This document shows, piece by piece, positions 1 to 52,631 of a stretch of 52,631 nucleotides of DNA. The DNA lies in assembly GCA_913061215.1 (NCBI GenBank), contig CAJXSQ010000002.1:1-52631 (forward strand), written 5' to 3'. How positions within the stretch are numbered: the stretch's first letter is position 1; every line of letters begins with the position of its first letter. A model generated the notes under the pieces. It did not search any database. It had not been told where the DNA came from and was given only the letters and a program-made list of their open reading frames with translations. The position numbers and the translations under genes were made by a program. The DNA is from an uncultured Synechococcus sp. GTDB taxonomy: Bacteria; Cyanobacteriota; Cyanobacteriia; PCC-6307; Cyanobiaceae.

Positions 1-2
1 CC

Positions 3-53
3 TCGCTGCTGCTGGCGCTCAGCTCCGCCTGGGGCTACCTGCGCAAGGGCTGA
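3..53 (+). CDS. C-terminal fragment of a protein entering from the left edge (SLLLALSSAWGYLRKG*)
   Basis: Open frame from window start to TGA at 51-53; hydrophobic C-terminus; too short to identify. Confidence 0.4.
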   Translation, partial: SLLLALSSAWGYLRKG

Positions 54-100
54 CCCGAGGAGAGAACACGAAACCCGTGCAGCACAGGTTCCGTGCCAGC

Positions 101-340
101 ATGAAATGCATGGCCAACCTCACGCTGGTGATCGACGACGCCCTGCTCAAGCGAGCACGGGAGGAAGCCCTGCGATCGAACACCTCTGTGAATGCCCTTG
201 TGCGCGACTTTCTGAATCGCTACGTGGATGCGCGCAGCCGCAGGCTGGAAGCGCTCGCTCACTTTGAAGAGATTGCCGGCAGCTGCGAGAGCTCCAGTGA
301 GGGCCCCTGGGATCGCGCATCGCTGAATGAACGCCATTGA
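101..340 (+). CDS. VapB-like / ribbon-helix-helix antitoxin
   Basis: MKCMANLTLVIDDALLKRAREEALRSNTSVNALVRDFLNRY looks like an RHH antitoxin; stop overlaps the start of the PIN-domain gene. Confidence 0.7.
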   Translation: MKCMANLTLVIDDALLKRAREEALRSNTSVNALVRDFLNRYVDARSRRLEALAHFEEIAGSCESSSEGPWDRASLNERH

Positions 341-765
341 TGCGCGTCTTCATCGACACCAACCTCTGGGCCTACCGACTCGATGGACGCGAACCCGCCA
401 AGCGTGAACGCATCAAGCAATGGCTGGCTGAGGTGACCGCCGAGCATGAGGTAGTCATCAGCACGCAGGTGTTGATCGAACTGCGATCCGTGGCGAGCCG
501 CAAGCTCAAGCCTGCCCTTTCTCACGAGCAGATCGCAGCGCTGCTGGCAGCACTGAGCAATTTTGAGGTAGTGAGCACCGAAGCCAACCTGGTGCTGGAT
601 GCCCATGCCCTGGCCAGGCAGGAACAACTGAGCTGGTTCGATGCTCTGATCGCTGAAGCGGCTCTGCGCAGCCGCTGCGACGTTCTGTTCAGCGAAGACT
701 TCAACCACGGGGGGCGAATCGGCCAGCTGCAGCTGATCAACCCCCTCGCGTCAGACGACCTGTAA
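340..765 (+). CDS. PIN-domain toxin, VapC-like
   Basis: MRVFIDTNLWAYRLD... with late conserved acidic region (WFDALIAEAAL, LFSEDFNHG); adjacent to the antitoxin. Confidence 0.8.
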   Translation: MRVFIDTNLWAYRLDGREPAKRERIKQWLAEVTAEHEVVISTQVLIELRSVASRKLKPALSHEQIAALLAALSNFEVVSTEANLVLDAHALARQEQLSWFDALIAEAALRSRCDVLFSEDFNHGGRIGQLQLINPLASDDL

Positions 766-780
766 GACGTCCGCAGGACG

Positions 781-1698
781 TCAGCCGATCAAGGCTGCAT
801 CACCGCTGAAGTCCGGGCTGGTGGGCATGCGGCCGGCGTAGTCGTTGGCATAGCTATCGGCCATGGCCGCTTCCACGCTGTAGGCCGGGGTCCAGGCGAG
901 CTCGCGCTGCACGCGGGTTATGTCGGTGAGGAAATGGGCCATGCGCAGCGGGAAGGCTTTGCGGGCTTTCTTGTCGAGTCCGGAGGGATCGAAGCTGCGG
1001 ATCTCCACCGACGCCGGATCCTTGCCGCAGGCGCGGGCAGCCGCTGCCACCAGGCCGCGGAAGGTGATGCCCTGCACGCTGCTGCAGTTGTAGATGCGGT
1101 TGGCAGCGGCATCCACGCCGAGGCTCAGGGCCATGGCGGTGGCCAGATCATTCACATGGCCGAGCTGGGTGATCGTGCTGCCATCGCCGGGCAGGGGCAC
1201 CGGACGGCCGTGCACGATCCGATCGAAGAACCAGCTTTCCACCGGGTTGTAGTTGCCTGCGCCCACGATGTAGGTGGGGCGGAAGCTGGTGAAAGGAATC
1301 TTCTCGGCCGTGAGCCAGGCCTCGGTGTCGAGCTTGCCGCTGTGGCGGCTCTGGGGATCGGTGGGGGAGTCTTCGTTGAGGGGCCAGAGCTCGCTGTCGG
1401 CGTAGACGCCGGCGGAGCTCACGTACAGGAAACGGTGGCTGGGGGCACCGGTGCGCTCGATCACGGCGCGGCTGTCATCGAGCGTGCGGCCGGAGCTATC
1501 CACGATCACATCGAAGCTGCGGCCCTGCAGGGCCGCCAGGCCTTCAGCGGTGCTGCGGTCGCCGCAGAGGTGCTCCACACCGGCGGGCACTGGGTTCTTG
1601 CCGCGGGTGAACAGGGTGAGTTCATGGCCCTCGGAGAGCAGCTGCGCCACCAGGGGCTTGCCCACAAAGCGGGTGCCGCCCATCACGAGGATCTTCAC
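781..1698 (-). CDS. NAD-dependent epimerase/dehydratase, CSP41-like SDR
   Basis: MKILVMGGTRFVGKPLVAQLL Rossmann motif and SDR-like body; start GTG at 1698 preferred (ATG 1725 also possible). Confidence 0.8.
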   Translation of the reverse strand: MKILVMGGTRFVGKPLVAQLLSEGHELTLFTRGKNPVPAGVEHLCGDRSTAEGLAALQGRSFDVIVDSSGRTLDDSRAVIERTGAPSHRFLYVSSAGVYADSELWPLNEDSPTDPQSRHSGKLDTEAWLTAEKIPFTSFRPTYIVGAGNYNPVESWFFDRIVHGRPVPLPGDGSTITQLGHVNDLATAMALSLGVDAAANRIYNCSSVQGITFRGLVAAAARACGKDPASVEIRSFDPSGLDKKARKAFPLRMAHFLTDITRVQRELAWTPAYSVEAAMADSYANDYAGRMPTSPDFSGDAALIG

Positions 1699-1771
1699 GC
1701 CGGAGCCGATCAAACAGGCGGCCATTCAAAGCCTTGCCGCCCCACACTGGGGATCAACAGGCAGACGGCCG

Positions 1772-2461
1772 ATGGGACGGTTTCAAGAGGTTGTGCGCTC
1801 CCTCAACAACCTCAAGTTGCTGGCGGCGATCGGGCGCAGCGGCGGCGACCTGAGCAACGTGGCTGATCTGGTGGACAGCTTCATCGACAGCCCCCAGATG
1901 GCCGACTGCATCCGCCGCTTCCGGGCGCTGCCGGGCGGGGCGGAGCTGATGGACCAGCGCTACCCGCCCCTGCAGCCCGACATCGAACGATTGGCGCAGC
2001 TGCCCAAGGGAAGCCTCGGGGAGCGCTACGCCCGCCTGATCACGAAGCTCGGCTACGACCCGGAGTTCTTCCGCCCGCGGCCGATTGACAGCGAAGCCCA
2101 GTGGCTCACGCAACGCATCGCCACCACCCACGACATCCATCACGTGGTGTGCGGCTTCGGCACCGAGCCCCAGGGGGAAGGCGGCGTGCTGGCGGTGACC
2201 GCCGCCCAGATCGGCTTCCCGGCCTACGTGCTGCTCACCAGCGCCAGCCAGCTGGCCAGCTTCCGCTTCCAGATTGAACGCTTTGAAGCGATCAGCCGCG
2301 CCATCAGCCATGGCCAGGCGATCGCGCGGCAGGCCAGCTGCCTGGCGGCAGCCCGCTGGGAAGAGGGCTGGGAACAACCGGTGAGCCAATGGCGCCTGGA
2401 GCTGGGCATCAGCGATCCCGCCGACGCGGAGAGTTACGGCCTGGCCGCCCAGCTGCCATGA
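1772..2461 (+). CDS. Coq4-family protein
   Basis: MGRFQEVVRSLNNLKLL...RIATTHDIHHVVCGFGTEPQGEGGVLA contains the Coq4-like HDxxH motif. Confidence 0.75.
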   Translation: MGRFQEVVRSLNNLKLLAAIGRSGGDLSNVADLVDSFIDSPQMADCIRRFRALPGGAELMDQRYPPLQPDIERLAQLPKGSLGERYARLITKLGYDPEFFRPRPIDSEAQWLTQRIATTHDIHHVVCGFGTEPQGEGGVLAVTAAQIGFPAYVLLTSASQLASFRFQIERFEAISRAISHGQAIARQASCLAAARWEEGWEQPVSQWRLELGISDPADAESYGLAAQLP

Positions 2462-3453
2462 AGCTGCCCCAGCGCTGGACGGCCCAGCCCGCCAGCCTCG
2501 GCCTCAGCCAGGGCTACCGCCACTTCCAGCTGCTGGGGGAGCAAGGCAAAGGCGCCGACCGGGCAGCCCGCCTGGAAGCGGTGCTCGATCGCCAGTGCCG
2601 GCTGCTGGTGCCCCTGCGCCAGCTGAAGGATCGGGGCCTCTGGCAGCCTGGCTGGCAGTCGTTGCGCCAGCCGGCCGCCATGCAGATCATCCCCGCCATC
2701 GACCTGCTCGACGGCCAGTGCGTGCGGCTGCACCAGGGCGACTACGACCAGGTGACCCGCTTCAACGACGACCCGGTGGCCCAGGCGCTCGACTGGCAGC
2801 GCCAGGGCGCCCAGCGGCTGCACCTGGTGGACCTCGATGGCGCCAAGACGGGCCAGCCTGTGAACGATCAGGCGGTGAAGGCGATCACCGCAGCCCTCTC
2901 CATTCCGGTGCAACTGGGCGGCGGCGTGCGCAGCGCTGAGCGCGCCGAAGAGCTGCTGGCCTGCGGCCTCGATCGCGTGATCCTCGGCACCGTGGCGATT
3001 GAGAAGCCCGAGCTGGTGAAGGAGCTGGCCGCGCGCCATCCCGGCAAGGTGGTGGTGGGGATCGATGCCAAGGACGGCCTGGTGGCCACCCGCGGCTGGA
3101 TCGAAACCAGCACGGTGAAAGCCACCGATCTGGCCAAAAGCTTTGAAGGCTGCGGCGTGGCCGCGATCATCAGCACCGACATCGCCACCGACGGCACCCT
3201 GGCGGGCCCGAACCTCGAAGCGCTGCGCGCCATGGCCGAGGCCAGCAGCATCCCGGTGATCGCCTCGGGCGGCATCGGCACCCTGGAGGACATCCTCTCG
3301 CTGCTCTCAATCGCGCCCCTCGGCGTGGAAGGTGTGATCGTGGGCCGCGCCCTCTACGACGGCACCGTGGATCTGGCGGAGGCGTTGCAGGCGATCGGTC
3401 CGGAACGCTTACAAGACGCACTCACTTCGCCTACGGGTTCTATAACGGGATAA
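2458..3453 (+). CDS. hisA: Fusion of a small Trp-rich domain (TIGR02450-like) and HisA, phosphoribosylformimino-5-aminoimidazole carboxamide ribotide isomerase
   Basis: From 2680: MQIIPAIDLLDGQCVRLHQGDY... canonical HisA; continuous in-frame N-terminal extension MKLPQRWTAQPASLGLSQGYRHFQLLGEQG...GLWQPGWQSLRQPAA. Confidence 0.85.
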   Translation: MKLPQRWTAQPASLGLSQGYRHFQLLGEQGKGADRAARLEAVLDRQCRLLVPLRQLKDRGLWQPGWQSLRQPAAMQIIPAIDLLDGQCVRLHQGDYDQVTRFNDDPVAQALDWQRQGAQRLHLVDLDGAKTGQPVNDQAVKAITAALSIPVQLGGGVRSAERAEELLACGLDRVILGTVAIEKPELVKELAARHPGKVVVGIDAKDGLVATRGWIETSTVKATDLAKSFEGCGVAAIISTDIATDGTLAGPNLEALRAMAEASSIPVIASGGIGTLEDILSLLSIAPLGVEGVIVGRALYDGTVDLAEALQAIGPERLQDALTSPTGSITG

Positions 3454-3469
3454 GCCACACACGCCTGTC

Positions 3470-3931
3470 TTGGCGGCGACACCCACCACTGAGCCAGCCA
3501 ACACGGCGCTCCAGAGCGGACTGGAGGGCGCCATCGCCCGCTGCCGCGATCTGGGCATGCGGCTGTCGCGGCAGCGGCGGATGGTGCTTGAGCTGCTCTG
3601 GGATGTGAAGGATCACCTCAGTGCCCGCGACATCTTCGAGAAGCTGAACGCCCGCGGCCGCAACATCGGCCACACCTCGGTGTATCAGAACCTCGAGGCC
3701 CTGCAGAGTGCCGGGGTGATCGAATGCCTCGATCGGGCCAACGGCCGCCTCTACGGCTACCGCAGCGATCCCCACAGCCACATCACCTGCCTCGACACCG
3801 GCGCCATTCAGGATCTCGATGTGGAACTGCCGCCCGAGCTGCTGCGCCAGATCGAGCAGCACACCGGCTTTGCGATCGAGAGCTACACCCTGCATCTGAG
3901 CGGACGGCCACGCGCACGTGGTGCGGATTGA
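3470..3931 (+). CDS. Fur-family transcriptional regulator
   Basis: RLSRQRRMVLELLWDVKDHLSARDIFEKL...GHTSVYQNLEAL...HSHITCLDTG; 3' end possibly frameshifted (see findings). Confidence 0.85.
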   Translation: MAATPTTEPANTALQSGLEGAIARCRDLGMRLSRQRRMVLELLWDVKDHLSARDIFEKLNARGRNIGHTSVYQNLEALQSAGVIECLDRANGRLYGYRSDPHSHITCLDTGAIQDLDVELPPELLRQIEQHTGFAIESYTLHLSGRPRARGAD

Positions 3932-3989
3932 GCTGGAGAAGCCGGTGCAGGCCCGTTAACGTGCCGCCGATACTGCAGAACCGGGGCAC

Positions 3990-5588
3990 GTGCCGGAGGC
4001 CAAGGCCGCACCATCACTGTTGATCCTGGCCGAGCCGCTGCTGCGCGAAGGTCTGATCCGGCTGCTGGAGCCCGGCTGTTCGATCAACCGAGAGAGCGAG
4101 GGCGCTCCGCAGCTGGTGATCTGGAGTGCCGATCCAGACCTTCCCCTGCAGACCCTGCAGCACGAACTGCTGCAGCTGCGGGAGCGCTGGCACCCCGCGC
4201 CGGTGCTGCTGCTGCTGAGCGGACACGCCGCCTACAGCAGCGAGGCGTTGCTGCAACTGCCCTGTGAGGGGTTGCTGCAGCAGGCTGAACCCGAGGAGAT
4301 CCCGGCGGCCGTCAGCACCCTGCTTGCCGGTGGCCGGGTGGTGGAGCTGCGGCCGCTCAGCGCCACAGCGGCAGAACCGGTGCCGCTCGGCTTCGGCCAA
4401 TGGCTGCTGCACAGCGGCCTCAACCAGATTCAGGCTGAACAGCAGCGCTGCCTGGCCTGGCTGGAGCAAGGCCATGGCGGCTTGAGCGCGATGTTGCTGC
4501 GGGGGCGGCTGCGGGAGCTGGCCGCTGCCCGCCGGCTGCTGCTCTGGCTCTGGGGGCCGCTGAGCATGGCCTTCCCGCCGGAACCACCGGCAGCCAGTGC
4601 CGCAATCGTGCCCGGGCCGAAGCTGGGCATCAGCCTGCGCCAGCGCACCGCCGAGGGGGTGTGGCAGGCGATCCGTGAACGGCTGAACAGCGCGATCACA
4701 GCCGGCGTGGGCAACCAGAGCGGCCAGCTGCTCGCCCTCGATGGCCTCAAAGCCGAGCAGCGCCGCGATCTGTTGCTGGCCCTGCTCAGCCAGCTGGATC
4801 TGCTGATCACCCGCCTGCGCCATGAGCAGCTGCGGGGCGAGGAGCTGCAGGAGCGCTGGCTGCAACAGCAGCCTGATCTGCGGCGGTTGTCGCTGCGGGC
4901 CATGGCCGGGGAGTATGTGCAGCTGCCTCAGGAGGGCGGCCTGCTGCCGGTGGCCGACAGCCTCAGCCAGGCCAGCCAGCTCACGGGGCTTGATCCGGAT
5001 CTCCCCCTGGCCCTGCCGATGCTGGCGGCCCTGGTGCAGGCTCAACCGCTGCTGGTGGATGGCCGCCTGCTCGCGCCGGATGAACCGCAGGCGCTGCTGC
5101 ATCTCGAGCAGCTGATCGCCAACTGGCTGATCCGCAGCGCTGAGCTGATCAGCGCGGAAATCCTGGCGTGCTGCAGCACCTGGCCGGAGCTGCGCCGCTA
5201 TCTGCTCCGCACGGATCTGCTCGCCACCCGCAACCTCGAGCGCCTGCGCAACCAGCTCAACTCCCAGCAGCGCTGGGGGAATCTGTTCGAACGGCCGGTG
5301 CAGCTCTATGAGAGCCAGCGGCTGCTCTACACGGTTCACCAGGGGGCGATCACGCCGCTGCTGCTCACCGAGCCACGCGATGCTGAACTGCGCCAGCTGA
5401 GCTGGAGCCAGCAGCTGGTCACCCTCATCCTGGAGGCCCGCGACGCCCTCGCCCCCCAGCTGCAGAGCTTCGTGCGGCGACTGGGTGATCTGGTGGTGGT
5501 GGTGCTCACCCAGGTGATCGGCCGGGCGATCGGCTTGGTGGGCCGGGGCATCCTGCAGGGGATGGGCCGCACTGTCGGTCGCAGCTGA
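3990..5588 (+). CDS. DUF3685 (Ycf55-related) protein
   Basis: Receiver-like N-terminus SLLILAEPLLREGLIRLLEP and C-terminal DUF3685-like NLFERPVQLYESQRLLYTVHQGAI... Confidence 0.65.
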   Translation: MPEAKAAPSLLILAEPLLREGLIRLLEPGCSINRESEGAPQLVIWSADPDLPLQTLQHELLQLRERWHPAPVLLLLSGHAAYSSEALLQLPCEGLLQQAEPEEIPAAVSTLLAGGRVVELRPLSATAAEPVPLGFGQWLLHSGLNQIQAEQQRCLAWLEQGHGGLSAMLLRGRLRELAAARRLLLWLWGPLSMAFPPEPPAASAAIVPGPKLGISLRQRTAEGVWQAIRERLNSAITAGVGNQSGQLLALDGLKAEQRRDLLLALLSQLDLLITRLRHEQLRGEELQERWLQQQPDLRRLSLRAMAGEYVQLPQEGGLLPVADSLSQASQLTGLDPDLPLALPMLAALVQAQPLLVDGRLLAPDEPQALLHLEQLIANWLIRSAELISAEILACCSTWPELRRYLLRTDLLATRNLERLRNQLNSQQRWGNLFERPVQLYESQRLLYTVHQGAITPLLLTEPRDAELRQLSWSQQLVTLILEARDALAPQLQSFVRRLGDLVVVVLTQVIGRAIGLVGRGILQGMGRTVGRS

Positions 5589-5622
5589 AGGCCACAATGG
5601 CCCCAGCCTGTTCGAGCCCCTG

Positions 5623-6204
5623 ATGCCCGCCCCCCTGGCGCGGATGCTGCACTCCACCGCAGCTCTGGCCCTCTCCGCGCTGATGGTTGTGATGCTGGCG
5701 CTGGGGCTGGCTCCCGCTGCCGCCCAGGCCGCCCGGGACACCAACAGCTACGACGGCAACATCTACGCCCTCTACGCCGGCAACGGCTCGCTGGTGCCGC
5801 CCCGCAGCACCCTGGCCGAGGCAATGGCGGAGCATCGCCCGATCGTGCTCGGCTTCTTCCTCGACGACAGCGCCGCCAGCAAGCAGTACGCGGTGGTGTT
5901 CAACGAACTGCAGCGCCTCTGGGGGCGCAGCGCCGAGCTGATCCTGCTCTCCACCGACCCCCTGCAGAACCGCGAGACCCACGGCCCCACCGATCCCGCC
6001 AGTTACTGGACGGGGGTGATTCCCCAGGTGGTGGTGTTCAACACCGACGGCAAGCCCGTGCTCGATGAAAGCGGCCCGGTGAGCATCGATGCCATCAATG
6101 CCGCCCTCACCGAGGTGACCGGCCTCAAGCCCCAGGGCGACGTGAAGCTGAGCCTGAGCCGCGATGTGAACGAGCTCAACAGCGAAATCGTTCCCTCCAG
6201 CTGA
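5623..6204 (+). CDS. Thioredoxin-like-fold lumenal/secreted protein, possible thylakoid photosystem I accumulation factor
   Basis: Signal peptide with AQAA cleavage-like site; [29 protein letters not shown]...[26 protein letters not shown]. Confidence 0.55.
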
Positions 6205-6220
6205 TCAGCCAAGCCAGCCG

Positions 6221-7597
6221 ATGAACACCCGCCAGGAAACCGACAGCATGGGCGCCATCGCGGTGCCCGCCGAGCACTACTGGGGCGCCCAGACCCAGCG
6301 CTCGATCAGCAATTTCCCCTTTGGCCAGCGCATGCCGCTGGCGATCGTGCATGCCTTCGGGCAGCTGAAGGCGGCCTGCGCCGAAGCCAATCGCGATCTG
6401 GGCAAGCTCGATGCCGGTCTCTGCGGCGCAATCGTGGCGGCGGCCGAACAGGTGGCCCGCGGTGAACTGGATGCCGAGTTCCCGCTGAAGGTGTGGCAAA
6501 CGGGCTCCGGCACCCAGAGCAACATGAACGCCAACGAGGTGATCGCCAACCGGGCGATTGAGGCCCTTGGCGGGGAGCTGGGCAGCAAGAGCCCTGTCCA
6601 CCCCAACGACCATGTGAACCTCAGCCAGTCGAGCAACGACACCTTCCCGGCCGCGATGCACATCGCTGTGGTGCTCGAACTGGAGAACACGCTGCTGCCA
6701 GCGGTGGAGCAGCTGGCGGCGGCACTGCAGGCCAAGGCCACCAGCTACGCGGGCCTGGTGAAGATCGGCCGCACCCACCTGCAGGACGCTGTCCCCCTCA
6801 GCCTCGGACAGGAATTCAGCGGTTATGTGGCCCAGCTGCAGCTGGCCATCGAAGCCATCCGCCAAAGCTTGCCGCGGGTGCGCGAACTGGCGATCGGTGG
6901 CACCGCCGTGGGCACCGGGCTCAATGCCCCCAGAGGCTTCGGCGAAGCGGTGGCGGCGCGGTTGAGCGAACGGCTCGGCACCGGCTTCAGCAGTGCTCCG
7001 AACAAATTCCAGGCCCTGGCCGGCCACGAGGCGCTGGCCTCAGCCCACGGCGCCCTCACCGTGCTGGCGGGTTCCCTGATGAAGATCGCCAACGACATCC
7101 GCTGGCTCGGCAGCGGCCCGCGCTGCGGCCTGGGGGAGCTGGTGCTGCCGGAGAACGAACCCGGTTCCTCGATCATGCCGGGCAAGGTGAACCCCACCCA
7201 GTGCGAGAGCCTCACGATGGTGGCCGTGCAGGTGATGGGCAATAACACCGCCGTGCAGATGGCCGCCAGCCAGGGCAACTTCGAGCTGAATGTGTTCAAA
7301 CCCCTGATCGCCCACAACGTGCTCGAGAGCATCGAACTGCTGGCCGGTGCCTGCAGCAGCTTCCGCGAGCACTGCATCGAAGGCCTGCGCGCCAATGAGA
7401 AGCGAATCGAGCGGCTGCTCAATCAGAGCCTGATGCTGGTCACAGCCCTCACCCCCGCCATCGGCTACGACCGCGCCAGCGGCATCGCCAAACACGCCCA
7501 CAAACATGGGCTCAGCCTGCGCGAAGCGGCGCTGGTGCTGGGCGAGATCAGCGGCGACGAATTCGACCAGTGGGTCAGGCCCGAACGGATGGTGTGA
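6221..7597 (+). CDS. fumC: Class II fumarate hydratase
   Basis: Signature [15 protein letters not shown] and N-terminal [23 protein letters not shown]. Confidence 0.95.
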
Positions 7598-7598
7598 T

Positions 7599-9014
7599 CT
7601 ACAGCAGATTCGCTGCCAGCTCCGCCAGTTCGCTGCGTTCGCCGCGGATCAGGGTCACGTGGCCGGCCAGGCGTTGGCCCTTGAAGCGCTCCACCAGCCA
7701 GGTGAGGCCGTTGCTCTCGGCATCCACATAGGGGTTATCGATCTGGTAAGGGTCGCCAGTGAACACGATCTTGGTGCCCTCGCCCACGCGGGTCACGATC
7801 GTTTTCACCTCATGCGGCGTGAGGTTCTGGGCTTCATCCACCACCATGAACTGCCGCGGGATCGAGCGGCCACGGATGTAGCTGATCGCCTCCACCTCCA
7901 GCAGCCCCATGCCCTTGAGGTCGGTCCAGTTGCTGCGGGCGCCACGGTGTGAACCCGGCCGGCCACCGCCGCCACCGCCTGTGGAACGGGAACCGCCGCG
8001 GCCTTCATCCTCTGGACTGCCGCCGAGCAGAAAATCGAGGTTGTCGATGATCGGTTGCATCCAGGGGCCCATCTTCTCCTCGAGGCTTCCAGGCAGAAAA
8101 CCGATCTCCTTGCCGAGTGAGATCACCGGACGCGTCACCAGCATCCGCTCGTAGGTGTGCTCATCAGCCACCTGGTGCAGACCAGCCGCCAGCGCCAGCA
8201 GGGTTTTGCCGGTACCGGCCTTCCCCACCAGGGTGAGCAGCTGCACCGCAGGATCGAGCAAGAGATCCAGAGCGAAGGTCTGCTCGCGATTGCGGGAACT
8301 CACCTTGCCGAGGCGCACCTTGCCCGCGCGCAGCAGCGGCACCAGGCGTTGCTGGGAGGCGTCGTAGCGGGCCAGCAGGGTGTGATTGGGCTGCGCCTGA
8401 TCCACCAGCGTCACACCCTCGTTGGCCTGGAGTGCCACGCCGGCTGCTGCTGGCAGTTCGGCCAGAGGCAAACTGCCCTCGCCGTTGAGCTGCTCCATCG
8501 CCGTGGCGCTGGCCATCAGCTCACACACCCCGGGGTAGAGGTCGGCGAGATCAACCTTGTCGGTGGTGTAGTCCTGCGCCGTGAGCCCCACGGCATCGGC
8601 CTTGATCCGCAGGTTGGTGTCCTTGGTGACCAGCACCACCGGCGGCTGATCGGCGATCAGGCCTGAGCGGAGCTGCTCCAGCGCCACCGCCAGGATGTTG
8701 TTGTCGCCGTTGCCGCCCTTGAGCTCCGGGGGCAGCTGCGCCAGGGTTTCGCTGCGGCAGAACACCACCTGGAGCGTGCCGCCGCTGTTGTCGTCGAGGG
8801 GAACACCATCGGCGAGGTTGCCCTTCTCCCGCAGGGCATCGAGCAGGCGCGAGATCTGGCGGGCATTGCGGCCCTTCTCGGCCGGATCGCGTTTGAACCG
8901 ATCGATCTCCTCCACCACCTCGATCGGGATCACCACCGCGTTGTCTTCAAAGCGGGTGAGGGCCTGGGGGTCGTGCAGCAACACATTCGTATCGAGAACG
9001 AAGGTCTTGCGCAT
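7599..9014 (-). CDS. PhoH-family protein with N-terminal PIN domain (PhoH2 architecture)
   Basis: MRKTFVLDTNVLLHDPQAL PIN start; [18 protein letters not shown] Walker A; MVVDEAQNLTPHEVKTIVTR Walker B. Confidence 0.9.
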   Translation of the reverse strand: MRKTFVLDTNVLLHDPQALTRFEDNAVVIPIEVVEEIDRFKRDPAEKGRNARQISRLLDALREKGNLADGVPLDDNSGGTLQVVFCRSETLAQLPPELKGGNGDNNILAVALEQLRSGLIADQPPVVLVTKDTNLRIKADAVGLTAQDYTTDKVDLADLYPGVCELMASATAMEQLNGEGSLPLAELPAAAGVALQANEGVTLVDQAQPNHTLLARYDASQQRLVPLLRAGKVRLGKVSSRNREQTFALDLLLDPAVQLLTLVGKAGTGKTLLALAAGLHQVADEHTYERMLVTRPVISLGKEIGFLPGSLEEKMGPWMQPIIDNLDFLLGGSPEDEGRGGSRSTGGGGGGRPGSHRGARSNWTDLKGMGLLEVEAISYIRGRSIPRQFMVVDEAQNLTPHEVKTIVTRVGEGTKIVFTGDPYQIDNPYVDAESNGLTWLVERFKGQRLAGHVTLIRGERSELAELAANLL

Positions 9015-9097
9015 ACCGGCCATCCGGTGGAGTTGCCCGCACGCTAAGCGGCTTTTCCGGCTGTAAGCCCTACGCTCCGGCGGAACGCAAAACGCCG

Positions 9098-10279
9098 TTG
9101 TTGCCTGCTCCGCTCGCTGTGTTGTTGATCGCGGCCCTGATCTTCGGGCTGGCGTTGCTGTGGCTGGAGGCCCGCCATCGGCTGCGGCCGGCCTCACCGC
9201 TGCGGCTGAGCAGCGCCGGCTGGAAGGTGACACGCCAGAGCGATCACGCATGGCTCGTGAAGGGCACGCTCACCATCCGCAACCCCCACGGGCGCATGGA
9301 GGTGTTCGTGCCGGAGATCGAGCTGAAGCCCACCCTTCTCGGTCGCGGCGAGCTCTCGGGCCTTCAGATCCACACCGAACTGCAGCCGCAGCACCCGGAT
9401 GAGCAGGCCCGCGCCGACGGCTACTGGTTCGCCTACATCGTGAAGGGCCACAAGCAGACGCAGGCCCAGGCCCGCGTGCGGATCACGGCCCCCGAAGGCA
9501 CCGACCTCAAGGCCCTGCTCGACACGCTCTGGCTGGAGATCCTCTGGACCAACTACGGGCCGTTCGGCCGGCTGCAGCAGCGCGACGGCGTGCTGATCCC
9601 CCTTCGGCGCCCGGCTCCTGCCAGCCCCGCCAACGCCCGCTGGCGGGACGGCGATCGCTGCTCCGTGTTGCCGATCCGCACCCATCTGCTCGGCACGCTC
9701 GACGATCCGGCCGAGGTGCTGCGCCACTACGCCGGTGCCGTGCTGCAACCGGGCGATGTGCTCACCATCGGTGAGACCCCGCTGGCGGTGATGCAGGGCC
9801 GCTACAACCACCCCGCCAACCTGCAACCCTCCTCGCTGGCGCGGCTGCTCTGCCGCGTGTTCCACCCCACCAGCTCCCTGGCCACGGCCTGCGGCCTGCA
9901 GACCCTGATCGACAACGTGGGCCCGGCCCGGGTGCTCTGCGCCTGGCTGCTGGGCACAGCGCTCAAACTGGTGGGATCGAAGGGTTGGTTCTACCGGCTG
10001 GCGGGTGAACAGGCGCGGCTGATCGACGATGTGACCGGCACCACGCCGCCCTACGACCAGACGATCGTGCTGGGACCAGCCGACAGCCCCGCTGTGTGCC
10101 GCCAGCTCGCGGCCGAACTGGGCGTGGCCGTGGCGGTGGTGGATGTGAACGATCTCGGTCGGGTGAAGGTGCTGGCCTCCAGCCCCGGTTGCGACGAGGC
10201 GCTGCTGATGCGGGCCCTGCGGCCCAACCCGGCCGGCAACGCCAACGAGCGCACGCCGCTGGTGCTGGTGCGCCCATAA
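9098..10279 (+). CDS. F420-0:gamma-glutamyl ligase (CofE)-like protein
   Basis: DVLTIGETPLAVMQGRY and IDDVTGTTPPYDQTIVLGP; N-terminal TM; TTG start. Confidence 0.55.
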   Translation: MLPAPLAVLLIAALIFGLALLWLEARHRLRPASPLRLSSAGWKVTRQSDHAWLVKGTLTIRNPHGRMEVFVPEIELKPTLLGRGELSGLQIHTELQPQHPDEQARADGYWFAYIVKGHKQTQAQARVRITAPEGTDLKALLDTLWLEILWTNYGPFGRLQQRDGVLIPLRRPAPASPANARWRDGDRCSVLPIRTHLLGTLDDPAEVLRHYAGAVLQPGDVLTIGETPLAVMQGRYNHPANLQPSSLARLLCRVFHPTSSLATACGLQTLIDNVGPARVLCAWLLGTALKLVGSKGWFYRLAGEQARLIDDVTGTTPPYDQTIVLGPADSPAVCRQLAAELGVAVAVVDVNDLGRVKVLASSPGCDEALLMRALRPNPAGNANERTPLVLVRP

Positions 10280-10312
10280 CATTGGAGCAGGCCCACGTGA
10301 GGTTGAGCACCC

Positions 10313-11383
10313 GTGGTTCCAGCTCCGCGCTCAGGCCAGTCCTCCCCCCAGGCCCCCTCACCCCAGGCCCATTGCCTGCACGTGGTGCCCCTGCGCGGTT
10401 GGCACCTGCCGCTGCTGCAGGATCCCTGCTTTGCAGACCTGCTGCCACTGCTCCAGCGGGCGGTGCTGCTGCAGGGTCCGGAGTGGTTGCTCAACAGCAT
10501 CACGGCCCGCCCGGCCCTGGCGCCGGATGTGCTGCTGGCCTACCGGGATCCCCAGCAGCCCCTGGGGCTGGTGATCAGCCAGCGGCTCAACCGCAGCGGC
10601 AGCTGCTGGCAACTGCAGGAGCTGCGCAGCGCTGAAGCGAGCCTGGCCGCCGGTGAGGCGGGCCGCATGGCGATCGAATCAGCCCTGGTGCGCGAAGCGA
10701 TCCAACGCAGCCGCGGCGCCGCCAGCTGGATCGCCACCACCGCCAGCACCGACAACGACCGGCTTGCCCTGCTGCGTCAGCAGGGCTTTCAGCCCTTGCG
10801 CCGCGAAACCCTCTGGCGCTGGGAGCCCTTGCGCCCCACACCCCAGCGCCCCCTGCCGCGCGATCTGCAGCTGCGCCCCCTGAACCGCCGCACCGCTGCG
10901 GCGATGTGGCAGCTGGAGCAGGCCGCCCTGCCCGCCCAGCTGCGCCAGCTGCTCGATCGCCGCATCGACGACCTGCTCGATCAGAGCGAGCAGCCCAGCC
11001 TGATGCTGTTCGACAGCAACCGTCAGCAGGCTGTGGCCGGTGCCAGGCGGCTGCGGCCCGGCAGCCGCGGCCTGCCCGAGCTGGAGCTGAGCCTGCATCC
11101 CGGCTGGCAGCACCTGCTGGGGGAACCGCTGCAGCTGTTGCTGGAACGCAGTGCCGGCGACGCCGATGAGCTGCTGGTGCGCAGCGATGTGCTCGATGGC
11201 GAGCGCAGCCGCTGGTTGCAGAGCCTGGGCATGGCGCCGGAGGGGGAGGAGGTGGTGATGGCCCGCAGCGTGTGGCGGCGCCACAGCCCGCAGCAGAACC
11301 AGCAGGTGGCACGCCGGCTCGAGGCGGTGCTGGGACGGCTTCAGCCCGGCCAGCGCCCGATACCCACCCCCCTGGGGCGCTAG
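10313..11383 (+). CDS. GNAT-like N-acetyltransferase domain protein
   Basis: Tandem GNAT-like segments (LGLVISQRLN...NDRLALLRQQGFQPLRRETLWRWE); GTG start; directly abuts ruvX. Confidence 0.5.
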   Translation: MVPAPRSGQSSPQAPSPQAHCLHVVPLRGWHLPLLQDPCFADLLPLLQRAVLLQGPEWLLNSITARPALAPDVLLAYRDPQQPLGLVISQRLNRSGSCWQLQELRSAEASLAAGEAGRMAIESALVREAIQRSRGAASWIATTASTDNDRLALLRQQGFQPLRRETLWRWEPLRPTPQRPLPRDLQLRPLNRRTAAAMWQLEQAALPAQLRQLLDRRIDDLLDQSEQPSLMLFDSNRQQAVAGARRLRPGSRGLPELELSLHPGWQHLLGEPLQLLLERSAGDADELLVRSDVLDGERSRWLQSLGMAPEGEEVVMARSVWRRHSPQQNQQVARRLEAVLGRLQPGQRPIPTPLGR

Positions 11384-11863
11384 GTGGCCGCGCCGGCGCC
11401 ACGCTCTGTGCTGGCCCTCGATGTGGGCCGCCGGCGCATCGGCCTGGCGGGCTGCGATCCGCTGGGAATCACGGTGACGCCGCTTTCGGCCCTGCGGCGT
11501 GGGCGCTGGCCCAACGACCTCGAGCAGCTGCAGGCCCTGGTGCAGCGCCGGGGCTGCACGGCCCTGGTGGTGGGGCTGCCGCTCGATGCGGCGCAGCAAC
11601 CCACCGATCAGGCGGAGCACTGCCGCCGCTATGGCGAACGCCTGGCCCGCAGCCTGCAGCTGCCGCTGGCCCTGGTGAATGAACACACCAGCAGCTGGGC
11701 TGCCGGCGAGCGCCACGGACTGCATGGCGACCGCAGCGGTGCCCTCGACAGCGCGGCCGCGGCCCTGCTGCTGGAGCAGTGGTTGCAGGAGGGGCCGGAA
11801 CCGGCGCCGGTGGCGGCGCAGGCCACAGCCGTTGGCTCCGGGGGGGATGCCCAGGCATCCTGA
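11384..11863 (+). CDS. ruvX: RuvX/YqgF Holliday junction resolvase-like protein
   Basis: LALDVGRRRIGLAGCDPLGITVTPLSAL...ALVVGLPLDA; GTG start. Confidence 0.85.
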   Translation: MAAPAPRSVLALDVGRRRIGLAGCDPLGITVTPLSALRRGRWPNDLEQLQALVQRRGCTALVVGLPLDAAQQPTDQAEHCRRYGERLARSLQLPLALVNEHTSSWAAGERHGLHGDRSGALDSAAAALLLEQWLQEGPEPAPVAAQATAVGSGGDAQAS

Positions 11864-11882
11864 AGAGACCCAGGAACAATCC

Positions 11883-12452
11883 ATGAGCTCAGACGGTCCC
11901 AGCATGAACGGCGCGGGCGATGTGCCCACCGTGCTGGTGCGCGACGGCCAGGGCCGTCAGCTGCTCTGCTTCCTCGAGCAACTGATTCCGCTCGAGGGCA
12001 ACGACTACGCCCTGCTCACGCCGGTGGACACCCCGGTGTGCCTGGTGCGCATCAGCGAGGACGACGAGCAGGACGACGAGGTGATCGAGGAGCTCGATGG
12101 CGCCGAGCCGATCCTCTCGGTGGCTGATGTGGTGCTGCAGGAGCACGAGCTCACCCTGGTGCGCTCGGCCGTGACCCTCACCGTGAGCGGCGAGCTCGAA
12201 GAGCCCGATCCCGAGGAGCTCGATGAGGAACTGGCCGCCGAAGAGGAGGACGACGACAGCGATCTCTACGAGATGCTGATCCAGTTCCGGGCTGAGGGTC
12301 AGGAATACGGCCTGTTCATCCCGCTGGATCCCTTCTTCGTGGTGGCCCGCATGCAGAACGGCGAGGGCATCCTGGTGGAGGGTGAGGAGTTCGAGCGGGT
12401 GCAGCCCCGCATCGAAGCCGAACTCGACGAGCGCGAACTGGGCGAGAGCTGA
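11883..12452 (+). CDS. DUF3727 protein with acidic linker
   Basis: VLVRDGQGRQLLCFLEQLIPLEGNDYALLTPVDTPVCLVR...; Asp/Glu-rich middle segment. Confidence 0.65.
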   Translation: MSSDGPSMNGAGDVPTVLVRDGQGRQLLCFLEQLIPLEGNDYALLTPVDTPVCLVRISEDDEQDDEVIEELDGAEPILSVADVVLQEHELTLVRSAVTLTVSGELEEPDPEELDEELAAEEEDDDSDLYEMLIQFRAEGQEYGLFIPLDPFFVVARMQNGEGILVEGEEFERVQPRIEAELDERELGES

Positions 12453-12477
12453 TCGCCCCGCCCCACAGCCACGCACC

Positions 12478-12999
12478 GTGAAGCGCCTCTCCCTCCCCGA
12501 ACTGCTCCAGCCCAACCTGGTGGCCCCCGGCACCCTGGCGGAACTGCCGCTGCATCAGCTCCTGGCCCAGGGCATCCGCGCCCTGGTGCTGGATGTGGAT
12601 CGCACGCTGCTGCCCCGCCGCGGCACCGAGCTGCCCGAACCGATGGAGGCCTGGCTGCGGCGGGCCCAGCAGACCCTGCCGCTGCATCTGTTCAGCAACA
12701 ACCCCTCCCGCAGCCGCATCGGCGGCGTGGCCGAGCGGTTGGGAGTGGCCTTCACCACCAGCGCCGGCAAACCGCGACGGGGACCGCTGCGGCGGGTGAT
12801 CGAACAGCTCGATCTCCCCCACGGCCAGGTGGCGATCGTGGGGGATCGGGTGTTCACCGATGTGCTGGCCGGCAACCGGCTCGGGCTCTACACCGTGCTC
12901 GTGAAACCGGTGGACCCTCAGGGCCAACCCTGCCAGCACGACCACTGGCAGCGGCTGGAGGTGCGGCTGGCGCGACTGGCGGGCGCCTCCCTCGGCTGA
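12478..12999 (+). CDS. YqeG-family HAD IIIA-type phosphatase
   Basis: GIRALVLDVDRTLLPRRG...LFSNNPSRSRIGGVAERLG...AGKPRRGPLRR...AIVGDRVFTDVLAGNRLGLYTVLV. Confidence 0.85.
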   Translation: MKRLSLPELLQPNLVAPGTLAELPLHQLLAQGIRALVLDVDRTLLPRRGTELPEPMEAWLRRAQQTLPLHLFSNNPSRSRIGGVAERLGVAFTTSAGKPRRGPLRRVIEQLDLPHGQVAIVGDRVFTDVLAGNRLGLYTVLVKPVDPQGQPCQHDHWQRLEVRLARLAGASLG

Positions 13000-13006
13000 G
13001 GTGACG

Positions 13007-14086
13007 ATGCGACGGGTGATCAAGGTGGGCACCAGCGTGCTGCGCGGTGCCGGCGGGCGCGACACGGAACAGGTGATCGCCGACCTGGCAGCAAGCCTCT
13101 GCAGCCTCTGGCAGCGGCAGGAGCCGGTGGTGCTCGTCACCAGCGGTGCCGTGGGGCTGGGCTGCACAGCCCTGGGGCAGAGCCGGCGTCCGAGCGAACT
13201 GGAGGGCCTGCAGGCCGCCGCTGCTGTGGGCCAGGGCCGGCTGATGACCCTCTACGACCAGGCCTTCGCCCGCCATCACCGCTGCGTGGCCCAGGTGCTG
13301 CTCACCCGCGGCGACCTGGCCTCCCGCCGCCGCTACCAGAACGCCTGCCGCACGCTCGAACAGCTGCTGGCCTGGGGGGTGACACCGATCATCAACGAAA
13401 ACGACACCCTCGCCACCGACGAACTGCGCTTCGGCGACAACGACACCCTCTCCGCCCTGGTGGCCGTGGCGGTGCAGGCCGATGAACTGGTGCTGCTCAC
13501 CGACATCGACAGCCTCTACTCCGGCGACCCGCGCAGCGACGCCGATGCCCGCCCGATCGCCGAGGTGAACAACCTGGCCGAGCTGGAGGCACTCAGCGGC
13601 GTGGCCAAGGGCGGCGGCCGCTGGGGCACCGGCGGCATGACCACCAAGCTCTCCGCCGCCCGCATCGCCACCGCCAGCGGCATCCAGGTGCGTCTGGCGG
13701 ACGGCCGCGATCCCGCCGTGCTCAACGCGGTGCTGCAGGGCGAACAGCGCGGCACCCTGTTCCGCCCCAGCGACACCCCCCTGAGCAACCGCAAGGGCTG
13801 GCTGGCCCATGCGCTGCTGCCCAAGGGCAGCCTCACGGTGGATGCCGGAGCGGAGCGGGCGCTGCTGGAGCAGGGGGCCTCGCTGCTGGCGGTGGGTGTG
13901 CAGGCGGTGGAAGGGAACTTCGGCCGGCGTGAGGCGGTGCGGGTGATCAGCCTCGATGGCCGGGAACTGGCGCGTGGCCTGAGCGCGATGAACAGCGAAG
14001 AGCTGCTGCAGTGCAAGGGGCAGCGCGGCCTGGTGGTGCACCGCGACCACCTCGTGCTCACAGACTCGATGCTCAGCGGCGGCTGA
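13007..14086 (+). CDS. proB: Glutamate 5-kinase with C-terminal PUA domain
   Basis: [11 protein letters not shown]...[10 protein letters not shown]...[29 protein letters not shown]-type motifs; GTG at 13001 also possible. Confidence 0.95.
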
Positions 14087-14140
14087 GCCACGGCAAAGGA
14101 TCACTGGGGCATCCGGGGCCGGGACAGAGCCGCACAGAAC

Positions 14141-14180
14141 TGTCCATAGCCGGATATCCAGGGATATCCGGCTATGGACA
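14141..14180. repeat. Perfect inverted repeat, 19-bp arms with 2-nt centre
   Basis: TGTCCATAGCCGGATATCC-ag-GGATATCCGGCTATGGACA read directly between proB and lpxD. Confidence 0.97.
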
Positions 14181-14274
14181 CACCGCCGCAACGACCCAAC
14201 CAGCGGCGGACACCTGGGATCTGCCGCATGATCCACCTACGATCCGCGCGACCACCCCGGTTTTCGCGGCCCCC

Positions 14275-15342
14275 ATGCGCTTCAGCCAGTTGCTCAGCCA
14301 CCTGAGCGAGGTGCAGGCCGCCGGTGGGCCCCAGGGCCTGAGCCACAGCCTCGCTGAGGATCCCGCACTCCAGGGAGCCGCCGCCCTCGATCAATCGGGC
14401 CCCGCTGAGCTGAGCTTCCTGGAGCCCGGCAATGCCCTGGCGGCGGCCCTGGCCGCCAGCGGCGCCAGCGCCGTGCTCCTGCCGGCCCGGGGCGATGAAG
14501 CCGAAGCCCTGCAGCAGCAGGCCAGCGAACGGGGCCAGGCCTGGATCGCGCTGCAGGATCCGCGCCTGGCCTTCGCCGAAGCGCTCGATGCCCTCTACCC
14601 CCGCCAGCCCAAACCTCCGGGCATCCATGCCACAGCCGTGGTGGACCCCGAAGCAGTGGTGGGCATGGGCAGCCATGTGGGCCCCCATGCCGTGATCGGC
14701 GCCCGGGTGCAGATCGGTGCGAGCTGCACGATCCACCCGAACGTGGTGATCTACGACGACGTGCAGATCGGCGAGGGCTGCGAGCTGCATGCCGGTGCGG
14801 TGTTGCACCCCGGCTCCCGCCTCGGCCGCGGCTGCGTGGTGCACTCCACGGCCGTGATCGGCAGCGAAGGCTTCGGCTTCGTGCCCACGGCGCAGGGCTG
14901 GCGCAAGATGCCGCAGACCGGCCTGGTGGTGCTGGAGGACGGCGTTGAGGTGGGCTGCGGCAGCACCATCGATCGCCCCTCGGTGGGCGAAACCCGCATC
15001 GGTGCCGGCACCAAGATCGACAACCTGGTGCACATCGGCCACGGGGTGACCACGGGCCAGGGTTGCGCGCTGGCGGCCCAGGTGGGCATCGCCGGCGGCG
15101 CCCGCCTGGGCAATGGCGTGATCCTGGCGGGGCAGGTGGGCCTGGCCAACAAGGCGGTGATGGGCGATCGCGCAATCGCCTCGTCCAAGTCGGGCATCCA
15201 TGGCGAGGTGGCCGCCGGCGAGGTGGTGAGCGGCTACCCGGCCATCCCCAACCGCCTCTGGTTGCGCTGTTCCGCTGCCTTCAACAAGCTGCCTGAGCTG
15301 GCCAGGGCGATCCGCCAGCTGGAGAAGAGCCGCACCCCCTGA
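14275..15342 (+). CDS. lpxD: UDP-3-O-acylglucosamine N-acyltransferase
   Basis: Hexapeptide-repeat left-handed beta-helix ([25 protein letters not shown]...[10 protein letters not shown]...DNLVHIGHG). Confidence 0.92.
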
Positions 15343-15390
15343 GGCCGCTGCACACCGGCGCGTAGCCTCGCGCCCAGCACCAGCGCCGCC

Positions 15391-16476
15391 ATGACCACCA
15401 GCTACCGGATCACCCTGCTCCCCGGCGATGGCATCGGCCCGGAGATCACAGCGGTGGCACGGCAGCTGCTGGATGCCGTGAGCGGGAGGCACGGCTTCGA
15501 GCTCGTCTACGACGAGCAGCCGATGGGCGGTGCCGCCATCGATGCCACCGGTGAGCCGTTGCCCGCCAGCACGCTGGAAGCCTGCAAGGCCGCCGATGCC
15601 GTGCTGCTGGCCGCCATCGGTTCACCCCAATACGACACGCTGCCGCGGGAGAAGCGCCCGGAGACCGGCCTGCTGGGCCTGCGGGCCGGCATGGGGCTGT
15701 TCGCCAACCTGCGGCCGGTGAAGATCATCCCCGCCCTGATCGATGCCTCCACCCTCAAGCGCGAGGTGATCGAAGGGGTGGATCTGATGGTGGTGCGCGA
15801 ACTCACCGGCGGCGTGTATTTCGGAACACCCAAGGGCCGGGTGGAGGCCGAGGGCCGGGTGCGCGGCTTCAACACCATGGCCTACTTCGACGACGAGATC
15901 GACCGCATCGCCAGGGTGGGCTTCGATCTGGCCCAGCAGCGCAGCGGCCGGCTCTGCAGCGTGGACAAGGCCAACGTGCTCGATGTGAGCCAGCTGTGGC
16001 GCGACCGGGTGGAAGCCCTGCATGCAGCCAGCTACAGCGGCGTGGAACTGAGCCACATGTATGTGGACAACGCCGCCATGCAGCTGGTGCGCAACCCCCG
16101 CCAGTTCGACGTGCTGCTCACCAGCAACCTCTTCGGCGACATCCTCAGCGATGAGGCCGCCATGCTCAGCGGCTCGATCGGCATGCTGCCCTCCGCTTCC
16201 CTCGGCGAGAGCGGCCCCGGCCTGTTCGAACCGATCCACGGTTCCGCCCCCGACATCGCCCGCCAGGACAAGGCCAACCCCATGGCGATGGTGCTCAGTG
16301 CCGCGATGATGCTGCGGGTGGGCCTGAAGCAGGACGCCGCTGCGGCCGATCTGGAAGCCTGTGTGGACCGGGTGCTCGCCGCCGGATACCGCACCGGCGA
16401 TCTGATGGCCGAAGGCTGCACCCAGCTGGGCTGCAAGGCCATGGGCGACCAACTGCTGGCCGCTCTGGAGGCCTGA
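15391..16476 (+). CDS. leuB: 3-isopropylmalate dehydrogenase
   Basis: [11 protein letters not shown]...NLRPVKIIP...[11 protein letters not shown]...[29 protein letters not shown]. Confidence 0.96.
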
Positions 16477-16543
16477 GCATCAGCGATCTGGGGAGCCGGC
16501 ACCACGACCTGCCAAACTCGCCGCAGTTCTGCTGATCTCGCGC

Positions 16544-17446
16544 ATGTCGAAGCGTCACCCGGTCGTGTCGGTCACCGGTTCCTCCGGCGCGGGAACCAGC
16601 ACCGTGAAGCGCGCCTTCGAGCACATCTTCAAGCGCGAAGGCATCACCCCGGCCGTGGTGGAGGGCGACAGCTACCACCGCTACGAGCGTGGCCCGATGA
16701 AGGAGGCCATGGCCGCCGCCCTGGCCAAGGGCGAGAACTTCAGCCACTTCGGCCCTGAGGCCAACCTGTTCGACAAGCTCGAGCAGCTGTTCCGCAGCTA
16801 CGGCGAGACCGGCACCGGCGAGAAGCGCTACTACCTGCACTCCGTGGAGGAGGCCGCCGAGCACAACGCCCGCCTCGGCACCAACCTCGAGCCCGGCCAG
16901 TTCACCCCCTGGGAACCCATCCCCGCTGGCACCGACCTGCTCTTCTACGAAGGCCTGCACGGCGGCGTGAAGGGTGACGGCTACGACGTGGCCGGCCTGG
17001 CCGACCTGCTGGTGGGCGTGGTGCCGATCGTGAACCTGGAGTGGATCCAGAAGATCGCCCGCGACAACAAGGAGCGCGGCTACTCGGCTGAGGCCACCGT
17101 GGACACGATCCTGCGCCGCATGCCGGATTACATCAACCACATCTGCCCGCAGTTCAGCCAGACGGACATCAACTTCCAGCGTGTCCCCACCGTGGACACC
17201 TCGAACCCGTTCATGATCCGCGACATCCCCACCCCGGATGAATCGTTTGTGATCATTCACTTCCGCAAGGGTGCCCGCGAGAAGTGGGGGATCGACTTCA
17301 CCTACCTGCTCGACATGATCCACGATTCGTTCATGTCCAGCCCCACCTCGATCGTGGTGAACGGCGGCAAGATGGGCTTCGCCATGGAGCTGATCCTCAC
17401 ACCGATCATTCACCGCATGATCGAGGAGAAGAAGACGCTGGCCTGA
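16544..17446 (+). CDS. prk: Phosphoribulokinase, class I (PrkB/proteobacterial-like)
   Basis: MSKRHPVVSVTGSSGAGTSTVKRAF; VEGDSYHRYERG; FYEGLHGGV; LLVGVVPIVNLEWIQKI. Confidence 0.95.
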   Translation: MSKRHPVVSVTGSSGAGTSTVKRAFEHIFKREGITPAVVEGDSYHRYERGPMKEAMAAALAKGENFSHFGPEANLFDKLEQLFRSYGETGTGEKRYYLHSVEEAAEHNARLGTNLEPGQFTPWEPIPAGTDLLFYEGLHGGVKGDGYDVAGLADLLVGVVPIVNLEWIQKIARDNKERGYSAEATVDTILRRMPDYINHICPQFSQTDINFQRVPTVDTSNPFMIRDIPTPDESFVIIHFRKGAREKWGIDFTYLLDMIHDSFMSSPTSIVVNGGKMGFAMELILTPIIHRMIEEKKTLA

Positions 17447-17582
17447 GCCTGCGCTGCAACTAGGCTGGGGCGCAGCTGGCGGACATGGTCCTCCCATCTC
17501 GGTTGCACCTCAGCCCGATCGCACCGGGACGCCCCGGCGCCTCAACCCACCGGCCTCCCCATCCTTTGAGATCCGGGGGGCG

Positions 17583-17864
17583 GTGGGTTCTCCTGTACAG
17601 GGCTCAACGCCGCAACCACGCTGGGATCGGATCAACAGCGCTGAGGTGATCGCCCAGGCCCGCAGGATCTACTTCACGTATCTGGAGCGCACCGGATTGG
17701 CGCACGATCCGCTCGGCATCGTGATCAGCCAGCCGCACACCGGCCAGGGCCGGGTGGTGTTCGAGCTGCCGGTGCTGCTCCCCGATGAGCAGTTCATTCC
17801 CCTGGAGCTGGTGCGGGGCCGCCCCGGCCGCAGCCGCTCCTCCCGATCGCCCTATCGCGGCTGA
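17583..17864 (+). CDS. Small protein of unknown function (93 aa)
   Basis: ORF with internally coherent RINSAEVIAQARRIYFTYLERTGLAHDPLGIVISQPHTGQGRVVFELPVLLPDEQFIPLELV; GTG start; abuts prepilin peptidase. Confidence 0.55.
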   Translation: MGSPVQGSTPQPRWDRINSAEVIAQARRIYFTYLERTGLAHDPLGIVISQPHTGQGRVVFELPVLLPDEQFIPLELVRGRPGRSRSSRSPYRG

Positions 17865-18724
17865 TGCTGGATCCGCTCTCCCCTGTCCTCGCCCTCTGGT
17901 CGGCCCTGCTGGGGGCCTGCGTGGGCAGTTTCCTCAATGTGGTGGCCTGGCGCCTGCCACGCCAGGAATCGGTGGTGCACCCGCGCAGCCACTGTCCCCG
18001 CTGCGGATCCAGGCTGGCCTGGTTCGAGAACATCCCGCTGCTCAGCTGGCTGCTGCTGCGGGCGCGCTGCCGCCACTGCGGAGCGGGCATCAGCGGGCGC
18101 TATCCGGCCGTGGAGCTGCTCTGCTCGGGACTGTTTGTGGCGGCGGCGGCCGCGATACCCGCCATCACGGCAACGGGCTCGAGCCTGCCCGGGGCGCCGG
18201 CGCTGCTGGTGCTGATCGGCGGCTGGCTGCTGATCGCCCTGCTGCTGCCGATGGTGCTGATCGATCTGGATCAGCTCTGGCTGCCGGAACCCCTCTGCCG
18301 CTGGGGCGTGCTGCTGGGCCTGCTGATCAGCGCCATCGCTGGCTTCAGCCAGGGCGACGCGCCGGGGCGCAGCCTGCTGCTCTGGCACCTGCTGGCGGCC
18401 AGCGCCGGGCTGCTGGGATTCGAAGCCACCAGTGCCCTGGCACAGAAGCTGCTGGGCAAACCGGCCCTCGGCCTGGGCGACGCCAAACTCGCCGCGCTGC
18501 TGGGGGCCTGGCTCGGCCTCACCGGCCTCGGCCTCAGTGTGGTGCTGGCCGTGTTCTCCGGAGCCCTGTTCGGCCTGCTGGGCCTGATCAGCGGCCGCCT
18601 GCGCCGCGGCCAACCCTTTCCCTTCGGCCCGTTTCTGGCCGGCGGCGGCCTGGCCGTGTGGTGCCTCGGCAATCCCTTCTGGCTGCAACGCCTCAGCCAG
18701 TGGCTGGGATGGAGCGCCCTTTAA
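17864..18724 (+). CDS. pilD: Prepilin peptidase / leader peptidase (A24 family)
   Basis: GACVGSFLNVVAWRLP; CPRCGSRLAWFENIPLLSWL; CRHCGAGISGRYPAVELL; GLGDAKLAALLGAWLG. Confidence 0.9.
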   Translation: MLDPLSPVLALWSALLGACVGSFLNVVAWRLPRQESVVHPRSHCPRCGSRLAWFENIPLLSWLLLRARCRHCGAGISGRYPAVELLCSGLFVAAAAAIPAITATGSSLPGAPALLVLIGGWLLIALLLPMVLIDLDQLWLPEPLCRWGVLLGLLISAIAGFSQGDAPGRSLLLWHLLAASAGLLGFEATSALAQKLLGKPALGLGDAKLAALLGAWLGLTGLGLSVVLAVFSGALFGLLGLISGRLRRGQPFPFGPFLAGGGLAVWCLGNPFWLQRLSQWLGWSAL

Positions 18725-18759
18725 TGGTCTGACCTGCATCCGCGGACACCGCTGCCTCG

Positions 18760-19631
<872 letters not shown>

Positions 19632-19635
<4 letters not shown>

Positions 19636-20093
19636 ACGGTGGCGGCATGAGCAGCGCACACGGGATCCGCAGCCTGCTGAGCCGGGGCCTGGCCGCCCTG
19701 CTGGCCGCCCTGCTGCTGGCACTACCGGCTTCGCCCGTCTGGGCCGGCCCTGTGGATTGGCAGGAGGTGGCCGCCACCAGCGAGGGACGCCAGTGGTGGG
19801 ATGCGGGCAGCCTGCGGGTGAACCGCAACGGCAACCTCACGGTGCTGAGCCGCTTCCAGCCCGCGCCGCCGGACGACCAGGCCCGCAATCCGGATGGCAG
19901 CGAAGCGCGCCCGCCCGCCAGCGACCTCTACGTGATGGAGATCGATTGCGGCCAGAGCCTCTACCGCGACACCTCGATCAACGGCATTCCCCAGTGGGGC
20001 AGCAGCTGGCAGGCCGCCGGCGGCGATGACCTGATCAGCTCCACGATCAACGCCGTGTGCGCAGCCGGGAACAGCCTGCTGGCAGGCTTCTGA
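19632..20093 (+). CDS. Conserved secreted protein of unknown function
   Basis: Signal peptide ([16 protein letters not shown]) then [35 protein letters not shown]. Confidence 0.6.
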
Positions 20094-20110
20094 AGCCTTC
20101 CCGCGCCGCC

Positions 20111-21220
20111 GTGACCGCAACCCCTTCAACGCAGCGACCCCTCGGCGTGGCCCTGGTGGGCCTGGGCTTCGGCGAGAAGATTCACCTGCCGGCGCTGCGC
20201 GACTGCCCCCTCACCGAGCCGGTGGCTCTCTGGCATCACCGGCCCGAGCGCTTGGAGCAGGCCTGCGCGGCGGCAGAACTGCCGGGCTTCAGTGATTTCG
20301 ATGCGCTGCTGGCCGATCCGCGTGTGGACGCGCTGGTGATCGCCACGCCGCCGGAGCCCCGCTTCGCCCTGGCCCAGGCGGCCATTGCCGCCGGCAAGCA
20401 CCTGCTGCTGGAGAAGCCCGTGGCCCTGGAGACGGCCCAGATCGAGGCCCTGCAACGCCAGGCCCTGGCGGCCGGGGTGACGGTGGCGGTGGATTTTGAA
20501 TACCGGGCCGTACCGGCCTTCATGCAGCTGGCCGCACTGCTGCAGCAGAACGCCGTCGGCACCCCCTGGCTGGTGAAGCTGGACTGGCTGATGGGCAGCC
20601 GCGCCGATGCCAGCCGCCCCTGGAACTGGTATTCCCAGCGAGCGGCCGGCGGCGGCGTGCTCGGATCGCTGGGCACCCATGCCTTCGACACGCTGCACTG
20701 GCTGCTGGGGCCAGCCCGGCAGGTGAGCTGCCTGCGCAGCATGGCGATTCCGCACCGGCCCCTGGCCGACGGCAGCGGACGGCTGGCCGCTGTGGACGCC
20801 GAGGACATCGCTCTGCTGCAACTGGAGCTGGAGACCAGCAGCGGCCGCTGCCTGCCGGCTCAGGTGAGCCTGGCCTCGGTGACCCGGCCCGGGCGGGGCT
20901 ACTGGATCGAGGTGTACGGCAGCGAGGGCACCCTGGTGCTGGGCTCCAGCAACCAGAGCGACTATGTGCATGGCTTCCAGCTCTGGCAATCCCGCGCCGG
21001 CGGGCCGCTGGAGGAGCTGGCCCCGGATCCCCAGCTGGCGTTCGAGCGCACCTGGCCCGATGGGCGCCTGGCACCGGTGCGCCGCCTCACCCAGTGGTGG
21101 GCCGAGGCCGCGCTGGAGGGCCGGCCGATGATCCCCGGCCTGGCGGAAGCCGTGCACAGCCAGGCGATCTGCGATCGGGCCCTGGAGTCGGCGGATGGCG
21201 GAATCCGGCGAGGGATTTAG
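20111..21220 (+). CDS. Gfo/Idh/MocA-family oxidoreductase
   Basis: [53 protein letters not shown]; start GTG. Confidence 0.85.
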
Positions 21221-21270
21221 TCGGAAACGCGCCAGTTAGGATCGCCCGCATTCACTCTCCCGGTGTCCCC

Positions 21271-22344
21271 ATGGCGCTCGTCCCGCTTCGGCTGCTGCTC
21301 GATCACGCCGCTGAAAACGGCTACGGCATCCCTGCCTTCAACGTGAACAACCTGGAGCAGGTGCAGTCGATCATGGAGGCGGCCTATGAAACCGACTCCC
21401 CGGTGATCCTGCAGGCCTCCCGCGGTGCCCGCCAGTACGCCGGTGAGAACTTCCTGCGCCACCTGATCCTGGCTGCGGTGGAAACCTATCCGGACATCCC
21501 GGTGGTGATGCACCAGGACCACGGCAACAGCCCCGCCACCTGCTTCGGTGCCGCCGCCAACGGCTTCACCTCGGTGATGATGGACGGCTCGCTGATGGCC
21601 GACGCCAAGACCCCCGCCAGCTACGAGTACAACGTGGCTGTGACCAAGGAAGTGGTGGACGTGGCCCACGCCATCGGCGTGAGCGTGGAAGGTGAGCTGG
21701 GCTGCCTCGGCTCCCTGGAAACCGGCATGGGCGAAGCCGAGGACGGCCACGGTTTCGAGGGCAAGCTCGACCACAGCCAGCTGCTCACCGATCCCGCCGA
21801 AGCCGCCGACTTCGTGGCCAAGACCAAGGTGGATGCCCTGGCCATCGCCATCGGCACCAGCCACGGCGCCTACAAGTTCACCCGCAAGCCCACCGGTGAA
21901 GTGCTGGCCATCAGCCGCATCGCTGAAATCCACAAGGCCATCCCCAACACCCACCTGGTGATGCACGGCTCCTCCTCGGTGCCCCAGGAGTGGCTGGACA
22001 TGATCAACAAGTACGGCGGTGCCATCCCCGAGACCTACGGCGTGCCCGTGGAAGAAATCCAGGAAGGCATCCGCAACGGCGTGCGCAAGGTGAACATCGA
22101 CACCGACAACCGCCTCGCCTTCACCGCCGCTGTGCGTGAAGCCGCCGCCAAGGATCCCGCCAACTTCGACCCCCGCCACTTCAACAAGCCCGCCCGGGCC
22201 TACATGAAGCAGGTGTGCCTGGATCGCTACCAGCAGTTCTGGTGCGCCGGCAACGCCAGCAAGATCAAGCAGCGCGACATCAACTACTACGCCGGTCTGT
22301 ACGCCAAGGGCGAACTCGACCCCAAGACCGCTGTCGCCGCCTGA
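21271..22344 (+). CDS. fba: Class II fructose-bisphosphate aldolase (Calvin cycle type)
   Basis: [65 protein letters not shown]. Confidence 0.95.
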
Positions 22345-22376
22345 TCAGCACCGACTACGGGTTACACACAGATTGC

Positions 22377-22401
22377 AAGGGGCCTGAGGGCCCCTTTTTT
22401 T
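22377..22401 (+). terminator. Rho-independent terminator after fba
   Basis: AAGGGGCC-tgag-GGCCCCTT followed by T-run. Confidence 0.92.
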
Positions 22402-22429
22402 ATGCCGATTGTTCTGCCACTGCTTCTGC

Positions 22430-25339
22430 TCAAGGCAGCGGTAAGGCGGAGGCCGGATCCGGCAGGGTGAGGGCCTGAGGCCGTGGTTGCGCCGCCACGA
22501 GCTGCTCGAGGGCCTCGTCGAGATTGCGCTCCATCACGAAGCGCCGGCCATCGGTCACCACCACCCGCACCAGCGTGGGCAAGCCGTTGTTGTTGCTCTG
22601 CAGGTAAATCGGCTCCACGTAGAGCAGGCCCTTGCCCACCGGCAGCACCAACAGATTGCCCCGGATCAAGGTGGAACCACCGCGGTTCCACAGGCCGAAC
22701 TGATAGCTGATCGCCGGGTCCTGCTCGATCAGGGCAGACACCTGCTGGGGACCGAGCAACAGCCGCTGCTGCGGGAAGCGGGCCAGCAGCAGCTCGCCGT
22801 AATTGGGAGTGTCGTTGCGGGCCGCCAGCCAGCCCACCATGTTGGCGCGCCGCAGCGGTGTGAACGGCAGCAACAGCACGAACTCCGGGCGCGTCTCCCC
22901 CGGAAGCTGCATCGTCACGTGATACGGCCGCACAGGGGCGTTGCTGTCGCCGTAGATCTCCTGGGGGATGGCCCACACGTCGTCACCGTTGTAGAAGGTG
23001 CGCACGTCGGTGACGTGATACCTGAGCAGCCGCTCGGCCTGCACCTGGAACTGGCTCTGGGGCACCTGAATGTGAGCGAGCAGCTCCGGTGGCATCGCCG
23101 AGAGCGGTTTGAACAGATCGGGGAAGGCCCGCTTCCAGGTGCGCAGCACCGGATCGGTGGGATCGCTCACATACAGCCACACATGGCCGTTGTAGGCATC
23201 CACCACCGCCTTCACCGGATTGCGGAAATAGCGGATGCCGCTGGGGTTGGGATCGGAATAGGGATAGCTGCGGCTCACGGTGAAGCCATCCAGCAGCCAG
23301 TACTGGTGATGGTCGTTCTTGAAGCCCGGCACGTCCTTCACCCGGGCGGTGACCAGATAAGGCTTGCTCTCGAAGCGCAGGAAGGGGGCCAGGGCCGTGA
23401 GCCGCTCGTTCACCTGGCGGCGCATCAACAGGCGCGACTCGGACGTGAGCGAGCCGGTGAACAGCAGCCGCGGTTCACCGAGGTACAGCGCCGCCATCAC
23501 CCGATCGAGCGGCCCATGGATCGGCACCCCCGCCGCACCGTCGTAGTGGGAATAGACGTTGAGATCACCCTCGGGGTAATCGAATTCGCGCACCTGGGTG
23601 GGGGCGATGGCGTAGGGGGCGCGGTCGGAGGCGAAGTAGAGCTTGGGCCGGCCCACCGGCAGCGCCCGCTGGGCCTGGGCATCGCTGATGCCCAGCTGCG
23701 GGATGCCCTGCACCTTGCCGCTGCGGCCCAGGTCCTTCACGAAATAGAGCGGCAGCCCATCGGGGCCGGAGGCATTCACCGTGGACACGGTGAAGCCGTA
23801 GCCATGGGTGAACACCAGGTGGCGGTTGAGCCAGGTGCGGGAGTTCTTGGCCAGGGCGGAGCTGTCGAGCTCGCGGGCGGCGATCAGCACCTGCTGCTTG
23901 CCCTGGCGCTCCGGATCGGCATTGAGCGGATAGCGATCCACCGCCGCCGAAGGGAAGCGGTAGTACAGCCGCAGCTGCTGCAGCTGCCGGTTGGCCTCCA
24001 GCAAGGGGCCGCTGTCCCAGAGGCGCACATTGGCGAGGGTGCCCGGCGCCGCCTTGAGATCCTCCGGGGTGAGCTGCTGGCTCGGAGCCAGGTCCACCTC
24101 GCGCACGGCCTCCAGGCCGAAGGCGCGGCGGGTGGCAGCGATGGTGCGGCGCAGATAGGGGGTTTCCAGCACCAGCTCCCGGGGCTGCACCCACACGCGC
24201 TGCACCACCGGCGCCACCACCCACTCGGCAAACGGCACCAGGGCGGTGGTGGAGAGCAGCGGCAGCAGCACACCGCGCCGCAGCCAGCGCCGCGGGATCG
24301 GCAGCAGCAGACCGATCCCGGTGAACAGCAGCAGCAGCGCCAGAAGCAGGCGCAGCGGCAGGCGCACATGCAGATCCACGAAACCGGCACCGGCGGCCAC
24401 ACCGCTGCCGTGCAGCATCAGATCGAAGGGGGCCAGGGCGTTGCTGAGGGCCGCCATCAAGGCCAGCACCGCCAGCTGGGGCAGCAGCACCCGCTGCTGC
24501 TCGCGGCTGAGGCCCGGAAAACGCAGCTCCGAAAGGCTGTTGCCCTCGCTGAAGGTGAGCCAGAGGCAACCGGCCAGGCCCACCAGGCCCTGCACCAGCA
24601 CCACGCTCACCAGCAGATGCAGCGCCGGCAACCGCAGCACCGTGAAGCTCAGATCAAAGCCGGTGAGGGGGTCGGCTTCGCCGAAAGGCACGGCCAGCAG
24701 GGCGGGCAGCCACAGGCTCCAGCCGCGGGCCACGGCCGTGGCCGAGCCGGCCAGGGCGGCCGCCAGAGCCACCCGCAGGCTCGTGTAGGGCCAGATCAGC
24801 AACAGCGGCAGCAACGCTGCCGCCAGCCCGAGGAACAACCAGGGGGGCAGATCGGCCAGCACTGGAATCCCGGTGATCACATCCCCGCTGAAGGGAGCGG
24901 CGATCAGATCGCTGGCCTGCACCATCAGATAGGTGAGCCCGCCAGCCAGCAGCAGCAACAGCACGGCGAACAGGGTCACCAGCAGCGGCGGGCCGAGGGG
25001 CATCAGGGGATCGGCGGGCAGGGGCTTGCGGGCGGCCTGCTGGCGCAGACGCCAGCAACGCTGCAGCTGCTGCAGCTGCAGTGGAACGCCGAGCCCGAAC
25101 ACCAGCGCAAAGGCCAGCAGCTGCAGCAACCAGCGGCGCAGCACCACCGACTGACTGTTGAACTGGGCAAACCACTGGGCTTCGATCACCAGCCGCGGCA
25201 GCAGCACCAGCAACCCCAGACCGATGGCCAGCCAGCCCAGCCAGCGCAGACCCCGTTGGAGGGCGTTAACGGAAAGCCCCAAGGCGTGAAGCGTGCACAG
25301 GCCGAGGCTAGGCAGCTGCACCAGTGGGTCAAGACGCAA
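22430..25339 (-). CDS. UPF0182 family large membrane protein
   Basis: Multiple N-terminal TM helices followed by long extracytoplasmic domain (NVRLWDSGPLLEANRQLQQLRLYYRF; YPYSDPNPSGIRYFRNPVKAVVDAYNG); exact start uncertain (TTG). Confidence 0.85.
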   Translation of the reverse strand: MRLDPLVQLPSLGLCTLHALGLSVNALQRGLRWLGWLAIGLGLLVLLPRLVIEAQWFAQFNSQSVVLRRWLLQLLAFALVFGLGVPLQLQQLQRCWRLRQQAARKPLPADPLMPLGPPLLVTLFAVLLLLLAGGLTYLMVQASDLIAAPFSGDVITGIPVLADLPPWLFLGLAAALLPLLLIWPYTSLRVALAAALAGSATAVARGWSLWLPALLAVPFGEADPLTGFDLSFTVLRLPALHLLVSVVLVQGLVGLAGCLWLTFSEGNSLSELRFPGLSREQQRVLLPQLAVLALMAALSNALAPFDLMLHGSGVAAGAGFVDLHVRLPLRLLLALLLLFTGIGLLLPIPRRWLRRGVLLPLLSTTALVPFAEWVVAPVVQRVWVQPRELVLETPYLRRTIAATRRAFGLEAVREVDLAPSQQLTPEDLKAAPGTLANVRLWDSGPLLEANRQLQQLRLYYRFPSAAVDRYPLNADPERQGKQQVLIAARELDSSALAKNSRTWLNRHLVFTHGYGFTVSTVNASGPDGLPLYFVKDLGRSGKVQGIPQLGISDAQAQRALPVGRPKLYFASDRAPYAIAPTQVREFDYPEGDLNVYSHYDGAAGVPIHGPLDRVMAALYLGEPRLLFTGSLTSESRLLMRRQVNERLTALAPFLRFESKPYLVTARVKDVPGFKNDHHQYWLLDGFTVSRSYPYSDPNPSGIRYFRNPVKAVVDAYNGHVWLYVSDPTDPVLRTWKRAFPDLFKPLSAMPPELLAHIQVPQSQFQVQAERLLRYHVTDVRTFYNGDDVWAIPQEIYGDSNAPVRPYHVTMQLPGETRPEFVLLLPFTPLRRANMVGWLAARNDTPNYGELLLARFPQQRLLLGPQQVSALIEQDPAISYQFGLWNRGGSTLIRGNLLVLPVGKGLLYVEPIYLQSNNNGLPTLVRVVVTDGRRFVMERNLDEALEQLVAAQPRPQALTLPDPASALPLP

Positions 25340-25438
25340 CGGACGGCCAGGATCAAGCGAAGAAATACCCGACCTCAGAGATCGGCTTTGATTCGACCAG
25401 GCAAATGGCGCTGCTAGCTTCCTTTCACCTCAACCGGT

Positions 25439-26725
25439 GTGATCGTGACGGCCACCCTCTCCCGCTCCACCCTGGGCCCCACCTTCACGGGTCTGAAGTG
25501 CAAGGAATGCGGCCAGCCCTACGAAGCCGGCGCCCGCCACGTGTGCGAGGACGTGTGCTTCGGGCCGCTGGAGGTGGTTTACGACTACGAAGCGATCAAG
25601 AGCCGCGTCAGCCGCGCCACGATCGAAGCCGGGCCTGCCTCGATCTGGCGCTACCGCGACTTCCTGCCGATCGAAGGTGATCCCATTGATGTGGGCACGG
25701 GCTTCACGCCGCTGCTCAAGGCCGACAACCTGGCCAAGCGGCTTGGCCTCAAGAGCCTCTACATCAAGAACGACGGCGTGAACATGCCGACGCTCTCCTT
25801 CAAGGACCGGGTGGTGAGCGTGGCCCTCACCCGCGCCCGGGAGCTCGGCTTCAAGACGGTGAGCTGCGCCTCCACCGGCAACCTGGCCAATTCCACCGCC
25901 GCCATCGCCGCCCACGCCGGCCTCGACTGCTGCGTGTTCATCCCCAGCGACCTGGAGCTGGGCAAGGTGCTGGGCACCCTGATCTACAACCCCACCCTGA
26001 TGGCGGTGAAGGGCAACTACGACCAGGTGAACCGCCTGTGTTCGGAAGTGGCCAACACCTACGGCTGGGGCTTCGTGAACATCAACCTGCGCCCCTACTA
26101 CTCCGAGGGCTCCAAGACCCTCGGCTATGAGGTGATCGAGCAGCTGGGCTGGGAACTGCCCGACCACATCGTGGCGCCGCTGGCCTCCGGCTCCCTGTTC
26201 ACCAAGATCCGCAAGGGCTTCGATGAATTCATCAAGTGCGGCCTGGTGGATGAGAAGGCCGTGCGCTTCAGCGGCGCCCAGGCCGAGGGCTGCAACCCGA
26301 TCGCCACAGCCTTCCGCGAAGGCCGCGACTTCATCACCCCGGTGAAGCCCAGCACCATCGCCAAGTCGATCGCCATCGGTAACCCCGCCGATGGCCCCTA
26401 CGCCATCGACATCGCCAACCGCACCGGCGGCAGCATCGCCGATGTGACCGATGCCGAGATCGTGGACGGCATCAAACTGCTGGCCGAAACCGAGGGTGTG
26501 TTCACCGAAACCGCCGGCGGCACCACGATCGCGGTGCTCAAGAAGCTGGTGGAGCAGGGCAAGATCAACCCTGAAGAGCGCACCGTGGCCTACATCACCG
26601 GCAACGGCCTCAAGACCACCGAGGCCGTGGTGGATGCCATCGGCAAGCCCTACACGATCGAAGCTCAGCTCGACAGCTTCAACGCCGCCTGGCAGCAAGC
26701 CCAGGCTGATCACGGCCAGGCCTGA
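25439..26725 (+). CDS. thrC: Threonine synthase
   Basis: [39 protein letters not shown] (PLP lysine); [18 protein letters not shown]. Confidence 0.92.
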
Positions 26726-26766
26726 TCCCCAAAGCCCACAACCCTTCCCTTTCACCCCCACCATCC

Positions 26767-27042
26767 ATGGCCGTTCAGGTTCTGATCCCCACCCCCCTGC
26801 AGAAGTTCACCAACGACGAGGCCAGCGTTGCGCTGGAGGCCAGCAGCGTGGATGCCCTGGTTGACGCCCTGGACGCCCGCTACCCCGGCCTCAAGGGTCG
26901 CCTGTGCGATGAGGCCGGCAAGCTGCGCCGCTTCCTCAACGTGTATGTGAACAGCGAGGACATCCGCTTCCTCGACAACCAGGCCACCGCCCTCAAGGAC
27001 GGCGATGAGGTGAGCATCGTTCCCGCCGTGGCCGGTGGTTGA
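26767..27042 (+). CDS. MoaD/ThiS-like sulfur-carrier / ubiquitin-like protein
   Basis: 91 aa, ends [14 protein letters not shown] with diglycine C-terminus. Confidence 0.88.
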
Positions 27043-27130
27043 GAGGCCGTCGTAGCCGTTCCTGCAGTCGCCAGGCGCGGCGGCTGGCTGAATAGTGTGA
27101 ACCGATCTCACTGCAGGGAGGTGAGGCCCG

Positions 27131-28081
27131 ATGACCCAGACTCCAGAACGGCGCCGCAGCGCTGATGCAGATCCGGCCAGCAAAGCCCTGCTGTTCGATT
27201 ACCGCCAGGCCGCCAATCCGGTGCGCCCCGGCCTCACCGAACCGATCCCCTATCGCTGCTGGGGCCCTGAGCTGCATGCCCAGGGGCCCAGCGCCATCCT
27301 GCCGCTCGACCTGAGCGATGCGCTGGGCGTGCCAGGCCCGGCCACCAGCCCTGGCCTCGCGGCCCACTTCATCCGCATCGTGGGCGGCGAGGGGGTGCGG
27401 GCCGCCGCCACCGCCACCAGCTCCCTGTTCTATGTGCTCTCCGGCAGCGGTGTGTGCCGCAGCCGGGATCAGTTAAGTGGCAGCGAGATCCACTGGCAGG
27501 CCGGCGACCTGTTCGTGCTGCCGGCCGGTGGAACACCGCTGCTGGAAGCCTCGACAGACAGCGTTCTCTACTGGGTGCATGACGCGCCCCTGCTCACCTA
27601 TCTGGGCGTTGCACCGTCGGCACCGCGCTTCGAGCCCACCCACTACAGCGGCGCGTGGCTGCAGCAGGAGCTGCTGGCGCTGGCCGCTCAGCCCGGCAGC
27701 CGCAACAGCAATCGGCTCAGCCTGCTGCTCGCCAACCGCGACCTGCCCAGCACCCGCACCGTGACCCACGTGCTCTGGGCGATGTATGGCCTGGTGCCGG
27801 CGGGCGCCACGCAGGCACCGCATCGGCATCAATCGGTGGCGCTCGATCTGATCATCGCTTGCCAGCCCGGTGTGTACACCCTGGTGGGCACCGAGCTGAA
27901 CAACGATGGCAGCATCCGCAATCCCCAGCGGATCGACTGGCAGCCCGGCGGCGCCTTCATCACTCCCCCGGGCCACTGGCATGCCCACGTGAACGAGAGC
28001 GGTGAAACGGCCTGGCTGCTGCCGATTCAGGATGCCGGCCTACAGACCTACCTGCGCAGCCTCGACATCCGCTTCGCCTGA
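27131..28081 (+). CDS. Cupin-domain protein (bicupin, gentisate dioxygenase-like)
   Basis: Two cupin-like modules; [25 protein letters not shown] and [19 protein letters not shown]. Confidence 0.7.
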
Positions 28082-29833
28082 GGGCTCGGCGCCACGCTCG
28101 TGGCGCTCCACCAGGGCGGCGAAGTCGTCGCCCTCGATCGTTTCCTGTTCGATCAGCCGGGTCACCAACAGATCGATCAGCTCACGGCGGGGAGCCAGCA
28201 TCGCCACGGCCTGATCCAGGGCCGCGCGGGCCAGCTGCTGCACCTGGGCATCGATGCGATTGCCGGTCTCCTGGGAATAGTGGGGCTCAGAGCGCAACCA
28301 GTCGCGCCCGAGGAACACCTCATGGCCTTCCCCTTCCAGCGACACCGGCCCCAGCGATGAGAAGCCATAGCGGGTCACCATCTCGCGGCCGATGCGGCTC
28401 ACCATCTCCAGGTCGCCGGCAGCACCCTGGGTGATCTCACTCGGGCCGAACACCACCAGCTCCGCCGCCCGGCCGCCCATCGCCACCACCATCCGCGCCT
28501 GGAGATAGGCCTTGCTGATCAGGCCGGAATCCAGCACCTCCTCGTCGGGCATCGTGCGGGCGAAACCGCCCACACCGCCGGCGCGGGGAAGCAGGGTCAC
28601 CTTGTCGAGCCGATCGGCCGCCGGCAGCAGCGTGGTGAGCAAGGCATGGCCGATCTCGTGATAGGCGATCAGGCGCTTCTTGGCGCTGTCCTGCAAGGGA
28701 GCGGCCGTGAGGCCCATGGTGATCCGCTCGAGGGCATCACCGATGGCAGCTTCATCGATGCAGTCGCGCTGGCGCCGGGCCGTGAGGATGGCCGCCTCGT
28801 TGAGCAGATTGGCGAGATCGGCACCGGAGAAGCCCGGCGTGCGGCTGGCCCAGTCGGCCAGGCACACCTGCGGATCAAGCGGGCGTGAGCGGGCATGCAC
28901 CGCCAGGATCGCCTCGCGCCCGCGGCGATCGGGCAGATCCACATGGATGCGGCGATCGAAGCGCCCGGGCCGCATCAGAGCGGCATCGAGCACATCGGGG
29001 CGGTTGGTGGCCGCCAACAGGATCACGCCGGAGTTCTCGGCAAAGCCATCCATCTCCGTGAGCAACTGGTTGAGCGTCTGCTCCCGCTCATCGTTGCCGC
29101 CGCCGATGCCGGCGCCGCGCTGGCGTCCCACCGCATCGATCTCATCGATGAACACGATGCATGGCGCCTTCTCCTTGGCCTGGCGGAACAGATCGCGCAC
29201 GCGACTGGCACCCACCCCCACAAACAGCTCCACGAATTCCGAGGCGGCCATGGAGAAGAAAGGCACGCCCGCTTCTCCGGCGATCGCCTTGGCCAGGAGG
29301 GTTTTGCCGGTGCCGGGGGGGCCCACCAGCAGCACACCCTTGGGGATGCGGGCTCCCACCGCCGTGAACCGCTCCGGCTCCTTCAGGAAAGCCACCACTT
29401 CCTGGAGTTCTTCCTTGGCCTCCTGAATGCCGGCCACATCCTCGAAGCGCACCGGCACGGCAGCTTCCGCCTGCACCATGCGCGCCTTGCTGCGGCCGAA
29501 GCCCATGGCGCGATTCGCCACCTGAGCCGAACGGCGAATCAGCAAAGCCAGGCCACCGAACAGCAACAGCAGCAGCAGGCCGTTGGACACGAGGCTCGCG
29601 GTGGCCTGATCCTGGCGCTCGTCGCGCACCGTGAGCGGCACGCGGGCCTCCTGGGCCGTGCGCAGCAACACCTGATCGTTGCTGAACACAGGCACGGTCA
29701 CCCGCCGCCCGTCGGCATAGGTGACCGAAACCTGGCGCTGGCCGGGCGAGAGCAACAGCTCCTTCACCTCGCCCTGGCGCAGCTGCTCCAGCAGCTGGCT
29801 GTAACTGGGCTGAGGCGCCCGTGACAGACCCAT
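28040..29833 (-). CDS. ftsH: FtsH-family ATP-dependent zinc metalloprotease
   Basis: [50 protein letters not shown] (HEIGH zinc motif). Confidence 0.93.
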
Positions 29834-29937
29834 AAACCCGCTGCTGCTCACTGGGATCTGTGGCTGGGCTGAGTTTAGCGATTTGACGAAAGGGAAGGCG
29901 GCAATGGAAACTCTTGGTTTGGCTGAAATCAAGCGGG

Positions 29938-30111
29938 ATGGCTGTTCCCAAGAAGAAAACGTCCAAGGGCAAGCGCAACCAGCGCCACGCCACCTGGAAA
30001 GGCAAGGCTGCCATCGCTGCCCAGAAAGCTCTGTCCATCGGCAAGGCTGTGCTGAGCGGCCGGGCCCAGGGCTTCGTTTACCCCGTGGCTGAGGACGAAA
30101 CCGAAGGCTGA
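29938..30111 (+). CDS. rpmF: 50S ribosomal protein L32
   Basis: [50 protein letters not shown]. Confidence 0.95.
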
Positions 30112-30932
30112 GGCTGCGCCAGCCAGCGGAGGGCGGCGCCACCGCCGCCCTCCCACACAACCCGGCGACGACCATCCAGCACCCGCAGCAGATCGGCGCG
30201 GATGGCCACATCCCCCTGGAAATGATCCGGCGGCAGGGAGCGCAGGCTCGCCTGCACCAGCGCCTCCACGGCGGCCGGCCGCATCCAGCCACCACCGCTG
30301 CGCCGTTGCCTGGCCTCCGCCTGCAGACGCCACCGACGCGGCAGATCCCAGCGCAGGGGCCAGAACATCACCAACTGATCCAGTTCGTCCCAGAGCGGCT
30401 GGTAGGCGTGCAGGCTGCTGTTGCAGCGCAGCACCCACTGGCGCTCAGCCGCGCTGAGCTGCTCGGCCGTTTGCAGCCGTGCCTTCAGCATCCTCTCGGG
30501 CACGGGCCGGCAGCCCAGCAGCCAGCCCTCCAGCAGCACTGCGTCGGCCGGGCCCTGCCAGGGCTCAACCCGATCGCCGGCGCCCTCACGCAGGGTTTTG
30601 TTGAAACGCGGCAGCTCCAGGCGGGCCCCTGAAGCGGCGCGCCAGCGGCGAATCGGCGCCGCCAGGGCCTCCGGATCGTGGCTTCCCGGTGGCACGCGGT
30701 TCACCCCGAAAGGATTGCCGGCCATGGCGGTGATGCGCGCCTGCCAGGGGAGATAGGCGTCGTCGATGGAGGCGATGGCCAGATCGAGGCCAAGGGCATG
30801 GCAGCACTGCTGCAACTGCCGCGAGAACGTGCTCTTGCCGGCCCCCACCGGGCCGTTCAGGCCGATCACCACCCGTTCGCCGGCCTGCCGCCGCGCCAGG
30901 CACCAGGCCGCCAGCCGCTGCTCCAGGGTCAT
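30078..30932 (-). CDS. D-glycerate 3-kinase-like P-loop kinase
   Basis: [56 protein letters not shown]. Confidence 0.82.
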
Positions 30933-31273
30933 GATCCGAGCTTGAAAGCCTCCAGCACCACGGCATACACCAGGCCGAGGCGCAGATTGTCGGCCATCAC
31001 CCAGCCCAGCCCGGGCTGCTCGCGCACCACGCGGGTGCGCACGCGCACAACCACTTCCAGCAGCAGCACCAGCGTCAGCACCACCACCGGCCGCTGGCCC
31101 ACCCGCTCCAGCCAGAGCGCGGTGACGTTCTCGCCCCCGTAGAACCCGAGCAGCAGCGCCAGCACACTGAGGCTGCGGCGCCGCCAGCTGCCGCGCACGC
31201 CCCCCAGCAGCTGATCGCCGAGGCGCCGCTGCAGCCGATCAAAGCGGGTGCGCTGAAGCGGGAGGCGCGTCAT
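30929..31273 (-). CDS. DUF565 / Ycf20-like membrane protein
   Basis: MTRLPLQRTRFDRLQRRLGDQLLGGVRGSWRRRSLSVLALLLGFYGGENVTAL. Confidence 0.7.
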   Translation of the reverse strand: MTRLPLQRTRFDRLQRRLGDQLLGGVRGSWRRRSLSVLALLLGFYGGENVTALWLERVGQRPVVVLTLVLLLEVVVRVRTRVVREQPGLGWVMADNLRLGLVYAVVLEAFKLGS

Positions 31274-32028
31274 GGCGACACGAGCTGCTGCAGATAGGAG
31301 AGCGTGACCGAGCCCCCGGGGCAAGCCGGTCCGCGCAGCACCGTGCAGGGCTGCCCGGGCCCGCCCAGCTGATCGAGTTCGGCGGCGGCGGCGGCAAAGG
31401 CCTGCGGCGGCTCCACAGCGCTGGCGCTGCTGCGGGTCACCAGCACAGCCAGGCCGGCGGCAGCGGCGGCAGCCACACCATTGCCGGAATCCTCCACCGC
31501 CAGCGCCGCTGCGGCGGGCAGCTGCAGCTGCTCCAGCGCCTGGCGATAGGCGGCGGGATCAGGCTTCTTCCTGGGCACATCCTCACCGCACACCCAGAAC
31601 TCCAGCAGGGAAGCGTGCTCCGGCAGCAGCCGCTCGAGCAGCACCTGCACGGCGGCGCGGCTGCTGGTGGTAACGATCGCCTGGCGCAGCCCCTGGCCGG
31701 CCGCCGCCCGCATCAGCCGTTCCACACCGGGGCGGAGGCGCAGTGCTCCGGCCTGCACCAGGGCGTTGTAGTGGCGTTGCTTGGCGGCCTGAAGCCGCTC
31801 CACCCGTTCGGGATCCGGGGGAGCGGCCTCCACCTGCTGGAGAAAGGCGCGGATGCGCTCGCGGCCGCCGCTGATGCGCAGGAGCTCCTGGTAGAGCCCC
31901 ACATCCCAGTGCCAGGGCAGGCCGGCCTCGGCGAAGGCGCGGTTGAACGCGTGGCGATGGCCATCGAGCTCCGTATCCGCCAGGGTGCCATCCACATCCC
32001 AGAGCAACGCCAGCGGGCCAGCCGCCAT
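31270..32028 (-). CDS. HAD-IA family hydrolase (CbbY-like)
   Basis: ALLWDVDGTLADTELDGHRHAFNRAFAEAGL; IVTTSSRAAV; PRKKPDPAAYRQAL; AVEDSGNGVAAAAAAGL. Confidence 0.88.
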   Translation of the reverse strand: MAAGPLALLWDVDGTLADTELDGHRHAFNRAFAEAGLPWHWDVGLYQELLRISGGRERIRAFLQQVEAAPPDPERVERLQAAKQRHYNALVQAGALRLRPGVERLMRAAAGQGLRQAIVTTSSRAAVQVLLERLLPEHASLLEFWVCGEDVPRKKPDPAAYRQALEQLQLPAAAALAVEDSGNGVAAAAAAGLAVLVTRSSASAVEPPQAFAAAAAELDQLGGPGQPCTVLRGPACPGGSVTLSYLQQLVSP

Positions 32029-32113
32029 CGGGTTCCACGCGCGTGCTGCGCAGGCTACGGAGTGGACGCCGCTCAGGCACGCTCCAGAATGCAGCGATCG
32101 CCTCCTGCGCCCG

Positions 32114-34009
32114 TTGCTGCCAACCCAACCCGAGCAGCGCTGGCAACTGCCTGCACCGATCCGCATCCCTGAGGCCCTGCGCAGCAGCGGCTTGAACGAC
32201 GCCCTGCTGGCGGTGCTCCAGCGCCGGGGCTTCGCCGATGCCGCTGCGATCGCAGCACTGCTGGATCCCCCGCAGGCTCCGGATCCCGGCTCCCACTTCG
32301 CCGACCTCGACACCGCCGTGCAACGGCTGCGTGAAGCCTGCCGCGAGCACCAGCGCCTGGCGATCTGCGGCGACTACGACGCCGACGGCATGACCAGCAC
32401 AGCCCTGCTGGTGGGTGTGCTCAGCCACCTTGGCGCCAGGCCCCAGGCGGCGATCCCCAGCCGGCTGGACGATGGCTACGGCCTGAACGTGGGCATGGTG
32501 GAGCGTCTGGCCAGCGACGGCCTACGCCTGCTGGTGACCGTGGATAACGGCATCGCCGCCCACGACGCCCTCGAGCGGGCCCGGGAGCTGGAGGTGGATG
32601 TGATCGTGACCGATCACCACACCCTGCCCGAGCGGATGCCGCCGCTGCTGGCCCTGCTGCATCCGGCCTGCACTCCCGAGGATTCCCCCTACCGGGGACT
32701 GGCCGGCGTGGGCCTGGCCTATGTGCTCGCCATGGCCCTGGCCCGCACGTTCGACTCTGAAGCCGGGCTGTCCATGGCCCGCGATCTGTTCTGCATCGGC
32801 ACCATCGCCGACATGGCTCCGCTGCAGGGGGTGAACCGGCGCTGGCTGATGGATGGGCTGCCGAAGCTGAAGCGCAGCCGGGTGGCGGGCCTGCAGGCGC
32901 TGCAGCAGATGGCCGGGCTCGAGGACGCCCCCGTGGATGCGTCCACCGTGGGCTTCCAGATCGCACCCCGCATCAATGCGGTGGGACGGCTGGGCGACCC
33001 CCAGCTGGTGGTGGATCTGCTGACCACCGACGATCGGGAGCAGGCGCTGGAGCTGGCCCGCCAATGCGAGCAGCTCAACCGCCAGCGCCGCGATCTCTGC
33101 GATGCGATCGAGGCGGAGGCCCGCGCCCTGGTGGATGCCGATGGCGAGCAGCGCAGCCCGTTCCTGCTGCTGGCGCAGACCCACTGGCATCACGGCGTGA
33201 TCGGCATCGTGGCCGCCCGGCTGGTGGACCATTTCGGCCTGCCGGTGGCGCTGCTGGCCAGCGAAGGGGATGGCCGGCTGCGCGCCTCCGTTCGGGCACC
33301 ACGCGGCTTTGCGGTGGATGCGGCCCTGCAGAGCTGCAGCGATCTGCTGGAGCGCCACGGGGGCCATCCGGCCGCCGGTGGCTTCACGGTGCGGGCCGAG
33401 CAGCTCAATGCCGTGCATGAGCGGCTGAACGAGCGGGCCCGGCTGTGGCTGGAGCAGCAGGGGGGGCTGCGCCTGGTGGAGCCTGAGGCCCTGGTGCGCT
33501 TGGAGGATCTCACCCCACGCTTCTGGCAGCAGCTGCAGCGGCTGGAGCCCTTCGGCAGCGGACACGCCACACCGCTGTTCTGGAGCAGCCGCTGCCGGAT
33601 CAGCCAGCAACGGCTGCTGCGGGGAGGCCATCTGCAGCTCAGCCTGCGCCAGGGTGAGGCCATGGCCCGGGCGATCGCCTGGCGCTGGAGCGGCGGCGAA
33701 ACCCTGCCGGCGGAGGTGGATGTGGCGTTCCACCTGCGGCTGAACCGCTGGAACGGTCAGGAGCGGCTGCAGCTGGAGCTGGCGGCGTTGCGCGCCAGCA
33801 GCGGCGACAGCCTGGTGTTGCAACGCAGCAACCGCAGCTACTGGGTGAGCCGCGAGGGCGAAACGCTGGTGATCCGCAACGCCGCCGGCGACGAACTGCG
33901 TGGCCAACCCGGCGACGGAGGCATCTGCAGCGATCACCCCAGCAGCGACCATCCCTACGTGCAGGCCCTGCTGCAGGACGCCGCGATGGCCATGGGCCTG
34001 GCCGCCTGA
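32114..34009 (+). CDS. recJ: Single-stranded-DNA-specific exonuclease RecJ
   Basis: CGDYDADGMTSTALL; TVDNGIAAHDAL; VDVIVTDHHTLPE; HHGVIGIVAARL; TTG start is an estimate. Confidence 0.92.
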   Translation: MLPTQPEQRWQLPAPIRIPEALRSSGLNDALLAVLQRRGFADAAAIAALLDPPQAPDPGSHFADLDTAVQRLREACREHQRLAICGDYDADGMTSTALLVGVLSHLGARPQAAIPSRLDDGYGLNVGMVERLASDGLRLLVTVDNGIAAHDALERARELEVDVIVTDHHTLPERMPPLLALLHPACTPEDSPYRGLAGVGLAYVLAMALARTFDSEAGLSMARDLFCIGTIADMAPLQGVNRRWLMDGLPKLKRSRVAGLQALQQMAGLEDAPVDASTVGFQIAPRINAVGRLGDPQLVVDLLTTDDREQALELARQCEQLNRQRRDLCDAIEAEARALVDADGEQRSPFLLLAQTHWHHGVIGIVAARLVDHFGLPVALLASEGDGRLRASVRAPRGFAVDAALQSCSDLLERHGGHPAAGGFTVRAEQLNAVHERLNERARLWLEQQGGLRLVEPEALVRLEDLTPRFWQQLQRLEPFGSGHATPLFWSSRCRISQQRLLRGGHLQLSLRQGEAMARAIAWRWSGGETLPAEVDVAFHLRLNRWNGQERLQLELAALRASSGDSLVLQRSNRSYWVSREGETLVIRNAAGDELRGQPGDGGICSDHPSSDHPYVQALLQDAAMAMGLAA

Positions 34010-34019
34010 AAACGGCAAA

Positions 34020-34049
34020 CCCCCGCTGGAGCGATGGCTCCAGCGGGGG
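34020..34049 (-). terminator. Stem-loop terminator, most likely for psb30
   Basis: CCCCCGCTGGAGC-gatg-GCTCCAGCGGGGG, perfect 13-bp stem; on minus strand followed by TTTGCCGTTTT. Confidence 0.85.
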
Positions 34050-34075
34050 CTGAGGGGTGCAGCAGCACCGGAGGG

Positions 34076-34183
34076 TCAGAGGGCGCCGCGGCGATAGAAG
34101 AGGATGAAGATCACAGCGGGGCCCGCAATGGTGATCAGGAACAGGGCCGCGAAGTTGGCGATCAGATGGAAATCGATTCCCAT
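34076..34183 (-). CDS. psb30: Photosystem II protein Psb30 (Ycf12), 35 aa
   Basis: Reverse-strand translation [35 protein letters not shown]; absent from the supplied ORF track (too short). Confidence 0.95.
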
Positions 34184-34263
34184 GGGAGAGCGGCTCTGAA
34201 GGGGGCGTCAATCGAGGCTCACCATACGGTCTGCTCCCCCGCTGGGGTGGCGCTGCTGCAAGC

Positions 34264-34286
34264 TGCTGTGACGGGTTGTCACAGCA
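34264..34286. promoter_or_regulatory. Perfect 9-bp palindrome just upstream of ykgJ-like start
   Basis: TGCTGTGAC-gggtt-GTCACAGCA, 6 bp before ATG at 34293. Confidence 0.6.
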
Positions 34287-34292
34287 CGGGCG

Positions 34293-34655
34293 ATGAGTGA
34301 TCAGCTGCACTGGCGCTGCATCAGCGGCTGCGGATCCTGCTGCCGCCTGGATCCGGGCGAGCGGCATGAGGCCCTCGATGCCCTGAGCCCGGAGCAGCGG
34401 GAGCAGTACATCGCGATGGTGGGCGAGGACGGCTGGTGCATCCACTACGACACCGGCTCCAGCAGCTGCCGCATCTACGACGACCGGCCCTTCTTCTGCC
34501 GGGTGGACAACCTGGCCGGCCTGTTCGGCGTGCCGCCGGAAGAGGCCAACGACTTCGCCATCGCCTGCTGCCGTCAGCAGATCCGCTGCGAGCATGGCGG
34601 TCGTGGCATGGTGATGAAGCGTTTCGAGCAGGCGATCCGCCAGCCGCCGGCCTGA
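34293..34655 (+). CDS. YkgJ-family cysteine-cluster protein
   Basis: WRCISGCGSCCRLDP...CIHYDTGSSSCRIYDDRPFFCRVDN. Confidence 0.85.
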   Translation: MSDQLHWRCISGCGSCCRLDPGERHEALDALSPEQREQYIAMVGEDGWCIHYDTGSSSCRIYDDRPFFCRVDNLAGLFGVPPEEANDFAIACCRQQIRCEHGGRGMVMKRFEQAIRQPPA

Positions 34656-34679
34656 GCGCCCGACAGCCCCTGCGAGCCG

Positions 34680-35054
34680 ATGGCCGACCCGAGCGACACC
34701 GCGACCACCCCAGACGAGAGCGCCGACTCACAAGCCGCCGACGAGCAGAAGGCCGGCAGTTTCGGGGCGGTGTTTCTCACCACCTTCACCACGGTGTTTC
34801 TGGCGGAACTGGGCGACAAGACCCAGCTGGCGGCCCTGCTGCTCTCGGCTGAATCCGGCCGGCCTGTGCTGGTGTTCGTGGGGGCCTCCCTGGCCCTGAT
34901 CAGCTCCAGCCTGGTGGGGGTGCTGCTGGGCCGCTGGCTCTCGCGGGTGCTGCCGCCCCAGCAGCTGGAGCGCCTCGCCGGCATCCTGATGATCGGGCTG
35001 GGCCTCTGGCTCGGCCGCCAGGCCGCGATGAGCATGTTCCCCACCGCCACCTGA
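34680..35054 (+). CDS. TMEM165/GDT1 (UPF0016) family half-transporter, copy 1
   Basis: TVFLAELGDKTQLAALLLSA (E-x-G-D-K-T motif); one repeat only. Confidence 0.88.
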   Translation: MADPSDTATTPDESADSQAADEQKAGSFGAVFLTTFTTVFLAELGDKTQLAALLLSAESGRPVLVFVGASLALISSSLVGVLLGRWLSRVLPPQQLERLAGILMIGLGLWLGRQAAMSMFPTAT

Positions 35055-35072
35055 AACAGCCACCTGAATCCG

Positions 35073-35372
35073 ATGCAGCTGCCTCTCCTGGCCTCCACCT
35101 TCGCCACGGTGTTCCTGGCGGAACTGGGCGACAAGACCCAGCTGGCGATCGTGACCATCAGCGGCACCTCCAGCCGCAGCGGCGCGGTGTTTGCCGGCAG
35201 TTCGGCCGCGCTGGTGCTGGCCAGCCTGCTCGGCGCCGGGGCGGGAGGGTCCCTCTCGGCGGTGATTCCGGCGGATGCGCTGCAGCTGGCCGCCTCGGTG
35301 GGCTTCCTCGTGATCGGCCTGCGCCTGCTGCTCAAGGCGGGCAGCGAAGCCGAAGAGGAGACCGCTGTTTAG
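35073..35372 (+). CDS. TMEM165/GDT1 (UPF0016) family half-transporter, copy 2
   Basis: TVFLAELGDKTQLAIVTISG motif; one repeat only; tandem to copy 1. Confidence 0.88.
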   Translation: MQLPLLASTFATVFLAELGDKTQLAIVTISGTSSRSGAVFAGSSAALVLASLLGAGAGGSLSAVIPADALQLAASVGFLVIGLRLLLKAGSEAEEETAV

Positions 35373-35471
35373 ATTGATGGTGTTCGTGCAGTTCCGGAGG
35401 CGTTGGCCGTCTCCAGAGCCAGGCACCCAGAACACCGGGGCTCCACCCACCACTGATGCCCCCTGAACACC

Positions 35472-37760
35472 ATGAAATTCACGGTCGCCGATCTGATCGA
35501 CCAGCTGCCCGCGCAGGAGCAGCTCAGCCTGAGCAAGCTTGAGAAGGCGCTGGGCCTGAGCAGTGGCAGCGATCAGGCCCAGTTGCGGATTGCGCTCTCC
35601 GCGCTGGTGCGCGTGGGTGTTCTGCAGGAAACCGAAGAGGGCATCAGCCGCGTCGCCGATGAGGGGCTGATCGAGGCGCGCCTGCGCTGCAGCAGCAAGG
35701 GCTTCTGCTTTGCCCTGCGGGAGGACGGCGGCGAGGACATCTACATCCGCGACAACCAGCTGAATCACGCCTGGAACGGCGACCGGGTGCTGGTGCGGAT
35801 CACCCGCGAAGGGGGCCGGCGCCGCTCTCCTGAAGGAGGCGTGCAATGCATCCTCGAGCGCAGCACCACCAGCCTGCTGGCCCAGGTGGAGCAGCAGAAC
35901 GAACGCCTGGTGGCGGTGCCCCTCGACGACCGCCTGCTCACCAGCATCGAACTGCCGGCCAGCGACAGCCAATACCTCAAGCCGGCCGATGAGGCCGTGG
36001 TGGAGGTGAAGGTTGACCGCTACCCCGTGGGCCAGCTGCCCTCGCAGGGGCATGTGGCCCGCAGCCTGGCCGTGAACGCCGGCCCCGAAGCGGATCTCGA
36101 TCTGCTGATCACCAAGCACGGCCTGGGTGAACGGCCCGCAGCCCCCCGGGCCTCGCTGCGCAGCCTCGAGGCCAAGGAACGCGACGACCTCACCGCCCTG
36201 CCCACCCTGCTGCTGCAGGGCTGGAGCGCCAGCGACGCACCGGGTCTGCCGGCCGTTTCGCTGGAATCGAGCGAAAGCGGCCATCGGCTCTGGGTGCACG
36301 CCCCGGCCGTGGCCGAGCGCATGGGCTTCGGCAGCGCCCTCGATCTGCACCTGCGCGAGCAGGCCGAGGCCCTCTGCCTGGGCAACAGCTGGCTGCCTCT
36401 GCTGCCAGCGGCCCTGAGCAAAGCAGCGGGCTTCAAGGCCGGCGGCACCGAGGCGGCCCTATCGGTGCTGCTGGAACTCAACGCCGAAGGCGAACTTGAG
36501 CACTACCGCTTCTGCCGCAGCAGCATCCGCGTGGATGGGGCGGTGGATGCGAAGGCCCTGCAGGCCCTGGCGGAGCGCAAGCCCAAGGCCCGCACCACCC
36601 CCGCGGCCCTCAAGGGCATCAAAGACCAGCTGCCGATGCTGGAGCAGCTGATCGCCCTGGCCCAGCTGCTGCGCCAACAGCGGCTGGCCTCCGGTTCGAT
36701 CGAGCTTGATCTGGCCATGCCGGCCATCGATGGCCTCGGCGATCTGGCCATTCCCGAACCGGATGAGACCCGCCAGGGCTGGCTGGTGCAGCTCGACCCG
36801 GCCAGCCAGCCGGCCGGCCTGCTGCGGGAGCTGGTGCTGCCCGCCCATCGCGCCCTGGGGCGTCACCTGGCGGCGCTGGAACTGCCGGCGATCTACGCCC
36901 AGAACCCGGCCCCCGATCCCGAGGCGCTCAACGATGTGGCCAAGGCGGCCCTGGCCCTGGAGATCCCCCTGGAACTCTCGGCCGATGGCAACGTCAGCGC
37001 CCAGGAGCTGGCCCAGGCCTTCGCCGGCAGCGACCGCTGCCGGGTGCTGCAGCAGCAGCTGCGCGACCCGCTCAAGCCGGTGACCCTGGCGGCGGAGCCG
37101 GGCCCGAATGCCCTGGCGGCGGAGCCCGTGGCGCTGGCCCCCTGGTGCTGCCCAACGCTGCATTACGCCGACCTCTGGAACCAGCACGTGCTGGCCCTGC
37201 TGCTGAGCGAGGGCAAGGACCGCCCCTCCGTGCGCCACAAGACCCGGGTGGACATCGCCGGCGACAGCAGCCATGGCCTGATCGACTGGCCCCTGCTGCC
37301 CCCCAGCCAGATCCAGCCCCTGGAGGAGGGCCGCAGCATCGCCCTGCTGCATCGCCTCAACGGCCGCTGCCGCTTCGCGGCTGAGCTCCAGGCCGATGCC
37401 CTGGCCATGGCCCAGGCGCGCCAGGCCGAACCGCTGGTGGGGCAGACCCTCACCGGTGTGATCAGCGGCGTGCAGAGCTATGGCTTCTTCGTGGAGGTGC
37501 CTCCCTCCCAGGTGGAGGGCCTGGTGCACGTGAGCTCCCTCAAGGACGACTGGTACGAGTACCGCTCACGCCAGAACCGCCTGGTGGGCCGCAAGAACCG
37601 CCGCACCTACATGCTCGGCGATGCGGTGGAGGTGATCATCCAGAAGGTGGATGTGCTCCGCCATCAGATCGATCTGGCCGTGGTGCTGCCCGAGGGCTAC
37701 GAGGAGTACACCCCCGATGCCGGCGACGCTGATCAGGCAACCGACACCGACGAGGACTGA
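35472..37760 (+). CDS. RNB-family (RNase II/R-like) protein with C-terminal S1 domain; catalytic residues apparently lost
   Basis: N-terminal winged helix, cold-shock-like segment, RNB-like core (SALDLHLREQAEALCLGNSWLPLLPAALSK), S1 (GQTLTGVISGVQSYGFFVEVPPSQVEGLVHVSSL). Confidence 0.8.
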   Translation: MKFTVADLIDQLPAQEQLSLSKLEKALGLSSGSDQAQLRIALSALVRVGVLQETEEGISRVADEGLIEARLRCSSKGFCFALREDGGEDIYIRDNQLNHAWNGDRVLVRITREGGRRRSPEGGVQCILERSTTSLLAQVEQQNERLVAVPLDDRLLTSIELPASDSQYLKPADEAVVEVKVDRYPVGQLPSQGHVARSLAVNAGPEADLDLLITKHGLGERPAAPRASLRSLEAKERDDLTALPTLLLQGWSASDAPGLPAVSLESSESGHRLWVHAPAVAERMGFGSALDLHLREQAEALCLGNSWLPLLPAALSKAAGFKAGGTEAALSVLLELNAEGELEHYRFCRSSIRVDGAVDAKALQALAERKPKARTTPAALKGIKDQLPMLEQLIALAQLLRQQRLASGSIELDLAMPAIDGLGDLAIPEPDETRQGWLVQLDPASQPAGLLRELVLPAHRALGRHLAALELPAIYAQNPAPDPEALNDVAKAALALEIPLELSADGNVSAQELAQAFAGSDRCRVLQQQLRDPLKPVTLAAEPGPNALAAEPVALAPWCCPTLHYADLWNQHVLALLLSEGKDRPSVRHKTRVDIAGDSSHGLIDWPLLPPSQIQPLEEGRSIALLHRLNGRCRFAAELQADALAMAQARQAEPLVGQTLTGVISGVQSYGFFVEVPPSQVEGLVHVSSLKDDWYEYRSRQNRLVGRKNRRTYMLGDAVEVIIQKVDVLRHQIDLAVVLPEGYEEYTPDAGDADQATDTDED

Positions 37761-37763
37761 AGC

Positions 37764-38378
37764 TTGAGCCTGCCGATCGTGCTGGCGGTGTCGGGGGCGA
37801 GCGCGCAGCCCCTGGCCCAGCGGGCGCTGCAGCTGCTGCTGCAGGCCGGTGAAAGCGTGGATCTGGTGGTGAGCCGCGGCGCCATCGGCGTGTGGCAGGC
37901 GGAGCTGGGGGTGCGCGTGCCCTCCGAGCCGGAGGCGCAGGAGCGGTTCTGGCGTGAGCGCACCGGCTGCAGCGGCGGCACCCTGCGCTGCCACCGCTGG
38001 AACGATCAGTCCACCGCCATCGCCAGTGGCAGCCACCGCACCCGCGGCATGGTGATCCTGCCCTGCTCGATGGGGGCGGTGGGCCGGATCGCCTCCGGCG
38101 TGGCCACCGACCTGCTGGAGCGCAGCGCCGACGTGCACCTCAAGGAAGGGCGACCGTTGGTGATCTGCCCGCGCGAGACACCCTGGAACCTGGTGCACCT
38201 GCGCAACCTCACCGCCCTGGCGGAAGCGGGCGCCCGCATCGCACCGCCGGTGCCGGCCTGGTACCACCAGCCCACCAGCCTCGACGAGATGGTGGACTTT
38301 CTGGTGATCCGGGTGTTCGATTGCCTCGGTTACGACCTGGGCTCCTTGCAGCGCTGGAGCGGCCCGATCCAGTCCTGA
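37764..38378 (+). CDS. ubiX: Flavin prenyltransferase UbiX
   Basis: IVLAVSGASAQPLAQRALQLLLQAG; MVILPCSMGAVGRIASGVATDLLERSADVHLKEGRPLVICPRETPWN. Confidence 0.92.
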   Translation: MSLPIVLAVSGASAQPLAQRALQLLLQAGESVDLVVSRGAIGVWQAELGVRVPSEPEAQERFWRERTGCSGGTLRCHRWNDQSTAIASGSHRTRGMVILPCSMGAVGRIASGVATDLLERSADVHLKEGRPLVICPRETPWNLVHLRNLTALAEAGARIAPPVPAWYHQPTSLDEMVDFLVIRVFDCLGYDLGSLQRWSGPIQS

Positions 38379-38396
38379 GCCAACGCCTCCTCTGCC

Positions 38397-38915
38397 GTGC
38401 TGCATCGCCTCCTGCTGCTGCCCCTGCTCTCACCCCTGCTGGCGGTGGTGCTGGTGGCCGCGATCAACCCGAAACCCTGGGTGAAGCTGCGGCTGCTCAC
38501 CTGGACCTCCCCCAGCTGGCCCCTCGGGGCCTGGATGGCGAGCGCAGCGGGCCTGGGCGCGGCCATGAGTGCGGCAGGGGCAGCCCTGGCCCTGCAGGAC
38601 GCCGGGGCCGAGCTGACGCCCCGGCGCCAGGTGCGCCGGCGGGCCGATGACGAACCGGAAGAGAGCGGCGCGCGCAGCGAGCCAGGCGAACCCTGGATGC
38701 CCCAGCCGGCGCCTGGCTGGGCTGGGCCGAGCCGCAGCGCCACCGACCCGGCTCCCACGGTGTCCGTGCCGTTCCGGGTGATCCGCAAGGGGCAGCGCGC
38801 CAGCGATAACGCTGCTGCAGCCCCAGCGAGCCGCAGCACCACAGCGGCCGCCGGCCAACCCGCCAGCAGCGCAGCGGACGACGACTGGGGCAGCCCGGTG
38901 AGCGACGACTGGTGA
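38397..38915 (+). CDS. Small membrane protein with low-complexity tail, unknown function
   Basis: Two N-terminal TM segments then Pro/Ser/Ala-rich tail ending DDDWGSPVSDDW; GTG start. Confidence 0.5.
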   Translation: MLHRLLLLPLLSPLLAVVLVAAINPKPWVKLRLLTWTSPSWPLGAWMASAAGLGAAMSAAGAALALQDAGAELTPRRQVRRRADDEPEESGARSEPGEPWMPQPAPGWAGPSRSATDPAPTVSVPFRVIRKGQRASDNAAAAPASRSTTAAAGQPASSAADDDWGSPVSDDW

Positions 38916-38965
38916 TCCCGGGTGATCCCTAGAGTTCGCGTGCGTACTGCCCGAGGCCTGCGACG

Positions 38966-39400
38966 GTGACCGATTCCGCCAAGCCCGCTCAGGCCAAGCC
39001 TGCTGCAGCTGCCCCCGCCGCCAAACCGGCCAAGCCGCCGGCCCCGGAGGACAAGCCCTTCGCTGAATTTGTGCCGCAGCTGCTGCTGCCGGCGATCGCC
39101 AAGGAGATCGAGGCCTACGGCGGACCGGCCTGCAGCCTCAGCTTCGAGCAGGGCCCGATGCCGGTGGTGGGCAGCAGCTGCTGGATGGTGATCGGCGAAC
39201 TGCCCGGCGGCCGGCGCTTCTGGCTGTGCTTCACCGGCGAGGCGATCACCTCCGCCAAAACCATCGCCGTGGCCGAGGCCGGCGCCGAACCCAGCCTGCT
39301 CGAGTCGTTTCTGATCGACGAAAAGAAAATGACCCTGGCGCTGATCGTGTCGCGCCTGGTGCAGCGCCTCAACGGCCAGAAGTGGCTTGGTGCCAACTGA
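38966..39400 (+). CDS. DUF2996 protein
   Basis: Ala/Pro/Lys-rich N-terminus then FAEFVPQLLLPAIAKEIEAYGG...TLALIVSRLVQRLNGQKWLGAN. Confidence 0.7.
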   Translation: MTDSAKPAQAKPAAAAPAAKPAKPPAPEDKPFAEFVPQLLLPAIAKEIEAYGGPACSLSFEQGPMPVVGSSCWMVIGELPGGRRFWLCFTGEAITSAKTIAVAEAGAEPSLLESFLIDEKKMTLALIVSRLVQRLNGQKWLGAN

Positions 39401-39466
39401 TGAAGGCAGGCCTCGGCTGCGCCGCAGGCCTCCTACGATGCTCCCAACGACCACAGCTGCAACCCG

Positions 39467-40561
39467 ATGGTGCCTCCCGCCGTTGCCACACCCGACGCCG
39501 CAACAGCCATCGGCACTCCTGACGCGCCGGCGATCAAGGACCCGGTGAAGGACACGATCCTCACCCCGCGCTTCTACACAACCGACTTCGAGGCCATGGC
39601 GGCCATGGACCTCAGCCCCAACGAGGCTGAGCTCGAGGCGATCTGTGAGGAGTTCCGCAAGGATTACAACCGCCATCACTTCGTTCGCAACGAGGAATTC
39701 GAAGGCGCTGCCGACAAGCTCGATCCCGAGACCCGGCGCGTGTTCGTGGAGTTCCTGGAGCAGAGCTGCACCTCTGAGTTCTCCGGCTTCCTGCTCTACA
39801 AAGAGCTGAGCCGCCGCATCAAGGAGAAGAACCCGCTGCTGGCGGAGTGCTTCGCCCACATGGCCCGCGATGAAGCCCGCCACGCCGGCTTCCTCAACAA
39901 GGCGATGAGCGATTTCGGCCTGCAGCTGGATCTGGGCTTCCTCACCGCCAGCAAGGCCTACACCTACTTCAAGCCGGAGTACATCTTCTACGCCACCTAC
40001 CTGAGCGAGAAGATCGGCTACTGGCGTTACATCGCCATCTTCCGCCACCTCGAGAAGAATCCCGACAGCAAGATCTTCCCGATCTTCAACTTCTTCGAGA
40101 ACTGGTGCCAGGACGAGAACCGCCACGGCGACTTCTTCGACGCCCTGATGAAGGCCCAGCCCAAGAGCGTCACCGGCCTGAAGGCCCGGCTGTGGTGCCG
40201 CTTCTTCCTGCTGGCTGTGTTCGCCACCATGTACGTGCGCGACGTGGCCCGCAAGGAGTTCTATGAGGCGCTCGGTCTGGATGCCCGCGAGTACGACAAG
40301 TACGTGATCGCCAAGACCAACGAGACCTCCGCCCGCGTGTTCCCCGTGGTGCTGAACGTGGAGCACCCCAGCTTCTACGCCGGCCTCGAGCAACTCGTGC
40401 GCAACAACGCCAAGCTCAGCGCCGCCGATGAGAGCGGCGCCATCGCACCGGTGAAGCTGCTGCGCAAGCTGCCCTACTGGATTGCCAACGCCGCCGAGAT
40501 GGCCAAGCTGTTCCTGATGAGCCCGATCCGCAGCGAACAGTTCCAGCCCGCCGTGCGCTGA
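39467..40561 (+). CDS. acsF: Mg-protoporphyrin IX monomethyl ester (oxidative) cyclase
   Basis: [21 protein letters not shown]; di-iron motifs [15 protein letters not shown] and [13 protein letters not shown]. Confidence 0.96.
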
Positions 40562-40633
40562 CGTCCCGCGCACCTGTTTCGCCAGGCCCCGGCCCAGGCC
40601 TGCGGGCCTCCACCCTCACCAATCAGCCATCGC

Positions 40634-42061
40634 GTGATCGCCACCGCCCCGCCGGAAGCCGGCGCCTTCGACAGCCGCTGGACGGCCTCGCTGGAAGACC
40701 TGCTCGCCTGCGGACGGGCCGCCGGGGCTGATCTGGTGGAGGTGTTCCTGGAGCGCACCGACCACCTGGGCGTTCTGGCGGAGCAGGACACGATCACCAG
40801 CGTGACCCCGGCCTTCGGCATGGGAGCCGGCATCCGGGTGTTCCGCGATCGCCGCGACGGCTTCGTGAGCACCAACGACCTCAGCCCCGCCGGCCTGCGC
40901 CGGGCCCTGGAACAGGCTCTGGGCATGCTCGGCCTGGAGCCCTCCGCCAACGGCCGCAGCGGCTTCGACGGACTGCCGGCGCTGCGCGACTTCGCCGCAG
41001 CCAAGACCGACTGGTTGCAGCGCTGCCCGCAGCTTCAGGAAGCCACCGGCCGCCTGCTGGAGGGCACCGATCAACTGCAGCGGCAGGGCAGCCATCTGCA
41101 GGCGCGCCGCGGCAGTTACGCCCGCGATTGGCAGGAGGTGCTGGTGGCCGCGAGCGATGGCACCTTCGGCCGCGACATCCGCCTGCATCAGTCGGTGGGG
41201 CTGAATGTGCTCGCCGCCGATGGTGAGCACCGGGCCGGTGTGGGTCGCCGCTACGGCACCGCTGATCAACCCGATGATCTGCGCCGCTGGGATGCCACAG
41301 CCTCCGCCGCTGAGGTGTGCGCCAGCGCCGGCACGATGCTCTACGCCGACTACGTGGAAGCCGGCCAGATGCCGGCGGTGCTGGCCAACCGCTTCGGCGG
41401 CGTGATTTTCCACGAGGCCTGCGGCCACCTGCTGGAAACCACCCAGGTGGAGCGCGGCACCACCCCCTTTGCCGAACGGGTGGGCGAGGTGATCGCCCAC
41501 GAGGCCGTCACCGCCATTGATGAGGGCCTCACCGGCGGAGCTTTCGGTTCGCTCTCCATGGACGACGAAGGCATGGAAGCGCAGCGCACCGTGCTGATCG
41601 AGAACGGTGTGCTGAAGCGCTTCATCAGCGATCGGGCCGGTGAGATGCGCACCGGCCACGCCCGCACCGGCAGCGGCCGTCGCCAGAGCCACACCTTCGC
41701 GGCGGCCAGCCGCATGCGCAACACCTACATCGCCGCCGGGCCGCACACACCCGAGCAACTGATCGCTTCGGTGGAGCGTGGCCTCTACTGCAAATCGATG
41801 GGTGGCGGCAGCGTGGGCCCCACCGGCCAGTTCAACTTCGCCGTGGAGGAGGCCTACCTGATCGAAAACGGCAAGCTCACCAAACCGGTGAAGGGCGCCA
41901 CCCTGATCGGCGAAGCCAAGGAGGTGATGCCGCGCATCTCGATGTGCGCCAACGATCTTGAACTGGCGGCCGGGTTCTGCGGCTCGGTGAGCGGCAGCAT
42001 CTTCGTGACCGTGGGTCAGCCCCACATCAAGGTGGATTCGATCACGGTGGGAGGCCGTTGA
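40634..42061 (+). CDS. tldD: TldD-family metalloprotease
   Basis: [14 protein letters not shown] (HExxxH) and TldD-like [28 protein letters not shown] end. Confidence 0.9.
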
Positions 42062-42063
42062 GC

Positions 42064-43443
42064 ATGAGCGAACAGCAGAACAGCAACGGCCTCAACGCTG
42101 AACACCTGCGCAGCAGCCTCGAGCAAATCGCCGCGGCCAACGGCATCCAGCGCTGGGATCTGGGCGCCGCCTGCTCCACGGACATCTCCGTGCAGGTGGA
42201 TCGCGGCGAACCCAAACAGATGAAGGGGGCCCAGCGCAGTTCGATCACGGTGCGGGTGTGGAACGAGCAGGGGCTGGTGGGAGTGACCAGCACCTCCGAT
42301 CTGAGCGGATCAGGCCTGGAGCGCGCCCTCACCGGCGCCAAGGACGCCAGCGCCTTCGGCAATGCCGACGACATCCCGGCCTTCTCACCCCTGGCCACCG
42401 CTCCTCTGGCGGAGCTGCACCAACCGATCCACGCGCCGCAGGGCATCCTGCGCCTGCTGGACACCCTCAAGGGGGCCGAACAGGACCTGCTGGGCCGCCA
42501 TGCCGCGATCAGCACCGTGCCTTACAACGGCCTGGCCGAACGCAGCAGCGAGCGGATCTACCTCAACAGCGATGGTGCCTGCCGCCAGCAACAGCTGAGC
42601 ACCGCCAGCCTCTACCTCTACGCCCGCGCCGAGGAAACCGGCCGCAAACCCCGCAGCGCCGGAGCCGTGCGCCTGGCCTATGGCGCCGGTGAGCTCGACG
42701 TGGATGGCTGCGTGAACGAGGCGGCCGAGCGCACGATCAGCCATCTCGACTACGCCCCGATCGACACCGGCCGCTACACCTGCGTGTTCAGCCCCGAGGC
42801 GTTCCTCGATCTGGTGGGTGCCTTCAGCAACCTGTTCAACGCCCGCGCCGTGCTCGATGGGGTGAGCCTGAGCCATCGCGACTCGATCGGCGAGACGCTC
42901 GCGGTGCCGTTCCTGGACATCCACGACAACGGCCTGCACCCGGCCAACATCGGCGCCTCCGCCTTCGATGGCGAGGGCACCCCCACCCGCCGCCTCGCCC
43001 TGCTGGAAGGGGGCGTGCTGCGCAACTTCCTCCACTCGGAAGCCACAGCCCGTGCCTTCGGCGTTGCCCCAACCGGCCACGCCGGGCTCGGCGCCAAGGT
43101 GTCGGTGGGACCCGACTGGTTCGAGATCGGCCCCACCCCGGGCAGCAACGGCGGTGAGAGCGGCCTGGATCGCTTCAAGGCCGGCCAGCCGATCGTGTGG
43201 ATCGATTCGCTCTCGGCCCTGCACGCCGGCGTGAAGGCCAGCCAGGGCTCCTTCTCGCTGCCCTTCGATGGCTGGTTGATCAGCGGCGGTGAACCCCGCT
43301 CGATCGAAGCCGCCACGGTGGCCGGCGACATCCGCCAGGTGCTCAAGGCCATCGTGGGCTTTGAGGGCGAGGCGAAGGTCACCCCCGATGGCCTCTGCCC
43401 GATGGTGTGGGTGGAGGGTCTTTCGGTCACCGGCGAGGCCTGA
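42064..43443 (+). CDS. pmbA: TldE/PmbA-family protein
   Basis: Lacks HExxxH; FEIGPTPGSNGGESGLDRFKAGQPIVWIDSLSALHAGVKASQGSFSLPFDGWLISGGE. Confidence 0.88.
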   Translation: MSEQQNSNGLNAEHLRSSLEQIAAANGIQRWDLGAACSTDISVQVDRGEPKQMKGAQRSSITVRVWNEQGLVGVTSTSDLSGSGLERALTGAKDASAFGNADDIPAFSPLATAPLAELHQPIHAPQGILRLLDTLKGAEQDLLGRHAAISTVPYNGLAERSSERIYLNSDGACRQQQLSTASLYLYARAEETGRKPRSAGAVRLAYGAGELDVDGCVNEAAERTISHLDYAPIDTGRYTCVFSPEAFLDLVGAFSNLFNARAVLDGVSLSHRDSIGETLAVPFLDIHDNGLHPANIGASAFDGEGTPTRRLALLEGGVLRNFLHSEATARAFGVAPTGHAGLGAKVSVGPDWFEIGPTPGSNGGESGLDRFKAGQPIVWIDSLSALHAGVKASQGSFSLPFDGWLISGGEPRSIEAATVAGDIRQVLKAIVGFEGEAKVTPDGLCPMVWVEGLSVTGEA

Positions 43444-43457
43444 GGCAGGGAGAGGTG

Positions 43458-44873
43458 ATGGCGCGGCTGGGATGGGTGAGCCTGAGCCCGGCACTCGCAC
43501 CGCCCGGGTCGGTTGAGGGCCTGGAGCTCAACACCTTCCCCTCGCTTGAGGCGCTGCTGGAGCAGCCGCAAGGCTGTGATGTGGTGGTGCTGGATGGGCC
43601 GCCGGAGGCGATGGGTACGGCGGCACGACGCCTGCGGGCTGATCACCGTTATCAACTGGGGCTGATCTACACCTCCCGCGCCGGCGATCCCTGGTGCGCC
43701 GCCCTCTGCGACGGCGAGCTTCCCGGCGACGGCGCAGCAATCGCAACGGCCTGGCAGCAATGGCAGGAACGGCAGCCCCTGTTCAACCGCGGCCAGGCGC
43801 CCGAGGGGGTGGATCAGAGCCTGCTCTGCTGGCTGTGGCAACGACCCGGCGCCGCCATCCAGCCGGTGCGCGATCCCGGCCACGCCCAGATCTACCGCTA
43901 CCCGCTGGTGGAGGCGATCACGGCCGACGAGCGCCTGAACAGCGACGGCTGGCTGCGGCAGAAGGAACAGGAGAACCTGCTGGAGGGCGGTGATCTGATC
44001 GACCGGATCCGCCAGTGCCCCGCCTGCAGCTCGAGCCGCCTGAACTATGTGGATGTGTGCCCGGAATGTCACGGGCTCGACATCGTGCGGCAACCGTCGC
44101 TGCACTGCTTCGTGTGTGGCCATGTAGCACCCCAGCAGAACTTCCTCAAGGGCGATGCGCTGGTGTGCCCGAACTGCCTCAGCCAGCTGCGCCATATCGG
44201 CAGCGACTACGACCGGCCGCTGGAGAACTACCGCTGCCGCGGCTGCGGAGCCTTCTTCGTGGATGCGGATGTGGACGTGCGCTGCCTCGACTGCTGCGAC
44301 GTGAATCAGCCGAATGACCTGCGCGTGCGCGAAATCCGCAGCTTCCGGTTGAGTGAAGCCGGTGCCCTGGCCTGCCGGCAGGGCCTCGGCGATAACGGCG
44401 CGATCGGTAGCTACTTCCGCAGGCTGAAACTGATGGACCGGGGTGACTTCCTGAAGGCCCTCGACTGGCAGATGGCAATTGCCAGGCGTTACGGCAAGAG
44501 CAGCGGCAGTGCCATCGCCGCGCTGCTGGGGGTGCGCATCGAGAACATCGAGCAATTGTTCGTGGATGTGGGGGAGGCGCGCGCCACAGCCATGCTCGAG
44601 GGCCTGCTGGAGCGGCTGCAGCAGATCATCCGCGACACAGACCGCTGCATGCGCGGCCGCGAGGACACCCTCTGGTTGCTGCTGCCTCACACCTCCGCCA
44701 GGGGCCTGGATCGTGTGCGGGAACGGCTGCAGGAGGGACTGGAGCGAATCCAGAGTAGTGCTGGTGCAGCTGAACTCAGCCTGAAATTCGTGGGCTGTGT
44801 TCTGCCCGAGCAGATCCAGGATGATGAGAATGCTGCCTTGATGCTGGCGCGCCTCGCGGGCGATCTCCGCTGA
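43458..44873 (+). CDS. TackOD1-like multi-zinc-ribbon protein with degenerate GGDEF-like C-terminal domain
   Basis: Cys motifs CPAC, CPEC, CFVC, CPNC, CRGC, CLDCC; C-terminal DTDRCMRGREDTLWLLLPHT resembles the R-GGDEF region but lacks GGDEF. Confidence 0.7.
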   Translation: MARLGWVSLSPALAPPGSVEGLELNTFPSLEALLEQPQGCDVVVLDGPPEAMGTAARRLRADHRYQLGLIYTSRAGDPWCAALCDGELPGDGAAIATAWQQWQERQPLFNRGQAPEGVDQSLLCWLWQRPGAAIQPVRDPGHAQIYRYPLVEAITADERLNSDGWLRQKEQENLLEGGDLIDRIRQCPACSSSRLNYVDVCPECHGLDIVRQPSLHCFVCGHVAPQQNFLKGDALVCPNCLSQLRHIGSDYDRPLENYRCRGCGAFFVDADVDVRCLDCCDVNQPNDLRVREIRSFRLSEAGALACRQGLGDNGAIGSYFRRLKLMDRGDFLKALDWQMAIARRYGKSSGSAIAALLGVRIENIEQLFVDVGEARATAMLEGLLERLQQIIRDTDRCMRGREDTLWLLLPHTSARGLDRVRERLQEGLERIQSSAGAAELSLKFVGCVLPEQIQDDENAALMLARLAGDLR

Positions 44874-44894
44874 ACCGGGCGGCCTCAGTCAGCC

Positions 44895-46235
44895 ATGGAA
44901 CCCGTACTGGAACAGGCCCTGAATCTGCCCCTCCTGCTGGAGCAGCTGCGTGGGGAAGACGGCTTGGCGCTCCTGCTTCTGCAGCTCTTTCCACTCTTCC
45001 TGGTAGTGGAATTACCCCTCACCCTGGTGGTCGTTCTGGGGGTTCTGCGCTGGTGGATCCGCGAGCAGACGCTACCCCCGAGGCGGTCCCTCTACCGGCC
45101 GCGGGTGTCATGCCTGATCACCTGCTACAGCGAAGGGGCCGATGTGCGTAAAACGCTGGAAACCCTGTGCGAGCAGACCTACCCCGGTGAGATTGAGCTG
45201 ATCCCGGTGGTGGATGGAGCTGCTGCCAATCAGCACACACTGGCAGCCGTACGCGGATTTGAACTGCGCGAGGAATGGCGCCGCACCCGCCGCGTGCGGC
45301 CGATTGCCAAGTGGCAGCGGGGTGGCCGCGTGTCGTCGCTCAATGCAGGACTGTCGATGAGCACCGGCAGCATCGTGATGGCTCTGGATGGCGACACCTC
45401 CTTTGACAACACGATGGTGAGCGCGATGGTGCGGCATTTCGAAGATCCGAATGTGCCAGCGGTGGCCGGCAGCCTACGGATCCGCAACACCTGGACCTCT
45501 CTGGCCACAGCGCTGCAGGCAGTCGAGTATCTGATTTCAATTCAGATGGCCAAGACAGGCTTGAGTGAATGGAATCTTGTGAATAATATTTCTGGCGCTT
45601 TCGGTGCATTCCGCCGCGAAATCATTGAGCAGCTTGGCGGCTGGGATACCCACAGCGCCGAAGATCTCGACATCACGCTGCGGATCAAGAGTTACTTCGG
45701 GCGGCATCGCCAACTGCGCATTCCGTTCGAGCCAAGAGCCATCGGACATACCGATGGTCCCACAAGCATGGTGGGCCTGCTGAAGCAGCGATTGCGCTGG
45801 GATGGCGATCTGCTGTTTCTGTATGCAAGGAAACATTCTGGCAGCATCGCTCCCCGGTTGATGGGCTGGCCCAACTTTCTGATGACTGTGATCAGCGGCC
45901 TCTTCATCCAGGTTGTTCTTCCCTTCATCATCGTTGGTTATACGGCGATAACAGCGATCACCTTGCCCTGGCCCACCGTGCTGGCACTGTCCGTGCTGGT
46001 GTATGTGGTGTATCTAGTGGTACTCAGCTTGCAGTTTCTGCTGATGCTTCTGCTGGTGTCCGAGCGTCCTCAGCAGGATGTGAGGCTGATTCCGATTCTG
46101 CCGCTTTTCCCGATAGCCATGCTGCTGATCCGCTGCTGGAGCGCTGTGGCGATCCTCAACGAACTGTGGCGTCGCAGCCACGAGGAATCGTCGATGGCCC
46201 CCTGGTGGGTGCTGCGCCGCGCAACGCGCTTCTGA
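44895..46235 (+). CDS. Processive family 2 glycosyltransferase (BcsA/PgaC/Alg8-like polysaccharide synthase)
   Basis: N-terminal and C-terminal TM helices; VMALDGDTSFDN (DxD), SAEDLDITLRI (ED), KQRLRWDGD (QxxRW). Confidence 0.9.
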   Translation: MEPVLEQALNLPLLLEQLRGEDGLALLLLQLFPLFLVVELPLTLVVVLGVLRWWIREQTLPPRRSLYRPRVSCLITCYSEGADVRKTLETLCEQTYPGEIELIPVVDGAAANQHTLAAVRGFELREEWRRTRRVRPIAKWQRGGRVSSLNAGLSMSTGSIVMALDGDTSFDNTMVSAMVRHFEDPNVPAVAGSLRIRNTWTSLATALQAVEYLISIQMAKTGLSEWNLVNNISGAFGAFRREIIEQLGGWDTHSAEDLDITLRIKSYFGRHRQLRIPFEPRAIGHTDGPTSMVGLLKQRLRWDGDLLFLYARKHSGSIAPRLMGWPNFLMTVISGLFIQVVLPFIIVGYTAITAITLPWPTVLALSVLVYVVYLVVLSLQFLLMLLLVSERPQQDVRLIPILPLFPIAMLLIRCWSAVAILNELWRRSHEESSMAPWWVLRRATRF

Positions 46236-47069
46236 ATGCCCCGGTTGATGCTGTTCCAGCCCGCTGCCACTGTTCTGCTCAGCCTGCTGCTCTCGGGCTG
46301 CGCCCGCCAACCGTGGAGCCAGGGCACGTACATCTGGGACAGTCGGGCGCTGCTGAATCAACAACAGCGGCCGCGGGAGCTGCAACAGCTTCGGCAGCAG
46401 GGGATGACCCATCTGCTGGTGGGACTTTCGGCCGCGCAAGCGCGCGACCCGAACAGTCCTGCGGCCCTGAACGCCCTGGTGGGGCAGGCCCACGCCAGCG
46501 GCCAACGGGTGCTGCTGCTGCTGGGTGATCCGGCCTGGATCACCCCAACCCAGCGGTTTGAGCTGGTGGCGCTGATCCGCCGCTTCCGCCACGTGCCCTT
46601 CGACGGCCTCCACCTGGACCTGGAGGTGGAACAGCTGGGCTGGCCGGTTCCCGCCGAACGGCTGCAGCAGTGGCTCGACACGCTGACGGTGGCCCGGCAG
46701 GCCAGTCCCTGGCCGCTGAGCATCTCCTCCCACCCGCGTTGGTTCGAGCCAGCAAGCGGCGAGGAGCGTGCCACGGAACCCTGCGTTCCCTGCAACCTGC
46801 AGGGATTGGCATCGGTGAGCCTGATGCTCTATTCACGCAACACGGCTCGCGTGAACGAGCGAACCCTGGCGATCGCCCGGCGCTGGCCGCAGCTGCACTT
46901 CCGGCTGGCTCAGAGCGTGGAAGCCGGACTGGAGCCCGGACTCAGCTGGCATGGCAGCAGCGCTGGCGCCCTGCAGCTGCAGATGCAACGCTGGCGCGGT
47001 GCATTAGCTGCGGATGGCATCGGCGGAATCGACTGGCAGGACTGGGCGGCATACCCCAAGGAGCCCTGA
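46236..47069 (+). CDS. Putative lipoprotein with glycosidase-like barrel motif
   Basis: Signal peptide with lipobox LLLSGC; FDGLHLDLEVEQLGW resembles the DGxxLDxE motif of GH18-like barrels. Confidence 0.55.
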   Translation: MPRLMLFQPAATVLLSLLLSGCARQPWSQGTYIWDSRALLNQQQRPRELQQLRQQGMTHLLVGLSAAQARDPNSPAALNALVGQAHASGQRVLLLLGDPAWITPTQRFELVALIRRFRHVPFDGLHLDLEVEQLGWPVPAERLQQWLDTLTVARQASPWPLSISSHPRWFEPASGEERATEPCVPCNLQGLASVSLMLYSRNTARVNERTLAIARRWPQLHFRLAQSVEAGLEPGLSWHGSSAGALQLQMQRWRGALAADGIGGIDWQDWAAYPKEP

Positions 47070-47072
47070 ACG

Positions 47073-48101
47073 ATGAAGGTGCGCTTCGCCAGCAGCAAGG
47101 AGCGAGCCCCGGATCAGGACAACGGCCTGCGGGTGCTCTACGGCCCAGGCAAACGGGTGGCCTACAAGCTGCGCTGGTATCTGATCGTGGCGCTGGTGAG
47201 TTCGCCACTGCTGTGGATCGCGGGCCGGCTGCTGTTCGACGAGCTGCGCCCGGAGATGCCGGCCCAGCTGTCGGTGCCCAGCACGGAACTGCGGGCCAGC
47301 GTGAGCGGCACCATCAGCGACCTGCCGGTGAAGACCGGCCAGACGGTGAAACCCGGGCAACTGCTGGTGCAGCTCGACAACCCGGAATGGCGCCTGCGGC
47401 TTGAACAACTGCAACCGGGCGATCTGCACCGCGATGACAGCCTGGGCCGATCTGCGGAAGCGATCGCCGCCAGCACGGTGAAGCTGCAGGACCAGATGGT
47501 GCACCTCTACAAGGGCCTGCAACGCCAGGGCGGCCTGAGCTCGGCCGAACTGCTGCAATCGGAAGTGGAGCTCAACGCCCAGAAACTGGCGCTGCTGGAG
47601 CTGCAGCGGCGGCTGCGCCAGGACGACTTCCCTTATGAGGGCGAGCCGATCCAGAACCTGCGCGATACCCGTGAGCGCGAGTGGATCAAGGGCCGCATCA
47701 AGCTGCTCAGCCTCCGCTCCGGCAGTGCTGGACGGGTGGCGGAGGTGCTGGTGAACCAGGGCGAGAACGTGGGACCCGGCACGCTGTTGATGCGGATCGA
47801 GCAGGCGGAGGAACCGCTGCTGTGGGTGTATCTGCAACCCAAGCAGGGACGTGAGGCCCGCCCGGGCCAACTGTTGGAGGTGGAAATGCCGGATGGCAGC
47901 TGGCTGGAGGCCGCGGTGATCAGTCAACCGGATCTGGCGCGGCGGCTGCCGCCGGGACTGAGCAGCGGTGTGGGGGGCAACAACCTGGCCCTGCAGGTGC
48001 CTGCTCGCTTTCTCGAACCGCTGCCGGCGGCCTGGCGCGTGGATCAACTGCCGCTGCGGGTGCGGTTCCCGCTGCGCTGGCCGCGCCTCTGGCCAGGCTG
48101 A
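47073..48101 (+). CDS. HlyD-family / Alg44-like periplasmic adaptor (membrane-fusion) protein
   Basis: Single N-terminal TM; biotinyl-lipoyl-like halves LRASVSGTISDLPVKTGQTVKPGQLLVQLDN and SGSAGRVAEVLVNQGENVGPGTLLMRIEQ. Confidence 0.82.
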   Translation: MKVRFASSKERAPDQDNGLRVLYGPGKRVAYKLRWYLIVALVSSPLLWIAGRLLFDELRPEMPAQLSVPSTELRASVSGTISDLPVKTGQTVKPGQLLVQLDNPEWRLRLEQLQPGDLHRDDSLGRSAEAIAASTVKLQDQMVHLYKGLQRQGGLSSAELLQSEVELNAQKLALLELQRRLRQDDFPYEGEPIQNLRDTREREWIKGRIKLLSLRSGSAGRVAEVLVNQGENVGPGTLLMRIEQAEEPLLWVYLQPKQGREARPGQLLEVEMPDGSWLEAAVISQPDLARRLPPGLSSGVGGNNLALQVPARFLEPLPAAWRVDQLPLRVRFPLRWPRLWPG

Positions 48102-48118
48102 TTCTGGACAATGGCGGC

Positions 48119-49180
48119 ATGAAGATCCTGTTCTGGGGCACGCCGGCCTACGCCGTGCCCAGCCTTGATGCGCTGGTGGCCGCCGGCCATGAACTGGTGG
48201 GTGTGGTGACCCAGCCCGATCGCCGCCGCGGCCGCGGCAAGACCCTGATGCCCTCCCCGGTGAAAGCACGGGCCCTGGAACTGGGGCTGCCGGTGTTCAC
48301 ACCCGAGCGGATCCGCCGCGAACCGGATTGCCAACGCCAACTCGCCGATCTGGGGGCGGATGCCTACGTGGTGGTGGCCTTCGGGCAGATCCTGCCGCCG
48401 GAGGTGCTGGCCCAGCCGCCGCTGGGCTGCTGGAACGGCCATGGCTCACTGCTGCCCCGCTGGCGTGGTGCCGGCCCGATCCAGTGGAGCCTGATCGAAG
48501 GCGACGCCGAGACGGGGGTGGGGATCATGGCGATGGAAGCCGGCCTGGATACCGGGCCTGTGCTGCTGGAGCGCTCCCTGGCGATCGGGCTCACGGACAA
48601 CGCCCAGCAGCTGGCCGGCCGCCTGGCGGCACTCACCGCTGAGCTGCTGGTGGAAGCCATGCCTCGGATCGAAGCGGCTGGCCCCGGCCCGGAAGCGGAG
48701 CGGCTGGCACGCCTGGGGGTCCGCCACCAGAGCGAGGAGGGCATGACCTACGCGCGCATGCTCAGCAAGGACGACTTCCAGATCAACTGGACGCAATCGG
48801 CACTGGCAATTCACCGGCGGGTGATGGGGCTGTACCCCGGGGCCACCAGCACCTGGCAGGGCAAGCGGCTCAAGCTGCTGGCCACCGAGCCGCTGGTGCA
48901 ACGCCTGGCCGATCAGCTCAGCCCGGAGGCAGCGGCGCTGGCGCAGCGTTGGGGCATGCCACCAGGCAGCGCTCCGGCAGCCGATGCACCCGCGGGGGGC
49001 ACGGTGCTGGAACTGGTGCCGGGTGTGGGGCTGGTGGTGGCCAGCGGTGGCTGCCCGCTGCTGCTGCGGGAAGCCCAGCTGGAAGGGAAGAAAGCGGCGG
49101 CCGGCACGGCTCTGCTCCAACAGCTGCAGGCCAGTCCCGGCGATCAGCTGGGAGCCGGCGCTCAGGCGATCAGCAGCTGA
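48119..49180 (+). CDS. fmt: Methionyl-tRNA formyltransferase
   Basis: MKILFWGTPAYAVPSLDAL; CWNGHGSLLPRWRGAGPIQWSLIEGDAETGVGIMAMEAGLDTGPVL. Confidence 0.95.
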   Translation: MKILFWGTPAYAVPSLDALVAAGHELVGVVTQPDRRRGRGKTLMPSPVKARALELGLPVFTPERIRREPDCQRQLADLGADAYVVVAFGQILPPEVLAQPPLGCWNGHGSLLPRWRGAGPIQWSLIEGDAETGVGIMAMEAGLDTGPVLLERSLAIGLTDNAQQLAGRLAALTAELLVEAMPRIEAAGPGPEAERLARLGVRHQSEEGMTYARMLSKDDFQINWTQSALAIHRRVMGLYPGATSTWQGKRLKLLATEPLVQRLADQLSPEAAALAQRWGMPPGSAPAADAPAGGTVLELVPGVGLVVASGGCPLLLREAQLEGKKAAAGTALLQQLQASPGDQLGAGAQAISS

Positions 49181-49950
49181 TAGGCATCGTTGATGCGGCG
49201 GAACGCCTCGGCTTCGCCGCCCATATCGGGGTGATGCTGCTTCACCAGGCGGCGATGCGCCTTCTTGATCGCCTCCCGAGAAGCGCCCCAACTGAGCCCA
49301 AGTACCCGGTATGCCTCCTGGCGACGGGGATCTCTGTGGGCAGAGCCAGCACTGGTGGAGCCGGAGGTGCTGCTTCTCTCGCGGTCCGTACTGCGCCGGT
49401 CGCTGCGCGTGCGGCGACTGCCCCGGTGCTCGAGCTGCTGCACCCGCTGGCGCAGTTCCGCCACCACCCGCCGCGGATCATCGGCCAGCCATTCGCGGGC
49501 ACTGACGCCATAGAGCGCAAACGCGCAGAGCACCGCCAGGCGCTGTTTGCTGCGCAATCCCGCCACAGCGTTCTGCAGATCCCTGCCGAGGCCAGGCGCC
49601 AGCCGATCCAACCGCTGCTCCAGGCTCAGCTGCGGCAGAAAGCTGGAGCGGTTCAGCTGAACGATCAGGCCCTCAAGGCCGCTCTCAGCATCACCGGCCC
49701 GCAGCTGCGTCCAACCGGGCTGCTGCATGAGCTGCCGGACCCAGTGCTGCGCCTGCTCCGCCGACACCCACAGGGTGTGCGTGCTGGCGCGAGGCTCGCG
49801 CTCCAGCCGTTCATAGCGATCGAGCAGGCGCCGCAGCCGCAGCACCTCCTGCTTCAGGGCAGCGTTCTCCTCGAGCAGGGCATCCAGGTTGCCGGTCACC
49901 GGCCGCGAGGAACGGGCCCCGGAGGGCCACTGCCGCGGGTCAAACCCCAT
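49162..49950 (-). CDS. Protein with N-terminal coiled coil and C-terminal J domain
   Basis: C-terminal EAYRVLGLSWGASREAIKKAHRRLVKQHHPDMGG (HPD motif). Confidence 0.82.
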   Translation of the reverse strand: MGFDPRQWPSGARSSRPVTGNLDALLEENAALKQEVLRLRRLLDRYERLEREPRASTHTLWVSAEQAQHWVRQLMQQPGWTQLRAGDAESGLEGLIVQLNRSSFLPQLSLEQRLDRLAPGLGRDLQNAVAGLRSKQRLAVLCAFALYGVSAREWLADDPRRVVAELRQRVQQLEHRGSRRTRSDRRSTDRERSSTSGSTSAGSAHRDPRRQEAYRVLGLSWGASREAIKKAHRRLVKQHHPDMGGEAEAFRRINDAYQLLIA

Positions 49951-49968
49951 GGATCCCCAACGCCGGCG

Positions 49969-51267
<1,299 letters not shown>

Positions 51268-51414
51268 CCTGGTCAGCGTGGACGGTGTGGGCCGGGAGGC
51301 GGCTGCCTCCGCAGGCCGGCTGCCTCCACGGCGGCGGCGACGGGGACCGGGGTGAGACGTCAGTGCGATAACAACAGCCCAGCGGTTCGCTTCACCCTAG
51401 GGTCTGCCCGCCGC

Positions 51415-52095
51415 TCATCCCTCGGTGTAGAGGAAGCGCGCCTGCTCCAGCGTGAGCTGCAGATCGGCATCACTGAGGTCGCAGGCCTGGGGCCAATGCT
51501 GCTGCAGCCAGGGGCGCAGCGCAGCGGCATCACCAGCGGCTCCGCCGGTGAAGAACGCCTCCTGAGCCGCGAGAACCCGGAACTTGAGGAACTCGAGCAA
51601 TTGGGCCCGCAGCCGGGCAGGCTGAATCAGCCGGCAGCGCCGGCTATCCAGGCAGAGCTCGAAGCGATCACCCGGGGTGACGGTGCCCAGCGGCGGCGCC
51701 AACACCTCCAACACGCTGGCCGGCTGATGGTGCACCTGCTTGGTGTCCGGGTGCGGGTAGTAGATGAGTGCGGGGTGCCAGGGCGGCGATCCCTCGGTTC
51801 GAGCCAGGTGGCGGATCCGGCAGCGCCAGAAGGAGAAGGTTTCCGGTGGATGCAGCTCCGTCCAGCGCAGTTGCTCGAAGCGGTGATCCGGCTGCTGCAG
51901 CCGCCATTCCCCCGGGCTGAAATCGAGGTTGAGGGTGGCGGCAGCAAAACCACTGAGATCCAGCCCCAACGCCGCAAAGCAGGGCCGTTGCAGGGCGATC
52001 GTGCCAGCCGGATAGGGACTATCCACCGCGCGGCCGGAAGCCACCCCGTGGCCGCCCACCAGCCGCCCCTGCCAGCAGCTCTCCCGCGGGCTCAA
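51415..52095 (-). CDS. Conserved hypothetical protein (226 aa)
   Basis: ORF with ATGA overlap to the upstream gene; GSPYPAGTIALQRPCFAALGLDLSGFAAATLNLDF-type region. Confidence 0.6.
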   Translation of the reverse strand: MSPRESCWQGRLVGGHGVASGRAVDSPYPAGTIALQRPCFAALGLDLSGFAAATLNLDFSPGEWRLQQPDHRFEQLRWTELHPPETFSFWRCRIRHLARTEGSPPWHPALIYYPHPDTKQVHHQPASVLEVLAPPLGTVTPGDRFELCLDSRRCRLIQPARLRAQLLEFLKFRVLAAQEAFFTGGAAGDAAALRPWLQQHWPQACDLSDADLQLTLEQARFLYTEG

Positions 52096-52442
52096 GCCGG
52101 CACCTCCGCCCCGCTGTAGTGGGCGCAGCGCTCACAGGGACCCTCGGGCAGCACGGCGCAGCGCAGCAGCGGACTGCGGGCATTGAAGCGGCAGCTGGGA
52201 TCGCCGATCACCCAGCGGCCCTGCCACCAGCGGGCATCAGCCGGTTGCTGCTGCACCTTCACCTGCAGGGCAATGGCGCTGAGCTCATAGCGACCGCTGC
52301 GCAGCTGATAGCGGTGATGGCGCTGCAGCACCAGAAAGCTGCGGTTGTCCACCACGAGCCAGCGACCGGGCTGTGGGATCTCCTCCAGCTCCAGCCGCTC
52401 CAGCAAACGATTGCTCCCGGCCTGGCGCAGTTCCACATGCAT
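52092..52442 (-). CDS. Conserved hypothetical protein, possibly DUF6464
   Basis: GDPSCRFNARSPLLRCAVLPEGPCERCAHY Cys-rich C-terminus. Confidence 0.55.
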   Translation of the reverse strand: MHVELRQAGSNRLLERLELEEIPQPGRWLVVDNRSFLVLQRHHRYQLRSGRYELSAIALQVKVQQQPADARWWQGRWVIGDPSCRFNARSPLLRCAVLPEGPCERCAHYSGAEVPA

Positions 52443-52447
52443 GGCGC

Positions 52448-52631
52448 TCAGGGGTTCAGTTCACCGGGTTCAGCGCTGGGGTAACGGCTGGAGAAGCCCC
52501 AGGCAAACAGCAGGCCCACCGCCAGCAGCAGAGCCCACTCGGGCGGCACCAGGGCAGGCCAGGCCAGACGCAGCAACAGCCGCACACCCACCAGACCCAC
52601 CGCCAGGTAGCCGGCGGTCTCCAGATGGCGG
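52448..52631 (-). CDS. C-terminal part of a membrane protein, possibly TerC family (runs off right edge)
   Basis: Reverse-strand translation HLETAGYLAVGLVGVRLLLRLAWPALVPPEWALLLAVGLLFAWGFSSRYPSAEPGELNP*. Confidence 0.5.
   Translation of the reverse strand, partial: RHLETAGYLAVGLVGVRLLLRLAWPALVPPEWALLLAVGLLFAWGFSSRYPSAEPGELNP

Follow-up and report, generated by a model that had tools for sequence, protein, structure and literature searches.

What does a compact set of four genes make when it lies between pmbA and fmt in a freshwater picocyanobacterium, how might it be controlled, and where did it come from? The question is raised by a 52,631-nucleotide stretch of DNA (the window) from an uncultured Synechococcus sp., whose genome is available as a draft of 1.9 Mb in 181 contigs (G000). 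The four genes, here called A to D, all lie on the plus strand with intergenic gaps of 21 (A/B), 0 (B/C) and 3 nt (C/D); our ORF calls reproduce both the coordinates and the gaps described in an earlier interpretation made from the letters alone (the sequence-only reading). B alone among the cassette genes has a lower GC content (0.60 versus 0.68), and the compositional signal for an island is weak.

Genes of the cassette and of its insertion site, with positions in the window and the product or domain assigned to each.
Feature	Position	Strand	Description
Gene A	43458..44873	+	471 aa; TackOD1 and degenerate GGDEF (Pfam)
Gene B	44895..46235	+	446 aa; membrane processive-type GT2 glycosyltransferase
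Gene C	46236..47069	+	277 aa; lipoprotein, predicted TIM-barrel domain of glycosidase type
Gene D	47073..48101	+	342 aa; HlyD-type periplasmic adaptor, one N-terminal membrane anchor
pmbA, left flank of insertion site	42058..43443	+	PmbA/TldD domain (Pfam)
fmt, right flank	48119..49180	+	formyl transferase domain (Pfam)

Single-sequence scans with A on genome and viral contigs returned no match, and an alignment was required to detect its relatives. With about 85,000 species genomes scanned, 484 relatives of A were found; 96 loci were compared, comprising the window, loci taken from the best 80 of the 484, and other loci. The order A-B-C-D recurs in 82 of these 96, mostly in Pseudomonas and its relatives, and the clustering is therefore not due to chance. 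Co-occurrence of the four genes in other genomes, which had been put forward as a check, is thus borne out. The remaining loci include several that are interrupted by contig ends and others that lack C. Among cyanobacteria TackOD1 is rare, being present in 4 of 60 relatives (the source genome included) and, among 386 genomes spanning the phylum, exceeding the cut-off in 3. A 2.1 Mb gammaproteobacterial genome (G727:C1; L121, L135, L137) encodes TackOD1 twice, once within an A-B-D operon.

Pfam places TackOD1 (PF18551) at residues 116–298 of A (E 2.1e-64) and a GGDEF match at residues 331–438 (E 4.2e-6). Both domains had been recognised by the sequence-only reading, in which the zinc ribbon went unnamed; it corresponds to the already described TackOD1. 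The N-terminus forms an alpha/beta domain with receiver-like strand order. A GGDEF fold for the C-terminal domain is indicated by a profile match to PDB 6zxm (E 2.8e-11) and by Foldseek comparison of the predicted structure (AlphaFold pLDDT 89; structure predictions were run on alignments without plasmid-derived rows). Public annotation names the homologues of A 'diguanylate cyclase', and with its GGDEF fold A might be imagined as an active enzyme that raises c-di-GMP for other targets. The canonical GG[DE]EF motif, however, is missing from all 93 homologues, and other residues stand where the metal-binding Asp residues would be; with the active site lost throughout, we rejected this candidate as highly improbable.

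The inhibitory site has been kept. R392 is present in 90, D395 in 92 and R423 in 87 of the 93 homologues, with all three in 85, and R392 and D395 are among eight of the 123 GGDEF-domain columns that reach 95% identity (domain mean, 63%). The RxxD motif is still found in homologues at only 25–29% identity; it is lost in 3 of the 93, and in the cyanobacterial copy of G020 a His replaces the Arg of the inhibitory site. The spacing of R392, D395 and R423 equals that of the corresponding PleD residues, which we take to be R359, D362 and R390. With the ligand site kept and catalysis lost, A is probably a c-di-GMP receptor that acts in the manner of PelD, BcsE or MxdA of Shewanella, and the earlier suggestion that a zinc-ribbon protein stands in for c-di-GMP control has to be given up. 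In PelD and BcsE a degenerate GGDEF domain binds c-di-GMP via a retained RxxD inhibitory site and controls an EPS synthase (PMC8461298); A resembles them in keeping the GGDEF fold, the RxxD and a second Arg without the catalytic residues. The architectures differ, in that the cassette has no PelE/F/G partners, PelD contains a GAF domain and membrane helices where A contains TackOD1, and BcsE serves BcsA whereas A carries TackOD1. TackOD1 itself has been described in archaeal signalling proteins, including response regulators, and in type IV pilus loci, with a function called 'obscure' (PMC5847659), and our literature search, covering few subscription journals, found the domain named only in that survey. 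The Thaumarchaeota proteins share the zinc ribbon and its conserved CxxC motifs but are stand-alone or REC-fused (PMC5847659), whereas TackOD1 in A is joined to a degenerate GGDEF domain and encoded beside a GT2.

Gene B has the motifs of a processive GT2 enzyme, namely D107, D165xD167, D257 and Q298-R299-x-R301-W302, which are invariant or nearly so in 91 homologues, and hydrophobic stretches flank its catalytic domain on both sides. Its nearest families are PgaC/IcaA, NodC and the chitin or hyaluronan synthases. The best NCBIfam model, PgaC/IcaA (TIGR03937), scores 148 bits against a cut-off of 422, and because the cut-off was reached for none of the NCBIfam equivalog models, the family leaves the sugar undecided. 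PNAG synthase was rejected on the same score and on the absence of PgaA, PgaB and PgaD genes from the cassette.

No PilZ domain was found by Pfam in either B or D, the latter containing only HlyD/biotin-lipoyl domains, which agrees with the earlier statement that the cassette has none. A GT2 is also paired with a membrane-fusion adaptor in the alginate system (Alg8/Alg44) and in the rhizobial mixed-linkage beta-glucan system (BgsA/BgsB), whose GT2 has a C-terminal region that binds c-di-GMP; both were previously offered as parallels. We rejected the alginate assignment since D lacks PilZ, and the cassette differs from both systems in that its regulatory input resides in a separate TackOD1-GGDEF protein; given the inhibitory site of A, the nearer functional parallels are MxdA, PelD and BcsE. 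Cyanobacterial Xcs cellulose synthesis employs a GT2-PilZ protein (XcsA), an HlyD protein (XcsB) and an endoglucanase (XcsC), with a proposed TolC exit (PMC12430437), and the cassette likewise combines a GT2, an HlyD protein and a hydrolase-like protein with a proposed TolC exit. Assignment to Xcs/Bcs cellulose synthases was nevertheless rejected, as B has no PilZ whereas the other GT2 of the source genome, to which B is only 23% identical, does. This second GT2-PilZ gene lies on contig C32 (L170 1786-6953) beside an HlyD gene and a CHASE-PAS-GGDEF gene, in what appears from its gene content to be an Xcs-like, second c-di-GMP-linked polysaccharide locus.

Gene C matches no Pfam family and its profile found no convincing relative in PDB or Pfam. 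A lipobox-like LLLSGC lies downstream of a hydrophobic stretch, and the protein is predicted with high confidence to form an eight-stranded barrel of the (beta/alpha)8 type. Five residues are invariant in 81 sequences: D128 and E130 are placed after strand 4, Y199 after strand 6, E229 after strand 7 and W267 in strand 8. The predicted barrel fits a glycosidase, mixing features of the GH18 type and of the two-glutamate GH-A type. In Foldseek the TM-score against a GH18 protein reached 0.60; because the search also returned other barrels, with non-glycosidases ranking first, we only infer an enzymatic activity for C.

In 47 of the 82 loci C makes up the C-terminal end of a far longer polypeptide, mostly of 680–840 residues; in both cases put through a domain scan the N-terminal portion gave an OEP/TolC match. 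This fusion associates C with the step at which the pathway crosses the outer membrane. The set of GT2, adaptor and outer-membrane channel is accordingly present, with the channel provided by the TolC-C fusion in proteobacterial copies. Cyanobacterial copies, like many genomes of the P. fluorescens/mandelii type, encode C as a separate protein. The source genome holds four OEP/TolC genes, all unlinked to the cassette, with TolC candidates on contigs C3, C10, C11 and C23.

The sequence-only reading regarded the cassette as an acquired accessory island and proposed comparing the pmbA-fmt interval across relatives. We ran this comparison. pmbA and fmt flank the cassette in the four genomes of this genus that carry TackOD1, namely the source genome, G005, G001 (where the placement was pieced from two contig ends) and G020, and also in S. 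lacustris (L028). In each of the 26 cassette-less relatives with a retrieved fmt locus, fmt comes immediately after pmbA, at a spacing of 0–13 nt save for one at about 170 nt. In a tree of B the cyanobacterial copies form one clade (99/94) within sequences from Pseudomonas, Marinobacter, Vreelandella and Burkholderiaceae, and trees built quickly for A, C and D each contain one cyanobacterial group. The empty sites and the position of this clade inside the Pseudomonadota establish the cassette as acquired, and its donor was apparently a gammaproteobacterium of the Pseudomonas type, as judged from these trees. In G420, which belongs to another genus of the family, the four genes occupy a different locus with a GGDEF-EAL gene on each side. 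This pattern is most simply explained by a single transfer that brought the entire cassette into the family, after which it was lost or moved.

The whole operon is also carried by a mobilizable 29 kb plasmid of Aeromonas caviae (pKAM329_3; L024 13977-19799). This copy and the one in Stutzerimonas degradans are nearly identical in B. The likeness points to recent plasmid-borne transfer and to an operon that is still mobile.

Taken together, we favour, with a probability of roughly 0.7, the reading that the cassette encodes a c-di-GMP-gated, synthase-dependent exopolysaccharide machine with a TolC exit, acquired from gammaproteobacteria. An EPS synthase-type operon had been proposed before, and the GT2 motifs in 91 homologues, the conserved synteny with an HlyD adaptor and the TolC fusion all speak for it; the accompanying idea of export by GT2 and adaptor stands in this respect, having missed the link to TolC in the outer membrane. 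Weighing against the reading are the homologues that depart from the inhibitory site, the likeness of C to non-glycosidase barrels and the scores of B below the equivalog cut-offs. In such a machine, c-di-GMP would bind the inhibitory site of the dead GGDEF domain in the cytoplasmic receptor A, and the TackOD1 zinc ribbon would relay this state to B, presumably by contact between the two proteins. B, which has the motifs for it, would polymerise a nucleotide-sugar and thread the growing chain across the inner membrane. D would span the periplasm to a TolC channel, an assembly to which the fusion points, with the channel for the cyanobacterial cassette being supplied from elsewhere in the genome. 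C may trim or edit the chain in the periplasm.

The closest characterised system in layout and logic, as compared by published description rather than by sequence, is mxdABCD of Shewanella. MxdA of Shewanella oneidensis (SO_4180 in strain MR-1) binds c-di-GMP and is encoded next to the GT2 MxdB and the efflux/adaptor-like MxdC, the locus is required for biofilm formation and aggregation, and MxdD has no known homology reported (PMC3691769, PMC7666153, PMC11395469). This order of effector, GT2 and adaptor equals A, B, (C), D of the window, and mxd, as a possible relative, accounts for the only experimental work on cassette members in the literature searched. The cassette could therefore be a divergent mxd member, that is, an already known system carried into cyanobacteria, for which we would give slightly less than even odds: the matching order by annotation is in its favour, and the lack of any reported homology for MxdD is against it. 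More tentatively, and with the balance leaning against it, the combination of TackOD1-GGDEF, GT2, TolC-barrel and HlyD proteins might represent an undescribed, widespread class of c-di-GMP-gated EPS synthases, with its main distribution in Pseudomonas, that makes a polymer of its own, uses TackOD1 as the transducer from c-di-GMP to the glycosyltransferase and has moved into picocyanobacteria. For an operon of the A-B-C-D make-up, a literature search covering few subscription journals returned only a review of cyanobacterial cellulose and yielded no established name.

An unlikely alternative is that B and D attach sugars to, and export, a product that is not a polymer, such as a glycolipid or a pump substrate, and that A senses zinc or redox state and has nothing to do with c-di-GMP. 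The obscure function of TackOD1 and its presence in response regulators of archaea and in loci for type IV pili (PMC5847659) would accommodate such a role, and D also resembles RND and EmrA adaptors; however, the annotated loci examined contain no transporter or pump gene in the conserved cluster, B has the QxxRW of processive GT2s, and the inhibitory site of A has been selectively retained.

The exopolysaccharide reading gives TackOD1, an orphan zinc-ribbon domain, a concrete and testable role, which would be its first function if the class is indeed undescribed. On the same reading, hundreds of genomes (484 relatives), many of them Pseudomonas, are predicted to make a matrix polymer under c-di-GMP control, and the case illustrates how a picocyanobacterial lineage could gain aggregation by a single transfer.

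Three GGDEF domains with strong matches and one GGDEF-EAL pair are encoded elsewhere in the source genome, so c-di-GMP is likely made there. The pair consists of two adjacent genes on contig C3 (L166 12558-16211), and a similar pair of GAF- and PAS-type GGDEF-EAL genes brackets the cassette in G420 (L020). Across 60 relatives the GGDEF-EAL orthologue does not track with the presence of the cassette, and is therefore not established as a dedicated partner, a point against the c-di-GMP-gated reading. In a distant gammaproteobacterial genome (L142, 5284-11072), A-B-D is followed 14 nt after D by a PAS-GGDEF-EAL gene; this neighbourhood and the one in G420 speak for that reading. Additionally, on a Rhodobacteraceae plasmid (L027 7956-12578) A-B-D is followed by galE (UDP-glucose 4-epimerase), a neighbour that hints that the sugar of that operon may be of the galactose type.
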